Part shown: positions 1-56,101 of the stretch, piece by piece
How positions within the stretch are numbered: the first letter of the stretch is position 1
Layout: every line of letters starts with the position of its first letter
NCBI GenBank assembly: GCA_017614375.1
Contig: JAGABZ010000008.1
Location: 1 to 56,101, forward strand
Length of the DNA: 56,101 nt
Origin: Spirochaetales bacterium
GTDB taxonomy: Bacteria > Spirochaetota > Spirochaetia > Sphaerochaetales > Sphaerochaetaceae
Direction: 5' to 3'
Made by a program: the position numbers and the translations under genes
The notes under the pieces: model-generated
Database searches by the model: none
Told to the model about the DNA's origin: nothing
Seen by the model: the letters and a program-made list of their open reading frames with translations, nothing else

Positions 1-21
1 AAGAGCATCTGAGTGGAAGCC

Positions 22-135
22 GGCCCGGTGGCCATAGCTGAGTGATCATACCCGTTCCCATCCCGAACACGGAAGTCAAGCGCTCACACGCCGATGGTAC
101 TGCAGAGATGCGGGAGAGTAGGACGCCGCCGGGCC
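22..135 (+). rRNA. rrf: 5S ribosomal RNA
   Basis: The conserved 5S core (CCATAGC near the 5' end, then CCGTTCCCATCCCGAACACG, then GGGAGAGTAGG) is present. The ends 22-31 and 126-135 pair as a 10-bp helix I with one G-U pair. A six-T run follows at once, so helix I can also serve as the terminator. The length, about 114 nt, is normal for 5S. It presumably closes an rRNA operon that lies to the left, though the 20 bases in front of it are odd (see findings). Confidence 0.95.
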
Positions 136-159
136 TTTTTTATGCCCTGAGGGCAGCAA

Positions 160-224
160 GGCCCCGGTGGCATCCCGTGCATTTGTCAAACGCAGACAGG
201 ATGCAGGGCCGCCGGGCCTTTTTT
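160..224 (+). terminator. Second terminator copying the 5S terminal helix
   Basis: The arms 160-171 and 208-218 can pair much as 5S helix I does. Inside them GCATCC (170-175) pairs with GGATGC (199-204), and a T-run closes the element at 219-224. The 3' arm with its T-run, GCCGCCGGGCCTTTTTT (208-224), repeats 125-141 of the real 5S gene exactly. It looks like an internally deleted duplicate of the 5S 3' region that still works as a terminator. Confidence 0.6.
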
Positions 225-233
225 GTGCACTCC

Positions 234-274
234 GGGGACGCACTGAACTTGGAAAAAAAGTTCAGTACGTCCCC
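234..274. repeat. REP-like near-perfect palindrome
   Basis: GGGGACG (234-240) and ACTGAACTT (242-250) are mirrored by AAGTTCAGT (258-266) and CGTCCCC (268-274). This gives a 17-bp arm with one mismatch around a 7-nt A-rich loop. The form resembles the extragenic palindromes spread by REP-associated tyrosine transposases. No second copy was noticed in the window, and no transposase is present. It could instead be a further terminator hairpin, although the T-run is short. Confidence 0.55.
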
Positions 275-306
275 TTCGTTTTAGATTTGGTGAGGTGGGG
301 ATGAAT

Positions 307-396
307 GGGTTTTCAGAACAGGAGGGCTGAAAAGCCGGGTTTATTCTGAAATTTCCGAATAAGCAGCCGGAAATGGAGAGTTTATTCTGAAAACCC
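307..396. promoter_or_regulatory. Three TTCTGAAA-type boxes upstream of metN
   Basis: TTCTGAAA occurs at 345-352 and 385-392, inside a 13-base direct repeat (339-351 and 380-392). It also occurs inverted at 311-318. The outer pair forms a perfect 12-bp inverted repeat (307-318 with 385-396). A hairpin with a GAAA loop (325-336) and a 7-bp hairpin (351-357 with 368-374) lie inside. Because the likely metN promoter is downstream (434-463), these are more probably DNA operator sites than part of the mRNA leader. If transcription starts further up, they could form a switchable RNA. Confidence 0.45.
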
Positions 397-433
397 CGGG
401 GCAGCAGGCGGAGAGAGCCGGCGCAGGGCCGGG

Positions 434-463
434 TTGAAAGGATTAGCGTTTATGTTGGATAAT
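434..463 (+). promoter_or_regulatory. Probable promoter of metNI
   Basis: A -35 element TTGAAA (434-439) and a -10 element GATAAT (458-463) are separated by 18 bp. The start point would fall near 470, leaving a short leader that holds only the ribosome binding site of metN. Confidence 0.5.
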
Positions 464-492
464 GGGCGGTAATCCAGTAAAGCAGGTGTGAA

Positions 493-1500
493 GTGCGCAT
501 AAGTCTAAAGAACCTTACAAAGAACTACGGAGAGTTGCATGCCGTCTGCGATGTTTCGCTCGAGATTCCGGACAACCGGATTTTCGGCATCATCGGAAAA
601 TCCGGGGCAGGCAAGTCGACTCTGGTCAGGATGATGAGCCTGCTTGAGGTGCCTGACAGCGGAAGCGTGTGGTTCGACGGCAACAGGGTAGATGACCTTG
701 ACCGCGGGAGCCTGATTATGCAACGCCGGCAGATCGGTATGATTTTCCAGAACTTCAACCTCTTTTCCTCACGTACCGCCGGCAGAAATGTGGCCTATCC
801 GCTGGAAATCGGCGGTTGTCCCAAAGAGGAAATCCGGGAGCGTGTGGTCGAGCTCATGGAAATTGTCGGGCTGGGCGACCGGATGGACGCGCCGATAAGC
901 ACCCTCAGCGGAGGCCAGAAGCAGCGGGTGGCCATAGCCCGTGCACTTGCCGTGAAACCTACGATTCTGTTCTGCGATGAGGCAACCAGCGCGCTGGATC
1001 CCCAGACGACCCATGCGATTCTGGATCTGATTAAGGATATTCAGAAAAAGATGAACCTGACCGTGGTGATGATTACCCACCAGATGGAAGTCGTCAGGGA
1101 CTGCTGTGATTACGTGGCGGTACTCGATGAGGGCCATGTGGTGGAGCAGGGCGCGGTTGCGGATATCTTCGCGCACCCGCAGAGCACGGTGACCAGGGAT
1201 TTCCTCGCCCACCTGATGACGGTGGATACTGCCAGGGGTGATTTGATCCGCTGGTCGGAGGACGGCGGCAGGTACACCCTGAGATTCCGCGGGGATATGA
1301 CCGACTCGCCGGTGTTAAGCAGGGTCTGCAGGCTGTTTCCTGTTGAGTTCAACATCCGCGCCGGCGGAGTCCAGATTGTCAACGGCGAGGAGATGGGGGC
1401 GCTTGTGTGCGACATTTCAGGTGCCGATGAGGACAGGGCAAAGGCTCTGGAGTACCTGAGAGAACAGGGAATTGTTATCGAGGAGGACCGCCGTGCCTAA
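493..1500 (+). CDS. metN: Methionine ABC transporter ATP-binding protein
   Basis: This is the cytoplasmic ATPase that powers uptake of methionine by the MetNIQ importer. The 335-residue protein has Walker A GKSGAGKST at 35-43, the ABC signature LSGGQ at 138-142 and Walker B ending in CDE at 161-163. The last hundred residues match the NIL/ACT-like domain of MetN, which in the family binds methionine and shuts the transporter down when the pool is full. Translation begins at a GTG preceded by AGGTG. The gene overlaps metI by eight bases and so is translated with it. The NIL domain and the neighbours favour MetN over other amino-acid ATPases. Confidence 0.92.
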   Translation: MRISLKNLTKNYGELHAVCDVSLEIPDNRIFGIIGKSGAGKSTLVRMMSLLEVPDSGSVWFDGNRVDDLDRGSLIMQRRQIGMIFQNFNLFSSRTAGRNVAYPLEIGGCPKEEIRERVVELMEIVGLGDRMDAPISTLSGGQKQRVAIARALAVKPTILFCDEATSALDPQTTHAILDLIKDIQKKMNLTVVMITHQMEVVRDCCDYVAVLDEGHVVEQGAVADIFAHPQSTVTRDFLAHLMTVDTARGDLIRWSEDGGRYTLRFRGDMTDSPVLSRVCRLFPVEFNIRAGGVQIVNGEEMGALVCDISGADEDRAKALEYLREQGIVIEEDRRA

Positions 1501-2164
1501 TTTTCAGAGCCTTTTCCCTCTGGTGATGAGACATACAGGACAGACGTTGTCGATGGTTTTCTTCTCCACGGTGTTTTCATTGATTCTGGGGCTTCCGATC
1601 GGAGTTTTGCTCTGCATCAGTTCCCCTGCCTCCGAGGGCGGAATCAAGCCGATGAAGGCCCTGAACAGCATTCTGGGCAGGATTGTGAATATCCTCCGGT
1701 CGTTCCCGTTTTTGATTCTGATGATTGTCCTGTTCCCCCTGTCCAGGCTGATTCTGGGACGGAGCATAGGCACCGCTGCGGCCATTGTCCCCCTGTCGAT
1801 TGCCGCGGCTCCGTTTGTGGCGAGAATCATTGAGTCCGCCCTGAAGGAAGTGGATCCGGGTGTGATTCAGGCGGCGAAGGCGATGGGTTCGACAAACACC
1901 CAGATTGTCACCAAAGTCCTGCTTCCCGAGGCGATGCCTGCGTTGGTTTCGGGGGTGACCCTGACGATAATCAACCTGATCGGGTACTCGGCCATGGCCG
2001 GAGTAATCGGCGGCGGCGGACTGGGGGATCTGGCCATCAGGTACGGCTTCCAGGGGTGGAGAACCGATGTTCTGGTTGCCGCCGTGATTGTAATCCTTGT
2101 GCTCGTGGAGATAGTCCAGCTTATCGGAAACCTGATTGTTTCGGCGCTGATCCGCAGGCGCTGA
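1493..2164 (+). CDS. metI: Methionine ABC transporter permease
   Basis: MetI is the membrane channel subunit, working as a dimer with MetN. The 223-residue protein has about five hydrophobic segments and the cytoplasmic coupling (EAA) loop, seen here as AAKAMGSTNTQIVTKVLLPE, which docks onto the ATPase. The start chosen is the GTG at 1493, seven bases after an AGGAGG site and inside the last codons of metN. A TTG 21 bases upstream would lengthen the protein but lacks such a site. Length and motif order are normal for the family. The gap to metQ (350 bp) is unusually long and holds separate control signals. Confidence 0.92.
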   Translation: MPNFQSLFPLVMRHTGQTLSMVFFSTVFSLILGLPIGVLLCISSPASEGGIKPMKALNSILGRIVNILRSFPFLILMIVLFPLSRLILGRSIGTAAAIVPLSIAAAPFVARIIESALKEVDPGVIQAAKAMGSTNTQIVTKVLLPEAMPALVSGVTLTIINLIGYSAMAGVIGGGGLGDLAIRYGFQGWRTDVLVAAVIVILVLVEIVQLIGNLIVSALIRRR

Positions 2165-2202
2165 AGCGGCCGGGGCACGGTTTCATGCGTTTTTCATGCA
2201 TT

Positions 2203-2231
2203 TTGTGTATCCGATAACTCTGTCCTATAAA
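2203..2231 (+). promoter_or_regulatory. Possible promoter for the metQ leader transcript
   Basis: TTGTGT (2203-2208), a 17-bp spacer and TATAAA (2226-2231) make a moderate sigma-70 promoter. It would give a leader RNA of about 275 nt that includes the methionine-rich ORF. If so, metQ could be made independently of metNI, in line with the higher demand for binding protein in ABC importers. Confidence 0.4.
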
Positions 2232-2341
2232 TAGGGTTACAAAGGTCGGGCCATAATGACGCGGCAAAAAGTGCATACAGGTCTTGCAAAAAACAACAAA
2301 AGGCGTTAAGGTTGCAACATCAAAACAAAGGAGAGACAGCC

Positions 2342-2404
2342 ATGAACGTAGTTTCCAGACAGATGTGTTGCATGATGTCTCTCATGATGCCCGCCAGGGC
2401 ATAG
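2342..2404 (+). CDS. Methionine-rich leader peptide upstream of metQ
   Basis: This 20-codon ORF encodes MNVVSRQMCCMMSLMMPARA, with six methionines, four of them in two adjacent pairs, and two adjacent cysteines. It is preceded by a strong site, AAAGGAGAGAC, at a good distance from the ATG. Its last codons and stop fall inside a terminator-like hairpin (2387-2402), and its ribosome binding site can pair with its own methionine codons (2331-2338 with 2376-2383). Such a peptide just before a methionine-transport gene is what a translation-sensing attenuator would look like. No function has been shown, and I know of no named family. A chance ORF, or a metal-binding Met/Cys peptide, are the alternatives. 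Confidence 0.6.
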   Translation: MNVVSRQMCCMMSLMMPARA

Positions 2405-2417
2405 TACTTTTTATTTT
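2387..2417 (+). terminator. Terminator-like hairpin overlapping the leader ORF stop
   Basis: ATGCCC (2387-2392) pairs with GGGCAT (2397-2402) around a GCCA loop. The T-rich tract TTTTTATTTT begins five bases later (2408-2417). The stem is short, so termination may be partial. A ribosome stalled on the ATG pairs at 2384-2389 would cover the 5' arm and keep the hairpin from forming. Confidence 0.5.
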
Positions 2418-2513
2418 CCGTTCCATTTCAGTAATTGTTTGAAGGCCCCGAGGGCCGAAGTCCGTTTCCGGATATCCGGATCCACCCATTAGAAAGATAC
2501 TCAGGAGAAAACC
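2405..2513 (+). other. Remainder of metQ leader
   Basis: This stretch holds a small hairpin, GGCCC-CGA-GGGCC (2444-2456), and a perfect 14-base palindrome, TCCGGATATCCGGA (2467-2480). The palindrome could be a protein-binding site or an RNA hairpin. The metQ ribosome binding site, AGGAGA, ends the region. No further gene was seen. Confidence 0.4.
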
Positions 2514-3314
2514 ATGAAAAAGATTATCGTTGCAATTCTCGTAGCACTCATCGCAGTCACCGCCGCATTTGCCCAGCCCAAGGGCGAACAGCAGACCGTC
2601 CTCAAGGTCGGTGCCACCCATGACCCTCACGCTCTGATTCTGGAGCTGGTCGTAGATGATCTGGCCGCCCAGGGAATCAAACTCGAGATTATCGAGTTCA
2701 CCGACTATGTGCTTCCCAACACCGCGCTGGAAGAGGGACAGCTTGACGCGAACTATTTCCAGCACATCCCGTATCTGGAGAGCTTCAACAACGACCACGG
2801 CTACCATCTGGCCAACGCCGGCGGAATCCATATCGAGCCTCTGGCCGTTTATTCAAAGAAGATTACCGATCTCAAGGAACTGAAGGAAGGCGCCCTGATC
2901 GCCATCCCCAACGATGCGACCAATGAAGGACGGGCACTGCTTCTGCTCCAGTCCTCCGGGCTTATCACTCTGGCCGATTCGTCCAAGCTGGATTCCAAGC
3001 TTGAAGACATCACCTCCAACCCGCTGAACCTCAAGTTCTCCGAACTCGAGGCTGCCACAATCCCTCGTGTCCTGCAGGATGTCGATGCCGCCGTCATCAA
3101 CGGAAACTATGCTCTCTCCGCCGGACTGTCCGCCGCCAAAGACGGCCTGTTCATCGAGGGTGCCGATAGCCCGTACGTCAATGTCATAGCAGTCAAGCAG
3201 GGTAACGAGAACAATCCGGCTATCGTTGCCCTGGTCAACGCCATCAAGAGTCAGGAGGTCAAGGACTGGGTCGCCGCCAAGTATCCCAACGGAGAAGCCG
3301 TGCTGGTATTCTGA
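2514..3314 (+). CDS. metQ: Methionine-binding protein of MetNIQ transporter
   Basis: A periplasmic NlpA-family binding protein that captures methionine and delivers it to MetI. The 266 residues begin with a classic signal peptide (MKK, a hydrophobic core, then AFA-Q as the cleavage site near residue 20). The mature part carries family landmarks such as ANYFQHIPYLE and IAIPNDATNEGRALLLL. Unlike most MetQ proteins there is no lipobox cysteine, and the whole protein appears free of cysteine, so it should be released into the periplasm rather than lipid-anchored. It is set apart from metNI by its own leader. The family also binds other small amino acids, so methionine is the likely but not proven ligand. 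Confidence 0.9.
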   Translation: MKKIIVAILVALIAVTAAFAQPKGEQQTVLKVGATHDPHALILELVVDDLAAQGIKLEIIEFTDYVLPNTALEEGQLDANYFQHIPYLESFNNDHGYHLANAGGIHIEPLAVYSKKITDLKELKEGALIAIPNDATNEGRALLLLQSSGLITLADSSKLDSKLEDITSNPLNLKFSELEAATIPRVLQDVDAAVINGNYALSAGLSAAKDGLFIEGADSPYVNVIAVKQGNENNPAIVALVNAIKSQEVKDWVAAKYPNGEAVLVF

Positions 3315-3359
3315 TTGTCCTGTGGGCTTCCCCACTGTACATAAGACTCCTTTTGCCTT

Positions 3360-3391
3360 CGGAGCGGTCAAAAGCCGCTCCGATTCTTTTG
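3360..3391 (+). terminator. Terminator after metQ
   Basis: CGGAGCGG (3360-3367) pairs with CCGCTCCG (3375-3382), an 8-bp GC-rich stem with a 7-nt loop. It is followed by the T-rich ATTCTTTTG. It ends the metQ transcript. Confidence 0.8.
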
Positions 3392-3420
3392 TCCTGGGGT
3401 GTTTCTGACACGAGTTGAAT

Positions 3421-3449
3421 TTGACACTATTTTGAATTGTGAAAATAAA
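3421..3449 (+). promoter_or_regulatory. Promoter of the TetR-type regulator
   Basis: TTGACA (3421-3426) matches the -35 consensus exactly. A 17-bp spacer leads to AATAAA (3444-3449), a weak -10. The surrounding A/T-rich sequence may hold an operator for the regulator itself, but no clean palindrome was seen. Confidence 0.5.
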
Positions 3450-3489
3450 AGTTCTGTGATACGCTTGTCTTGCTCTGTGAGGGTAATTC

Positions 3490-4083
3490 ATGCCGAAGAT
3501 TGTCGACCATGACAAAAGAAAAGACGAAATCCTGGAAATAGCCCTTGAGGTCTTTGCCACCGACGGCTACGACGATTCAAACCTCAGCGCAATCGCCAAG
3601 CGCTGCGGGCTGTCCCGCGCCACACTCTATCAGTACTTCCGCAACAAGGAGGACATCTACTACTTTGCCCTGAAGCAGTCCACCGAAGGAATGTTCCAGA
3701 AATACCTGAGGATAGAGTGGTCGGGAAAAGGGCCGATAGAGGACATCCTGGAAATCTGCGACGACATCATGGCCACCGCCGAGCGCAACCGAAGCAAGAT
3801 CAAGAATCTGGTCATATCAATCGGAAAGAGCGACCAGGAACTGGAGGAGGCGGTGTACCGCCGCACAGCCAAACTCCAGCACCTGTTCCGCAGACTGCTC
3901 AGAAACGGAATCCGCGAAGGCCGGGTGTCATCCGACTGTGATGTCGACGCGGTGGTCCGGCAGATTGTCGTCCTGATTGAGTCCTTCTGTTTCCAGCTGA
4001 CATTTTTCGGAGGAAACTCCGCCGGAGTCATCCGGGATGTGCTTCACAGCCTGATGCGTTCCCTGGAAGTCCGGCAGGGTTGA
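3490..4083 (+). CDS. TetR/AcrR family transcriptional regulator
   Basis: The first 60 residues form the TetR helix-turn-helix domain. EIALEVFATDGYDDSNLSAI leads into the recognition helix region CGLSRATLYQYFRNKEDIYY, which has the usual spacing. The remaining 137 residues are an all-helical ligand-binding and dimer domain with no specific signature. The start ATG follows a GAGGG site. It has its own promoter and is convergent with clpP, ending 14 bases from it. Its target is not evident. Self-regulation, or control of the adjacent metQ or leftward genes, are all possible. The ligand cannot be guessed from sequence. Confidence 0.88.
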   Translation: MPKIVDHDKRKDEILEIALEVFATDGYDDSNLSAIAKRCGLSRATLYQYFRNKEDIYYFALKQSTEGMFQKYLRIEWSGKGPIEDILEICDDIMATAERNRSKIKNLVISIGKSDQELEEAVYRRTAKLQHLFRRLLRNGIREGRVSSDCDVDAVVRQIVVLIESFCFQLTFFGGNSAGVIRDVLHSLMRSLEVRQG

Positions 4084-4097
4084 GAATCCTCCGGGCC

Positions 4098-4643
4098 TCA
4101 ACGGTTCTCTCTGGTTACGATGGAGTCGATGATTCCGTAGCCCATCGCCTCCCGCGGGTCCATCCAGAAGTTCCTGTCACAGTCCCCGGAAACCTGGGCA
4201 AAGGACTTGCCGGTACAGGTGCAGATGAAGTCGTAGATTTCCTTCTTTGTTCTGGTCAGCTCCCGGGCGGTGATTTCGAAGTCGGTGGCCTGCATGAAGG
4301 GCGCACCGCCGATGGGCTGGTGCAGCATTATCCGGCAGTGGGGCAGGGCCTTGCGCTTTCCCTTAGTTCCGGCCATGAGGATCACGGCCCCCATCGAGGC
4401 GGCCAGCCCCGTGCAGATGACTTCGACATCGCATCTGAGCACCCTCATCGTGTCGATCAGCATGAAGCCTGCCTGGACCGAGCCGCCGGGTGAGTTGATC
4501 ATCAGGGTGATGTCATCCCCGGCGTTTTCCGATTCCATCTTAAGCAGGGCCAGACATGCGCGCGTGCTCAGTTCATCGGTGATCTCGCCGTTGAGGATCA
4601 GAACTCTTGAATTCTGGTCAAGTCTGAGATCGGTATTGTCCAA
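4098..4643 (-). CDS. ClpP-family serine peptidase
   Basis: A 181-residue member of the ClpP fold, the barrel-forming peptidase that degrades proteins fed by an AAA+ or related ATPase. The catalytic triad is present: Ser83 in GLAASMGA, His108 in LHQPIG and probably Asp154 in SGDCDRNF. SPGGSVQAG is the oxyanion-hole glycine motif. It starts at a TTG seven bases after a perfect AAAGGAGG site. It is the third gene of a leftward operon behind a sigma factor and a VirD4-like ATPase, 37 bases after the latter. There is no clpX beside it, so it may be an accessory ClpP rather than the main housekeeping one. Five cysteines are unusual for a ClpP. Confidence 0.9.
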   Translation of the reverse strand: MDNTDLRLDQNSRVLILNGEITDELSTRACLALLKMESENAGDDITLMINSPGGSVQAGFMLIDTMRVLRCDVEVICTGLAASMGAVILMAGTKGKRKALPHCRIMLHQPIGGAPFMQATDFEITARELTRTKKEIYDFICTCTGKSFAQVSGDCDRNFWMDPREAMGYGIIDSIVTRENR

Positions 4644-4680
4644 AGAATATGCCTCCTTTGCCTTAACAGGGCAGGTCGTG

Positions 4681-6129
4681 TCAGTCCCGGCCGCGGTTTC
4701 CGGCGGTGTGTAAAGTTTCCATCAGATCCAGAAGGGCGGACATTGTGATACTCTCGGTTCCGGGCATCTGTCTCCGGGTGACATTCAGCGGGGCCTTGAC
4801 CGTGACACCCCAGGCCTCCCAGTCGGGCAGGTGGCCGATGTAGGGCATGCCCCAGTCGTCAAGAACGACGGTCTCGCCGACTGCCAGGGTGCTGAGGTCG
4901 TTGATGGACAGGACGGGCTTTTCGGATCCCGATGCGGAGTCTTCCCTGAGGCCGCTGAGAGCTGAGATCTCGTTCATCAGTCTCAGGTCGCGGCCGCCCA
5001 TGTAGACCAGGGTGCGGCAGTTGGCCATTATGGTCCGGGCGCCGTTCTCGTCGTAGCGGGAGACCAGCTGGGACATGCTCTGGATGGCTAAAATGAAGCG
5101 GATGCCTCTGGAGCGTGCGGCGGTGAGCTTGCCGGGCCAGTCGCTTCCGACAAACGAGCCGAACTCGTCCAGCAGGAAGTCGACCTTTACCGGAAGGCGG
5201 TTGTCCTCTCTGGAGTCGGCATAACGGATCAGCTCACTGTAGCACTGTTCGATGAACAGGCTGGCGATTCCGTAAAGGGCGGTGGATTCGTCGGGGCAGA
5301 TCAGGTAGACGGCCGTGGGCCTTCTGCCGAGGTCGCACAATTCGATGTTGGATTCAGAGAGCAGGTCCCGGATGTCCGACTGGTCGACGAAGCAGGAGAG
5401 GGCAGTGTTGCATTCGCTGACAATGCAGCCGTAGGTGACTTCCGAATCCAGGGACAGGATGGAGGAGAGTCTTTTGCCCGCGTCCGATTTGCCGTTAAGA
5501 AATGCTTTCAGGGGTTCTCTGTACGCACGGCTGTCGTTGAAGAGGTTCTGGATGTTGTCAAAGGTCAGCCCCAGGCCGTTTTCCAGCAACAGGAGGGCAA
5601 ACCCGATGATTGCGTCCTGGGCCGCCTGTCTCCAGTAGGCGTCATTTTCCGCCTGGATTCTGGAGGTCACCACCTCGGCGATATCCTTAAGCAGGATCGC
5701 CGCGCGGTTTCTGTCGCCGGATTTCCAGTACTTCCCGACAATTGCAAAGGGGCTGAACCTGTCGCCATGAAGGGGATTGCGGAGGTTGATGACTCTGATG
5801 GCGTGCCCGCAGCGCCTGACTTCCGCGGCAGTGTTGCGGTAAATCTCTCCCTTCATGTCGGCAATGACCATGGAGCGGCCGGCGCGTGCGGAAAGGATGA
5901 CCGCCGGGTAAAGTTCGCGGCGGGTTTTTCCTTTGCCGGAAACGCCGCAGACCATGCAGTGGTTTTCGGGGTTGCTCAGGGCGGCCCTGCCGTCGGCGAC
6001 ATCCAGCGGGATGCCGGATTCGCCGGGATTGGGTTCGCTTAAGGCAACCGAGCCGTGGTTTCTCCAGAAGCGGGCGGTCTGCTCGAGCCCGTTTGCCGAA
6101 GCCGGTACGGGTTTAAAGGAATATCCCAT
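4681..6129 (-). CDS. VirD4/TraG-like DNA-translocase ATPase without membrane anchor
   Basis: This 482-residue protein resembles type IV secretion coupling proteins (TraG/VirD4), hexameric ATPases that pump DNA or proteins. It has a Walker A, GVSGKGKT, near residue 60. Residues such as IADMKGEIYRNTA and INLRNP follow, then Walker B, VDFLLDEFGSF, and the sensor-like LAIQSMSQL segment, as in the family. The two N-terminal transmembrane helices of VirD4 are missing. The ATG at 6129 has an AAGGAG site and lies 22 bases after the sigma-factor stop. A longer in-frame reading would overlap the sigma gene. No relaxase or other conjugation gene is nearby, so it is either a domesticated remnant or a motor with another job. 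Its partner may be the ClpP next to it. Confidence 0.82.
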   Translation of the reverse strand: MGYSFKPVPASANGLEQTARFWRNHGSVALSEPNPGESGIPLDVADGRAALSNPENHCMVCGVSGKGKTRRELYPAVILSARAGRSMVIADMKGEIYRNTAAEVRRCGHAIRVINLRNPLHGDRFSPFAIVGKYWKSGDRNRAAILLKDIAEVVTSRIQAENDAYWRQAAQDAIIGFALLLLENGLGLTFDNIQNLFNDSRAYREPLKAFLNGKSDAGKRLSSILSLDSEVTYGCIVSECNTALSCFVDQSDIRDLLSESNIELCDLGRRPTAVYLICPDESTALYGIASLFIEQCYSELIRYADSREDNRLPVKVDFLLDEFGSFVGSDWPGKLTAARSRGIRFILAIQSMSQLVSRYDENGARTIMANCRTLVYMGGRDLRLMNEISALSGLREDSASGSEKPVLSINDLSTLAVGETVVLDDWGMPYIGHLPDWEAWGVTVKAPLNVTRRQMPGTESITMSALLDLMETLHTAGNRGRD

Positions 6130-6151
6130 CTCAGTCTCCTTGACTGTGTCT

Positions 6152-6976
6152 TCAGGCGGTCTGTCTGCCGAGGCAACGGCAAATGTCGATGGTTCTGGTT
6201 TCGATCTGTCTGGCCCGTTCGCGGGTGATGCCGTACTTTTCGGCAATCTTCTGGAGGGTCAGCTGCTCCCTGCCGAACACACCGTAGCGGTGCATGAGAA
6301 TCTCCCTGTTGCGTTCCGGGAGTTTCCGAAGCAGCTGCTTGAGCTCTTCACGGCAAAGATCCCCGATGAAGTCCGCCTCTTGGGAGCACAGTATTTCTCC
6401 CAGGGTGTCCCCCTCGTCTCCGGAGGGGGTCCTGGCCGGGGTGTCCAGGCTGAGGGTGCCCATAGTGTATGGGATGAGCAGCCTGACGGTGTCCTCATCC
6501 AGACCTGAGGCCCCGGAAAGGACGGCCGGGTCGGAGGAGAGTGTTTCCTGCATGGCAGCCCTGAGACGCTTCAGTTCGTCCGCCCTGTGCTCGGGAATCC
6601 TTACCGGCAGGCCGGACTGCTCGGAAAACCTGCCCAGGGCCTGCAGAATCCAGTATCTGGCATAGGTTATGAAGCGGGTGCCCCGGGACGGGTCGAACTT
6701 CTCAGCTGCCCTGATCAGCCCGAGGTTTCCCTCCGAGACCAGCTCATCGAACTCCAGCGAGGGATGGGCCAGCATGAATTCGCTGACCACCGTTTTCAGA
6801 TAACGCTGGTTGTGGACAACCAGGGCATTTCTGGCTCCGGTATCTCCGGCCAGGGACCTTTTGCCGAGTTCGGCCTCCTGATCAGGGGTCAGCAGGTCCT
6901 GCGCGCAGCAGGAAGGGTTCAGCCTGTTTTCGCGGGTTCTGTCGGTCGTGGTGTGCCTCTTCTTAGGGCGGTTCAT
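6152..6976 (-). CDS. Sigma-70 family RNA polymerase sigma factor
   Basis: The 274-residue protein has region 2 (DELVSEGNLGLIRAAEKFD, then RGTRFITYARYWI, the core-binding and -10 helices). Region 3 contains SGLPVRIPEH. Region 4 has a helix-turn-helix ending TRERARQIETRTI, which reads the -35. Region 1.1 is absent, so it is an alternative (group 2/3) factor related to RpoD/RpoS rather than the primary one. The start chosen, at 6976, lies downstream of a consensus-like promoter; an upstream TTG would fall inside that promoter. It heads an operon with the VirD4-like ATPase and ClpP, divergent from clpB, which hints at a stress or cell-state regulon. Confidence 0.88.
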   Translation of the reverse strand: MNRPKKRHTTTDRTRENRLNPSCCAQDLLTPDQEAELGKRSLAGDTGARNALVVHNQRYLKTVVSEFMLAHPSLEFDELVSEGNLGLIRAAEKFDPSRGTRFITYARYWILQALGRFSEQSGLPVRIPEHRADELKRLRAAMQETLSSDPAVLSGASGLDEDTVRLLIPYTMGTLSLDTPARTPSGDEGDTLGEILCSQEADFIGDLCREELKQLLRKLPERNREILMHRYGVFGREQLTLQKIAEKYGITRERARQIETRTIDICRCLGRQTA

Positions 6977-7027
6977 CTCTTTCTCTGAATGTTTTTGATT
7001 TCCGGACGGTCGGGCAAAGCGATACCA

Positions 7028-7056
7028 AACATAGGTTCGCAAGGTTACAAAGTCAA
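7028..7056 (-). promoter_or_regulatory. Promoter of the sigma-ATPase-ClpP operon
   Basis: On the minus strand TTGACT (7051-7056), a 17-bp spacer and TATGTT (7028-7033) form a good sigma-70 promoter. The transcript would start near 7021, about 45 bases before the sigma-factor ATG. Confidence 0.7.
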
Positions 7057-7114
7057 GGGCGGTTCTTAAAGTTTTTTCCGTTTTTACTGGGGGCGGGGAA
7101 TTGCCGCCCGGAAT

Positions 7115-7143
7115 TTGCCTGCGGGCGGAGGCTTGGTTAAATT
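7115..7143 (+). promoter_or_regulatory. Possible promoter of clpB
   Basis: TTGCCT (7115-7120), 17 bp, then TAAATT (7138-7143). The match is moderate. No CIRCE inverted repeat is present, so HrcA control is unlikely at this gene. Confidence 0.35.
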
Positions 7144-7174
7144 ATGGGTGATAAAAATGCTGGGAGGCACTGAT

Positions 7175-9751
7175 ATGGATTTTGACAAGTTCACAGTAAA
7201 AGTGAAGGAAGCCATAACGGACTCGCAATCCCTTGCCGCCAGGAACAGCAACGCTGAAATCGGTTGCGAGCATCTGTTTTACTGCTTCCTACAGCAGGAA
7301 AACGGCACCGCCGCAGGACTGCTGGGCAGACTCGGGGTTGACCCGAAGGTATTCGAATCGGAGCTCAGGCTCCTAATAGACAGAAATCCCAAGAGCTACG
7401 GCTCGAACAAGGGGGCGGTTCTCTCGGCCGCTCTGAACGAAGTACTGGTCCGCTCCCTCGAGGAGTCGTCCAAGATGAAGGACGAGTTCGTCAGCACCGA
7501 CCACATCATCCTGGCCATGTCGGAGGAAAACGGCAAGGTCGGCGAACTGATGCGGCGTTTCGGATTGCGTTACAACGCCCTGCTCGGGGCGGTCAAGGAG
7601 CTCCGGGGCAACCAGAGGGTCACCGACGAGGACGCCGAAAGCAAGTACGGGGCCCTGGACAAATACTGCAAGGACATCACCGCCCTCGCCGCCGCGGGCA
7701 AACTTGACCCGGTCATAGGCAGAGACGAGGAAATCAGGAGGGTCGTCCAGGTCTTGTCCAGAAAAACCAAGAACAACCCGGTGCTGATCGGAGAGCCCGG
7801 AGTGGGAAAGACCGCGATTGTCGAAGGTCTGGCGGAGCGGATCGTTTCAAAGGACGTGCCGGATTCGCTGAAGGACAAGAGGCTGCTCGAGCTTGACCTG
7901 GGCCAGCTGGTCGCCGGAGCCAAGTACCGCGGGGAATTCGAGGAGAGGCTCAAGGCGGTGATCAACGACGTGGCCAAAAGCGAAGGCAAGATCATCCTCT
8001 TTATCGATGAGCTTCACACGATAGTGGGTGCCGGAGCGGCCGAGGGTTCGACCGACGCCTCGAACCTGATAAAGCCGGCGCTGGCCCGCGGGGAGCTTCA
8101 CACGGTCGGCGCGACGACGCTGGATGAGTACCGCAAGTACATTGAAAAAGACAAGGCCCTGGAACGACGTTTTCAGCCGGTTTACGCGAACGAACCTTCG
8201 GTAGAGGACACCATTGCCATTCTAAGGGGAATCAAGGAGCGCTATGAGGTCCACCACGGAGTCAGAATCAAGGATGACGCCCTGGTCGCGGCGGCGGTGC
8301 TCTCAAACCGCTACATCACCAACCGTTTCCTCCCGGACAAGGCCATAGACCTGGTCGATGAGGCGGCCAGCCAGCTCAAGATGGAAATCGAGAGCCAGCC
8401 GGTTGAACTGGACAAGATCGAGCGCCGTATGCTCCAGCTGAACATCGAGAAGCAGGCCCTGTCCAAAGAGACGGATGCGGGCTCGCTCAAGCGGCTGGAA
8501 AAGATCAACGACGAGCTTGCCGACCTGGGTGAGAAGCGCAACGGAATGCATCTGAAGTGGGAGAACGAAAAGAACATCATCGACGGCATCCGCGGCGCCA
8601 AGGCATCGCTTGAAAAGCTCAAGACCGAGGAAATGCTCGCCGAACGTGCCGGAGACCTGGGTAAGGCCGCCGAGATCAAGCACGGAAAGATTCCCGCGCT
8701 GAGTGCCGAGATTGCCGACATGGGCGAAAAGCTGAAGAGAATTCAGGAAAAGGGTTCGCTGCTGCGCGAGGAAGTGGGGCAGGAGGACATCGCCCGCGTC
8801 GTGTCCACCTGGACGGGAATCCCCGTGGGCAAGATGCTCTCAAGTGAGATGGAGAAGTACCTGAGGCTCGAAGACATCCTCCATCAGCGGGTTGTGGGCC
8901 AGAACGAGGCTGTCAGCGCCGTGGCCAACGCCATCCGGCGCAACAAGACCGGACTGAGCGACCAGAACCGGCCGCTGGGCTCGTTCCTCTTCGCCGGGCC
9001 GACCGGAGTGGGCAAGACGGAACTGGCCAAGGTCCTTGCCGACTTTCTCTTTGACAGCGAAAAGGCCCTGGCCCGGATTGACATGAGCGAGTACATGGAA
9101 AAGTTCTCCGTTTCCCGTCTGATCGGAGCGCCCCCGGGATACGTCGGCTACGACCAGGGCGGCCAGCTGACCGAGATTGTCCGCCGCAGGCCGTACTCGG
9201 TAATACTGTTTGATGAAATCGAAAAGGCCCATCCGGATGTATTCAACGTACTGCTTCAGCTGCTCGACGACGGCAGGCTGACCGACGGTCAGGGCCGGGT
9301 CGTGGACTTTAGAAACACCATAATCATCATGACAAGCAACCTCGGTTCGTCCGAGATTCTGGGAACCGATGATTTCGAAACCGCCCGCGCCAGGGTTCTG
9401 GAGATAGTGCGGCACAGTTTCAAGCCGGAGTTCATCAACCGTATCGACGAGATGATAGTCTTCAACCGCCTCGACCGTGATGCCATCGGCAGGATCGTCG
9501 GGTTGCAGCTGGAGCGTCTGGCGGCGAGAATCGCCGACAAGGGCTACAGTCTGAAGTGGGATAGCGGCGTTGTGGAGCTGCTCGCCGACGCCGGTTTCAG
9601 CCCTGACTTCGGAGCGCGTCCGGTCAAGAGGGCTATCGTGAATCTGGTGGAGAACCCGCTGGCGATGAAGCTGCTTCAGGGCGGTTTCGCCGAGGGGGAC
9701 ACGATAAAGCTCTCCTCCGAGGACGGAAAACTGGTTATCTCCAAAGGCTGA
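7175..9751 (+). CDS. clpB: ATP-dependent chaperone ClpB (disaggregase)
   Basis: ClpB pulls aggregated proteins apart together with DnaK. The 858-residue chain has the N-terminal repeat domain, the first AAA+ module (Walker A GEPGVGKT at 206-213, Walker B around FIDE near 278), the long coiled M domain (about 400-520) and the second AAA+ module (Walker A GPTGVGKT at 608-615). The size and order are those of full-length ClpB. No ClpP-docking IGF-type loop was noticed. The start at 7175 has a GGGAGG site, and the reading upstream of it is not needed. It is divergent from the sigma/ClpP operon and convergent with the MATE gene. DnaK and GrpE are encoded at the far end of the window. Confidence 0.97.
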
Positions 9752-9780
9752 GAGTCAGCAGAATACCGACCGGGCCCGGC

Positions 9781-11148
9781 CTAAATCCCCAGGTCGGGCA
9801 GGGCGGTCTGCCACTTTTTCTTGAGGGAGTGGTAATAGAGGAACATCACAACCGAACAGACGAGCCATCCGACGGGATAGCCCAGCGCCACCGCCTCGAT
9901 CGAACCGGGAATCAGATGGGATATGACCGCCAGATAAAGCTGTCTGAACAGGACGAAGCTGGAGATCATGATCACCATCGGGATGCGGGACTTTCCCATT
10001 CCCCTGAGGGCCCCGGCGTGGATCTGGTTAAAGACGCAGACTATCTCGAACGGCATCAGAAGGCGGATGATCAGCGTTCCGTAATAAAGCACACCTTCCT
10101 CCGAGTTGAACAGGTGTATGAACTGCGGAGCGAACAGCCCGATGAGCATCGACAACAGGACGGTGATTACACTCAGAATCCAGATTGAGGTGCTGATACC
10201 CTTTCTGATCCGCTCCCTGTTACCTGCGCCGGCATTCTGACCGACAAAGGTGGTCACCGCCTGGTTGAAACTCTGCCTGGGAAGATTGACGAAGGAGTCG
10301 AGCCTGCTGTAAACGCCCCATCCCGAGGTCGCTCCTGCTCCGAAACTGTTGATATAGGACTGCACGAACACGTTGGAGAACGAAATCAGTGCCATCTGGA
10401 TTGCCGTCGGCATGCCGATTGAGAAGATCCGCCTGAGCAGGACCCGGTCGATGGTCAGTTCCGAGGGCCGGACCCTGTAGCACTCGTCGGTCCGCAGCAG
10501 GACGGCCAGCAGCAGGATGCAGGAGAAAATCTCGCTGGCAACCGTGGCGTTTCCCACTCCGGCCACCCCCATGTTGAAACGGGCGACCAGGACGATGTCC
10601 AGAAGGATGTTCGTCAGGGAGGACACTATCAGGAAGTACAGCGGCCGGGTCGAGTCGCCGACGGCCCTGAGGATTGCGGCCCCCATATTATAGAAGGTAA
10701 GGGCGGGAATCCCGCTGAAATAGATTCTCAGGTAGGTCACCGCCAGCGGGTAGATCTCCGGCGGGGTGTTCATCATCCTTAAAAGCCATGGGGTCAGGCT
10801 GAGGCTGAGAGCCGTCATGGCCAGCCCGATGAGCAGGGTGGTGAGGATGCTGGTATGGACGGCCCGCCTCATGTCGGCGATTCTGCCGGCCCCGAACAGC
10901 TGGGAGATGACGACTCCCGCTCCGGTGGCCAGGCCTGAAAAGAACCCGACCATCATGAAAATCGCCGAGGAAACCGAAGTCACCGCCCCGAGGGCGTGGG
11001 CTCCTACGTAGTTGCCCACCACCAGGCTGTCGACCGTATTGTAGAAAGTCTGAAAGATATTGCCGGCCAGAAGCGGGAGGGAAAACACCACGAGCTGCTT
11101 CCAGATGACCCCGCTGGTCATGTCCATCGTCTTTGATTTGCCGGGCAT
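9781..11148 (-). CDS. MATE family multidrug or metabolite exporter
   Basis: A 455-residue inner-membrane protein with about twelve transmembrane helices in two repeated halves, typical of MATE transporters that expel drugs or metabolites using a sodium or proton gradient. The N-terminal motif LPLLAGNIFQTFYNTVDSLV and the mid-protein GMPTAIQMALISFSN are the matching helix-1 and helix-7 signatures of the two halves. The start is uncertain: neither the ATG chosen nor one 21 bases further in has a strong ribosome binding site. It follows the nucleotidyltransferase gene by 19 bases and probably shares its transcript. The substrate cannot be told from sequence. Confidence 0.92.
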   Translation of the reverse strand: MPGKSKTMDMTSGVIWKQLVVFSLPLLAGNIFQTFYNTVDSLVVGNYVGAHALGAVTSVSSAIFMMVGFFSGLATGAGVVISQLFGAGRIADMRRAVHTSILTTLLIGLAMTALSLSLTPWLLRMMNTPPEIYPLAVTYLRIYFSGIPALTFYNMGAAILRAVGDSTRPLYFLIVSSLTNILLDIVLVARFNMGVAGVGNATVASEIFSCILLLAVLLRTDECYRVRPSELTIDRVLLRRIFSIGMPTAIQMALISFSNVFVQSYINSFGAGATSGWGVYSRLDSFVNLPRQSFNQAVTTFVGQNAGAGNRERIRKGISTSIWILSVITVLLSMLIGLFAPQFIHLFNSEEGVLYYGTLIIRLLMPFEIVCVFNQIHAGALRGMGKSRIPMVIMISSFVLFRQLYLAVISHLIPGSIEAVALGYPVGWLVCSVVMFLYYHSLKKKWQTALPDLGI

Positions 11149-11167
11149 GCTTACGTTTTAAACCAAA

Positions 11168-11758
11168 TCAGAGCTCAGCGACAAGGTCGGACGGGGTGTC
11201 TATGTCGACAAAAAAGCCCCGGTCCTCCGTAACAAACGGCAGTACATCCCTGTCTGCCAGGAGGCTTCTGACCGAGGTGCCGTCGTGGGCGCGGAGGATG
11301 ACTTCCCTCATCCGGGAGGAAAGCAGAACCGGGTGGCCGGGCATGTTACGGCTCTCCGACCGGGGTCTGACGGCATCATGATTCCCGAGCAGGCCGGAGA
11401 GGGCCAGGTAGTTTTCCGCCGTGACCAGGGGAAGGTCACCCGGGGTTATGTAAAAGTCGCTGTCCCCCTGCAGGATTCCCAGTCCGGCCTGAACCGAGGA
11501 GAACTGTCCCGAGGCGAAACGGTCGTTGAACACAAAGCGCAACGGGGCCTGAGGCCCGAAACAGGAGGTCAGGGCGCGCTGGATTTCCGGGGCCTGATAT
11601 CCGGTGACGACGGTCACCTTTCCCCCCAGAGCGAGCGCGGCCCGGAGTGCGGCTCCGACACTACGGACGCACAGGGGCAGGCCGTCGTACACGGCCAGGA
11701 GTTTGTTTTCCTTTCCGAAGCGCTCCGACAGTCCGGCGCAGAGCACGATGAAGTCCAT
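11168..11758 (-). CDS. MobA-like nucleotidyltransferase
   Basis: The 196-residue protein begins with the nucleotide-binding signature VLCAGLSERFGKENKLL of the NTP-transferase family that contains MobA and MocA. It continues with TPGDLPLVT, the metal-binding acidic motif, and GHPVLLSSRMRE. The closest match by character is the MocA-type molybdenum cofactor cytidylyltransferase, but nothing else for that cofactor lies nearby, so the substrate stays open. The ATG chosen has a GGAGG site seven bases upstream and sits behind a near-perfect TATAAT promoter. It leads a two-gene leftward unit with the MATE exporter. Confidence 0.82.
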   Translation of the reverse strand: MDFIVLCAGLSERFGKENKLLAVYDGLPLCVRSVGAALRAALALGGKVTVVTGYQAPEIQRALTSCFGPQAPLRFVFNDRFASGQFSSVQAGLGILQGDSDFYITPGDLPLVTAENYLALSGLLGNHDAVRPRSESRNMPGHPVLLSSRMREVILRAHDGTSVRSLLADRDVLPFVTEDRGFFVDIDTPSDLVAEL

Positions 11759-11776
11759 CCGGTTGCCTCCGGGGCG

Positions 11777-11806
11777 ATTATACGCCCGTGTGTCCGTATT
11801 GGACAA
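11777..11806 (-). promoter_or_regulatory. Promoter of the nucleotidyltransferase-MATE unit
   Basis: On the minus strand TTGTCC (11801-11806), 18 bp, then a perfect TATAAT (11777-11782). The -35 overlaps that of the rightward glycerate kinase promoter. Confidence 0.7.
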
Positions 11807-11827
11807 CTCATGTGTTTCTGATAGTAT
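11799..11827 (+). promoter_or_regulatory. Promoter of the glycerate kinase-glgP unit
   Basis: TTGGAC (11799-11804), 17 bp, then TAGTAT (11822-11827). It shares four bases with the -35 of the divergent promoter, so the two cannot easily be occupied by polymerase at once. Confidence 0.65.
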
Positions 11828-11843
11828 CTTTGCGGAGGCAGTG

Positions 11844-12977
11844 ATGGTCCCGTCAAAGTTCGTATTCATTCCCGATTCCTTCAAAGGCACTATGAGTTCC
11901 GCCGAAGTGTGTGAGGTGATGGAGACGGCTGTGCGCAGGCACTTCCCCGCAGCCCGGACGGTGAGCATTCCGGTCGCCGACGGGGGAGAGGGGAGTGTCG
12001 ATGCCTTTGTCCGGGCTGTCGGAGGGCAGGAGGTTAGGCTGACCGTCAGCGGACCGTTCGGCGAACCTGTCAACGTAAAATACGCGATTCTTCGTAGCGG
12101 CGAGGCGGTCATCGAGATGGCCTCGTGCGCCGGACTGCCTCTGGTCGAGGGCCGGGCGAACCCGGAAAAGACGACCACCTACGGTGTTGGGGAGCAGATT
12201 CTTGACGCGGTCAGACGCGGTTGCAGGACCGTCATAGTGGGGTTGGGCGGAAGCTGCACCACCGACGGCGGCTGCGGAGCAGCCAGCGCCTGCGGGACCG
12301 TTTTTTTGGATGAGTCGGGCAATCCATTTGTCCCCGTCGGAGGAACGCTGAAGGATATCAGGACAATCCGGCGCGGCAGCCTGATTCCGCCGGATGTCAG
12401 AATCGTCACGATGTGCGATGTGGACAATCCCCTGTGCGGACAGACCGGCGCGGCATATGTCTTCGGCCCGCAGAAGGGCGCCGATCCGGAAATGGTCGTC
12501 CGCCTGGACGGGGGTCTGGCCCACCTCGCCCGTACAATCAGGCACGACCTCGGCGCCGAGATCCTCAATCTCCCCGGAGCCGGTGCGGCCGGCGGAATGG
12601 GCGCAGGGATGGTCGCCTTTTTCGGCTCGGAGCTGAAAATGGGCATCGAGACGGTGCTGGATACCACCGGGTTCGACCGTGAGGTCTCCGACGCCGACTT
12701 TGTCTTTACCGGAGAGGGAAGAATCGACAGCCAGAGCCTGAGGGGAAAGGTAGTGATGGGCGTTGCCCGCCGCTGCGCCCGCCTGGGGACCCGGGCAAAG
12801 GTGATTGCCTTCGTCGGAGACATCGGAGGCGACATTTCCGAGTGTTACAAACAGGGGGTCTGCGCGGTTTTCAGCACCAACCGCCGCGCCGTCCCGTTTT
12901 CCGAAGCCAGACTCAGCGCCCGCCCGGATCTGGAGGATACGATCGACAATTTCACGGGACTGATCGCCCGGTTGTAG
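11844..12977 (+). CDS. Glycerate 2-kinase
   Basis: A 377-residue enzyme of the GlxK/GarK family that phosphorylates D-glycerate, feeding 2-phosphoglycerate into glycolysis. The family signatures are IPDSFKGTMSSAEV at the N-terminus, PVADGGEGSVDAF around residue 47, the glycine-rich GLGGSCTTDGGCGAASA and, near the C-terminus, FTGEGRIDSQSLRGK. Length is standard. The ATG chosen follows GGAGG, and upstream in-frame readings run into the promoter and the divergent gene. It is followed 39 bases later by glgP, so the two probably form one carbon-metabolism unit. No glyoxylate or glucarate pathway genes are near to say where glycerate comes from. Confidence 0.92.
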   Translation: MVPSKFVFIPDSFKGTMSSAEVCEVMETAVRRHFPAARTVSIPVADGGEGSVDAFVRAVGGQEVRLTVSGPFGEPVNVKYAILRSGEAVIEMASCAGLPLVEGRANPEKTTTYGVGEQILDAVRRGCRTVIVGLGGSCTTDGGCGAASACGTVFLDESGNPFVPVGGTLKDIRTIRRGSLIPPDVRIVTMCDVDNPLCGQTGAAYVFGPQKGADPEMVVRLDGGLAHLARTIRHDLGAEILNLPGAGAAGGMGAGMVAFFGSELKMGIETVLDTTGFDREVSDADFVFTGEGRIDSQSLRGKVVMGVARRCARLGTRAKVIAFVGDIGGDISECYKQGVCAVFSTNRRAVPFSEARLSARPDLEDTIDNFTGLIARL

Positions 12978-13016
12978 GACGGTCGGGCCTTGCCCTGAAA
13001 CAATAGAGAGGTTTGA

Positions 13017-15551
13017 ATGACTGACAAAAGCAAAAATGCCCAGAACGTGCGGTTCTCGCCCTCGGCCGAGGCCATCGAAAGGGACTTCGCCGAGCACCTG
13101 AAGTACACGATGGACGCCGACATCTACCATACCACCGATGAAAACCGCTACGCCGCCCTGGCTCTGGCGGTGAAGGACAGGATTATCCACCAGTGGGATC
13201 TGAGCCGGAAGACCCAGCGCGCCCGGAGCGCGAAGAGGGTCTACTACCTGTCGCTGGAGTTCCTCATGGGCCGCGCGATGAACAACAACATCGTCAACAT
13301 GCAGCTTGAGGAGCCGGTGAGGCAGGCGCTGACCGAGCTCGGATACAACTACGAGGAGTTGGAGGAGATGGAGCAGGATGCCGGTCTGGGAAACGGCGGA
13401 CTGGGGAGACTGGCCGCGTGCTTCCTCGATTCGATGGCCACCGGGGATATCCCCGCGTACGGCTACGGCATCCGGTACAACTTCGGAATCTTCCGCCAGA
13501 AGATAGTCGACGGTTTCCAGGTCGAGCAGCCGGACTCGTGGCTGTCCGGCTACGGGAACCCCTGGGAAATCTGCCGTCCCGATCTGGTCTATACGGTCCG
13601 GTTCGGGGGCAAGGTCGAGTCGGTCCCCAGAGGCGACGGCAAGTACCGTTATGTCTGGACTGGCAGTGAGCAGGTTCAGGGGCTGGCGTATGACATGCCG
13701 ATAATCGGCTACGGCGGCAGGACGGTGAATACCCTCCGGCTCTTCTCCGCCAGAGCCGCCAACGAATTCGACCTGAAGGAGTTCAACGAGGGTGACTATA
13801 CCGAGGCGGTGCGCGAACGCAACCATGCCGAGAATATCAGCCAGGTCCTCTATCCGAACGACACCGGATACATGGGAAAGGTCCTCAGGCTCAAGCAGCA
13901 GTACTTCTTCGTCGCCTGTGCCCTGGCCGACATCGTCCGCCGCTTCCGCAGGGAAAACCGCCCGTGGACGGACCTGCCCGACTTCGCAGCCATCCAGATG
14001 AACGACACCCACCCGTCGATTGCAATCGCAGAACTCATGAGAATCCTGATGGATGACGAGGGGCTCGAGTGGGACGAGGCCTGGAAGGTCACCGTGGCCG
14101 TCATGGGCTATACCAACCACACGCTGATGCCCGAGGCTCTGGAAAAATGGCCGGTCGACATGCTCGGAGGTCTGCTGCCCAGACATCTGCAGATAATCTT
14201 TGAGATCAACCGCCGGTTCCTGATGCAGGCCGCGTCGGTTTTCGAGTCGGACATCGGAGCCATCCGCAATGTCAGCATCATCGAGGAGTCCAGCCCCAAG
14301 ATGGTCCGCATGGCGAACCTGGCCATAGTCGGCAGCCACAAGGTGAACGGGGTTGCGGAGCTTCACAGCAAACTGCTCCGGACCCAGATGTTCCCCGACT
14401 TCAACCGGCTCTACCCGGAGCGTTTTACAAACGTGACCAACGGAATCACCCAGCGCAGGTGGCTGCTCTCGGCCAACCCGGGACTGGCCTCGCTGATCAC
14501 CGGGGCAATCGGCGACGGATGGATTACCGATTTCTCTCAGATGTCCCGCCTGATGCCCCTGGCCGGGGACCGTGCTTTCCGCGACGGATTTGCCGCCGTC
14601 AAGCGCCGCGCAAAGGAGCGCACCGCGGACTTCCTGCTTCAGGAATGCTCGATAAAGCTCGACCCGGAAATGGTCTTTGACGTTCAGGTAAAGCGCATAC
14701 ACGAGTACAAGCGCCAGCTTCTGAACGCGATGAACATCCTGCTGGTCTATCTGAGGATGAAGAACGACCGGGCCTTCAGGGATTCGTTTACCCCGACAGC
14801 GTTCCTGTTCGGAGGAAAGGCCGCTCCGGGCTATGTGAATGCCAAGCTGAGCATCAAGCTGATCAATGACCTGGCGGCGATGGTCAACTCCGACCCGGAG
14901 GTCAACAGCCGCCTGGCCGTCCACTTCCTGCCCAACTACCGGGTCACCCTGGCCGAAAGGCTGATTCCCGGAACCGACATCTCCGAGCAGCTCTCAACCG
15001 CGGGAACCGAGGCCTCCGGCACCGGAAACATGAAGTTCATGGTGAACGGCGCCCTGACGATCGGGACCCTTGACGGCGCGAACGTTGAGATGGTCCGTGA
15101 GACGGGGGACGAGAACATGTTCATCTTTGGCCACACCGCCGATGAGATTTCCGCCCTCAGACCCACGTACGACCCGCGTTCGTTCATCGCCGCGGACCCG
15201 GAAATCGGCAGGATGACCGACTTCCTCTTTTCCGGAAAGCTCAACCCGTCGCGGCCGGAACTGTTCGAGCCGCTGCACGAGGCCGTACTCGGCTGGGGAG
15301 GGGACCGGTTCATGCTGCTGGCGGATTTGAGAATGTACGCCGATGTACATCAGAAGGTCCTGGACCTGTACGCCTCGGACCGCGACGGGTGGAACGCCAT
15401 GGCGGTCAGGAACATCGCTTCCAGCGGAAAGTTCTCCTCCGACCGCAGCATCGCCCAGTACGCCTCGGACATCTGGAACGTCAGAGCCTGCCCCGTCGAG
15501 AGGAGGGGGGACAGGGATTCCGTACTTGAGGATGCCCGCCGTAAGGACTGA
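13017..15551 (+). CDS. glgP: Glycogen/maltodextrin phosphorylase
   Basis: This enzyme releases glucose 1-phosphate from alpha-1,4-glucans. The 844 residues cover the full phosphorylase fold: SLEFLMGRAMNNN near residue 80, GLGNGGLGRLAACFLDS around 125-140, NDTHPSIAI, and the pyridoxal-phosphate region EASGTGNMKFMVNG, whose lysine binds the cofactor. Arginine and lysine phosphate-site residues (RIHEYKRQLLN) are in place. The start follows GAGAGG. A very long antisense reading frame covers this gene but has no features of its own. It shares the transcript of the glycerate kinase gene, and no clear terminator was found after it. Confidence 0.96.
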   Translation: MTDKSKNAQNVRFSPSAEAIERDFAEHLKYTMDADIYHTTDENRYAALALAVKDRIIHQWDLSRKTQRARSAKRVYYLSLEFLMGRAMNNNIVNMQLEEPVRQALTELGYNYEELEEMEQDAGLGNGGLGRLAACFLDSMATGDIPAYGYGIRYNFGIFRQKIVDGFQVEQPDSWLSGYGNPWEICRPDLVYTVRFGGKVESVPRGDGKYRYVWTGSEQVQGLAYDMPIIGYGGRTVNTLRLFSARAANEFDLKEFNEGDYTEAVRERNHAENISQVLYPNDTGYMGKVLRLKQQYFFVACALADIVRRFRRENRPWTDLPDFAAIQMNDTHPSIAIAELMRILMDDEGLEWDEAWKVTVAVMGYTNHTLMPEALEKWPVDMLGGLLPRHLQIIFEINRRFLMQAASVFESDIGAIRNVSIIEESSPKMVRMANLAIVGSHKVNGVAELHSKLLRTQMFPDFNRLYPERFTNVTNGITQRRWLLSANPGLASLITGAIGDGWITDFSQMSRLMPLAGDRAFRDGFAAVKRRAKERTADFLLQECSIKLDPEMVFDVQVKRIHEYKRQLLNAMNILLVYLRMKNDRAFRDSFTPTAFLFGGKAAPGYVNAKLSIKLINDLAAMVNSDPEVNSRLAVHFLPNYRVTLAERLIPGTDISEQLSTAGTEASGTGNMKFMVNGALTIGTLDGANVEMVRETGDENMFIFGHTADEISALRPTYDPRSFIAADPEIGRMTDFLFSGKLNPSRPELFEPLHEAVLGWGGDRFMLLADLRMYADVHQKVLDLYASDRDGWNAMAVRNIASSGKFSSDRSIAQYASDIWNVRACPVERRGDRDSVLEDARRKD

Positions 15552-15574
15552 GCGCAGAACAGTTTTTTTCGTTA

Positions 15575-15604
15575 TTGACAAAAGCAGATACAATTTGCTA
15601 TTTT
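15575..15604 (+). promoter_or_regulatory. Promoter of the tRNA-Thr to nusG unit
   Basis: A perfect TTGACA (15575-15580) and TATTTT (15599-15604), 18 bp apart, lie just before tRNA-Thr. Transcription would start about 20 bases before the tRNA and run into rpmG, tRNA-Trp, secE and nusG. Confidence 0.7.
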
Positions 15605-15631
15605 GTCTGTTGCACGCCTAGAGTGTGCCTT

Positions 15632-15704
<73 letters not shown>

Positions 15705-15747
15705 TTTAGTGTTTTTTCCGGGCGGCGTCCCGGCAGAGGAGCATGGT

Positions 15748-15924
15748 ATGGCAGACAAGAAAAAGGGACCGGTTGAAAAGATCGCCCTTCAGTGCACAGA
15801 GTGCAAGCAGAAGAACTACACCACCGAGAAGAACCGCCGTAATACTCCGGGAAAGCTCGAGCTGATGAAGTACTGCCCGTTTGAGCACAAGCACACGCTG
15901 CACAGAGAAGCGAAAATCAAGTAG
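15748..15924 (+). CDS. rpmG: 50S ribosomal protein L33
   Basis: A 58-residue protein of the large subunit near the E site. [18 protein letters not shown] is the family signature with the first CxxC pair. The second pair of the zinc-binding form is incomplete: KYCPFEHKH has one cysteine, with histidines that could stand in. The ATG chosen has AGAGGAG six bases upstream; an in-frame upstream extension would add residues unlike L33. It lies between two tRNA genes, an order seen in many bacteria ahead of secE and nusG. Confidence 0.95.
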
Positions 15925-15944
15925 CACAGGCTACTGAGGATATT

Positions 15945-16018
15945 AGGTCAGTAGCTCCAACGGTTAGAGCACTGGTCTCCAAAACCGGGTGTTGGGGGTT
16001 CGAATCCCTCCTGGCCTG
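15945..16018 (+). tRNA. tRNA-Trp (anticodon CCA)
   Basis: The acceptor AGGTCAG pairs with CTGGCCT (one T-G). The anticodon arm CTGGT/ACCGG encloses CTCCAAA, giving anticodon CCA for tryptophan. The T loop is TTCGAAT and the discriminator is G. The 3' CCA is not encoded. It sits 20 bases after rpmG and 27 before secE, and so is probably cut from their shared transcript. Confidence 0.95.
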
Positions 16019-16045
16019 AAGATCCCGCCTTTGATAGGAGTCGTC

Positions 16046-16225
16046 ATGAAGAAGATCGTGAAGTATTTCAAGGAATGCGTCGCAGAGATGAAAAAGGTCG
16101 TATGGCCGACCAGACAGTATGTCGTGAAGTCGACCGGCGTCGTCATCGTCTCGGCTGTGTTCTTTGCCGCTTTCCTCGGGCTGGTGGATTTCCTCCTGCT
16201 CAAGGGACTGGAGCTTTTGTTCTAA
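16046..16225 (+). CDS. secE: Preprotein translocase subunit SecE
   Basis: The small essential clamp of the SecYEG channel in the inner membrane. The 59 residues have the short single-helix form. The amphipathic segment with EMKKVVWPTRQ, the invariant SecE motif, leads into one hydrophobic helix (about residues 30-55). The ATG follows AGGAG. Its place right before nusG is the usual one. SecY is encoded in this window within the spc block. Confidence 0.95.
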   Translation: MKKIVKYFKECVAEMKKVVWPTRQYVVKSTGVVIVSAVFFAAFLGLVDFLLLKGLELLF

Positions 16226-16237
16226 AACGGAGTCGGA

Positions 16238-16795
16238 ATGTCGCGCGGCTGGTATATTGTCCACACCTATTCGGGTTATGAGCAGAAGATCGACAGGATC
16301 ATCAGGCGGATGATGGATATGGATCCGGATTTCGCCATGTCGTGTTTCGACGTCAAAATCCCGTTCGCTGTTCATTTCGAGAACCAGGAAGGCAAGAAGA
16401 AAGAGGTGAAGGAGAAGATCCTTCCCGGATATGTACTGGTCGACCTTGACCTGACCGACGGCAACTGGAAGGACATCTGCACCCGGATCCGCAGGATCGA
16501 GGGTGTGACCGGTTTCCTGACCGGAACTCCCAGAACCATGCCGAAGCCGCTCTCAAAAGCCGAATACACCGAGATTCTCAGACAGACCGGAGAAATCCAG
16601 GGCGAAAGCACCTTCAAGCCCCGTCAGAGCTTCAGCATCGGGGACAAGGTGCGGATCGTTGACGGACCCTTTGACCAGTTTGCCGGTACGGTTGAGGAAA
16701 TCAACCTCGACAAATCCAGGCTCAGGGTTTCCGTCGAAATCTTCGGCAGACCGACCCCGGTCGATCTGGACTATTCCCAGGTCGAAAAGGTCTGA
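16238..16795 (+). CDS. nusG: Transcription termination/antitermination factor NusG
   Basis: NusG binds RNA polymerase, speeds elongation and links it to Rho or the ribosome. The 185 residues hold the NGN domain, starting WYIVHTYSGYEQ and containing KILPGYVLV, and a C-terminal KOW domain (GDKVRIVDGPFDQFAGTVEEI). An insertion-like stretch before the KOW part is slightly longer than in short NusG forms but within the normal range. It is 12 bases after secE. RNA polymerase subunits follow further down the same strand. Confidence 0.97.
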   Translation: MSRGWYIVHTYSGYEQKIDRIIRRMMDMDPDFAMSCFDVKIPFAVHFENQEGKKKEVKEKILPGYVLVDLDLTDGNWKDICTRIRRIEGVTGFLTGTPRTMPKPLSKAEYTEILRQTGEIQGESTFKPRQSFSIGDKVRIVDGPFDQFAGTVEEINLDKSRLRVSVEIFGRPTPVDLDYSQVEKV

Positions 16796-16888
16796 CTGCC
16801 GCGGACCGGACCTCAGGCGCGGAGGCCCGGCGGACCGATTTTTACAGACGCGCCGCGTTTTTTGCAATACTCCTCTCCGGGAAACCGG

Positions 16889-16930
16889 ACAGGTGGGAGC
16901 CTGATCGGATGACAGGCGTTAATACCAGGC
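16889..16930 (+). promoter_or_regulatory. L1-type ribosomal protein leader before rplK
   Basis: The sequence GGTGGGAG (16892-16899) followed by a CCTG/CAGG stem and TTAATACCA (16919-16927) closely copies the L1-binding site at the base of the 23S L1 stalk, which reads GGUGGGAG and UUGAAAUACCA. In the family, free L1 binds such a mimic and represses rplK-rplA. A further 7-bp hairpin (930-936 with 942-948 of the same kilobase, i.e. 16930-16948) stands just before the rplK ribosome binding site. Confidence 0.65.
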
Positions 16931-16964
16931 GTGAAGCACGTCTTCACGTTACAAGGAGAATGAA

Positions 16965-17396
16965 ATGGCAAAAAAGAAGGTTGCTGCAATCATCAAACTG
17001 CAGTGCCCCGCCCAGAAGGCCACCCCGGCGCCCCCGATCGGACCCGCCCTCGGACCTCACGGCGTAAGTGCCCCCCAGTTCGTCCAGCAGTTCAATGAAA
17101 GGACAAAGAACTTCGAACCCGGACTGGTTGTTCCCGCGGTCATCACCGTTTACGCGGACCGCACGTTCAGCTTCATTCTTAAGACACCCCCGGCAGCCGT
17201 CCTTATCAAGAAGGCCCTCGGACTGTCAAAGGCTAGCGGAGTCCCCAACAAGCAGAAGGTCGGAACCCTGACCCAGGCTCAGCTTGAGGAAATCGCAAAG
17301 GTGAAGCTGCCCGACCTCAATGCCAACGATATCGAAGCTGCCAAGCACATCATCGCCGGCACTGCAAGAAGCATGGGCGTGGAGGTTGAGAAATGA
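16965..17396 (+). CDS. rplK: 50S ribosomal protein L11
   Basis: L11 forms the GTPase-associated centre with 23S rRNA and is the target of thiopeptides and of stringent-response sensing. The 143 residues include the N-terminal [21 protein letters not shown] motif region, rich in prolines, and the RNA-binding C-terminal domain with [19 protein letters not shown]. The ATG follows AAGGAGA. It is the first gene of the L11-L1-L10-L7/L12 set and overlaps rplA by four bases (ATGA), so translation is coupled. Confidence 0.97.
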
Positions 17397-18082
17397 AGCA
17401 CGGAAAGAAGTATCTCGAAGCTCTGAAGAAGTATGACCCGCAGAAGGCCTACGGATTCGAGGATGCGGTACAGGTAGTGAAGGACATTGCCTTTGCCAAG
17501 TTCGACGAGACGGTTGAGATCCACATGAACCTCAACCTGACCAAGAGCCAGAACGTCCGCGACACCGTAGTTCTTCCCAACCAGTTCTCAGCCGAGAAGA
17601 AGATTCTCGTCTTCGCAAAGGGTGAGAAGGCCCAGGAAGCCCTCGACGCCGGCGCCACCTATGTCGGTGACGACGACCTGGTCGAGAAGATCAGGGGCGG
17701 TTGGATGGACTTCGACGTGGCCGTCGCCACTCCCGACATGATGAAGTCCGTCGGACGTCTCGGACCGATCCTCGGAAGGCGCGGACTCATGCCGAACCCG
17801 AAGACCCACACCGTTACGATGGACATCAAGGGCGCCCTTGCCGAACTGAGGCAGGGAAGAGTCGAGTTCCGCTCGGACAAGACCGGTGTCGTACACCTGG
17901 CCGTCGGAAAAGTTTCGATGGACAAGGAAAAGATTGCCGAGAATGCCAGAGTCGTCTATGCCGAAGTCCTCAGAAGAAGACCTGTTGACGCGAAGGGCGA
18001 ATTCGTCCGCTCGCTGACACTGGCCTCCACCATGGGACCGGGCGTCGCCGTCGACTTCAAAGAATCGGCCGGTGACAGGTAA
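17393..18082 (+). CDS. rplA: 50S ribosomal protein L1
   Basis: L1 builds the mobile stalk that guides deacylated tRNA from the E site, and in many bacteria it also represses its own operon. The 229 residues carry [15 protein letters not shown], the most conserved L1 segment (near 125-140), and the two-domain length is typical. The start overlaps the rplK stop. The L1-type structure in front of rplK (16889-16930) is the likely site at which the protein controls both genes. Confidence 0.97.
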
Positions 18083-18093
18083 GGAGGATCCAC

Positions 18094-18615
18094 ATGGCAG
18101 AACTTGAACACAAGACACGGATCAACGAAGACAAGGAGAAGGCGGTTGAGCAGCTGAGAAGCGAGTTCAGCAACTACTCCGGATTCTTCTTCGCCGAGTA
18201 CAGGGGAATGACCGTCGAGGAAATCACCGAACTGCGCAGACAGCTTCGCAAGAACAACTCCGTCTGCCGGGTCGTGAAGAACAGATTCGCCAAGATTGCT
18301 CTCAAGGAACTGAACCACGAGGGACTTGACGCTTGTCTGAAGGGACCGACGGCGATGATTCTCGCCAACGGTGAGAACGAAGGACCGGCGGCAAAGGCGA
18401 TGTTCGCCTGCGCCAAGGCTTCCGGAAAGCTCGTCGTCAAAGGCTCGTACATCGACGGGAAAGTATATGATGCCGCACAGACTGAGGCATTCTCGAAACT
18501 GCCGACCAAGCCGGAGCTGATCAGTATCCTCATGGGTACGATGAAGGCCCCCGTGCAGAAGCTGGCTGCGACCCTGCTGGCCTACGTCGAGAAGCTGGAA
18601 GGAAAGGAAAACTGA
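18094..18615 (+). CDS. rplJ: 50S ribosomal protein L10
   Basis: L10 anchors the L7/L12 dimers to the ribosome stalk. The 173 residues contain YRGMTVEEITELRRQLRKN and VVKNRFAKIAL, the RNA-binding domain. A C-terminal helix (about 145-170) holds the L7/L12 dimers. The ATG follows AGGAGG. It starts 11 bases after rplA, leaving no room for the usual separate L10 leader. Confidence 0.96.
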   Translation: MAELEHKTRINEDKEKAVEQLRSEFSNYSGFFFAEYRGMTVEEITELRRQLRKNNSVCRVVKNRFAKIALKELNHEGLDACLKGPTAMILANGENEGPAAKAMFACAKASGKLVVKGSYIDGKVYDAAQTEAFSKLPTKPELISILMGTMKAPVQKLAATLLAYVEKLEGKEN

Positions 18616-18675
18616 CAGCATTAGTCTTCAACTGTAACCAACTATTGCTGTAGAAAAATTTTAGGAGAAGATAAT

Positions 18676-19050
18676 ATGGCTACCAAAGAAGAAATCCTGG
18701 AAACAATCGCCAACATGACGGTTCTTGAGGTCTCCGAGCTGATCAAGGCTATGGAAGAGAAGTTCGGTGTCACCGCCGCTGCCGCCGCTGTCGCGACCGT
18801 CGCCGCCGATGCCGCTCCGGCCGAGGAAGCCGAAGAGCAGACCGAGTTCGACGTCATCATCAAGGGCTTCGACCCCGCGAAGAAGATCCCCGCCATCAAG
18901 GAAGTCAGGGCCTGCACCGACCTCGGACTGAAGGAAGCGAAGGACCTCGTCGAGCAGGGCGGAAAGGTAAAGGAAGGCATCTCCAAGGAAGAGGCAAAGA
19001 CCATCAAGGAGAAGCTCGAGGCTGCCGGACTCACCGTCGAAGTCAAATAA
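18676..19050 (+). CDS. rplL: 50S ribosomal protein L7/L12
   Basis: The multicopy stalk protein recruits translation GTPases. The 124 residues show the N-terminal dimer helices, an alanine-rich flexible hinge (about 35-55) and the C-terminal factor-binding domain with [20 protein letters not shown]. The ATG follows TTAGGAGA. A 60-base gap separates it from rplJ. The hairpin after it may hold back part of the polymerase before rpoB. Confidence 0.97.
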
Positions 19051-19062
19051 CAAAACCCCATT

Positions 19063-19098
19063 ACGGCTCCCGGTCCGGATTATCCGCTCCGGGGCCGT
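19063..19098 (+). terminator. Attenuator-like hairpin between rplL and rpoB
   Basis: ACGGC and CCCGG (19063-19073) pair with CCGGG and CCGT (19089-19098) around an AT-containing loop. The tract after it, TTTGTGTCTTG, is only moderately T-rich. It may act as a partial terminator, as at the same place in enteric bacteria. The rest of the gap up to rpoB holds nothing else clear. Confidence 0.45.
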
Positions 19099-19266
19099 TT
19101 GTGTCTTGTCCGCACAGGGCAGGACTTTCGTTTTTTTCAACGAATGACATCGCTTTTTCACGAATGCCGTACCGGCGCTGTGGGAAAAACGGAATAGATG
19201 CAGGTGAAATAGTCCTGCTGCCCGCATAATCGATGTTTCATAAGCAAACTGAGTTGGAGGGCACAC

Positions 19267-22200
19267 ATGGTTGCCACGGGCAAATCCAAAGAGCGCATCT
19301 ACATCGGCGGGAAGTTCGAAGATACCTGCGAACTCCCGGACCTCATCGGGATCCAGAAGGATTCCTATGAAAACTTCCTCCAGAGCGGCAAAATCCGCCG
19401 GGGCGAACCCGTAACCTCGGGTCAGGGCCTCCAGGAAGTATTTGAATCGACATTCCCCATCAAGAGCCAGAACGAGGACATGATTCTCCGCTTCGGCTCA
19501 TACCAGCTTGATTTCGACAACATCAAGTATTCCGAGATCGAGTGCAAGAAGAAGGGCCGGACCTATTCCGTCCCCCTGCGGGCACGCATCTCGCTTGAAC
19601 TTGCCGACACCGGAGAGATCAGGGAGACCTCCATTTTCTTCGGAGAACTCCCCCTGATGACCGACAGGGGTACCTTTATCATCAACGGCGCGGAGCGCGT
19701 CGTCGTTTCCCAGATCCACAGGTCCCCCGGAGTCATCTTTTCCAGGGAAAAGGGCGTGCTCTCCTCCAGGATCATCCCCTACAGGGGTTCCTGGCTTGAG
19801 TTCGAAATCGACGAAAAGAAGAAAATCATCGTCACCAAGATCGACCGCAAGAAGAGGATTCTCGGAACCCTGTTCCTGCGCGCCATAGGTTTCGACACCC
19901 GCGAGAAGATTCTCGGACAGTTCTACAAGGGACGCAAGGCGGCCGTTTCAAAGGACAACGCCTCCGCCCTGGCCGAACAGAGACTGTACAAGGATGTCTA
20001 CGCGACCGTCGAGGACGGGACCGTCAGAAAGGTCCTCAGGGCCGGAGATGTCATCCAGGTCCACATGATCGACGAGCTGATCAACCTCGGGGTTACCGAA
20101 GTCGAGCTTCTCGACAGGGACAAGAACAACCCCGACACCCTCCACGACGAAGTCCTGCTCAACTGCTTCGACATCGAGGATGCCCGCTACACCAATACCG
20201 AAGCCGGCGAGGACGAGCCGAACAAGGAGACTGTCTTCTCCCACATTTTCAGCGTCCTTCTCAACGGCGAGCTCATCAGCCTGGATCGCGCGGAAAAGGA
20301 ACTGCGGGAGATGTTCTTCAACTCCCACCGCTACGACCTCGGGGCCGTAGGCCGCTACAAGCTGATCAAGAAGTTCTCCCGCGACGAGCACGAACTTGAG
20401 AACAACAAGAGCACCGTCCTCTGCGAGGCCGACATCGTCAACACGATGCGCTACCTTATCCAGGTCTACGACGGAGAGGAGAACCTCGACGATATCGACC
20501 ACCTGGGAAACAGGCGCGTGCGCAGCGTCGGAGAACTGCTCCAGCAGCAACTCAAGGTTGCCTTCACCAGAATGGAGAGAATCGCCAAGGAGAGGATGAA
20601 CCAGGAAAACGTCCAGACGGCAAAACCGCGCGATCTGATCGCCAACAAGCCGATTGTCGCCGTCGTCAAGGAGTTCTTCGGTTCCAGCCAGTTCTCACAG
20701 TTCATGGACCAGATCAACCCCCTGGCCGAGCTGACCCACAAGCGCAGACTCACCGCCCTCGGAAACGGAGGTCTGAACCGCGACAGAGCAGGATTCGAGG
20801 TCCGCGACGTCCACTACACCCACTACGGCCGCATGTGTCCGATCGAGACCCCCGAAGGTCCGAACATCGGTCTGATTGTGTCGCTGGCCAACTATACCCG
20901 CGTGAACAGCTACGGATTCCTTGAGACCCCGTACCGCAAGGTCGTGAACGGAAAGGCCACCAAGGAAGTCGTCTATCTGGACGCCAACGACGAAGAGCAC
21001 TACAACATCGCCCAGGGAAACGCCGAGCTCAACCCGGACGGTTCGTTCGTCAGCCGCGACGTTCCCTGCAGACTCAAGGGAGACTACCTGACCGTGGCTC
21101 CGGAAGAGGTTTCCTACATGGATGTCTCGCCGAAGCAGGTTATTTCGGTGGCAGCGTCGCTGATTCCGTTCCTGGAGCATGACGACGCGAACCGCGCCCT
21201 GATGGGTTCGAACATGCAGCGTCAGGCGGTTCCCCTCGTATTCCCCGAAGCTCCCCGCGTGGGAACCGGAATGGAGGCAAAGACCGCGTTCGACAGCGGC
21301 GTGCTGATCAAAGCGACCCGTCCCGGAGTCGTATCCTACGTATCCTCGACCGAAATCCGCGTCGCTCCGGATGACCCGGAGATCCAGGGAGAAGAGGACC
21401 GCTATGTTGTCCAGAAGTTCCAGCGGACCAACCAGGACACCTGCTTCACCCAGAAGCCGATCGTTTCGGTCGGTGAGAGGGTCGAGACCGGTTCGATTCT
21501 GGCCGACGGACCCGCCACCGACGGCGGAGAGCTGGCCCTGGGCCGCAACATCCTGGTAGGCTTCGTTCCCTGGAACGGATACAACTACGAGGACGCCGTC
21601 CTCATCTCGGAAAGGGTCGTCAAGGAAGACATCTACACCTCGATTCACATCAGGGAGCTTTCCACCGACATCCGCGAGACCAAGCTCGGAAGCGAGAAAC
21701 TGACCCGCGACATCCCCAGCACCTCGGAAAAGAAGGTTGAGAACCTCGATGCCGACGGAATCGTCAACATCGGAACGATGGTCCGCCCGGGACACATCCT
21801 GGTCGGAAAGATTACTCCCAAGAACGAGAGCGACACCACTCCGGAGTTCAGGCTGCTGAACTCGATCTTCGGCGAAAAGGCCAAGGAAGTCCGCGACACC
21901 TCCCTGAAGGTTCCCCACGGAACAGAGGGTGTCGTCATCGATGTCCAGAGACTGAGCAAGGACGCCGGCGACGATCTGCCCCCGGGAGTGGAGGAGACGG
22001 TCAAGGTCCTGATCGCCACCAAGCGCAAGCTCCGCCAGGGCGACAAGATGGCAGGACGCCACGGAAACAAGGGTGTCGTCTCCAGGATTCTCCCCGAGGA
22101 AGACATGCCGTTCATGGAGGACGGAACAATCCTCGATGTCTGTCTGAACCCCCTCGGAGTTCCTTCGCGAATGAACATCGGACAGCTGATGGAAACCCAG

Positions 22201-22794
22201 CTCGGCTGGGCGGCCGTCAAGCTGGATGAATGGTACACCACCCCGGTGTTCCAGAGCGCCACGATGGAGCAGATCGAAAAGAAGATGAAGGATGCCGGAC
22301 TGCCTGAGAACTCGAAGACGACCCTCTACGACGGACGTACCGGTATCCCGTTTGTCAACCCGGTATTCTGCGGATACATCTACTACCTCAAGCTGCACCA
22401 CCTGGTCGACGACAAGATGCACGCCCGTTCCACCGGACCGTATTCGCTGGTCACCCAGCAGCCGCTCGGAGGAAAGGCCCAGTTCGGAGGTCAGAGACTA
22501 GGAGAGATGGAAGTCTGGGCACTGGAAGCCTACGGCGCGGCGAACACCCTCCAGGAACTGCTCACCATCAAGAGTGATGACATGAACGGAAGGGTCAACG
22601 TCTACCAGAGCATCGTCAAGGGCAACGCCACGACATCCTTCGGTATCCCCGAGGCGTTCAACGTCCTCATCCAGGAAATCAGGGGTCTGGCCCTCGACAT
22701 GTCGGTTTATGACTCCAACGGCAAGCAGGTCGCACTGACCGAGCGTGACGAAGAGCTGATCAACAAGAAGGCAAACCAAACTAGCAGGAGCTGA
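19267..22794 (+). CDS. rpoB: DNA-directed RNA polymerase subunit beta
   Basis: The 1175-residue beta subunit forms one side of the polymerase active cleft and the rifampicin pocket. Landmarks include [15 protein letters not shown] and [10 protein letters not shown] (residues about 473-499), [26 protein letters not shown] and, near the end, [18 protein letters not shown]. The ATG follows TTGGAGGG. At the position matching E. coli Ser531 the residue is Thr496, and at Ser522 it is Ala487. Both positions lie in the rifampicin contact region. It ends five bases before rpoC. Confidence 0.98.
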
Positions 22795-22799
22795 CGGCA

Positions 22800-25700
22800 A
22801 TGAAAGACATTCAGGATTTTGACAGCGTAAGAATAAAACTGGCTTCGCCTGAGCAGATCAAGGCCTGGTCGTACGGCGAAGTGAAAAAGCCGGAGACCAT
22901 CAATTACCGCACGCTCCGCCCGGAGAGGGACGGTCTGTTCTGTGAGAAGATCTTCGGAACCACCAAGGAATGGGAATGCTTCTGCGGAAAGTTCAAGTCG
23001 ATCCGCTACCGCGGAATCGTATGCGACCGCTGCGGAGTCGAGGTCACCAACACAAAGGTCAGAAGGGAACGCATGGGCCACATCACCCTGGCTTCACCGG
23101 TGTCCCACATCTGGTACTACCGCTCGACCCCGTCGAAGATGAGCCTCCTGCTGGACATCCCCAAGACCGCCCTGCAGAGCATCCTCTACTATGAGAAATA
23201 CATCGTCCTCAACCACGGTGAGACTGAGCTGAAAGACCATCAGCTGCTCACCGAGGAGGAATACTTCCAGGCCCGTGAGATGTACGGAGAGGGATTCACC
23301 GCCATGATCGGCGCCGAAGCCATCCGCACCATGCTCCAGAACCTCGACCTGGATCAGGTCGCCAGGGACATGCGCGAAATCATGCGCGCCAAGGGCGACG
23401 CCGTTGACAAGAAGATCCTCAAAAGGCTCGAGGTCTGCGAGAACTTCCGCAACAGCGGCAACAAGCCCGAGTGGATGATCCTCACCGTCATCCCCGTCAT
23501 CCCGCCGGATCTCAGACCGATGGTCCAGCTCGACGGCGGACGCTTCGCGACCAGCGACCTCAACGACCTGTACAGAAGGGTAATTCACCGCAACACCAGA
23601 CTCAACCATCTGATCAACGTCCACGCCCCCGACATCATCATCCGCAACGAAAAGAGGATGCTTCAGGATGCCGTGGATGCCCTGTTCGACAACTCAAAGC
23701 GCAAGAAGAACGCCGTCAAGGGTGCCAACAACCGCCCGCTGAAGTCGCTCTCCGACATGCTCAAGGGAAAGCAGGGACGCTTCAGACAGAACCTGCTGGG
23801 AAAGCGTGTCGACTACTCCGGACGTTCGGTAATCGTAGTCGGACCTGAACTCAGGCTCCACCAGTGCGGACTTCCGTCAAAGATGGCTCTGGAACTGTAC
23901 AAGCCGTTCATCATGAAGAAACTCATCCAGAACGGTACGGTCTCCAACATCAAAAAGGCAAAGACCCTCGTCGAGGATGAGACCAACGAGGTATGGGCAA
24001 TCCTTGATGACGTCGTGCGCGAGCATCCTGTCATGCTCAACCGCGCTCCCACCCTGCACCGTCTGGGAATCCAGGCCTTTGAGCCGGTTCTCGTCGACGG
24101 AAAGGCAATCAAACTCCATCCTCTGGTATGTCACGCCTACAACGCGGACTTCGACGGAGACCAGATGGCAATCCACGTGCCTCTGACCCAGGCGGCACAG
24201 ATGGAGTGCTGGACCCTCATGCTCAGCACCACGAACCTTCTCGACCCGGCCAACGGAAAGCCGATTGTATTCCCCAGCCAGGACATGGTTCTGGGAATCA
24301 ACTACCTGACCAGGGTCAAGGAGGACGACATCGGACAGGGCAAGTACTTCGAGAGCTTCCCCGAAGTGCTCCTGGCCATCGAGGCGGGTTCCCTGTCGTA
24401 CAACGCCAAGATCGGATTCAAGTTCCCCGACGGAAAACGCTTCACCTATCCCAAGGATCCGGAGGACTATACCACCGCCGGAAGACTGATTTTCTACGAT
24501 GCCCTTCCGAAGACCGACGCCATCACTTTCGACATGGTCAACAAGTGCTTCGGCGACAAGGAACTGAAGAAGATTATCGGCTTTGCGCTGCAGAACTGCC
24601 CGAATTCGATCGTCGTAAAGCTGCTTGACAGCATCAAGGACGTCGGATTCAAGCACGCCACCCTGTTCGGAGCCACCATCGGTCTGTCGGACATGATCGT
24701 TCCGGAGTGCAAGAAGGAAATCGTCGAGGACGCCAACCGCGAACAGAACGAGATTCTCAACCAGTTCAGACAGGGCCATATCACCAAAGAAGAGCGCTAC
24801 AACCGTCTGATCGACATCTGGACGGTCGCCAACGACAAACTTTCCGACCGCCTGATGGGCGAGCTCAGAAAGAGCCAGAAGGGCTTCAACCCGCTGTTCC
24901 TGATGGCAGACTCCGGAGCGAGAGGCTCGCAGACCCAGATCCGCCAGCTCGGCGGAATGCGCGGACTCATGAGCCGCCCCAACGGCGCCATCATCGAGTT
25001 CCCGATCAAGTCCAACTTCAAGGAAGGACTTTCCATCATGGAGTTCTTCATCTCGACCAACGGAGCCAGAAAGGGTCTGTCCGACACCGCTCTTAAGACC
25101 GCTGAGGCAGGATACCTGACCAGGAGACTGGTCGACATCTCCCAGGACGTCGTCGTCAACGAGGACGACTGCGGAACCATCAACGGTCTGTACAGAAGCG
25201 CCGTCATGAAGGGTGATGAGGTCCTGATCAGCCTGGCTGACAGAATCAGCGGATACTACACCCTGGAGAACGTCGTCCACCCGATCACCGGAGAGGTGAT
25301 TCTGGAAGTCGACAAGGAGATCTCCGACGAAAAGGCCCGTGAGATTGAGGACGCCGGCGTCCAGTCCGTCTTTGTCCGCACCGTACTGACCTGCGAGGCC
25401 AAGCACGGAGTATGCCGCAAATGCTACGGACGCAACCTGGCCACCAACAAGATCGTCGACATCGGCGAAGCTGTCGGAACCATAGCCGCCGAGTCAATCG
25501 GACAGCCCGGAACCCAGCTGACGATGAGAACCTTCCACGTCGGAGGAACCGCGACCACCGGTGCCGAGGAGAACAAACTCGTATTCAAGCATCCGGTCCA
25601 TGTCGAGGCCATCTACGGCAACATCGTCACCAGGGAGTCCGACGGGGTGAGAGTGTTCACCAGAAAGGGCAAACTGGTTTACAGCAACGTCCTTGATTCG

Positions 25701-27164
25701 ATCGACATCGTCAAGGGCGTCAAGGCCAAGGTCGCCGACGGGGACAGAATCCCCGGAAATACCGAGTACGCCGAACTCAAGGACGGAACCAAACTGACCT
25801 GCAACAAGATGGGCGGAAGGGTAAAGATCGTCGGAAAGAAACTGATGATCCTCTCTCCGGACTTCAGTGCCGAGATCAGGAACGGTTCCGAACTCCAGGT
25901 CAGCGTAGGGGACTACGTCGAGGCCAACCAAGCCCTGGTCGTGTTCGATCCGTTCTTCGAGCCGTTCATCAGCGAGTTCGACGGAAAGATCGTCTACAAG
26001 GACCTTGATCCGGGGCACACATACACCGACGAGATGAACCAGGAAACCGGAAAGGTCATCCACAAGACCATCCGGCACAACACCGAAAGCGTCGAGCCTT
26101 CGCTGCTGGTCATCGATGAGAACGGTGAAATCCTCGGAGACTACCACCTGCCCGCCGACGCCTATATCCAGGTCGAGAACGAGGAAGCGGTCACAAAGGG
26201 TGAAGTTCTGGCCAGGCTGCCCAAGAGCGGCGCCAAGTCGAACGACATCACCGGCGGTCTGCCCAGAGTCGGAGACCTCTTCGAGGCCCGCAGGCCCAAG
26301 AACGTCGCCGTACTGGCAATGGTCAACGGAACCGTATCCTTCGGACCGGTCGTCAAGGGCAAGCGCGCCATCATCGTCACCGACGCTTTCGGCCGCGAGT
26401 TCAAGCACATGGTTCCCACCAGCAAGAACGTCCTGGTCCGCCCGGGCGACACGGTCGAAGCCGGAGAGCAGCTCTGCGACGGAACTCCCGACCCGCATGA
26501 CATCCTGGAAATCAACGGCGAAAACGCGCTGCAGACCTATCTGGTGCAGGAAATCCAGTCCGTGTACCGTGATCAGGGCGTTGACATCAACGACAAGCAC
26601 ATCGGTATCGTCATCCGTCAGATGCTGCGCAAGGTCAAGGTCATCAGCGTAGGAGACACCAGCTTCATCCTCGGTCAGAACGTGGACAAGTACCGCTTCA
26701 ACGAGGAGAACAGAAGGGTCACGGCGGGAGGCTCGCAGCCTGCCATCGCCATGCCCTATCTGCTCGGTATCACCAACGCCAGCCTGAGCATCGATTCGTT
26801 CGTCAGTGCAGCTTCATTCCAGGAAACGACTAAGGTCTTGACAAACGCAGCGATTGCTGGTAGTAGAGATGAATTGCGCGGTCTGAAGGAAAACGTCGTC
26901 ATCGGACATCTTATCCCTGCAGGAACCGGTATGAAACGTTACCGGAACATCAAGCTCAAGGATGAGAATGCCGAGGATCTGGATTCCCAGGTCGAGTTGG
27001 CGATGGCCGACAGACAGCGTGAGTTCGCCGAGAGCATGGATTCCGAGCCGGAACTCCTGGTCGATGAAGATCCGGATACCGACGAGGATTTCGACGAAGA
27101 AGAGGAGATATTGACCGAAGGTGAGCCCGATGATAACGGCGATGTAAGCGACGACGAAGAGTAG
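22800..27164 (+). CDS. rpoC: DNA-directed RNA polymerase subunit beta'
   Basis: The 1454-residue catalytic subunit. A zinc site lies near the start (Cys60, Cys62, Cys75, Cys78). NADFDGDQM, with the magnesium-binding Asp450, Asp452 and Asp454, is complete. The trigger-loop and jaw regions follow, with KTVS-like segments and [10 protein letters not shown] near residue 1340. The last 50 residues are strongly acidic, an extension beyond the core. About 50 bases at 26829-26880 use codons unlike the rest of the gene and contain a promoter-like sequence (see findings). The ATG lies five bases after rpoB, with the GGAGCTGA site inside the rpoB end. Confidence 0.98.
26838..26866 (+). promoter_or_regulatory. 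Possible promoter inside rpoC
   Basis: A perfect TTGACA (26838-26843), 17 bp, then TAGTAG (26861-26866) with an extended TG at 26858-26859. It lies in a short run of atypical codons about 400 bases before rpsL and could supply extra transcription of rpsL-rpsG. Confidence 0.35.
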
Positions 27165-27250
27165 GGAGAGTGAAGGCCCTGCTGTCGTTCATCCGGCTCT
27201 ATGCTGACTTCGACAATATATAAAAAGAAAACAAGGGAGCGTATCGAAAG

Positions 27251-27625
27251 ATGCCTACTATCAATCAGTTGATCCGCAAGGGTCGTTCAGAAGCCCGGAG
27301 CAAGACCAAGAGTCCGGCTCTCGGCGGCTGCCCCCAGAAGCGCGGCGTGTGCACCAGGGTCATGACCGTGACCCCGAAAAAGCCGAACTCCGCTCTGAGA
27401 AAGGTCGCCCGTGTGCGTCTGTCCAACGGAATCGAAGTGACCGCCTACATCCCGGGAATCGGACACAACCTCCAGGAACACTCCGTCGTTCTTCTTCGCG
27501 GCGGCAGAGTCAAGGACCTCCCCGGTGTGCGCTATCACATCATCCGCGGTACCAAGGATACCCAGGGTGTCGAGGACCGCAAGAGAAGCCGCTCGAAGTA
27601 CGGCGCCAAGAAGCCCAAGGCTTGA
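27251..27625 (+). CDS. rpsL: 30S ribosomal protein S12
   Basis: S12 controls decoding accuracy next to the A site. The 124 residues contain [17 protein letters not shown] and [15 protein letters not shown]. The lysines equivalent to E. coli Lys43 and Lys88, whose changes give streptomycin resistance, are unaltered. The ATG follows AGGGAG. It starts 86 bases after rpoC, so it may be read from the rpoBC transcript or from the promoter-like site within rpoC. rpsG follows 18 bases later. Confidence 0.98.
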
Positions 27626-27643
27626 TGAGGAGGAGGTAGAAAC

Positions 27644-28114
27644 ATGCCGCGCAGATCCGTATCTACGGCTCGGGAAGTTCTGCCCGATCCGATTTATCAG
27701 AGCGTCGTCGTCGAGAAGTTCATCCGCCGCATGATGTATGACGGAAAGAAGTCCGTCTCGGCGAGAATCATCTACGACACGATGAAGGTCCTCGGAGAGA
27801 AGACCGGAGAGCAGCCGCTTGACGTCTTCATCAAGGCCATCGACAACGTCAAACCCGTCGTCGAAATCAAGTCCAAGAGAGTCGGCGGAGCAACCTATCA
27901 GGTCCCGACCGAAATCCGCGAGCCCCGCCGCGAAGCACTGGCCATGCGTTGGATTATCGCAGCCGCCAGAAACAGAAGCGGCAAGTCGATGGCCGAAAAG
28001 CTTTCGGCAGAGCTCCTGGACGCCTATGCCAACACCGGTTCCGCCTTCAAGAAGAAGGAAGACACCCACAGAATGGCAGAGGCCAACAAGGCTTTCTCCC
28101 ACTTCAGATGGTAG
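27644..28114 (+). CDS. rpsG: 30S ribosomal protein S7
   Basis: S7 organises the head of the small subunit and contacts tRNA in the E site. The 156 residues are full length, with [23 protein letters not shown] split over the first helices and a C-terminal helix ending [15 protein letters not shown]. The ATG follows GGAGGAGG. In the classical str operon fusA and tuf would follow. Here a strong terminator and two leftward genes come instead, with tuf 4.3 kb away. Confidence 0.98.
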
Positions 28115-28137
28115 TCCGGTTCTCCGGACAGCATCAG

Positions 28138-28170
28138 AGGCCGTTGCTACGCAGCGGCCTTTTTGTTTTT
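28138..28170 (+). terminator. Strong terminator after rpsG
   Basis: AGGCCGTTGC (28138-28147) pairs with GCAGCGGCCT (28151-28160), ten base pairs with one G-T and a three-base loop, followed by TTTTGTTTTT. It closes the rpoBC-rpsLG transcript just before the leftward EAL gene ends. Confidence 0.9.
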
Positions 28171-28182
28171 CGGAACCGGACC

Positions 28183-30069
28183 TTAAGGTTTCTGAGGAAT
28201 CAGGGACGCAAGGGGAGTGGACTTTACAAACGGCCCCTCGACCAGCCTGGCTCCGAGGGCCGTGGCAGCCTGAACGGTGGCAGAATCGGCAACCCCGTCA
28301 ACCAGGGTCTCAAAGGTGCATTCCTTGAGCATGTCGAGAATCCTTCTGCCCAGACGGCTGGATGAAACCGTGAACATACCGTAGTCCAGACGCACGGCGA
28401 GGAAGGGAAGGGACGAGATCTTGCTGAAGTCGGCGTATCCCATTCCGAAACCGTCGCAGATGAAGCGGATACCGGCCTTTGAGAGCCTCTGCATGCTCGC
28501 TTCGATGGTCGGGGAGAGGGTCGCGACTCTTTCGGAGATGCTGAGGACCAGCTGGTTCGCCGGAACCGAGTAGTTTGAGAGGGTCCTGAGCACGTCTTCG
28601 GCAAATGTGGCTTTCTGGCTGCAGGCCGACGCGGGTACGATCATCGCCTCGAAGGTCATCTTCCTCCCGGTCTCGCGCAGGGTTTTGATAAAGTTGCAGC
28701 AGCCGCACAGGGTCTCCGACTGCAGTTCGGCGAGGTTCCCCGTCCGGCCGGCCACCTGTGTCAGTTCAGCTCCGCGGATGATTCCGAGCTCGGGGTCCTC
28801 TACGCAGAGTTCAATGTCGGCGAAACCGAAACGTTTGGCGGCGGTATCGTAAACGGGCTTGATTTCCAGACGGATGTTTCCGGTGGCAACGGCGGTGCTC
28901 ACGGCCTTTTCCAGCTTGGTGTTGCGGCGGAAATCGCTCAACGCGTCGGGCTGGATCACCATCGGCTGCCCGTCCTCGGAGGCCCTGCACAGTTCGGCGC
29001 AGTGGCCGAGTACTCCGAGCAGTTCCTCATGTGAGGTTATCTGGGCCATGTGGTCGAAGTAGAAGCTCCGCACGGAGTAGGGGAATTCATCGCTTCCGAT
29101 GACATACGTCTGTCGGCTGAGCCTTTCCATCGCAGCCAGCAGGTTGACCGACGGCGTACGCCGGCGGACCACCACTATGAAACTTCCCCCGGAGAATCTG
29201 AAGACGAGATTTCCTCTGCCGATCGACATGAGTTTGGACGCGAACGCGCGGATCAGTCTGTTTCCGTTTTCCTCACCGAAGGCCTTGTTGAACGTCGGGG
29301 CGTCGGTGATGTCGAAATAGAGGAGCTGGGGTTTGGTTCCCTTTTCCACCATTTCGTTGCAGTATCCGTCGAAGGCATACCTTGAAAAGGCTCCCGACTG
29401 CGGGTCGGAAACATCGCGGGCGTTGTTGAGGTTGAGGAACATCATCATGCTGCCCAGCGATACCGCGGTGCCGGTAAGCAGGATATCCGGCCTGAGCTGC
29501 TGGACGGCTACGCAACCCAGGGCGAAAACGAGGCTGCCGGTAATCCAGGCAAACTCGAACGCGGGAGTTTTGCGCCGGTTGGCAAATGTCAGGGCAAGCA
29601 CCTCGATGACGCAGGCCACGCACAGAAAGTCGATGACCCTCTTGCCTACCGATGATTTGAATGCAAGGTTCTCGTCGAAGGAGAACACCCAGCCGGTACG
29701 GACATTCAGCACCATCAGCAGCGCAAGCAGCAAAAGGAGAATCCGGTTTGCCGCGATCATCGTTCTGGATGTCCTGCTTCCGACTTCATAGTAGCGGAAG
29801 GCATAGAAAAGGACTGCCATGCAGATGGCGAAGTTGCAGAAGTAATAGACCGAGTTTGTCAGATAGTTCGCCCAGAGGGGAACCAGGTCGGGATAGGAGA
29901 CAAAGACACAGCCGAGGATGTCCGCCCCCAGGTCGGTGATGGCGGCAATCAGGAACAGTCCGAAGTGCCTCGACCGGTTGCCGGGCAGCATCCTTTCCGA
30001 GAAGAAATGAATCGCGATGAGAATGAGGAAAACCTCGGAGACGGCTTCAAACCAGATGTTGTAGATCAT
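28183..30069 (-). CDS. Seven-helix membrane protein with degenerate GGDEF and EAL domains
   Basis: The 628-residue protein has about seven hydrophobic helices in the first 210 residues, then a GGDEF-like domain and an EAL-like domain. The catalytic motifs of both are lost. GGDEF has become SGGSF, the EAL triplet is IEL (419-421), and the DDFG metal motif reads DGFG. So it probably neither makes nor breaks c-di-GMP, and may bind it or regulate its partner. The ATG overlaps the upstream gene's stop (ATGA) and has a GGAGGTG site. In-frame codons upstream lie inside that gene. It looks like a paralogue of the upstream protein with the same layout. The signal sensed by the membrane part is unknown. 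Confidence 0.8.
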   Translation of the reverse strand: MIYNIWFEAVSEVFLILIAIHFFSERMLPGNRSRHFGLFLIAAITDLGADILGCVFVSYPDLVPLWANYLTNSVYYFCNFAICMAVLFYAFRYYEVGSRTSRTMIAANRILLLLLALLMVLNVRTGWVFSFDENLAFKSSVGKRVIDFLCVACVIEVLALTFANRRKTPAFEFAWITGSLVFALGCVAVQQLRPDILLTGTAVSLGSMMMFLNLNNARDVSDPQSGAFSRYAFDGYCNEMVEKGTKPQLLYFDITDAPTFNKAFGEENGNRLIRAFASKLMSIGRGNLVFRFSGGSFIVVVRRRTPSVNLLAAMERLSRQTYVIGSDEFPYSVRSFYFDHMAQITSHEELLGVLGHCAELCRASEDGQPMVIQPDALSDFRRNTKLEKAVSTAVATGNIRLEIKPVYDTAAKRFGFADIELCVEDPELGIIRGAELTQVAGRTGNLAELQSETLCGCCNFIKTLRETGRKMTFEAMIVPASACSQKATFAEDVLRTLSNYSVPANQLVLSISERVATLSPTIEASMQRLSKAGIRFICDGFGMGYADFSKISSLPFLAVRLDYGMFTVSSSRLGRRILDMLKECTFETLVDGVADSATVQAATALGARLVEGPFVKSTPLASLIPQKP

Positions 30070-31997
30070 CCGTTCACCTCCCCGGCCGCCCTGGCCGCCT
30101 TGCACAGCTCGGCGGCGAAAGCATGCACCGGCTGCGGCTTTGAGAACAGGAAGCCCTGCATGTGGGTGGCTCCCGCCTCTTTCGCGGCGGCCTCGGCCTG
30201 GAGGGAGTCGATTCCCTCGGCCACGACCAGAAGCCCCATGTACCTGAATATCCGGACCAGACTGCTCAGGATGCTGTTGTCCTTTCCGTCGTCGACGTGC
30301 AGAATCGAGCGGTCCAGCTTGACCTCGGAGAGGGGAAGCCGGAACACGCTGTCTATGTTCGCGTAGGCGGTTCCGAAGTCATCCAGGGCCAGGCTGAAAC
30401 CGTGTGAGGTCAGAATCCTCAGGTTTTCGGGGATGTTCCTGTTCACCGAAGCCATGGACTCGGTAATCTCGAGGACGATCTTCCCGGGGTCAAGCCCGTA
30501 TTCATCGACAGTCCTGCAGATCCGCTCGCACTGTGTCCTGCTGACGCAGTCCGCGATTGAAAGGTTGACCGACACGGAGTTGAGCCGGGCATAGGCCTCC
30601 GGGGGCAGGCTCTTCAGGAAGCGGCAGACCCTCCTGAGGACCTGAAGGCTCAGCTGGGTGATCAGTCCGGTTTCCTCCGCCACCGGGATGAAGTCTCCCG
30701 GGCTTATGAAACCGAGTTCCGGGTCGGTGATTCTGGCCAGAGCCTCGCAGGCCACCGTTTCCGATGTGGCGCTGTCGATGATGGGCTGGAACATGACCGA
30801 GACATTGCTGCGGTCGATGGCCCGTCTGAGAGCCCTCAGAACCTCCTGCCTGCGTATACTCCTCTGCAGGGCGGGCAGTTCAAGGTCGGGGAAGCCGTCC
30901 GTCTGACCCGAAGAGGGGAGGGAGGAATAAATCGCTCCGATTGCCCGGGACAGCACGTCTCCGGTGACGGGCTTTTCGGCCACCGGGATGCAGTACTTCA
31001 TCAGCCTGGTCTCCACCGGGATTCCGTCGATGTCCGAGGTCATGTCCCTGAGTCGGTCCGTGAGGTAGCTCTTGTAAGCCTCAAGCCTGCCCGGCTCGGT
31101 GACCACGACGATGAAACCGTCCACCGTGTATTTGAAGACGATGTTCTTCTTTGAAAAACCGCAGAGGACCGAGGCCGCCCGGCAGATGAGGGCGTCACGT
31201 TTCTCAGTGGGGATGATGTTGCGCAGCAGGGCGGTGCCGTACAGGTTGACGTAAACCATCGGGTAACTGATTCCGTTGTCGGAGAGCTCCCCGAGATAAT
31301 CGAACAGAAGGCTTCTGGTGTACACCCCGGTCAGCGGATCCCTGTCCCGGCCGGGCCGCTGGAGGTCGATGTAGACAAGCATCGTCCCTACGGCAATCCC
31401 CAGTCCGTGGACAATCTGATATGAGAAAAGGTCATCCATCACATGGACCGCGGCCCCGACTGCCACACAAAGCGGCACAATCAGGGCGGCCCGCCCCACC
31501 GCGCGCCGACCTTTGATCAGCAGCCCCGCCAGGGCCCAGAATGAATACCAGCCGAAAACAGCCCAGATAATCCAGTGCTTGAACCCGATGACGAAACGGG
31601 AATCTATGTCGTAGAAGAACAGCCAGCCGTTGTAGATGTTGGCGACCAGCAGACCCCAGAGTACGGCGAGCACCAGGCCGTTGAGGATGTAGATCAGGGG
31701 ACGGCGGCGGAGATGTATGCCGCAGTATTCCAGACAGTAGTTGCAGAAGAGACACACATAAAGCATGCCGAGTCCCAGCTGGAACGAACGGAACACGGTA
31801 TTGGCCCGGATGTCGAGGCCGGCCTGCAGCACCAGACACGCGATGTCAAGACAGATGATAACCGTTCCCGAATAAAGGCACAGGCCGAACAGCCGGGTAC
31901 GCCCGTTGGGGAAGCGGTCAAGCAGACAGAAGCGCACCACGAAGAGCAACATGAACAACAGGGATGCGATTTCAAGACAGACGTTGTAGTTGAGCAC
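30066..31997 (-). CDS. Seven-helix membrane c-di-GMP phosphodiesterase (EAL) with degenerate GGDEF
   Basis: The 643-residue protein has about seven transmembrane helices (to about residue 220), a GGDEF-like domain with TVDGF in place of the active motif, and an EAL domain. That last domain keeps the catalytic landmarks: EALAR at 418-422, NLSIADC, EITES, LDDFGTAY with Asp539 and Asp540, KLDRS and AEGID. It should therefore hydrolyse c-di-GMP to pGpG at the inner membrane in response to a signal read by the helices. Translation starts at a GTG 12 bases after AAGGAG, a rather long gap. It is translated together with the degenerate paralogue that follows. Confidence 0.85.
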   Translation of the reverse strand: MLNYNVCLEIASLLFMLLFVVRFCLLDRFPNGRTRLFGLCLYSGTVIICLDIACLVLQAGLDIRANTVFRSFQLGLGMLYVCLFCNYCLEYCGIHLRRRPLIYILNGLVLAVLWGLLVANIYNGWLFFYDIDSRFVIGFKHWIIWAVFGWYSFWALAGLLIKGRRAVGRAALIVPLCVAVGAAVHVMDDLFSYQIVHGLGIAVGTMLVYIDLQRPGRDRDPLTGVYTRSLLFDYLGELSDNGISYPMVYVNLYGTALLRNIIPTEKRDALICRAASVLCGFSKKNIVFKYTVDGFIVVVTEPGRLEAYKSYLTDRLRDMTSDIDGIPVETRLMKYCIPVAEKPVTGDVLSRAIGAIYSSLPSSGQTDGFPDLELPALQRSIRRQEVLRALRRAIDRSNVSVMFQPIIDSATSETVACEALARITDPELGFISPGDFIPVAEETGLITQLSLQVLRRVCRFLKSLPPEAYARLNSVSVNLSIADCVSRTQCERICRTVDEYGLDPGKIVLEITESMASVNRNIPENLRILTSHGFSLALDDFGTAYANIDSVFRLPLSEVKLDRSILHVDDGKDNSILSSLVRIFRYMGLLVVAEGIDSLQAEAAAKEAGATHMQGFLFSKPQPVHAFAAELCKAARAAGEVNG

Positions 31998-32394
31998 GGC
32001 TCTTCACTTCTCCTTAAACCCGCGGCGCCTGCGCGCGGGTACTATATTATCTTTACAGGGATAGTAGCACTAATCCGAGGCATACGGCAAGTTTATGTAT
32101 TGCATCGCTTGACATCTTTCAACCTTTTCCATATAGTGGCAAAGGTGTCCTTATGGGTTTTGCCCTGCGGGGCCCTGAGCCAAACCGATCACTTGATGTG
32201 GTAAGGTGGTTCCAGATGCAGTTTTTTCATATTCTGTGCTATGTCGACCGCCCGTTGCGGCGACCGACCTCTGGATTCCTCCTGCAAAGCAATCAGTACG
32301 GTCTGTCTCAATGATATTGGTAAAGGCGTTGTGCCTTTAGCGCACATTTCTATTATCGTTTTTGTGACAGGAAGGCGTCACAAGGAGGAAACTG
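31998..32394. other. Intergenic region and tuf leader
   Basis: About 400 bases hold the leftward leader of the EAL pair and the rightward tuf promoter and leader. On the EAL side a GC-rich inverted repeat, ACCCGCG/CGCGGGT on the minus strand (32018-32040), precedes the gene. On the tuf side the 250-base leader has hairpins TAAAGGC/GCCTTTA (32321-32339) and GTGAC/GTCAC just before the ribosome binding site. No further gene was seen. Confidence 0.5.
32109..32137 (+). promoter_or_regulatory. Strong promoter of the tuf transcript
   Basis: A perfect TTGACA (32109-32114), a 17-bp spacer and TATAGT (32132-32137). Transcription would start near 32144 and give a 250-base leader. A second candidate, TTGTGC (32329-32334) with TATTAT (32351-32356) 16 bp later, lies close to the gene. 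Confidence 0.8.
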
Positions 32395-33585
32395 ATGGCA
32401 AAGGAAAAATTTGAGAGAACGAAGCCACACGTAAACGTCGGAAACATCGGTCACGTCGACCATGGCAAGACCACTCTGACCGCAGCAATCACCATGTACT
32501 GCGCAAGGAAGTACGGAGACAAGGTCCTGAATTACGATGAGATCGACAACGCTCCGGAAGAGAAGGCCAGAGGTATCACCATCAACACCAGACACGTCGA
32601 GTACCAGTCCGACGCCAGGCACTACGCCCACGTCGACTGCCCGGGCCACGCCGACTACATCAAGAACATGATCACCGGTGCCGCCCAGATGGACGGAGCT
32701 GTTCTGGTAGTTGCTGCCGATGACGGTGCAAAGGCCCAGACCAAGGAGCACATCCTCCTGGCCCGCCAGGTCGGTGTTCCCGCCATCATCGTGTTCATCA
32801 ACAAGTGCGACCAGATCGACGACCCCGAGCTGGCAGACCTGGTTGAAGAGGAAGTCAGAGACATCCTCACCGCCAACGGATTCGACGGAGCCGGCTGCCC
32901 GGTCATCCGCGGAAGCGCCTACAAGGCCATGACCGAACCGGACAACCCCGAAGCCACCAAGTGCATTCAGGAGCTGCTCGATGCCATGGATGCCTACATC
33001 CCGCTCCCCGAGAGAGACCTGGACAAGCCGTTCCTGATGCCGATTGAAGACATCTTCTCCATCTCCGGCCGCGGAACCGTCGTTACCGGAAGAGTCGAGC
33101 GCGGAACCATCCACGTCAACGATCCCGTTTCCATCGTCGGAATCTTCGAGACCAGAGACACCGTCTGCACCGGCGTCGAGATGTTCAACAAGACCCTCGA
33201 CCAGGGCGAAGCAGGAGACAACATCGGAGCTCTGCTGCGCGGCGTCGACAAGAAGGAAGTTGTCCGCGGACAGGTTCTGGCAAAGCCCAAGACGATCACC
33301 CCGCACACCAAGTTCGAGGGACACATCTACGTTCTGTCCAAGGAAGAGGGCGGACGTCACACCCCGTTCGTGTCCGGCTATCGTCCCCAGTTCTACTTCA
33401 GAACCACCGACATCACCGGTACCGTCAACCTGCCTGAGGGCGTCAGCATGATCATGCCGGGCGACCACTCCACCATCAACGTGGAACTGATTCACCCGAT
33501 CGCCATGGACAAGGGACTCCGCTTCGCAATCCGTGAAGGCGGAAAGACCGTTGCTTCCGGCCAGGTTACCGAAATCGAGAAATAA
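32395..33585 (+). CDS. tuf: Elongation factor Tu
   Basis: EF-Tu brings aminoacyl-tRNA to the ribosome. The 396 residues include [11 protein letters not shown] (G1), DCPGHADYI (G3) and NKCDQ (G4) in the GTPase domain, then the two beta-barrel domains. The effector segment [11 protein letters not shown] is intact. The ATG has AAGGAGG upstream. A strong promoter and a long leader precede it, and a hairpin with a T-run follows, so tuf may be made well above the level of the S10 genes behind it. Confidence 0.98.
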
Positions 33586-33596
33586 CAAAGCCGAAT

Positions 33597-33635
33597 GTCT
33601 TGCTCCGGGTTTCCCCGGGGCAAGACCTGTTTTTT
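33597..33635 (+). terminator. Terminator-like hairpin between tuf and rpsJ
   Basis: GTCTTGCTCCGGG (33597-33609) pairs with CCCGGGGCAAGAC (33614-33626), 13 base pairs with one G-T and a four-base loop. CCTG and six Ts (33630-33635) follow. It sits 11 bases before the rpsJ start and would hold back part of the transcription into the ribosomal genes. Confidence 0.85.
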
Positions 33636-33645
33636 GGAGGAATCA

Positions 33646-33954
33646 ATGTCTAGCGAAAGAATCCGTGTGAAACTCAGAGGTTTCGACGTGGAGCTCGTGG
33701 AACAGAGCGCGAGGTCCATCGTGGATACAGTCGACAAGGCCGGAGCCAAGGTTTCCGGACCCGTGCCTCTTCCTACACGTATCAATAAGTACACTGTTCT
33801 GAGATCACCCTTTGTAAACAAAAAGTCTCGTGAACAATTCGAAATGCGGACGCACAAGCGCCTGATCGACATCATCGATCCGAACACGAAGGTCATGGAT
33901 GCTCTGATGAAACTCGAGCTCCCCGCCGGCGTCGACGTCGAGATCAAGCAGTGA
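33646..33954 (+). CDS. rpsJ: 30S ribosomal protein S10
   Basis: S10 belongs to the head of the small subunit and doubles as NusE, a partner of NusG in antitermination. The 102 residues include [19 protein letters not shown] and [10 protein letters not shown]. The ATG chosen has TTGGAGG six bases upstream; an upstream in-frame start would lie in the terminator hairpin. It is the first gene of the S10 block, and no separate promoter was found between the hairpin and the gene. Confidence 0.97.
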
Positions 33955-33967
33955 GTTGAGGTAAGAG

Positions 33968-34588
33968 ATGTTAGGGCTTATCGGCAAGAAAATAGGAATG
34001 ACGCAGGTATTCGACGCCAACGGGCGCCTCACACCTGTGACTGTGATAAAGATTGAGGGCAACGTGGTCGTTGAACAGCGGACCGTCGAAGCCAACGGGT
34101 ACAGCGCAGCTGTCCTCGGCGCTTTCGATATGAAAAAGAGCCGCGTGACCAAGCCATACGAGGGACAGTTCAAGGGCGTATGCGAGCCCAAGAAGTGTCT
34201 CGTCGAGTTCCGTGACTTCGAGCAGGACGTCCAGAAGGGCGACGTGCTTGATGTCAATCTTTTCAAGGATATCGCCTTTGTTGATGTCACCGGCACCTCC
34301 AAGGGAAAGGGATATCAGGGCGGTATGAAGCGCTACGGCTTCGGCGGCGGACGCGCGACCCACGGTTCGAAGTTCCACAGGGACCTCGGCGGCACCGCGA
34401 TGTCTTCGACCCCCTCGAAAACCTTCAAGGGACATCACATGGCCGGACACATGGGCGTTGACAAGGTCACCGTCCAGAACCTCCGGGTTGTCCGCGTCGA
34501 CGAAACGATGCAGATTCTGATGGTCAAGGGAGCCATTCCCGGACCGACCTCGAGCACCGTCATCGTCAAGAAAGCGGTGAAGAAGTAG
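33968..34588 (+). CDS. rplC: 50S ribosomal protein L3
   Basis: L3 is an early assembly protein whose extended loop reaches towards the peptidyl transferase centre. The 206 residues start [14 protein letters not shown], the classic L3 opening, and include [17 protein letters not shown] and GHHMAGHMG in the loop. The ATG sits 13 bases after rpsJ with a GAGGTAAG site. Confidence 0.97.
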
Positions 34589-34598
34589 GGGCACGGAT

Positions 34599-35222
34599 AT
34601 GGAAACGAAAGTTTATTCTAAGGAAGGCAAGGAAATCGGTACCGTCCAGCTCAACGACGAAGTTTTCAACATCGAAGTGAGCAACGGCGCGATCTACTAT
34701 GCCGTGAACAATGAGCTGGCCAACCGCAGAGTAGGCACCGCCTGCACCAAGACCCGCGCTGAAGTCAGCTACAGCAACACCAAACCCTACAAGCAGAAGG
34801 GTACCGGAAACGCCAGGATGGGAGACAAGAAGTCCCCGATCCGCGTCGGCGGCGGAACAATCTTCGGGCCGAAGCCCAGAGATTACAGCTACACGGTTCC
34901 CAAGAAGGTGAAAAGGCTCGCGATGAAGTCCCTCCTGACTCTGTCGGTCAAAGAGGACAGACTGGTCGTCGTCGAGGACTTCACCAGCGAAAACGGAAAG
35001 ACAAAGGACGTGGCCAACGTGCTGAAGGCCTTTGCCGCGGAAGAAAAGAGAACGGTTCTGATTCTCAAGGACGACGATGCCATGCTCAGACGGGCGGCGA
35101 GGAACATTCCCACTCTCCACGTTCTGGCCTATGACAAGCTCAGCGCCAAGGAACTTCTTTACGGAAAGAAGATCCTGATGCTCGAGGGCGCCGCCTCGAA
35201 TCTCAACTCGTTCTTTGAATAA
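34599..35222 (+). CDS. rplD: 50S ribosomal protein L4
   Basis: L4 lines the peptide exit tunnel. The 207 residues carry KPYKQKGTGNARMGDKKSP in the tunnel loop, where macrolide-resistance changes arise in other species, and FGPKPRDYSYTVPKKVK. In enterobacteria L4 also represses this operon, but no matching leader was seen here. The short gaps on both sides indicate one transcript. Confidence 0.97.
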   Translation: METKVYSKEGKEIGTVQLNDEVFNIEVSNGAIYYAVNNELANRRVGTACTKTRAEVSYSNTKPYKQKGTGNARMGDKKSPIRVGGGTIFGPKPRDYSYTVPKKVKRLAMKSLLTLSVKEDRLVVVEDFTSENGKTKDVANVLKAFAAEEKRTVLILKDDDAMLRRAARNIPTLHVLAYDKLSAKELLYGKKILMLEGAASNLNSFFE

Positions 35223-35231
35223 AGGAAGGTG

Positions 35232-35540
35232 ATGAAAGTGAGACCAGATCAAGTAATCATCGCGCCGGTACTCAGCGAGAAGTCCAATATCGAAAGAGCC
35301 CAGGAGTCCCCGAAGTACACCTTCAGGGTTGACGCCAGAGCCAACAAGTTCGAGATTTGCGCCGCCGTCGCCACCCTGTACAAGGTCAAGCCGGTCAGCT
35401 GCAACGTCATCAATGTGAAGGGCAAGCCGAAGTTCAGCAGAGGCAAAGGTGGCCAGGTCAAGGGCTACACCCGCAATTGGAAAAAAGCCATCGTCACCCT
35501 GTCCAAGGGCGAAACGATTTCCGCTTTCGAAGGCGTATAA
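35232..35540 (+). CDS. rplW: 50S ribosomal protein L23
   Basis: L23 surrounds the exit of the peptide tunnel and docks trigger factor and SRP. The 102 residues include [16 protein letters not shown] and [15 protein letters not shown]. The ATG at 35232 is preferred to the GTG one codon earlier, because AAGGA stands five bases before it. Gene spacing to rplD is nine bases. Confidence 0.96.
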
Positions 35541-35551
35541 GGAGTCAGGTC

Positions 35552-36379
35552 ATGCCGTTGAAAACATACAAACCCTACACCAATGGCCTTAGAGAGAGGG
35601 CAATCCTCGTCCGCAGTGAAGTCACCGCCCAGAAGCCGGAGAAGTCCCTGACCACCAGCCTGCCCAAGACGGCCGGCCGCGACAGTTTCGGCCGCGTTTC
35701 GATGCGCCGCAGAGGCGGCGGTCACAAGCGCGCCTACAGAATCATCGACTTCAAGCGCAGCAAGCATGACATTCCCGGAACCGTCAGGACAATCGAGTAC
35801 GACCCGAACCGCAGCGCCAACATCGCCCTGGTGTTCTACGCCGACGGAGAGAAGCGCTACATCCTGGCTCCGAAGGGAATGAAGGTCGGCACCACCGTCC
35901 TCAGCGGAGAAAATGCTCCCCTGACCGTCGGAAACGCCCTGCCGCTGAAGAACATCCCCCTCGGACTGGCTGTCCATAACGTCGAACTCACCTACGGCCG
36001 CGGAGGCCAGCTGGTCAGATCGGCCGGAAACAGCGCCACAGTCATCGCCAAGGACGGCGCCTATGTCACTCTGCGCCTCCCCTCCGGTGAGATGAGAATG
36101 GTATTCGGCGAGTGCTACGCCACTCTCGGCGAACTCGGAAACGAGGACCACATGAACGTGTCCCTGGGCAAGGCCGGCGCGAGCCGCCACCTGGGCAGAC
36201 GTCCCAAGGTCCGCGGTGTCGTCATGAACCCGATCGACCACCCGCACGGAGGTGGAGAAGGAAAGACTGCTGCCGGAAGGCACCCCGTCACCCCGTGGGG
36301 CAAGCCCACCAAGGGTGCGAAGACCCGCTCCAGCAAGAAGCCCTCGTCCAAGTTCATCATGAAGAGCAAGCGCAAGTAG
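35552..36379 (+). CDS. rplB: 50S ribosomal protein L2
   Basis: L2 is one of the most conserved ribosomal proteins and helps join the subunits. The 275 residues begin [17 protein letters not shown] and include [16 protein letters not shown] and the near-invariant [20 protein letters not shown] around 222-241. The ATG chosen has AAGGAG upstream, and the reading further up is frame-shifted rplW. The histidine in the HPHGGGEG segment is present. Confidence 0.98.
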
Positions 36380-36388
36380 GAGTAGAAC

Positions 36389-36745
36389 GTGTCTAGGTCA
36401 ATCAAGAAAGGCCCATTTGTAGAAGAAAAGCTGGCAAAGAGGGTCGCAAAGGCAAACAAAGCTAATCAGACTCAGATCATCAAGACGTATTCCCGCAGTT
36501 CGACGATTACGCCCGACATGATCGGACTGAACATCAACGTATACAACGGCAAGTCCTGGGTGACAGTCTATGTGACCGACAACCTCGTCGGACACAAGCT
36601 GGGTGAGTTCGCTCCGACCAGGATTTTCCGCTCGCACACCGGCTCGGACAAGAAGTCCGGCGGCAAGTCGTCATCGGCACCGTCAGCAGCACCGGCCGCA
36701 GCCGCGGCTCCGGCAGCTGCCGCTCCGGCTCCGGCGGCCGAGTAA
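36389..36745 (+). CDS. rpsS: 30S ribosomal protein S19 with Ala/Pro-rich tail
   Basis: S19 sits at the top of the small-subunit head and touches tRNA and the large subunit. Residues 1-90 match the family ([31 protein letters not shown]). Residues 91-118 form an added tail rich in serine, alanine and proline, longer than usual for bacterial S19. The start is GTG with TAGGAG upstream. The extension ends in a normal stop 15 bases before rplV, so it is not a frameshift artefact. Confidence 0.95.
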
Positions 36746-36760
36746 AGGCAGGGTAGAAGA

Positions 36761-37117
36761 ATGGAAGCAAAGAAAGAATACAAGGCCTGCGCCAAGTTCC
36801 TGCTGGTTTCCCCGAGCAAGGTCCGCCCCGTGGCGGATTTGATCCGGCAGAAGCCCTACTATGAGGCTGTCGGTATCCTCGAGGCCATGCCCCAGAAGGG
36901 TTCCCGGCTGATTCTCAAGGTCCTGCAGTCCGCAGCGGCAAACGCCACCGCGGCCAACAGGAAGCTCGATGAGGAACAGCTCGTCGTTTCCCAGCTGCTG
37001 ATTGACGACGGCCCCAGACTCAAGAGGGTTTGGGCCCGGTCTCACGGAAAGCGTGACATTCTGCTTAAGAGGATGTCGCACATCACAGTCGCTGTATGCG
37101 AAAGGGCGGAGGAATAA
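36761..37117 (+). CDS. rplV: 50S ribosomal protein L22
   Basis: L22 has a long hairpin that lines the exit tunnel opposite L4. The 118 residues include FLLVSPSKVRPVADLIR and LKRVWARSHGKRDILLKR, the hairpin region. The ATG has a GGCAGGG-type site. rpsC begins directly after its stop codon, which indicates coupled translation. Confidence 0.96.
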   Translation: MEAKKEYKACAKFLLVSPSKVRPVADLIRQKPYYEAVGILEAMPQKGSRLILKVLQSAAANATAANRKLDEEQLVVSQLLIDDGPRLKRVWARSHGKRDILLKRMSHITVAVCERAEE

Positions 37118-37810
37118 ATGGGACAGAAAGTTAATCCAATCGGACTCAGAGTCGGAGTAAACAAGGTCTGGCAATCCAAATGGTATGTCGACCCCAGAGA
37201 CTACGCCGATACGCTCCATGAGGACCTGAAGCTTCGCAAGGCCCTCCTTGCCGCCCCCGAAGTACAGGGCGCCGAGATTTCCAGTGTCGAAATCAGCCGC
37301 AAGCCGCAGCGGATCACCATCCTGATCAGCACCAGCAGGCCCGGCGTCATCATCGGCACCAAGGGCGCAACCGTCGAGAAACTGAGCAACGACCTTCAGA
37401 AACTCTCCTCAAAGACGGTCCAGATCAAGATCAGGAACATCGAGCACGCCGAGCGTGACGCCCAGCTGATTTCAGCCAACGTCGCCCGCCAGCTGGTCGC
37501 CCGCGGTTCCTACAAGAGGATCCTGAAGAACGCCGTCTCCAAGGCCACCCTCGCCGGTGTCCAGGGAATCAAAATCAGGGTTTCCGGCCGTCTGGGCGGA
37601 GCCGAGATCTCCAGGTCGGAATGGGTCAAAGAGGGCAGAGTTCCCCTGCACACCCTCAGGTCCGACATCGACTATGGTTTCTCCACCGCGAACACCAGCT
37701 TCGGCGCCATCGGCGTGAAGGTCTGGGTTTTCAACGGAGAGATCTATGACAAGTCCGGCAGGAACGCCGAAGCCGTCCAGGCATCCGGCGCAGTTGCCGA
37801 AGGAAGGTAA
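37118..37810 (+). CDS. rpsC: 30S ribosomal protein S3
   Basis: S3 guards the mRNA entry channel. The 230 residues start [17 protein letters not shown] and contain the KH domain with [19 protein letters not shown], then the C-terminal domain with [15 protein letters not shown]. The GxxG-like loop of the KH domain is intact. Its start touches the rplV stop and its AGGAG site lies within rplV. Confidence 0.97.
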
Positions 37811-37812
37811 CC

Positions 37813-38229
37813 ATGCTCAGTCCGAAGAGAATCAAATACAGAAAGAAGCAGAGAGGAACCACCGACGGCGTCGCCCACCGCGGCAACACCGTGGCCTTCG
37901 GCGAATACGGTCTGCTGGCCCTCGAGCCGAAGTGGATCACCAACCGCCAGATTGAAGCGGCCAGAGTCGCGATGACCAGGCGCATCAAGCGCGGAGGTCA
38001 GGTCTGGATCAGGGTCTACCCCGACATGCCGTTTACAAAGAAGCCCGCTGAAACCAGACAGGGCAACGGCAAGGGAAACCCCGAGGGTTGGGTAGCCGTA
38101 GTCAAGACCGGTGCGGTTCTTTTCGAGATGGGCGGAGTCGAAGAGGCTGTTGCCCGCGAGGCTCTTGAGCTGGCTGCTGCCAAGCTGCCGATCAAGACGA
38201 AGTTCGTCACCAGAAGAGTTGCGGAGTGA
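37813..38229 (+). CDS. rplP: 50S ribosomal protein L16
   Basis: L16 helps position the A-site tRNA near the peptidyl transferase centre. The 138 residues begin [14 protein letters not shown] and include [15 protein letters not shown], the loop nearest the tRNA. It begins two bases after rpsC and overlaps the region just before rpmC, so the genes are read as a tight group. Confidence 0.97.
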
Positions 38230-38231
38230 TT

Positions 38232-38435
38232 ATGAAGGATTCATACGAAAAGATGTCATACAGTGAACTGCAGGAGACTCTCGAGAATCTCCGCAGGGAG
38301 TATCTGGATCTCAGGATGAAGAAGGTCGTAAGCCACCTCGACAACCCTCTGGCTCTCAGGAACACCAGACGGAAGATCGCAGCCCTGAACACAGTCATCC
38401 ACGAGTACGAACTCGGGATCAGAAAAGATAAGTAA
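38232..38435 (+). CDS. rpmC: 50S ribosomal protein L29
   Basis: L29 is a small helical protein at the tunnel exit. The 67 residues form two long helices with [15 protein letters not shown] and [14 protein letters not shown], the family signature. The ATG at 38232 is chosen over a GTG two codons earlier because GGAG stands at the right distance. It nearly abuts rplP. Confidence 0.94.
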
Positions 38436-38453
38436 GGTAGAGAGGACGCAGAA

Positions 38454-38705
38454 ATGATGGGAAATAAGAAGAGTTTTACCGGTCTGGTCACCAGTGACAA
38501 GATGGACAAGACCATTGTCGTGGCCATCGAGTCCAGGAGACTGCATCCCCTTTACAAGAAGTATGTCACCACCACCAAAAAGGTGAAGGCACACGACGAG
38601 AACAATGACGCCCACGTCGGCGACACCGTAAGGGTCGTCGAGTGCCGCCATTACAGCAAGGATACCTGCTGGCGTCTCTCGGAGATCGTCGAGAGGGCGA
38701 AATAA
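38454..38705 (+). CDS. rpsQ: 30S ribosomal protein S17
   Basis: S17 is a primary binder of 16S rRNA with an OB fold. The 83 residues carry [19 protein letters not shown], then [19 protein letters not shown] and [10 protein letters not shown]. Either of two adjacent ATG codons could begin it; the first is given. The C-terminus [17 protein letters not shown] is of normal length. Confidence 0.96.
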
Positions 38706-38716
38706 GGAGTGCGTTT

Positions 38717-39082
38717 ATGGTACAGATGCAGACATATTTGAACGTTGCTGACAACAGCGGTGCCAGACAGGTCCAGTGCATCAAGGTTCTGGGCGGCAGT
38801 CACAGGTACGTTGCCGGCGTCGGCGACATCATTGTCGTTGCCGTCAAGGACGCACTTCCGAACGGAGCCATCAAGAAGGGCGATGTTCTGAAGGCCGTCA
38901 TTGTCAGAGTGAGCAAGGAATACCGCAGACCTGACGGTACCTATATCAGGTTCGATGACAACGCCTGCGTCGTCATCGATGCCAACAATAACCCGCGCGG
39001 AAAGCGTATCTTCGGGCCGGTGGCCCGCGAACTGAGAAACGGTTTCATGAAGATCGTCTCGCTCGCGCCGGAAGTGTTGTAG
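38717..39082 (+). CDS. rplN: 50S ribosomal protein L14
   Basis: L14 forms a bridge to the small subunit and binds the silencing factor RsfS in other bacteria. The 121 residues include [18 protein letters not shown] and [20 protein letters not shown]. The ATG chosen follows TAAGGAG. Readings that start earlier lie in rpsQ. It ends four bases before the first ATG of rplX. Confidence 0.97.
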
Positions 39083-39091
39083 GAGATGTCT

Positions 39092-39403
39092 ATGAGACTG
39101 AAGAAGAATGACGTTGTTAAGGTGATCGCCGGCAAGGAAAAGGGAAAGACCGGAAAGATCGTCAACGTGGACCCGGAAAACGAGAGAGTCTACATCCTGG
39201 GCGTCAACATGGTCAGCAAGACCGTGCGCAAGCGCAATGCCCAGGACAAGGGCGGAATCTCCAAGGTCGAGGCTCCGATTCATGTGTCCAATGTCGCCCT
39301 GGTCGTGAACCAGAGGGACGGTGCGACCAGCCGGGTCGGATACAAGCTTGACAAGGACGGAAAGAAGGTCCGTTACGCGAAGAAGACGGGAGAGACTGTA
39401 TAA
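39092..39403 (+). CDS. rplX: 50S ribosomal protein L24
   Basis: L24 starts large-subunit assembly. The 103 residues begin [18 protein letters not shown], the KOW motif, and end in a lysine-rich stretch. The ATG at 39092 is six bases after TAGGAG; another ATG two codons earlier overlaps that site and is less likely. Its stop shares one base with the rplE start (TAATG). Confidence 0.95.
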
Positions 39404-39960
39404 TGGCAGAAGAGAAGTTCATACCCAATCTCAAGAGGAAGTACCGCGAGGAAGTTGCCCCGGAACTCTACAAAGACTTCAACTTCAAGTCCAAGATGGA
39501 GGTTCCCGCCCTCGAAAAGATCGTCGTCAGCGTAGGCATCGGCGACGCCATCACCAACAAGAAACTGCTTGACGCTGCCGTCAAGGAACTGGAACAGATC
39601 ACCGGACAGCACGTCGTCAGAACGAAGGCCCGCAAGTCCATCGCGAACTTCAAGCTCCGCGAAGGCATGGAAATCGGCGCCATGGTCACCCTCCGCGGAG
39701 ACAATATGTGGTTCTTCCTGGAGAGGCTGATCTGCATCGCCCTTCCGCGCGTCAAGGACTTCAGGGGAGTCAAGCCGAACGCTTTCGACGGCCACGGTAA
39801 CTATTCTCTCGGAATCACCGAGCAGATTATCTTCCCGGAAATCGATTTCGACAAGATCGAGCGCATCAGCGGCCTGAACGTGGCTATCGTCACCACCGCA
39901 AAGACCGATGAGGAAGGATTTGCCCTCCTCAAGAAGCTCGGCATGCCCTTCAGCAAATAA
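39403..39960 (+). CDS. rplE: 50S ribosomal protein L5
   Basis: L5 binds 5S rRNA and contacts the P-site tRNA. The 185 residues include [33 protein letters not shown] and [19 protein letters not shown]. The gene overlaps rplX by a single base, so reinitiation is likely. Size and order are those of the family. Confidence 0.97.
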
Positions 39961-39974
39961 GGCAGGAGAAGGAA

Positions 39975-40160
39975 ATGGCTAAGAAATCAATGATTATAAA
40001 GGCGAACAGAACCCCGAAGTTCAGCACCCGGGCGTACAATCGCTGCAGGATTTGCGGTCGCCCCCGCGGATACATGAGAAAGTTCGAGATGTGCAGAATC
40101 TGTTTCCGCAAGCTCGCTAGCGAAGGCCAGATCCCTGGCGTGACGAAATCCAGTTGGTAG
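39975..40160 (+). CDS. rpsN: 30S ribosomal protein S14, zinc-binding type
   Basis: The short (61-residue) form of S14, which holds zinc through CRIC and CRIC motifs (near residues 24-27 and 40-43). The rest is [16 protein letters not shown] and the tail [11 protein letters not shown]. This type is found where zinc is normally ample; the long form without cysteines belongs to other bacteria. The ATG follows GGAGAAGG. Confidence 0.97.
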
Positions 40161-40169
40161 GAGTGTAAC

Positions 40170-40568
40170 ATGGCAGTAAGTGATCCGATTGCTGATATGC
40201 TGACGAAGATTCGCAACGCCAGTCTTGCAAAGCACGAGAAGGTGGACATCACCAGTTCGAAGCTCAAGCTCCAGATCATCAAGATTCTGAAGAACGAAGG
40301 CTTCATCAAGAATTTCAAGAAGGTCACCAAGGACGGAATCTCCTGTCTCAGGGTTTACCTCAAGTACGATGAAAAGCAGGCTCCGGTCATCCACGGACTC
40401 GACAGGGTTTCAACCCCCGGCCGCCGCGTCTATTCCGGATACAAGGAAATGCCCAGGATTTACAACGGACTGGGTGTCATCGTAGTCTCCACTTCGTCCG
40501 GTGTCCTCACCGGCAGGAAGGCCGCTGAAAAGCAGGTCGGCGGCGAGCTGATCTGCAGGGTCTGGTAA
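40170..40568 (+). CDS. rpsH: 30S ribosomal protein S8
   Basis: S8 binds helix 21 of 16S rRNA and in E. coli represses the spc operon. The 132 residues contain [19 protein letters not shown] and, near the end, [22 protein letters not shown]. The ATG follows TAGGAG nine bases after rpsN. No S8-binding mimic was picked out near rplE. Confidence 0.97.
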
Positions 40569-40577
40569 GGAGTTGAT

Positions 40578-41120
40578 ATGTCACGTATTGGTAAATTACC
40601 CATTCAGTTGCCTCAGGGAGTCCAGCTGACCCTGGCCGACGGAGTCATCACCGTCAAGGGACCCAAGGGAACGCTGACCCAGAAGGCCCGGCCCGAGGTC
40701 GTGATCGAGGTCAAGGACAACCATGTTCTGGTTTCCCGTGCCGACGATTCCAACGCCTCCAACGCCTACCACGGCCTGTACAGGCAGCTGGTCAACAACA
40801 TGGTCGAGGGAGTCTCCAAGGGCTTCTCAAAGCAGCTTGTCATCAACGGCGTCGGCTACCGTGCCGACCTGAAGGGAAACGTCCTCGTCCTGACCCTGGG
40901 ATACTCGACGATCATCGAGTACATGATTCCCAAGGGGATCGAAATCACCACCGACGGCCCGACCAAGATCAAGATCAGCGGCATCGACAAGCAGCAGGTC
41001 GGTCAGGTCAGCGCCGAAATCCGCGGTCTGAGAGGACCTGAGCCTTACAAGGGCAAGGGAATCAAGTATGACACCGAAGTCATCAGACGCAAGGTCGGAA
41101 AGACCGGTGGAAAGAAATAA
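40578..41120 (+). CDS. rplF: 50S ribosomal protein L6
   Basis: L6 lies beside the sarcin-ricin loop where factors bind. The 180 residues start SRIGKLPIQLPQGV and include the two repeated domains and RGPEPYKGKGIKYDTEVIRR near the C-terminus. The ATG follows AAGGAG. Spacing to its neighbours is short. Confidence 0.97.
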   Translation: MSRIGKLPIQLPQGVQLTLADGVITVKGPKGTLTQKARPEVVIEVKDNHVLVSRADDSNASNAYHGLYRQLVNNMVEGVSKGFSKQLVINGVGYRADLKGNVLVLTLGYSTIIEYMIPKGIEITTDGPTKIKISGIDKQQVGQVSAEIRGLRGPEPYKGKGIKYDTEVIRRKVGKTGGKK

Positions 41121-41139
41121 TTAGTGGAAGGATGCAAGT

Positions 41140-41499
41140 ATGAGTAGAATCACAGATAAAAACAGAAAGCACGCCAAAAGAAAGCTCCACATCAGGAAAT
41201 CAATTTCCGGAACGGCCGCAAAGCCGAGGATGACGGTTTTCAGAAGCAACCTCCACATGTATGTCCAGGTCATTGATGACAATGCCGGACACACGCTGGT
41301 TGCAGCCAGCACTGTGGAAAAGGACCTCAAGGGCCTTCGCAACAATGTTGAGAACGCCCAGAAGCTCGGTGAAATCGTGGGAGCCAGGTGCCTGGAAAAG
41401 AACATCACATCCGTGGTGTTCGACAGGAACGGATATCTCTATCACGGAATCGTCAAGGCAATCGCCGACGGCGCCCGCAAGGCCGGGGTCAAGTTCTAG
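41140..41499 (+). CDS. rplR: 50S ribosomal protein L18
   Basis: L18 attaches 5S rRNA to the large subunit together with L5. The 119 residues carry [32 protein letters not shown] and [19 protein letters not shown]. The ATG is about ten bases after GGAAGG. The C-terminal KAGVKF end is typical. Confidence 0.97.
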
Positions 41500-41508
41500 G
41501 GGGACATT

Positions 41509-42132
41509 GTGGATACTGAAGATATCAAGAAAAACGAAAGTGTCGCAGAGCCGCAGGCCGCGCCTGAGGCCGTTGCCGAGGAAAGAAGGTCCTTCAGGGG
41601 CAGAGAAGGGCGGGGTGACCGCCGCTTCGGCCGTGAGAGACGCGAGCCGCGTGAGAAGGAGTTCTTTGAAAAGACCCTGAAGATCAACCGCTGCAGCAAG
41701 ACCGTCAAGGGCGGACGCCGCCAGTCGTTCTCCGCAATCGTCATCGCCGGCGACCAGAAGGGTAAGGTCGGATACGGTTTCGGAAAGGCCAACGATGTCT
41801 CCGAGGCTGTGAAGAAGGCCACCGAGAAGTCCAAGGAAAAGATGGTCACCGTCAACATCAAGAACGGCACCATCCCCCACGAGATCATCGGCCAGTACAA
41901 GAGCGCCACAGTGGTTCTCAAGCCTGCCGCTCCCGGTACCGGTGTAATCGCCGGAAACTCCGTCAGAGCAGTCTGCGAAGCCTGCGGAATCACCGACGTG
42001 CTCAGCAAGTCTCTCGGTTCCAAGAACGCCATCAACAACGTAAAGGCCACCTTCGACGGCCTTGAAAAGCTGATGTCCGCCGCGGAAATCGCCAAGGTCA
42101 GAGGAAAGTCCGTCAAGGAAATCTGGGGTTGA
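41509..42132 (+). CDS. rpsE: 30S ribosomal protein S5
   Basis: S5 contributes to decoding accuracy and mRNA unwinding. Residues from about 50 onward match the family (VKGGRRQSFSAIVIAGD, GYGFGKANDVSEAVKKA, GNSVRAVCEACGI). In front is a charged segment of about 45 residues rich in glutamate and arginine with RGREGRGDRRFGRERRE-type repeats, more than in compact S5 proteins. The GTG start follows AGGGGG. The extension has a continuous reading frame and a proper start. Confidence 0.95.
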   Translation: MDTEDIKKNESVAEPQAAPEAVAEERRSFRGREGRGDRRFGRERREPREKEFFEKTLKINRCSKTVKGGRRQSFSAIVIAGDQKGKVGYGFGKANDVSEAVKKATEKSKEKMVTVNIKNGTIPHEIIGQYKSATVVLKPAAPGTGVIAGNSVRAVCEACGITDVLSKSLGSKNAINNVKATFDGLEKLMSAAEIAKVRGKSVKEIWG

Positions 42133-42134
42133 GT

Positions 42135-42317
42135 ATGGCAAAACAGGTCAAGATTACATTGGTTAAGAGCCTCGCCCATTCCCTTCCCGCACAGAGAGGG
42201 ACGGCCAAGGCGCTCGGACTGGGAAAAATCAGCAGCTCCGTCATCAAGGAGCAGAACCCGTCGACCGAAGGGATGATCAAGGTCATCGCGCACCTTGTCA
42301 AGGTTGAGGAGATTTAG
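42135..42317 (+). CDS. rpmD: 50S ribosomal protein L30
   Basis: A 60-residue protein with ITLVKSLAHSLPAQRGTAKA and the C-terminal EGMIKVIAHLVKVEE. The ATG two codons after an in-frame TTG is the likely start. The ribosome binding site GGGG lies within the rpsE end, so translation follows that of S5. Confidence 0.94.
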   Translation: MAKQVKITLVKSLAHSLPAQRGTAKALGLGKISSSVIKEQNPSTEGMIKVIAHLVKVEEI

Positions 42318-42319
42318 TA

Positions 42320-42751
42320 ATGGCACAGATCATAAAGCCGGAAGGCGCCACTTCCAAAAAGACCATAGTCGGCCGCGGCGCGTCCTCCAAGGGCCGCACC
42401 TGCGGACGCGGCAGCAACGGTCAGAATTCCCGCTCAGGCGGCGGAGTCAGACCGGGCTTCGAAGGCGGACAGATGCCTCTGTACAGAAAGGTCGCCCGCA
42501 GGGGCTTCTCCAACTACCCGTTCAAGAAGGAGTACATCGCTCTCTCCCTGGACACCATCAGTGAGAAGTTCGAAGACGGCGAGACTATCAGCATCGACGC
42601 CCTGAAGGAGCGCAATATCGTCAAGGGAATCGATGTTCTCGTCAAGATTCTGGCCAACGGTGAGATCACCAAGAAGGTCGTCATCGAGGGACTGAAGGTC
42701 TCAGCAGCAGCCGCAGAGAAAATCAAGGCCGCCGGCGGTGAAATCAGATAA
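42320..42751 (+). CDS. rplO: 50S ribosomal protein L15
   Basis: L15 is a late assembly protein near the 23S core. The 143 residues have the glycine-rich N-terminal RGASSKGRTCGRGSNGQNSR and GGQMPLYRKVARRGFSNYPF, which follow the family pattern. It starts two bases after rpmD and ends 11 bases before secY. Confidence 0.97.
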   Translation: MAQIIKPEGATSKKTIVGRGASSKGRTCGRGSNGQNSRSGGGVRPGFEGGQMPLYRKVARRGFSNYPFKKEYIALSLDTISEKFEDGETISIDALKERNIVKGIDVLVKILANGEITKKVVIEGLKVSAAAAEKIKAAGGEIR

Positions 42752-42762
42752 GGGGACGTGAA

Positions 42763-44106
42763 ATGTCGAATGCTTTAACGGACATGTTCAGAATCAAGGA
42801 ACTGCGCAGGAAGATCATCATTACGTTGCTTCTTCTTGCCGCCAGCAGAATCGGAACGGTTATTCCCATTCCGGGAATCAACCCGACCGTACTCAGAGCC
42901 TACTTCCTGAGCCAGTCCTCGTCCACAACAATCGGCATCACCGAGTACCTGAACTTCTTCTCGGGCGGAGCTTTCTCGAACTTCTCCCTGTTCATGCTCG
43001 GCGTCATGCCCTACATCTCGATGCAGATTATCCTGCAGTTGCTGATGCTGATCATCCCGTCTCTGAAAAAGCTCAGCCAGGATCCCTCCGGAAGGAAGAA
43101 GATCCAGCGCTACAACAGATACGGCACGATCATCATCTGTCTCATCGAGTCCTATGTCGTCACCATCTACGCCAGGTCCATCCCGAACGTACTGACCATC
43201 AGCCTGACTGAATTCACCTTCATCGCCCTGCTGTCGGTCACCACCGGAACGATGCTTCTGATCTGGCTCGGTGAAAAGATCACCCAGTTCGGTGTCGGAA
43301 ACGGCATCTCCCTGCTGATCTTCGCCGGTATCGTGGCAAGGATTCCGACCGGACTGAATACCCTGATCCGGGGTGTCGCCGCCGGAACCTACAATCCGGT
43401 TCTCATCGTCGTCCTTTTCCTGATGTTCATCGTGGTCATCACCCTGGTCGTCTTTGAAGAGGAAGGACAGAGAAAGATTCCCGTCGATTACGCCAAGAGA
43501 GTTGTCGGACGCAAGATGTACGGAGCGCAGAGCACCTACATCCCGTTCAAGATCAACCCCTCCGGAGTCATCCCGGTCATCTTCGCGTCCGCGATTCTTT
43601 CATTCCCCCTGCAGATTGCCAGCTCGCTCGGTGCCCGGGTGCCCTGGCTGCAGAAAGTTGCCGACGCGCTCAATCCCCAGGGTGCCCTCTATCTGAGCAT
43701 CTACACCCTGCTGATCATTTCGTTCGCCTTCTTCTACACCCAGGTTTCCCTGAACCCGCAGGAGATGGCTAAGAACATCAGAGAAAACGGCGGAACGGTC
43801 CGCGGCGTCAGACCGGGCAAAGACTCCCTGGGAAGGGACTTCCTCGAAGTCTACCTGTCCAAGGTCCTGAACAGAATCGTTCTTCCCGGAGCTCTGTTTT
43901 TGGCGTTCATCGCTCTGATCCCGACCCTGGTCCAGATCATCTTCGGTTTCCCGCAGTCGGTAGCCATGCTGTTCGGCGGAACTTCGATGATGATTCTCGT
44001 CGGAGTCGATCTCGAGATGATGAGACAGATCGAAGCGGAGATGAAGACCCACCACTTTGACGGAATCTTCGATCCGAAGCGCAAGAAAAAGGCCAAGAAC
44101 CTATAA
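42763..44106 (+). CDS. secY: Preprotein translocase subunit SecY
   Basis: The protein-conducting channel of the inner membrane. The 447 residues have ten transmembrane helices, the plug segment after helix 1 and [13 protein letters not shown] near the N-terminus. They also have [14 protein letters not shown] and the cytoplasmic loop [25 protein letters not shown], which binds SecA or the ribosome. It is encoded with ribosomal proteins, as is usual. The genes adk, map and infA that often follow it are missing, and rpmJ comes next. Confidence 0.97.
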
Positions 44107-44117
44107 GGAGCCACACA

Positions 44118-44231
44118 ATGAAAGTAAGAGCAAGTGTCAAACCGATTTGTGACAAGTGCAAGGTCATCAGGAGAAAGGGTGTCGTCAGAATCGTCTGCGA
44201 GAACCCGAAGCATAAGCAGAGACAGAGATAG
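44118..44231 (+). CDS. rpmJ: 50S ribosomal protein L36
   Basis: The smallest ribosomal protein, 37 residues, beginning [20 protein letters not shown] and ending KHKQRQR. It holds a zinc ion through Cys11, Cys14, Cys27 and a histidine (CENPKH). The ATG follows AAGGAG. Its position between secY and rpsM is the usual one. Confidence 0.97.
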
Positions 44232-44261
44232 CATCTCTAGGTAATAATCAGGAGGCCGTTA

Positions 44262-44627
44262 ATGGCGAGAATTGCAGGTGTAGATTTACCGAATAAGGCA
44301 GTGAAAATTGCTTTGACCTATATCTACGGCATCGGCAGGACTTCCGCCCTGGATATCTGCAGCAAGACCGGTGTTGATCCCGACGCAAGGATGAACACCC
44401 TCAGCGCTGACCAGGTCGCGGAACTCAGAAAGTTCATCGAGAGCGATTACAAGGTCGAAGGACGTCTTCGCACCGAAACCGCCCTGAACATCAAGAGATT
44501 GATGGATATCGGATGCTATCGCGGACTTAGGCACAGAAAGGGCCTTCCTGTGCGCGGACAGAGGACCAGAACCAACGCCCGCACCAGAAAGGGCAAGAAG
44601 AAGACCGTCGCCGGGAAGAAGAAGTAA
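44262..44627 (+). CDS. rpsM: 30S ribosomal protein S13
   Basis: S13 forms the bridge from the small-subunit head to the large subunit and touches P-site tRNA. The 121 residues include [38 protein letters not shown] and the lysine-rich end. The ATG follows GGAGG. It begins the alpha-operon part of the cluster. Confidence 0.97.
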
Positions 44628-44637
44628 GGAGTAGAAC

Positions 44638-45021
44638 ATGGCTAACGCAAAACGCAAAGTCAAGGCCAAGAAGACAGTATACGAGGGCAACGTCTACATC
44701 CAGGCGACCTTCAACAATACGATCATCACCGTCACCGACCTTACCGGGAACGCAGTGTCCTGGGCCAGCGCCGGCGGACTGGGATTCCGCGGTGCGAAGA
44801 AGTCGACCCCTTACGCCGCCCAGACCACATGCGAGACCGCTGCCAAAAAGGCGATGGATTTCGGTCTTCGTGAGGTCAACGTGTACGTCAAGGGACCCGG
44901 CCAGGGACGCGAGTCCGCCATCAGGTCCCTCGGGACACTGGGACTGGTCGTCAAGTCGATCCGCGACGTGACCCCGATTCCGCACAACGGATGCCGGCCG
45001 AGAAAGACCAGAAGAATCTGA
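44638..45021 (+). CDS. rpsK: 30S ribosomal protein S11
   Basis: S11 lies on the platform beside the Shine-Dalgarno cleft. The 127 residues carry [32 protein letters not shown] and, at the end, [16 protein letters not shown]. The ATG follows AAGGAG, ten bases after rpsM. Confidence 0.98.
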
Positions 45022-45039
45022 TGAAGGAGCGAAAGGACA

Positions 45040-45681
45040 ATGGCAAGATATACCGGACCTAAATGCAGACTGTGCAGAGCGGAAAGGGCCAAGCTGTTCC
45101 TCAAGGGACAGAGATGCACCTCCGCCCACTGCCCGATGAACAATCCCAGCGAGTGCGGAACCCCCGGAAAGGATCCCAGAGCCCGCTCAAGAAAAGCCAC
45201 CGACTACGGGACGATGCTCCGCGAGAAGCAGAAGCTCAAGAGGCTTTACGGAATGCTTGAGAAGCAGTTCTACCTGACTTTCCAGGATGCTTCCAGGATG
45301 GCCGGAAAGACCGGTGAGAACCTGATCAGGCTGCTCGAACGCAGACTGGACAATGTTGTCTTCAGACTCCATTTCGCCTCCAGCAGGGCCCAGGCCTCGC
45401 AGCTGGTGAACCACGGACACATCTTCGTCAACGGAAAGAGAGTCGACATCCCCTCCTACAGGGTGAAGGTCGGCGACGAGATTTCCCTCAGCCCGAAGGC
45501 CCAGAAGATGACCCTGATCAAGGACAACATCAGCGAGTTCTCAAAGAACGGAACGGTGCCCTGGCTCAGCCTCGACATCGATGCCGAAAAGGGCAAGTTC
45601 AATGCTGTTCCGCTGAGAAGTGAGGTAAAGGAACTCGAGAACATTAACGAGCAACTGGTTGTTGAGCTTTATTCCAGATAA
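45040..45681 (+). CDS. rpsD: 30S ribosomal protein S4, cysteine-containing type
   Basis: S4 starts 16S folding and helps unwind mRNA at the entry site. The 213 residues begin ARYTGPKCRLCRAE and continue with RCTSAHCPMNN, a four-cysteine zinc site found in part of the S4 family. An S4 RNA-binding domain follows (LERRLDNVVFRLHFASSRAQ). The ATG follows AAGGAG. The classical gene order rpsM-rpsK-rpsD-rpoA-rplQ is kept. Confidence 0.97.
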   Translation: MARYTGPKCRLCRAERAKLFLKGQRCTSAHCPMNNPSECGTPGKDPRARSRKATDYGTMLREKQKLKRLYGMLEKQFYLTFQDASRMAGKTGENLIRLLERRLDNVVFRLHFASSRAQASQLVNHGHIFVNGKRVDIPSYRVKVGDEISLSPKAQKMTLIKDNISEFSKNGTVPWLSLDIDAEKGKFNAVPLRSEVKELENINEQLVVELYSR

Positions 45682-45690
45682 GGAGTAATA

Positions 45691-46740
45691 ATGGCTAGAA
45701 AAAACCTTATGAAGGGCTTCCGGAAACCCCATTCCGTCACCCTGGAACATGATGAAGTCGACCAGAATTACGGCAAATTCATAGCTGCTCCGTTCGAGCG
45801 CGGTTTCGGTACCACAATCGGAAACACACTCAGGAGAGTTCTGATTTCCTCGATTCAGGGCTGCGCCGTCACCTGCGTCCGGATCAACTACAACGATGAA
45901 TCCGGCACACACATGATCTCCAGCGAGTATCAGGCAATCCCGGGAGTCAAGGAAGACATCGCCGAGATCCTGGCCCGCCTGAAGAAGCTCAGAATCCAGA
46001 TGCCGGAAGACGTCGAGTCCGACACCATCATGGTCGAGTGCAAGGGACCTGGAACGGTCACCGGAGCCGATTTCGCAAAGGACAAGGTCGAGATTCTCAA
46101 CCCCGAGCTGGAGCTGATCACCATGATGGAGGACGCTTCGTTCACCATCGAGGCACAGATTGACCTGGCCCGCGGTTATGTTCCCGCCGAGATCAACGAG
46201 AAGTACAAGGAAGAGGTCGGAGTCATTCCCATCGACGCTGTATTCTCGCCGGTTCTGAAGGCGAAGTACACAACCGAGCCTTTCCGCGTAGGACAGAGAA
46301 ACGACTACGACAAGCTGATTCTCGAGGTCTGGACCGACGGAACCATTTCCCCGGAAAACGCCCTCGCCGAGGCTGCCAAGATTGCCAAGGACCACTTCGC
46401 GATCTTCATCAACTTCGATGAGAGCCTGGTCAACGCCAGTGACGAAATCGACGTCAGCGAGGAAAATGTCCGCAAGCTTCTGAACACCTCCGTCGAGGAG
46501 CTGGAGTTGACCGTCCGTTCAAGCAACTGCCTGAAGAACGCCAACATCCGCACCATCGGGGACCTGACCAAGAAGACCGAGGAAGAGATCGCCAAGACCA
46601 GGAACTTCGGGAAGAAGAGCCTCTCGGAGATCAAGGAAAAGCTCAAGGAGTGGGGCCTGAGCTTGGGTATGACAGATTACAGCGTCCTGAAGACCGCCAT
46701 CAAAGTCCCGGGACACAAGGAAGAGAACAATGAAGCATAG
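45691..46740 (+). CDS. rpoA: DNA-directed RNA polymerase subunit alpha
   Basis: The 349-residue alpha subunit nucleates polymerase assembly and contacts activators and UP elements. The N-terminal domain includes [21 protein letters not shown] linker leads to the C-terminal domain with [20 protein letters not shown] and the [14 protein letters not shown] helix-hairpin-helix. The arginine of the UP-element surface (VRSSNCL) is present. It overlaps rplQ by 11 bases. Confidence 0.98.
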
Positions 46741-47155
46741 GATTGGATTCAACGCCCTCAGCAGGACATCGGCCGAGCGGAAGGCTCTGCTCCGGAATCT
46801 GGCGACTTCGTTCTTCCGCCATGAAAGGATCGAGACGACCCTGGCAAAGGCCAAGGAAGTTCAGAGAATGGTGGAAAAGATGATCACCAGGGCAAAGACG
46901 GACAGCGTCCACAACCGCCGCATCATCGCCAGAGACATCTACGATGAGGCTGTGACGGCCAAACTGTTCAAGGAAATCGGGCCTCTGTATGCTGACGTGG
47001 CCGGCGGCTACACCAGAATCATCAAGACCCAGAACCGCCTCGGAGACGCCGCGGAAATGGCCATCCTGGACCTGACCAAGAAGACCGCTTCCTACGAGGA
47101 AAAACTCAAGGCGCAGGAAAAACTGGCCAAGAAAAAGGCCAGGGAAGGCGAGTAA
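46730..47155 (+). CDS. rplQ: 50S ribosomal protein L17
   Basis: L17 lies near the tunnel exit. The 141 residues begin [20 protein letters not shown] and continue [23 protein letters not shown], the family signature, with a lysine-rich C-terminal tail beyond the 120-residue core. The start lies within the last codons of rpoA. A terminator follows, closing the long ribosomal transcript. Confidence 0.97.
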
Positions 47156-47178
47156 GACTCCCTCCTGACAAAGGGCAA

Positions 47179-47220
47179 GGGACTGCCGACGGCAAAAGCC
47201 GGGGCGGTCCCTGTTTTTTT
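47179..47220 (+). terminator. Terminator after rplQ
   Basis: GGGACTGCCGACGGC (47179-47193) pairs with GCCGGGGCGGTCCC (47198-47211) with a small internal mismatch and an AAAA loop. Seven Ts follow at 47214-47220. It ends the tuf-S10-spc-alpha transcript. Confidence 0.9.
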
Positions 47221-47289
47221 GCCCCGGGCGCAAAGGCCCAGGCCTTGCCCGAAAGCAGAGTGTACGGCCACCTGTGACCTCGCTCCGAC

Positions 47290-47377
47290 AAAAACGCGCG
47301 CAAGTAGTCCGTTTTCGGCCTCGACTTGCAAAAAACTGACGGCGCGAGGACAAAAAAGACCTCGCCGCACAAAAAAA
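47290..47377. other. Phased A-tracts (predicted curved DNA)
   Basis: A or T runs are centred at about 47292, 47313, 47332, 47354 and 47374, on average 20.5 bases apart, close to two helical turns. Sequence around them repeats loosely (GACCTCGC at 47277 and 47358; GCGAGG at 47344 and 47385). Such phasing bends DNA. It stands about 40 bases upstream of the rny promoter and may strengthen it. No gene was seen here. Confidence 0.5.
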
Positions 47378-47415
47378 CGATGGTGCGAGGACGGAACCGG
47401 CCTCCCGGACCGCGG

Positions 47416-47444
47416 TTGACACTGCAGCGATGCCTCACTATCAT
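47416..47444 (+). promoter_or_regulatory. Promoter of rny
   Basis: A perfect TTGACA (47416-47421), 17 bp, then TATCAT (47439-47444). The transcript would start near 47451, 25 bases before the gene. Confidence 0.8.
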
Positions 47445-47475
47445 TAATCGAATAGCATGACAGGAGGAATGAACG

Positions 47476-49005
47476 ATGGATGTCATTATTCAGATTCTTC
47501 TTTGTCTGGGCTGTGCAGCAATCGGTTGGATTGTCCGTTGGATTTATGGAAGGTTCAAGCTGACGTCTATTGAACAGAAAGCCGTCAGACTGAATCAGGA
47601 AGCGATAAAAGAGGCAGAAGCCAAGAGCCGCGAGCTCGTGCTGGAGACGAAGGACCAGCTCCTTAAAGAACAGCAGCAGCAGGAGCGCGAGGCCCGTGAA
47701 AGGCGGAGCGAACTTCAGAGGTCGGAAAGAAGACTTCAGCTTAAAGAAGAGAATCTGGAACGGAAGCAGGCCGAACTGGATGCCGCGAGACGGCAGCAGC
47801 AGGACAAGGAAACCAGACTTGCAGGCAGGGAAAAGGACCTGCAGGACAGGGAACTCGAGTGCGAGGAGCGCATAGCGCGGATTGCATCGCTGTCGAGGGA
47901 GGAAGCCAAGCGTCTGATCATGGAGGCCATGCAGGCCGAGGCCGAGCATGACGCCCAGACCATCCTTAACAAGGTCGAACAGGAAACCCAGGCCAAGGCG
48001 GACAAACTGGCCCGCGACATCGTGGTCACCACGATCCAGCGCGTAGCCACCGAAGTCTGCAGCGACGTGACGGTCAGTTCGATCAGCCTGCCCGGAGACG
48101 AGATGAAGGGCCGCATAATCGGCCGCGAGGGACGCAACATCAGAGCCCTCGAAACCCTCACCGGAGTCGATGTAATCATCGATGATACCCCGGAGGCGGT
48201 TGTCATCTCCTGCTTTGACCCGGTCAAGAAGGAAATCGCCCGCGTCGCCCTGGAGAGGCTTGTCCAGGACGGACGGATTCACCCGGCCCGGATCGAGGAA
48301 ATCGTCGCCAAGGTCACCAAGGAAATCACCAAGGTTACCGTCGAGGAGGGCGAAAAGGTCGTCTTCGACCTCGGAATCCGCAACATCAGCCAGGAGACGG
48401 TCAAGTCCCTGGGACGGCTGTACTTCAGGACCAGCTACGGACAGAACGTCCTGGCCCACTCCCGTGAAGTCGCCGTGATTGCCGGAATGATCGCGGCCGA
48501 AGTCGGAGCCGATGTCGATATCGCCCGCCGCGGAGGACTGCTCCACGACATAGGAAAGGGTATCGAGACCGAGGGTGATGCCAACCACGCCGAGATGGGC
48601 GCCGATCTGGCCCGCCGTCTGGGCGAGGACCCGAGGATTGTCAACGCAATCCAGGCCCACCACAACGACATCGAGCCGTCCTGCATCGAGAGCATCATCG
48701 TGCAGATCGCCGACGCGATCAGCGCCGCCCGTCCGGGCGCCAGGCGCGAGACTCTGGACAACTACATCAAGCGGCTGGAAAACCTCGAGCAGATTGCCAT
48801 GTCGTTTGAGGGCGTCGACAAGGCTTATGCCATCCAGGCCGGCCGCGAGCTGAGAATCCTGGTCAACAGCGACCTGGTCGATGACGCCAAGTCCAAGGAA
48901 ATAGCCAAGGGCATAGCCCAACGTGTCGAGGCCGAACTCAGGTACCCCGGCAGAATCAAGGTCACGATTATCCGCGAGACACGGGTGGTCGAGTATGCCC
49001 GCTGA
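47476..49005 (+). CDS. rny: Ribonuclease Y
   Basis: A membrane-bound endonuclease that begins mRNA decay. The 509 residues have one N-terminal transmembrane helix (about 4-22), a long charged coiled coil (about 35-195), a KH RNA-binding domain (GRIIGREGRNIRALE) and an HD domain with the catalytic HDIGKG near residue 358 and HHND later. Length and order are normal. The ATG has AGGAGG upstream, and a consensus promoter precedes it. The gene after it, a YmdB-type phosphoesterase, overlaps its end, an arrangement also found in Firmicutes. Confidence 0.97.
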   Translation: MDVIIQILLCLGCAAIGWIVRWIYGRFKLTSIEQKAVRLNQEAIKEAEAKSRELVLETKDQLLKEQQQQEREARERRSELQRSERRLQLKEENLERKQAELDAARRQQQDKETRLAGREKDLQDRELECEERIARIASLSREEAKRLIMEAMQAEAEHDAQTILNKVEQETQAKADKLARDIVVTTIQRVATEVCSDVTVSSISLPGDEMKGRIIGREGRNIRALETLTGVDVIIDDTPEAVVISCFDPVKKEIARVALERLVQDGRIHPARIEEIVAKVTKEITKVTVEEGEKVVFDLGIRNISQETVKSLGRLYFRTSYGQNVLAHSREVAVIAGMIAAEVGADVDIARRGGLLHDIGKGIETEGDANHAEMGADLARRLGEDPRIVNAIQAHHNDIEPSCIESIIVQIADAISAARPGARRETLDNYIKRLENLEQIAMSFEGVDKAYAIQAGRELRILVNSDLVDDAKSKEIAKGIAQRVEAELRYPGRIKVTIIRETRVVEYAR

Positions 49006-49783
49006 CGGGACGATTAAGGTCCTGCTCCTGGGGGATATCTACGGCGCCCCGGGATGCAGGGCTTTGATTTTCAAACTTCCACAGCTGAAAAAACAGTTCA
49101 ACCCGGATTTCGTCATAGTCAACGGGGAGAACGCCTGTGCCGGTTTCGGCCTGGACAGGGACATGATGTCCCGCTTTCTTCAGGCTGGGGTGGACGTAAT
49201 CACCGGGGGCAACCACATCTGGCAGCAGGAGGACCTGCTGCCGTGTCTGGACTCCGAACCGCGCCTTTTGCGTCCGGCGAACTATCCGCCCTCGAATCCC
49301 GGCCGCGGGATGACGGTAATCGACAAAATCGCCGTAATCAACCTCCAGGGCAGATACGGGATGCAGCCGCTTGACTGTCCGTTCAGGACCGCCCTGAACC
49401 TGGTCCGGGAGGCCCGCAGACAGACTCCGCTGATCTTTGTCGATTTCCATGCCGAGAACACGGCGGAGAAGGAGGCTCTGGGATTCCTGCTCGACGGAAA
49501 GGTCACCGCGGTCGTGGGAACCCATACCCACGTCCAGACTGCAGACGCAAAGATTCTCCCCGGCGGTACGGCCTATATCACCGACATGGGTATGTGCGGT
49601 CCGTCGGAGAGCGTCATCGGTTCCGACCCGGCCTCGGCGGTTCTCAAGCAGAGGACCCAGATGCCGTACAAGCCGGTGGTGGCGGAAACAGCCCCTGTGA
49701 TCAACGGGGTGCTGGTCTGCGCTCAGCGGGAGACGGGCAGGGCGCTGGAAATCACCCCCGTGAGCATCCCCTGCGAGGAATGA
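48995..49783 (+). CDS. YmdB-family metallophosphoesterase
   Basis: The 262-residue protein matches the TIGR00282/YmdB family, whose B. subtilis member hydrolyses cyclic nucleotides in vitro and affects biofilm and motility. Metal ligands are seen in LLLGDIYGAPG, VNGENACAGFG, GGNHIW, DFHAENTAEKEALG and GTHTHVQTAD. The ATG at 48995 overlaps the end of rny by 11 bases and fits the family's N-terminus. In-frame sequence further upstream belongs to rny. The rny-ymdB pairing suggests a shared role in RNA or nucleotide signalling. Confidence 0.92.
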   Translation: MPADGTIKVLLLGDIYGAPGCRALIFKLPQLKKQFNPDFVIVNGENACAGFGLDRDMMSRFLQAGVDVITGGNHIWQQEDLLPCLDSEPRLLRPANYPPSNPGRGMTVIDKIAVINLQGRYGMQPLDCPFRTALNLVREARRQTPLIFVDFHAENTAEKEALGFLLDGKVTAVVGTHTHVQTADAKILPGGTAYITDMGMCGPSESVIGSDPASAVLKQRTQMPYKPVVAETAPVINGVLVCAQRETGRALEITPVSIPCEE

Positions 49784-49784
49784 G

Positions 49785-50576
49785 ATGCCCAGGACCGTCC
49801 CGGCCATCAGGCTTGCCAGAACAGTTTATCCAGAATATGACAGCGACAGGCTCGGAGCGTTCTTTGCCTGCCGGGAGGTCACCGTCGACGGAGAGACGGT
49901 CACCGACCCGCAGCAGAAGGTCAGGACCGATGCCGTGCTTGAGATCATAACCCGGGGCGCTTACGTCAGCCGGGGCGGATACAAACTCGAGCATGCCCTG
50001 AAGGCCTTCGGTTTCGATGTGGCTTCAAAAGTGGTTCTGGACGCGGGTTCCTCCACCGGAGGTTTCACCGACTGCCTGCTCAAGCACGGGGCGGCGGCGG
50101 TTCACAGCGTCGATGTCGGGTACAATCAGTTGGACTGGTCCCTGCGCTCGGATCCCAGGGTGATTGTCCACGAGAGACAGAACATCATGACCCTCGGATC
50201 ACTTTACCCGCCGGCCCGGTGCGCGGTGGCCGATTTGTCGTTCCGTTCAATCAGCGGTGCGGCGGGACACATCCTCTCCCTGGTTTCCGACAGGGAGATG
50301 ATAGCCCTGATCAAACCCCAGTTCGAGGTGCCCCGGGGACAGGCCGGTTTCGACGGAGTGATTCGGGACCCGGAGCTTCTGTGCGATGTGATGATGTCGG
50401 TGCGCCGGACGTTGCTTGACGACGGAGTGGGGGTGCAGGGCCTGACCGTCTCGCCAATCAGGGGCCGGAAGGGCAACCTTGAGTTCCTGGCCCTGCTCAG
50501 GCCGGGCGACGGAATGTCCGAGGACGGGTATCGGTCAATCCTGGGCCAACTTATCGGGTCTCAGTCGGATTCGTAA
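49785..50576 (+). CDS. tlyA: TlyA-family rRNA methyltransferase
   Basis: TlyA enzymes add 2'-O-methyl groups to cytidines of 16S and, in some species, 23S rRNA; some were first named hemolysins. The 263 residues have an N-terminal S4 RNA-binding domain (to about 60) and an FtsJ-type methyltransferase domain with LDAGSSTGGFTDCLL, VDVGYNQLDW and IKPQFEVPRG. The ATG is one base after the preceding stop with a GAGGAATGAG site. Its end overlaps the convergent GerMN gene by 16 bases. Which cytidine is modified cannot be told from sequence. Confidence 0.93.
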   Translation: MPRTVPAIRLARTVYPEYDSDRLGAFFACREVTVDGETVTDPQQKVRTDAVLEIITRGAYVSRGGYKLEHALKAFGFDVASKVVLDAGSSTGGFTDCLLKHGAAAVHSVDVGYNQLDWSLRSDPRVIVHERQNIMTLGSLYPPARCAVADLSFRSISGAAGHILSLVSDREMIALIKPQFEVPRGQAGFDGVIRDPELLCDVMMSVRRTLLDDGVGVQGLTVSPIRGRKGNLEFLALLRPGDGMSEDGYRSILGQLIGSQSDS

Positions 50577-51100
50577 ATCACGCTTCCGTTTACGAGGATC
50601 GTCAGGCCTGTCATCGGAGGATAGGCCGATTTGAGCGTGCGGCTGACCTGCTGGATGGAAAGAAAGGTCGTTTCCGGGTCGTCGTCGAAGGCGCCGGAAA
50701 AGTCTGCGAAGGCCCGGCCGCTTTTATAGGTGAAACCGATAAGCTTTGTTCCCGGAGGGATGAGGGTCTGCAGACCGGATTTGCGTCCGGGGCCCTTAAG
50801 GAGGGCCTCAAGGACGGCATGGCCAGTGGTGGGGGCGCCGGAGAGGGTGCATTCGGCCATCCGGAACGAGATGCTTTGATCGTTTCTGACAACGAAGCAG
50901 ACCGATGCGGTGTCCGCGGCGGCTGTCTTTTCGTTTTCCGCTGCCGCCTCCAGCAGCCGGGGGACTCCCGAAAGGGTCCAGGCGGCGCGGATTCTGGGGA
51001 CGAAGACCAGCCAGATAACACCGGCAAAGACTACGAAAGCCAGGACTGCAATGAGCAGCCCAAGGCGGCTTTTTTTCTGCGGATTGAGGTCTTCGTTCAC
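50561..51100 (-). CDS. Membrane-anchored GerMN-domain protein
   Basis: A 179-residue protein with a single N-terminal membrane helix (about 13-35) and a C-terminal GerMN domain (ALLKGPGRKSGLQTLIPPGT, then FADFSGAF). This domain was first described in the germination protein GerM and in lipoproteins of non-sporulating bacteria. Its role outside spores is unknown, with cell-wall binding often assumed. The start is GTG without a strong ribosome binding site. It faces der across a region where both promoters overlap. The absence of other spore genes argues against a sporulation role. Confidence 0.82.
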   Translation of the reverse strand: MNEDLNPQKKSRLGLLIAVLAFVVFAGVIWLVFVPRIRAAWTLSGVPRLLEAAAENEKTAAADTASVCFVVRNDQSISFRMAECTLSGAPTTGHAVLEALLKGPGRKSGLQTLIPPGTKLIGFTYKSGRAFADFSGAFDDDPETTFLSIQQVSRTLKSAYPPMTGLTILVNGSVIYESD

Positions 51101-51107
51101 AGCCCGG

Positions 51108-51137
51108 ATTATACACGACCTTTACAACCCCGGGCAA
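51108..51137 (-). promoter_or_regulatory. Promoter of the GerMN gene
   Basis: On the minus strand TTGCCC (51132-51137), 18 bp, then a perfect TATAAT (51108-51113). The -10 is only eight bases from the GTG start, so transcription would start almost at the codon and the mRNA may be nearly leaderless. Confidence 0.5.
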
Positions 51138-51149
51138 ACTCCTTATCAT
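51121..51149 (+). promoter_or_regulatory. Promoter of der
   Basis: TTTACA (51121-51126), 17 bp, then TATCAT (51144-51149). It overlaps the leftward GerMN promoter across about 17 bases. Confidence 0.65.
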
Positions 51150-51175
51150 TCTTTTACCTGAAAATGAGGTGTGCC

Positions 51176-52681
51176 ATGGGCGAGAAGAACCCCGTCGTTG
51201 CTATAATCGGAAGGCCCAATGTGGGCAAATCAACCCTCTTCAACCGGCTGGTGGGCAAAAAAAGGGCCATCACCGACCCGACGCCCGGAGTGACCCGGGA
51301 TCTGCTGAGGGATACCTGGATTCTCTACAACCACCAGGTGACGCTCGTCGACAGCGGCGGTGTCAAAGCCGACCGCGACCTGATCGATGACCTGGTAAGC
51401 CGCAAGAGCCTGTCACTGCTTGATGACAGCGATGTGATTCTATTCCTGCTGGAGTGCACCGAGATTACCCCGGAGGACAGGATTCTGGTCGAAAAGCTCA
51501 GGCCATACGCCGACAAGGTGGTCCTGGTCGTGAACAAGGTCGATGACCCCAGCCGGGAGGACCTGGTCTGGAACTTCTTTTCCCTGGGGTACCAGAGGGT
51601 GGTGGGGCTTTCGTCGTCCCACGGTCTGGGAATCGACACCCTGGAGGACGCGGTTGCCGGAATGCTCGGACTGGAGGACAACGACGAGGTCGTCACCCAG
51701 GAGGAGACTCTGAAACTGGCCGTTCTGGGCAAGCCCAATACGGGAAAGAGCACGCTGACCAACCTGCTGACAGGCGAGAACCTCAGCCTGGTCAGCCCGA
51801 TTCCGGGAACTACGAGGGACGTGGTGTCCGGGCGCTTCTCCTACAGGAACAACGAGTTCACGATTCTCGACACCGCCGGTATCCGGCGCAAAAGCAAAGT
51901 CGAGGAGAACGTCGAGTACTACTCGGTCAACCGGGCCATCAAGACAATCGACGAGTGCGACGTGGTCCTGCTGATGGTGGACATCAAGGAGGGGCTGGCC
52001 GAACAGGACAAGAAAATCGCCCAGCTGATCGTGCGCAGGGGCAGGGGAATAGTGATTGTCCTCAACAAGACCGACCTCCTCGATCCGATTCCCAACGCCT
52101 TTGAGGCGGTTGTGGACCGGGTCCGCTTTCAGTTCCCCGTCCTGGGATTCGCCCCGATTGTCGGGCTTTCGGCCCTGAAGGGGGACAATCTGCCCCAGGT
52201 GCTCAACACCGTGCTCAAAGTCTACGCCCAGCTCAACAAGAGGGTTGAGACTTCGGTGCTGAACAACGCCATAGCCGCCTGGTCCGAAGCATACCAGCCT
52301 CCGCGGGGTGCGACCGGGCATTACAAGGTCCTCTACGGGACCCAGATCGGGGTCAACCCGGTGCGCTTTCTGCTGTTTGTCAACCGCATCAAGGGATTCC
52401 CCGATGTATACGAGAGTTACGTCAAGAACTGCATCCGCCGCGACCTGGGGTTCAAGGACATCCCGGTTGAACTGGTCCTCAGAGAGCGCGAGCGCAGCAG
52501 CAGCAAGAACGCCCTGGGCCCGCGCCCTTCTGCGGTGAAAACCAAGGCGGACAAGCCTGAAAAGAAGGAATCAAAGCCGGCAAAGCCTGTGCGCACCGGG
52601 GGCAGGGCTGTGGCGAAACCCAGAGCCAAGAAGCCCGGAGCCAAGGCAAAGGCGCTGGCGAAACAGGGAAAACTCAAATGA
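51176..52681 (+). CDS. der: Ribosome biogenesis GTPase Der
   Basis: Der (EngA) has two GTPase domains in tandem and acts in 50S assembly. The 501 residues show GRPNVGKST (first G1, about residue 10), NKVD, GKPNTGKST (second G1, near 185), DTAGIRRKS (G3) and NKTD, then the KH-like domain. The last 50 residues form a lysine/alanine/proline tail not needed for the core fold. The ATG at 51176 has GAGGTG upstream; an in-frame ATG 12 bases earlier lacks a site. It overlaps the HAD gene by four bases (ATGA). Confidence 0.96.
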   Translation: MGEKNPVVAIIGRPNVGKSTLFNRLVGKKRAITDPTPGVTRDLLRDTWILYNHQVTLVDSGGVKADRDLIDDLVSRKSLSLLDDSDVILFLLECTEITPEDRILVEKLRPYADKVVLVVNKVDDPSREDLVWNFFSLGYQRVVGLSSSHGLGIDTLEDAVAGMLGLEDNDEVVTQEETLKLAVLGKPNTGKSTLTNLLTGENLSLVSPIPGTTRDVVSGRFSYRNNEFTILDTAGIRRKSKVEENVEYYSVNRAIKTIDECDVVLLMVDIKEGLAEQDKKIAQLIVRRGRGIVIVLNKTDLLDPIPNAFEAVVDRVRFQFPVLGFAPIVGLSALKGDNLPQVLNTVLKVYAQLNKRVETSVLNNAIAAWSEAYQPPRGATGHYKVLYGTQIGVNPVRFLLFVNRIKGFPDVYESYVKNCIRRDLGFKDIPVELVLRERERSSSKNALGPRPSAVKTKADKPEKKESKPAKPVRTGGRAVAKPRAKKPGAKAKALAKQGKLK

Positions 52682-53421
52682 CCTGCCCGGTGCCCCGCTA
52701 CGATGTCGTCTGTTTCGATGTGGACGGGACGCTTTACCCCGCCCGGATGATGAGGCGCAACCTTCTGCTCTGCGCCCTTGCCCACCCGGTGCTGTTTTCG
52801 CGCTACAGTTCGGTAAGAAAGGTTTTCAGACCGTATCAGGAGGGGCGGGAGTTCTCGTCCGTCTACGACATGCCGACCCGCGAGGCCCTGATTATGGCCG
52901 GCAGGTACGGGGAGTTGGAGTTGCCTGAACAACAGGCCGCGCAGGTCCTGGCCGACCCCTTCGTGATCAGGCTGAAAGATTCCCTGACGGAAATCGTGTA
53001 CCCGTCCATGGCGCGCATGATGCGGCACATCAAGCCCTTCCGCGGGGTGAGGCAGACGATGGAGAAGCTTTGCGCTTCCGGGGTGCGGATCGGGGTGCTT
53101 TCCGATTTCCCCCTGGGGGACAAACTCAGGACGCTGGGGGTATCCGACCTGGTGACGTTCGCCGCCGATTGTCTGGACTGCCGTTATCTCAAGCCGGACA
53201 AAAGGTGTTTTGATTATCTCGTTGATTGTGGTAGAATCAACCGACGGACCGACCGGGTCCTTTTCGTCGGTGACAGCTGGCAAAAGGACGTTGCCGGTGC
53301 CCTTCAGGCAGGTTGGGACGCGGCTCTTATCGGCCGCGGCAGGCCTGAAAGCCGGGGGTGCCGCGTATTTGAGGACTGGGAAACGTTCGACCGGTGGCTG
53401 AGTACCGGACTGGAGGACTGA
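52678..53421 (+). CDS. HAD-family hydrolase
   Basis: A 247-residue haloacid dehalogenase-type phosphatase. Motif I is FDVDGTLYP (near 13-21), motif II LSDFPLG, motif III around LKPDKRCFDY and motif IV VGDSWQKDVAGA. A helical cap of about 90 residues sits between motifs I and II. The ATG overlaps the der stop, so the two are translated together. The substrate is unknown; the family includes sugar-phosphate, nucleotide and glycolate phosphatases. The next gene starts two bases after its stop. Confidence 0.87.
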   Translation: MTCPVPRYDVVCFDVDGTLYPARMMRRNLLLCALAHPVLFSRYSSVRKVFRPYQEGREFSSVYDMPTREALIMAGRYGELELPEQQAAQVLADPFVIRLKDSLTEIVYPSMARMMRHIKPFRGVRQTMEKLCASGVRIGVLSDFPLGDKLRTLGVSDLVTFAADCLDCRYLKPDKRCFDYLVDCGRINRRTDRVLFVGDSWQKDVAGALQAGWDAALIGRGRPESRGCRVFEDWETFDRWLSTGLED

Positions 53422-53423
53422 AA

Positions 53424-54947
53424 GTGCCTGAAAACATCAATCTCATATACATTCTCCTGCCCTTGCTTCTGAGCGCGGGTATCCTGATCCTGGTTCTGGT
53501 TCTCATCGGCCAGCTCCGAAGGGACGTAAAGCTTTCCAAGCTGACCGCCGTTTCCGACAGGCTTGCTCTGAAGATCGACGAGACAGGAAAGATCCTCGAG
53601 GGCAGAATCAGACAGTTCGAGGAAAAGCTGGAGGCCCAGATCCGGGCTGGCAACACCATCATGGACAGCACCTCCAGACAGATTGCCGAGCTGGACAGCT
53701 ACTCCGCCGACCTGACGACGCTGAAAAACGCGATGACGACCTATCATCGTGCCCTGGACGAGCTTTCCGACCTGACAGTCCGGTCCGAGACCAAACTCTC
53801 AGGACTGGAGAAGAGGGCCGAAATCTTCAAGAAGGTCTCCGCATCCATCGACCAGTTCGAAAACGAGTTTGCCGAAATCAACCGCAGGGTCGATGAATTC
53901 ACAAAGAAGACCCAGGACAGGATCGAGGCCTATGAGGCCGGCAATGCCGAGCGGATCACCGCCTTTGAGGCCCGCATCGGCGGTGTGGTAGGGGCCTTTG
54001 AGGCGAGGCTCAACGGGGACCTCAAGCAGTTCGACTCCCAGATGGAGGCCAAGATCGAGGAGTGCCAGTCGCAGATTGCCTCGGACGTGGCGGCCCACGA
54101 GCATTCGATCCGTGAAATCAAGGACGACGGACTGAGAGTCTTCGACACGGAGCTGGACAGCAGGCTTGAAAGCGCAATCGACAGGCTCAACCAGGCCTAT
54201 GGAAACATCGCCGCTTCGGCAAAGGACCTCTCGGTCGCCCTGGACGAACGGTCCTCCGCGCTGAGGGAAATCGTCGAGGGATTTGACGGTCTGGCCGACG
54301 AGAAGCTCAAGGAACTCGACGGCAGGTACGAGCGGCTCATTGCCGAAAAGGCCAGGCTGGATTCGGACAAACAGGCGGCGATGGCCGAACTTGATGCCCT
54401 GAAGGACGAGAAACTGCTGCTGGAGAGCCTGATTGACAAGCGGATGAGCGAAGTCTCAGGTTCCGGCGACGGGGACACCGGTGTGAAGTTCGTCCCGTTC
54501 GAGTCGCCGATAAAGGCCGAGGAATCCGGACAGCCCGGTGAGTTCGAGTACGGAAACATGTCCTACAGTGACTACCGCAACTTCGGCGGAATCGAAGAGC
54601 ACATGATCAAGCCCGACGAGGACCTGATCGACTCGATCCCCGGCGAGGAACCTCCCGAGGATGAGGTTCCTCCTGATGAACCACAGGAGGAGAGCGTCTA
54701 CGAACCCGAGCCCGAGGACGAGATGCTCGAGGATGCCGTTCAGGATCTGGATGAGACGGATTTCGCCGACGCCTTTGAGGAAGATGAACCTCAGTCCGAT
54801 GAGGAGCCTGAAGCGGAACCTGAACCTGACTCTGAGGATGAGCCCGAACCGGAGGAAGATGTCCCTGAGGATGATCTTTCTGAGGACGAAGAGGACAAGC
54901 CGAGGTACGAAACCTACGGCGAGAGCGAGGAAATCCCCTTCGACTAG
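53424..54947 (+). CDS. Membrane-anchored coiled-coil protein with acidic tail
   Basis: The 507 residues have one N-terminal membrane helix (about 8-28) and a long charged heptad-like region (about 35-350). A final 130 residues are built of glutamate, aspartate and proline (PEPEDEMLED, EPEAEPEPDSEDEPEPEEDV). I do not recognise a named family with certainty. Long coiled-coil proteins are known in spirochaetes, and a structural or cell-shape role is possible. The GTG has GGAGG seven bases upstream. It is cotranscribed with der and the HAD gene. A grpE promoter follows directly. Confidence 0.75.
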   Translation: MPENINLIYILLPLLLSAGILILVLVLIGQLRRDVKLSKLTAVSDRLALKIDETGKILEGRIRQFEEKLEAQIRAGNTIMDSTSRQIAELDSYSADLTTLKNAMTTYHRALDELSDLTVRSETKLSGLEKRAEIFKKVSASIDQFENEFAEINRRVDEFTKKTQDRIEAYEAGNAERITAFEARIGGVVGAFEARLNGDLKQFDSQMEAKIEECQSQIASDVAAHEHSIREIKDDGLRVFDTELDSRLESAIDRLNQAYGNIAASAKDLSVALDERSSALREIVEGFDGLADEKLKELDGRYERLIAEKARLDSDKQAAMAELDALKDEKLLLESLIDKRMSEVSGSGDGDTGVKFVPFESPIKAEESGQPGEFEYGNMSYSDYRNFGGIEEHMIKPDEDLIDSIPGEEPPEDEVPPDEPQEESVYEPEPEDEMLEDAVQDLDETDFADAFEEDEPQSDEEPEAEPEPDSEDEPEPEEDVPEDDLSEDEEDKPRYETYGESEEIPFD

Positions 54948-54973
54948 AAGGCAAACGGAAAGCTGTCCGTCCC

Positions 54974-55002
54974 TTGACCTTTGCCCGACCTGTACTTATC
55001 TT
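54974..55002 (+). promoter_or_regulatory. Promoter of grpE-dnaK
   Basis: TTGACC (54974-54979), 17 bp, then TATCTT (54997-55002). A perfect inverted repeat TCCGTG-AA-CACGGA (55006-55019) covers the start point, a typical place for a repressor. The CIRCE element of HrcA is not present. Confidence 0.65.
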
Positions 55003-55037
55003 TGTCCGTGAACACGGAAAGTGTGCAGGAAGCGTCT

Positions 55038-55631
55038 ATGAAACACAAGAATGACAAGCATGAAGAGCCTTTGAAGAACGAAAACCCCGAGGCTCCCGAC
55101 ACTGAGCGCGAAATCCCCGTCAATCCGGAATCCGGGGAGGATACCGCGGTTGATGAGACCGAGGTCCTCAGGGCACGGATTGAGGAACTACAGGGGCAGA
55201 TTGCCGAGCTTAAGGACCGCCTGCTGAGGGACCACGCCGAGATGGACAACACCCGCAAGCGTCTGGTAAAGGAAAAGCAGGACGCGATAGCCTTTGCCAA
55301 TACCCAGTTGATCGAACAGCTGCTGGTTCCGATGGACAACCTGCAGAGAGCGGTCGAGTCTTGCTCGGGTGCCGCCTCCGTGCAGGCCATCGCCGACGGC
55401 GTGAGCATGGTCGGGCAGCAGTTTACCGACGTGATGAAGCGCAACGGATTGGAAGCAGTGGTCAGCACTCCGGGGACTCCGTTCAACCCCCAGGAACATG
55501 AGGCCTGCATGATGGAGAACTCCGCCGATGTGCAGGAGGAAACCGTGGCCGGGGAATTCGTCCGCGGGTACAAACTCCACGGCAGGGTGATCCGCCCGGC
55601 GAAAGTAAAGGTTTTGATGCCGGAAGTTTGA
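55038..55631 (+). CDS. grpE: Nucleotide exchange factor GrpE
   Basis: GrpE releases ADP from DnaK. The 197 residues have an acidic disordered N-terminus, a long coiled-coil helix (about 55-115, with LLRDHAEMDNTRKRLVKEK) and the beta-wing domain (NPQEHEACMM, VAGEFVRGYKLHGRVIRPAKV). The ATG chosen follows CAGGAAG; an earlier in-frame reading lies in the promoter. It precedes dnaK by 76 bases, probably in one heat-shock transcript. Confidence 0.96.
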   Translation: MKHKNDKHEEPLKNENPEAPDTEREIPVNPESGEDTAVDETEVLRARIEELQGQIAELKDRLLRDHAEMDNTRKRLVKEKQDAIAFANTQLIEQLLVPMDNLQRAVESCSGAASVQAIADGVSMVGQQFTDVMKRNGLEAVVSTPGTPFNPQEHEACMMENSADVQEETVAGEFVRGYKLHGRVIRPAKVKVLMPEV

Positions 55632-55707
55632 CTTGCGGGTCATTTGTTGTTAGTTTAGTTTGACGGCTGAAAGGCCGGATATCAATGGAATTTCAGGAGA
55701 CAGAAAA

Positions 55708-56101
55708 ATGGGAAAGATAATCGGTATTGATCTGGGCACGACGAACAGCTGCGTTTCCGTAATGGAAGGCAACGATGCCGTGGTCGTAGCCAACTCCGAG
55801 GGACAGAGGACGACTCCGTCCATCGTCGGATTCACCGCCAAGGGCGACCGCCTGGTGGGCCAGCCCGCAAAGAACCAGATAGTCACCAACGCTGAGAACA
55901 CCGTGTTCTCGATCAAGCGTTTCATGGGCAGAAAGTACCACGAGGTTCCGAACGAACTCTCGATGATTCCGTACAAGGTAGGATCGGGTGCCAACGACTC
56001 GATCAGAATCGACATCCGCGGCAAGGAATACTCCCCCGAGGAAATCTCCGCCGTCATCCTTCAGAAGATGAAGAAGACCGCCGAGGACTACCTCGGAGAG
56101 C
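55708..56101 (+). CDS. dnaK: Chaperone DnaK (partial, 3' end beyond the window)
   Basis: The first 131 codons of the Hsp70 chaperone. The ATPase domain opens with [18 protein letters not shown], the phosphate-binding loop, and continues [12 protein letters not shown] and [13 protein letters not shown]. The ATG has AGGAGA upstream. The reading frame is open at the window edge. With GrpE next to it and ClpB in the same window, the disaggregation team is nearly complete; DnaJ is not seen here. Confidence 0.97.

Follow-up and report, generated by a model that had tools for sequence, protein, structure and literature searches.

The locus studied here raises a simple question: what fills the 349-nt gap that separates metQ from metN-metI, and could it govern expression of metQ? 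The window (the whole stretch of DNA that was analyzed, 56,101 nucleotides, contig C7 of the 1.54-Mb genome G000 of a Spirochaetales bacterium) starts with metN-metI, and metQ follows after the gap (Table 1). The best NCBIfam match of the metQ product is MetQ PRK11063 (219 bits, under its cut-off), and a canonical terminator lies 3' of the gene at 3359-3383 (d-score +16). For the gap itself, the original prediction was a methionine-rich leader peptide whose last codons overlap a terminator, the design of an amino-acid-sensing attenuator. For a handful of amino acids, attenuation by leader peptides belongs to textbook biology. A probable promoter for a leader-metQ mRNA was located in the gap, and among 84 relatives TATAAT-like hexamers are concentrated 27-34 nt 5' of the leader ATG (68, where 8-nt windows have a median of 37). 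The start of the mRNA therefore probably lies shortly upstream of the ribosome binding site (RBS). The support for this promoter is only positional, because overall sigma-70 scores barely exceed those of shuffles.

Table 1. Genes and putative control features around the metI-metQ gap, in window numbering.
Feature	Position	Strand	Basis and remarks
metN, ATPase of the same importer as metQ	493..1500	+	ABC_tran and NIL domains; TIGR02314 345 bits, below cut-off; upstream context
metI, permease of the same importer	1472..2164	+	PRK10782, 211.3 bits versus cut-off 212; start uncertain; upstream context
Probable promoter of leader-metQ mRNA	2284..2312	+	TTGCAA, 17 nt, TAAGGT; -10 end 29 nt 5' of leader ATG
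Leader RBS, AAAGGAG	2327..2333	+	9-15 nt 5' of ORF start; in nearly all relatives
P1 5' arm, GAGAGACA, RBS side	2331..2338	+	exact 8-bp partner of 2376-2383
Leader ORF, 20 codons, MNVVSRQMCCMMSLMMPARA (stop)	2342..2404	+	read directly; 84 distinct homologous peptides
P1 3' arm, TGTCTCTC, within leader ORF between the two ATG pairs	2376..2383	+	pairing with 2331-2338, MFE fold
P2 hairpin, ATGCCC-GCCA-GGGCAT	2387..2402	+	5' arm, last Met codon; 3' arm ends at first base of the stop
U-rich tract after P2, TTTTTATTTT	2408..2417	+	TTTTT 2408-2412, TTTT 2414-2417
Third hairpin, GGCCC-CGA-GGGCC, metQ 5'UTR	2444..2456	+	between P2 and metQ
metQ, methionine ABC transporter substrate-binding lipoprotein, putative controlled gene	2514..3314	+	Pfam Lipoprotein_9 1e-92

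The leader described by the original prediction, with its RBS and its six ATG codons, could be read directly from the DNA. The ATGs are codons 1, 8, 11, 12, 15 and 16, that is, the start, one single codon and two adjacent pairs, and on both strands of the 56-kb window this is the sole ATG-started ORF of 12-40 codons with at least five internal Met codons. Homologous leaders were collected with an ORF finder demanding a start, an RBS and at least four Met, and the raw Met count in the resulting 84 distinct leaders (26% of non-start residues, with 4 to 7 Met beyond the start in most) is therefore biased upward. Less biased are the covariance-model matches described below, for which no ORF was required, and the distribution of internal ATGs over the reading frames, with 447 in the leader frame versus 11 and 2 in the others. 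Counting back from the stop, Met occupies codon -5 in 95% of leaders, -6 in 88% and -7 in 81%, Ser is found at -8 in 79%, and a second Met cluster lies at codons -12 to -10 (55-73%). The presumed regulatory Met codons are thus conserved by content and frame across relatives, and the N-terminal half of the peptide is unconserved. Typical examples are MRAAFCFNSCMMSLMMMPGRA, MTNNIYAMCSVSMMASSMMMMPVWA, MNSFFISLMCFTSMMCPCRA, MTLNNIFTAMMMSSMMMPGRA and MANVSTMMMSFSMCMPWRA, each followed by a stop; the RBS is absent or unclear in G059 and G084. Cys codons are also frequent beside Met (MCM, MCC, CMP) at codons -11/-6 before the stop, a pattern that may stem from RNA pairing (AUGUGC) or from the sensing of sulfur amino acids.

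To define the distribution of the element, we looked for metQ in 139 genomes of the family to which the window belongs (an order-level search gave the same 139), read the gap in relatives, and applied a covariance model of the 3' half of the element, R1, at E ≤ 0.05. Matches were found in 82 of the 139 genomes and in 8 of the 22 genera, most of them in sequences that had not been used for training. The element nearly always stands directly before metQ, and in several genomes it also precedes second MetQ/NlpA genes. Conservation of the ATG codons and of the hairpin in relatives, on which the original prediction had been staked, was checked and favors the element. Among 395 genomes of the class, the only matches outside the family were at chance level (E 0.027-0.047, five genomes). 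No convincing leader-like Met ORF was found before metN or metQ in the genera without the element, where metQ mostly lies close behind metI. Two candidates were set aside: a second match in the window's own genome (C12:34900, E 0.15) is not a leader, and G008:C131 (E 0.005) falls within coding sequence.

The leader region is predicted to fold into two helices. RNAfold of 2322-2420 returned P1, extended inward, together with P2 at -29.5 kcal/mol (z -3.3 versus 200 shuffles), and the MFE folds of the 84 leaders include P1 in 80 cases and P2 in 82 (mean fold z -2.8). P1 is the pairing between RBS and methionine codons that had been proposed from the single sequence, and this proposal held up well in the comparison. 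On exchange of partners among the 84 leaders, the duplex energy of its arms weakens from -15.4 to -12.6 kcal/mol (0 of 5000 permutations), and the advantage of the own partner is also seen within genera g2 and g10 (0 of 3000 each), g21 and g13, these counts not being probabilities because the leader sequences are related. It was not seen among the three leaders of the window's own genus. Pairs such as GGAGGACA/UGUCCUCC, GGAGGUAA/UUACCUCU and AUAGGAGGUAUGCA/UGCAUGUCUUCUAU illustrate the compensation, and P1 covaries with the RBS through compensating changes.

P2 behaves differently in that its stem is almost invariant (79 of 79 at five of the six pairs), the outer pairs being forced by the Met codon and the stop. 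Its loop takes 28 sequences, mostly GNNA. G131 has a spacer of 5 instead of 4, and in G006/G008 the stem is shifted. In G062 and G028 (both UGA) and in G080 (UAA) the stop codon has moved inside the loop, so that the peptide ends in MMMP, and G078 has a compensated stem (ATGCGC/GCGCAT) with UAG in the loop and a peptide ending in MMMMR; other relatives carry the tail MMMPLGA. Because P2 is kept when the stop moves into the loop, the PxRA tail is dispensable and a by-product of the hairpin.

Downstream of P2 come AG and then TACTTTTTATTTT. At least five T in 8 are found within 14 nt of the P2 stem in 74 of 84 leaders, versus 26 of 84 for the next stretch. The hairpin and the T runs of the original prediction are therefore real features of the DNA, but calling them terminator-like was generous: the d-score (d'Aubenton-Carafa rule) of P2 is -21.7 in the window and negative throughout the 84 leaders. 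The reason is that the stop-codon bases precede the U-rich tract, whose first U lies 5 nt after the stem. Ordinary terminators nearby pass the same test. By this score P2 is not a canonical intrinsic terminator. Pairings of the Met region, of P2 and of the 5'UTR with downstream RNA were searched for an antiterminator, and no conserved one was found: the Met region gave no own-versus-swapped signal, and P2 gave a marginal one only (172 of 3000 permutations). Occlusion by the ribosome would have to take the place of such a structure. At a place similar to that of the third hairpin of the window, a hairpin of varying sequence is often predicted in relatives, with folding on average no stronger than that of shuffles (mean z -0.43). 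In genus g10 this place holds GGTCCC-loop-GGGACAT, the 3' arm of which resembles the RBS side of the leader and might base-pair with AUGUCC in the Met region there.

We consider it likely that the element is a ribosome-read, cis-acting sensor of methionine (Met-tRNA), with starvation raising metQ and with premature transcription end at or just after P2 as the output. Translation of the leader, sensing of Met-tRNA, raised expression on starvation and the end of transcription at or just after P2 are all inferred, with the frame bias of the ATGs as no more than indirect support for translation, and the output step is the weakest link. In the proposed working, metQ would have a promoter of its own, and its mRNA would carry the leader ORF at the 5' end. 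With Met-tRNA plentiful, the ribosome would pass the Met codons and leave at the stop, P1 would close over the RBS, P2 would form, and most transcripts would yield no MetQ. With Met-tRNA scarce, the ribosome would dwell at the Met codons that overlap the P1 3' arm and the P2 5' arm, keeping both helices open so that metQ could be expressed. Standard footprint sizes suggest that the ribosome would cover both of these arms while codon 15 or 16 occupies its A site. On this geometry the earlier idea, in which a stall at the second ATG pair lets metQ be expressed, is plausible. Such induction on starvation would suit genes of import and biosynthesis. Since every protein also begins with methionine, starvation should slow initiation on the leader as well as elongation. 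A difficulty is that P2 would be left free by a ribosome at the first Met cluster but covered by one that waits at the stop, which leaves the decision to kinetics. The broader proposal, a methionine leader-peptide regulon that evolved in one spirochaete family, in which Met codons, RBS-sequestering helix and output hairpin overlap and the stalled ribosome is the switch without any antiterminator RNA, we regard as evenly balanced between right and wrong.

The same sensor might act through a different output, with the position of the ribosome deciding whether Rho loads or an RNase cleaves in the G-poor stretch beyond the ORF, in place of intrinsic termination at P2. The 28 or so nt that follow the leader stop (2405-2440 in the window) are nearly free of G and rich in C/U across relatives, as in Rho-loading sites, and rho is present in the window's genome, which makes Rho-dependent output a serious alternative. 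The failure of P2 as a canonical terminator points the same way. However, the position-locked enrichment of U after P2 fits an RNA-polymerase pause or terminator better, and stalling of a ribosome upstream would give Rho access to the stretch, which makes the logic harder to sustain. We judge this output rather unlikely; the G-poor stretch itself may be a Rho-loading or RNase site. In genus g10 a recurring TTTYCACCACATC-like motif is found in that stretch.

It is much less probable that the peptide itself is the sensor, with (S)MMMP arresting the ribosome when free methionine or SAM binds in the exit tunnel. SMMMP is indeed the most conserved stretch of the peptide, but P2 dictates much of the conserved tail, the residues after MMM vary freely (PARA, PVWA, PLGA, P-stop, R-stop), the N-terminal half is unconserved, and the number and spacing of Met residues drift as expected of a leader that is read by codon. 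That P2 is instead a DNA operator (palindrome ATGCCC-N4-GGGCAT) for a transcription factor, with the ORF incidental, is the least credible reading: the nearly invariant stem is more operator-like than that of a covarying hairpin, but its outer pairs are forced by Met and stop codons, the palindrome is phase-locked to a Met-rich ORF, its spacer, position and stem vary in G131, G006/G008 and G078 as described above, the loops are mostly G-N-N-A, and an RBS-covering RNA helix covaries alongside.

Attenuators governed by leader peptides in enteric bacteria include trpL, hisL, leuL, thrL, ilv and pheL, and Rfam holds Trp, His, Leu and Thr leader families. The element resembles them in having a short 5' ORF with many codons for the amino acid to which the downstream genes relate, a helix at the RBS side, and a hairpin with a U-rich tract before the gene. 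It differs in that the amino acid is methionine, that mainly a transporter subunit is putatively controlled, that the presumed sensing codons are part of the RBS helix (its 3' arm) and of the terminator-like hairpin, and that no 2:3 antiterminator was found, the stop codon lies in the hairpin and the hairpin is a weak terminator. In pyrBI-type and antibiotic-inducible leaders the ribosome itself covers the terminator. Here too the ORF runs into the terminator-like hairpin, so that the ribosome would be the antiterminator; unlike in those leaders, the signal would be the codon cluster of one amino acid rather than nucleotide pools or a drug, and an RBS-sequestering helix is added. The best reading is that the element is, by its apparent working, a leader-peptide attenuator with a new amino acid and a new layout. 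Full membership in the class is not claimed, because no antiterminator was found and the d-score of P2 is negative despite the conserved hairpin and U-tract. Of the attenuator design originally proposed, the conserved Met-rich ORF, found almost exclusively before methionine genes, has stood, while the intrinsic-terminator score fails in 84 of 84 leaders.

The amino acid specificities given for such attenuators are His, Leu, Thr, Trp, Ile/Val and Phe, methionine being absent (PMC3766115), and leaders have been extended to Firmicutes (His), with Proteobacteria and Actinobacteria cited (PMC2965389). SAM riboswitches and methionine T-boxes likewise exert methionine-linked cis control of metNIQ and met genes, but no aptamer or T-box match was found at the leader site. 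At the gathering threshold, Rfam matched no cis-regulatory family in the window (SAM, T-box and leader families included), and in 2160-2520 just one chance-level match, below the gathering score and on the opposite strand. The metXZ RNA element of betaproteobacteria is also a predicted cis RNA with a terminator before methionine genes; unlike the leader described here, it has six conserved RNA regions and a pseudoknot, with no leader peptide mentioned (PMC4239095). In agreement with the original prediction, neither a methionine leader peptide nor a leader from a spirochaete was found in the literature searched, which was mostly without subscription journals.

Methionine may be sensed by more than one means in these bacteria. 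In the window's genome a SAM riboswitch (RF00162, 56 bits) stands before metK (G000:C5:63465-63552) and not before metQ, which leaves metQ to another sensor, and SAM sensing and the Met leader would divide the work there. SAM riboswitches are scattered over the family, being present in only 22 of the 139 genomes. If the proposed reading is true, the leader would be a compact switch and would provide a Met-tRNA sensor for mostly uncultured spirochaetes, in some of them beside a SAM riboswitch.

Control of a single importer gene, as originally envisaged, proved too narrow, since relatives carry the element before other genes too. These include a second metN (MetN-like ATPase) in G082, metA in G005 (Pfam HTS 3e-116) and metY, encoding O-acetylhomoserine sulfhydrylase, in G131 (TIGR01326, 637 bits versus a cut-off of 495); the leaders of metA, metY and metN were each found once, score weakly in the model (E 0.004-0.04) and were accepted on their anatomy. 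The element also precedes genes for a family-5 solute-binding protein (G083:C45 and G082:C29) and a ybdH-like oxidoreductase of the iron-ADH family (G116:C37:8402-8454; PRK10586, above cut-off). The leader would mark such genes as methionine-linked. For the family-5 binding protein this makes it a candidate importer of methionine peptides or of a methionine-related compound. In gammaproteobacteria including E. coli, ybdH belongs to the MetJ regulon and is repressed with methionine salvage genes (PMC3228920). The ybdH-like gene behind the Met leader in G116 is divergent from a MetQ paralog.
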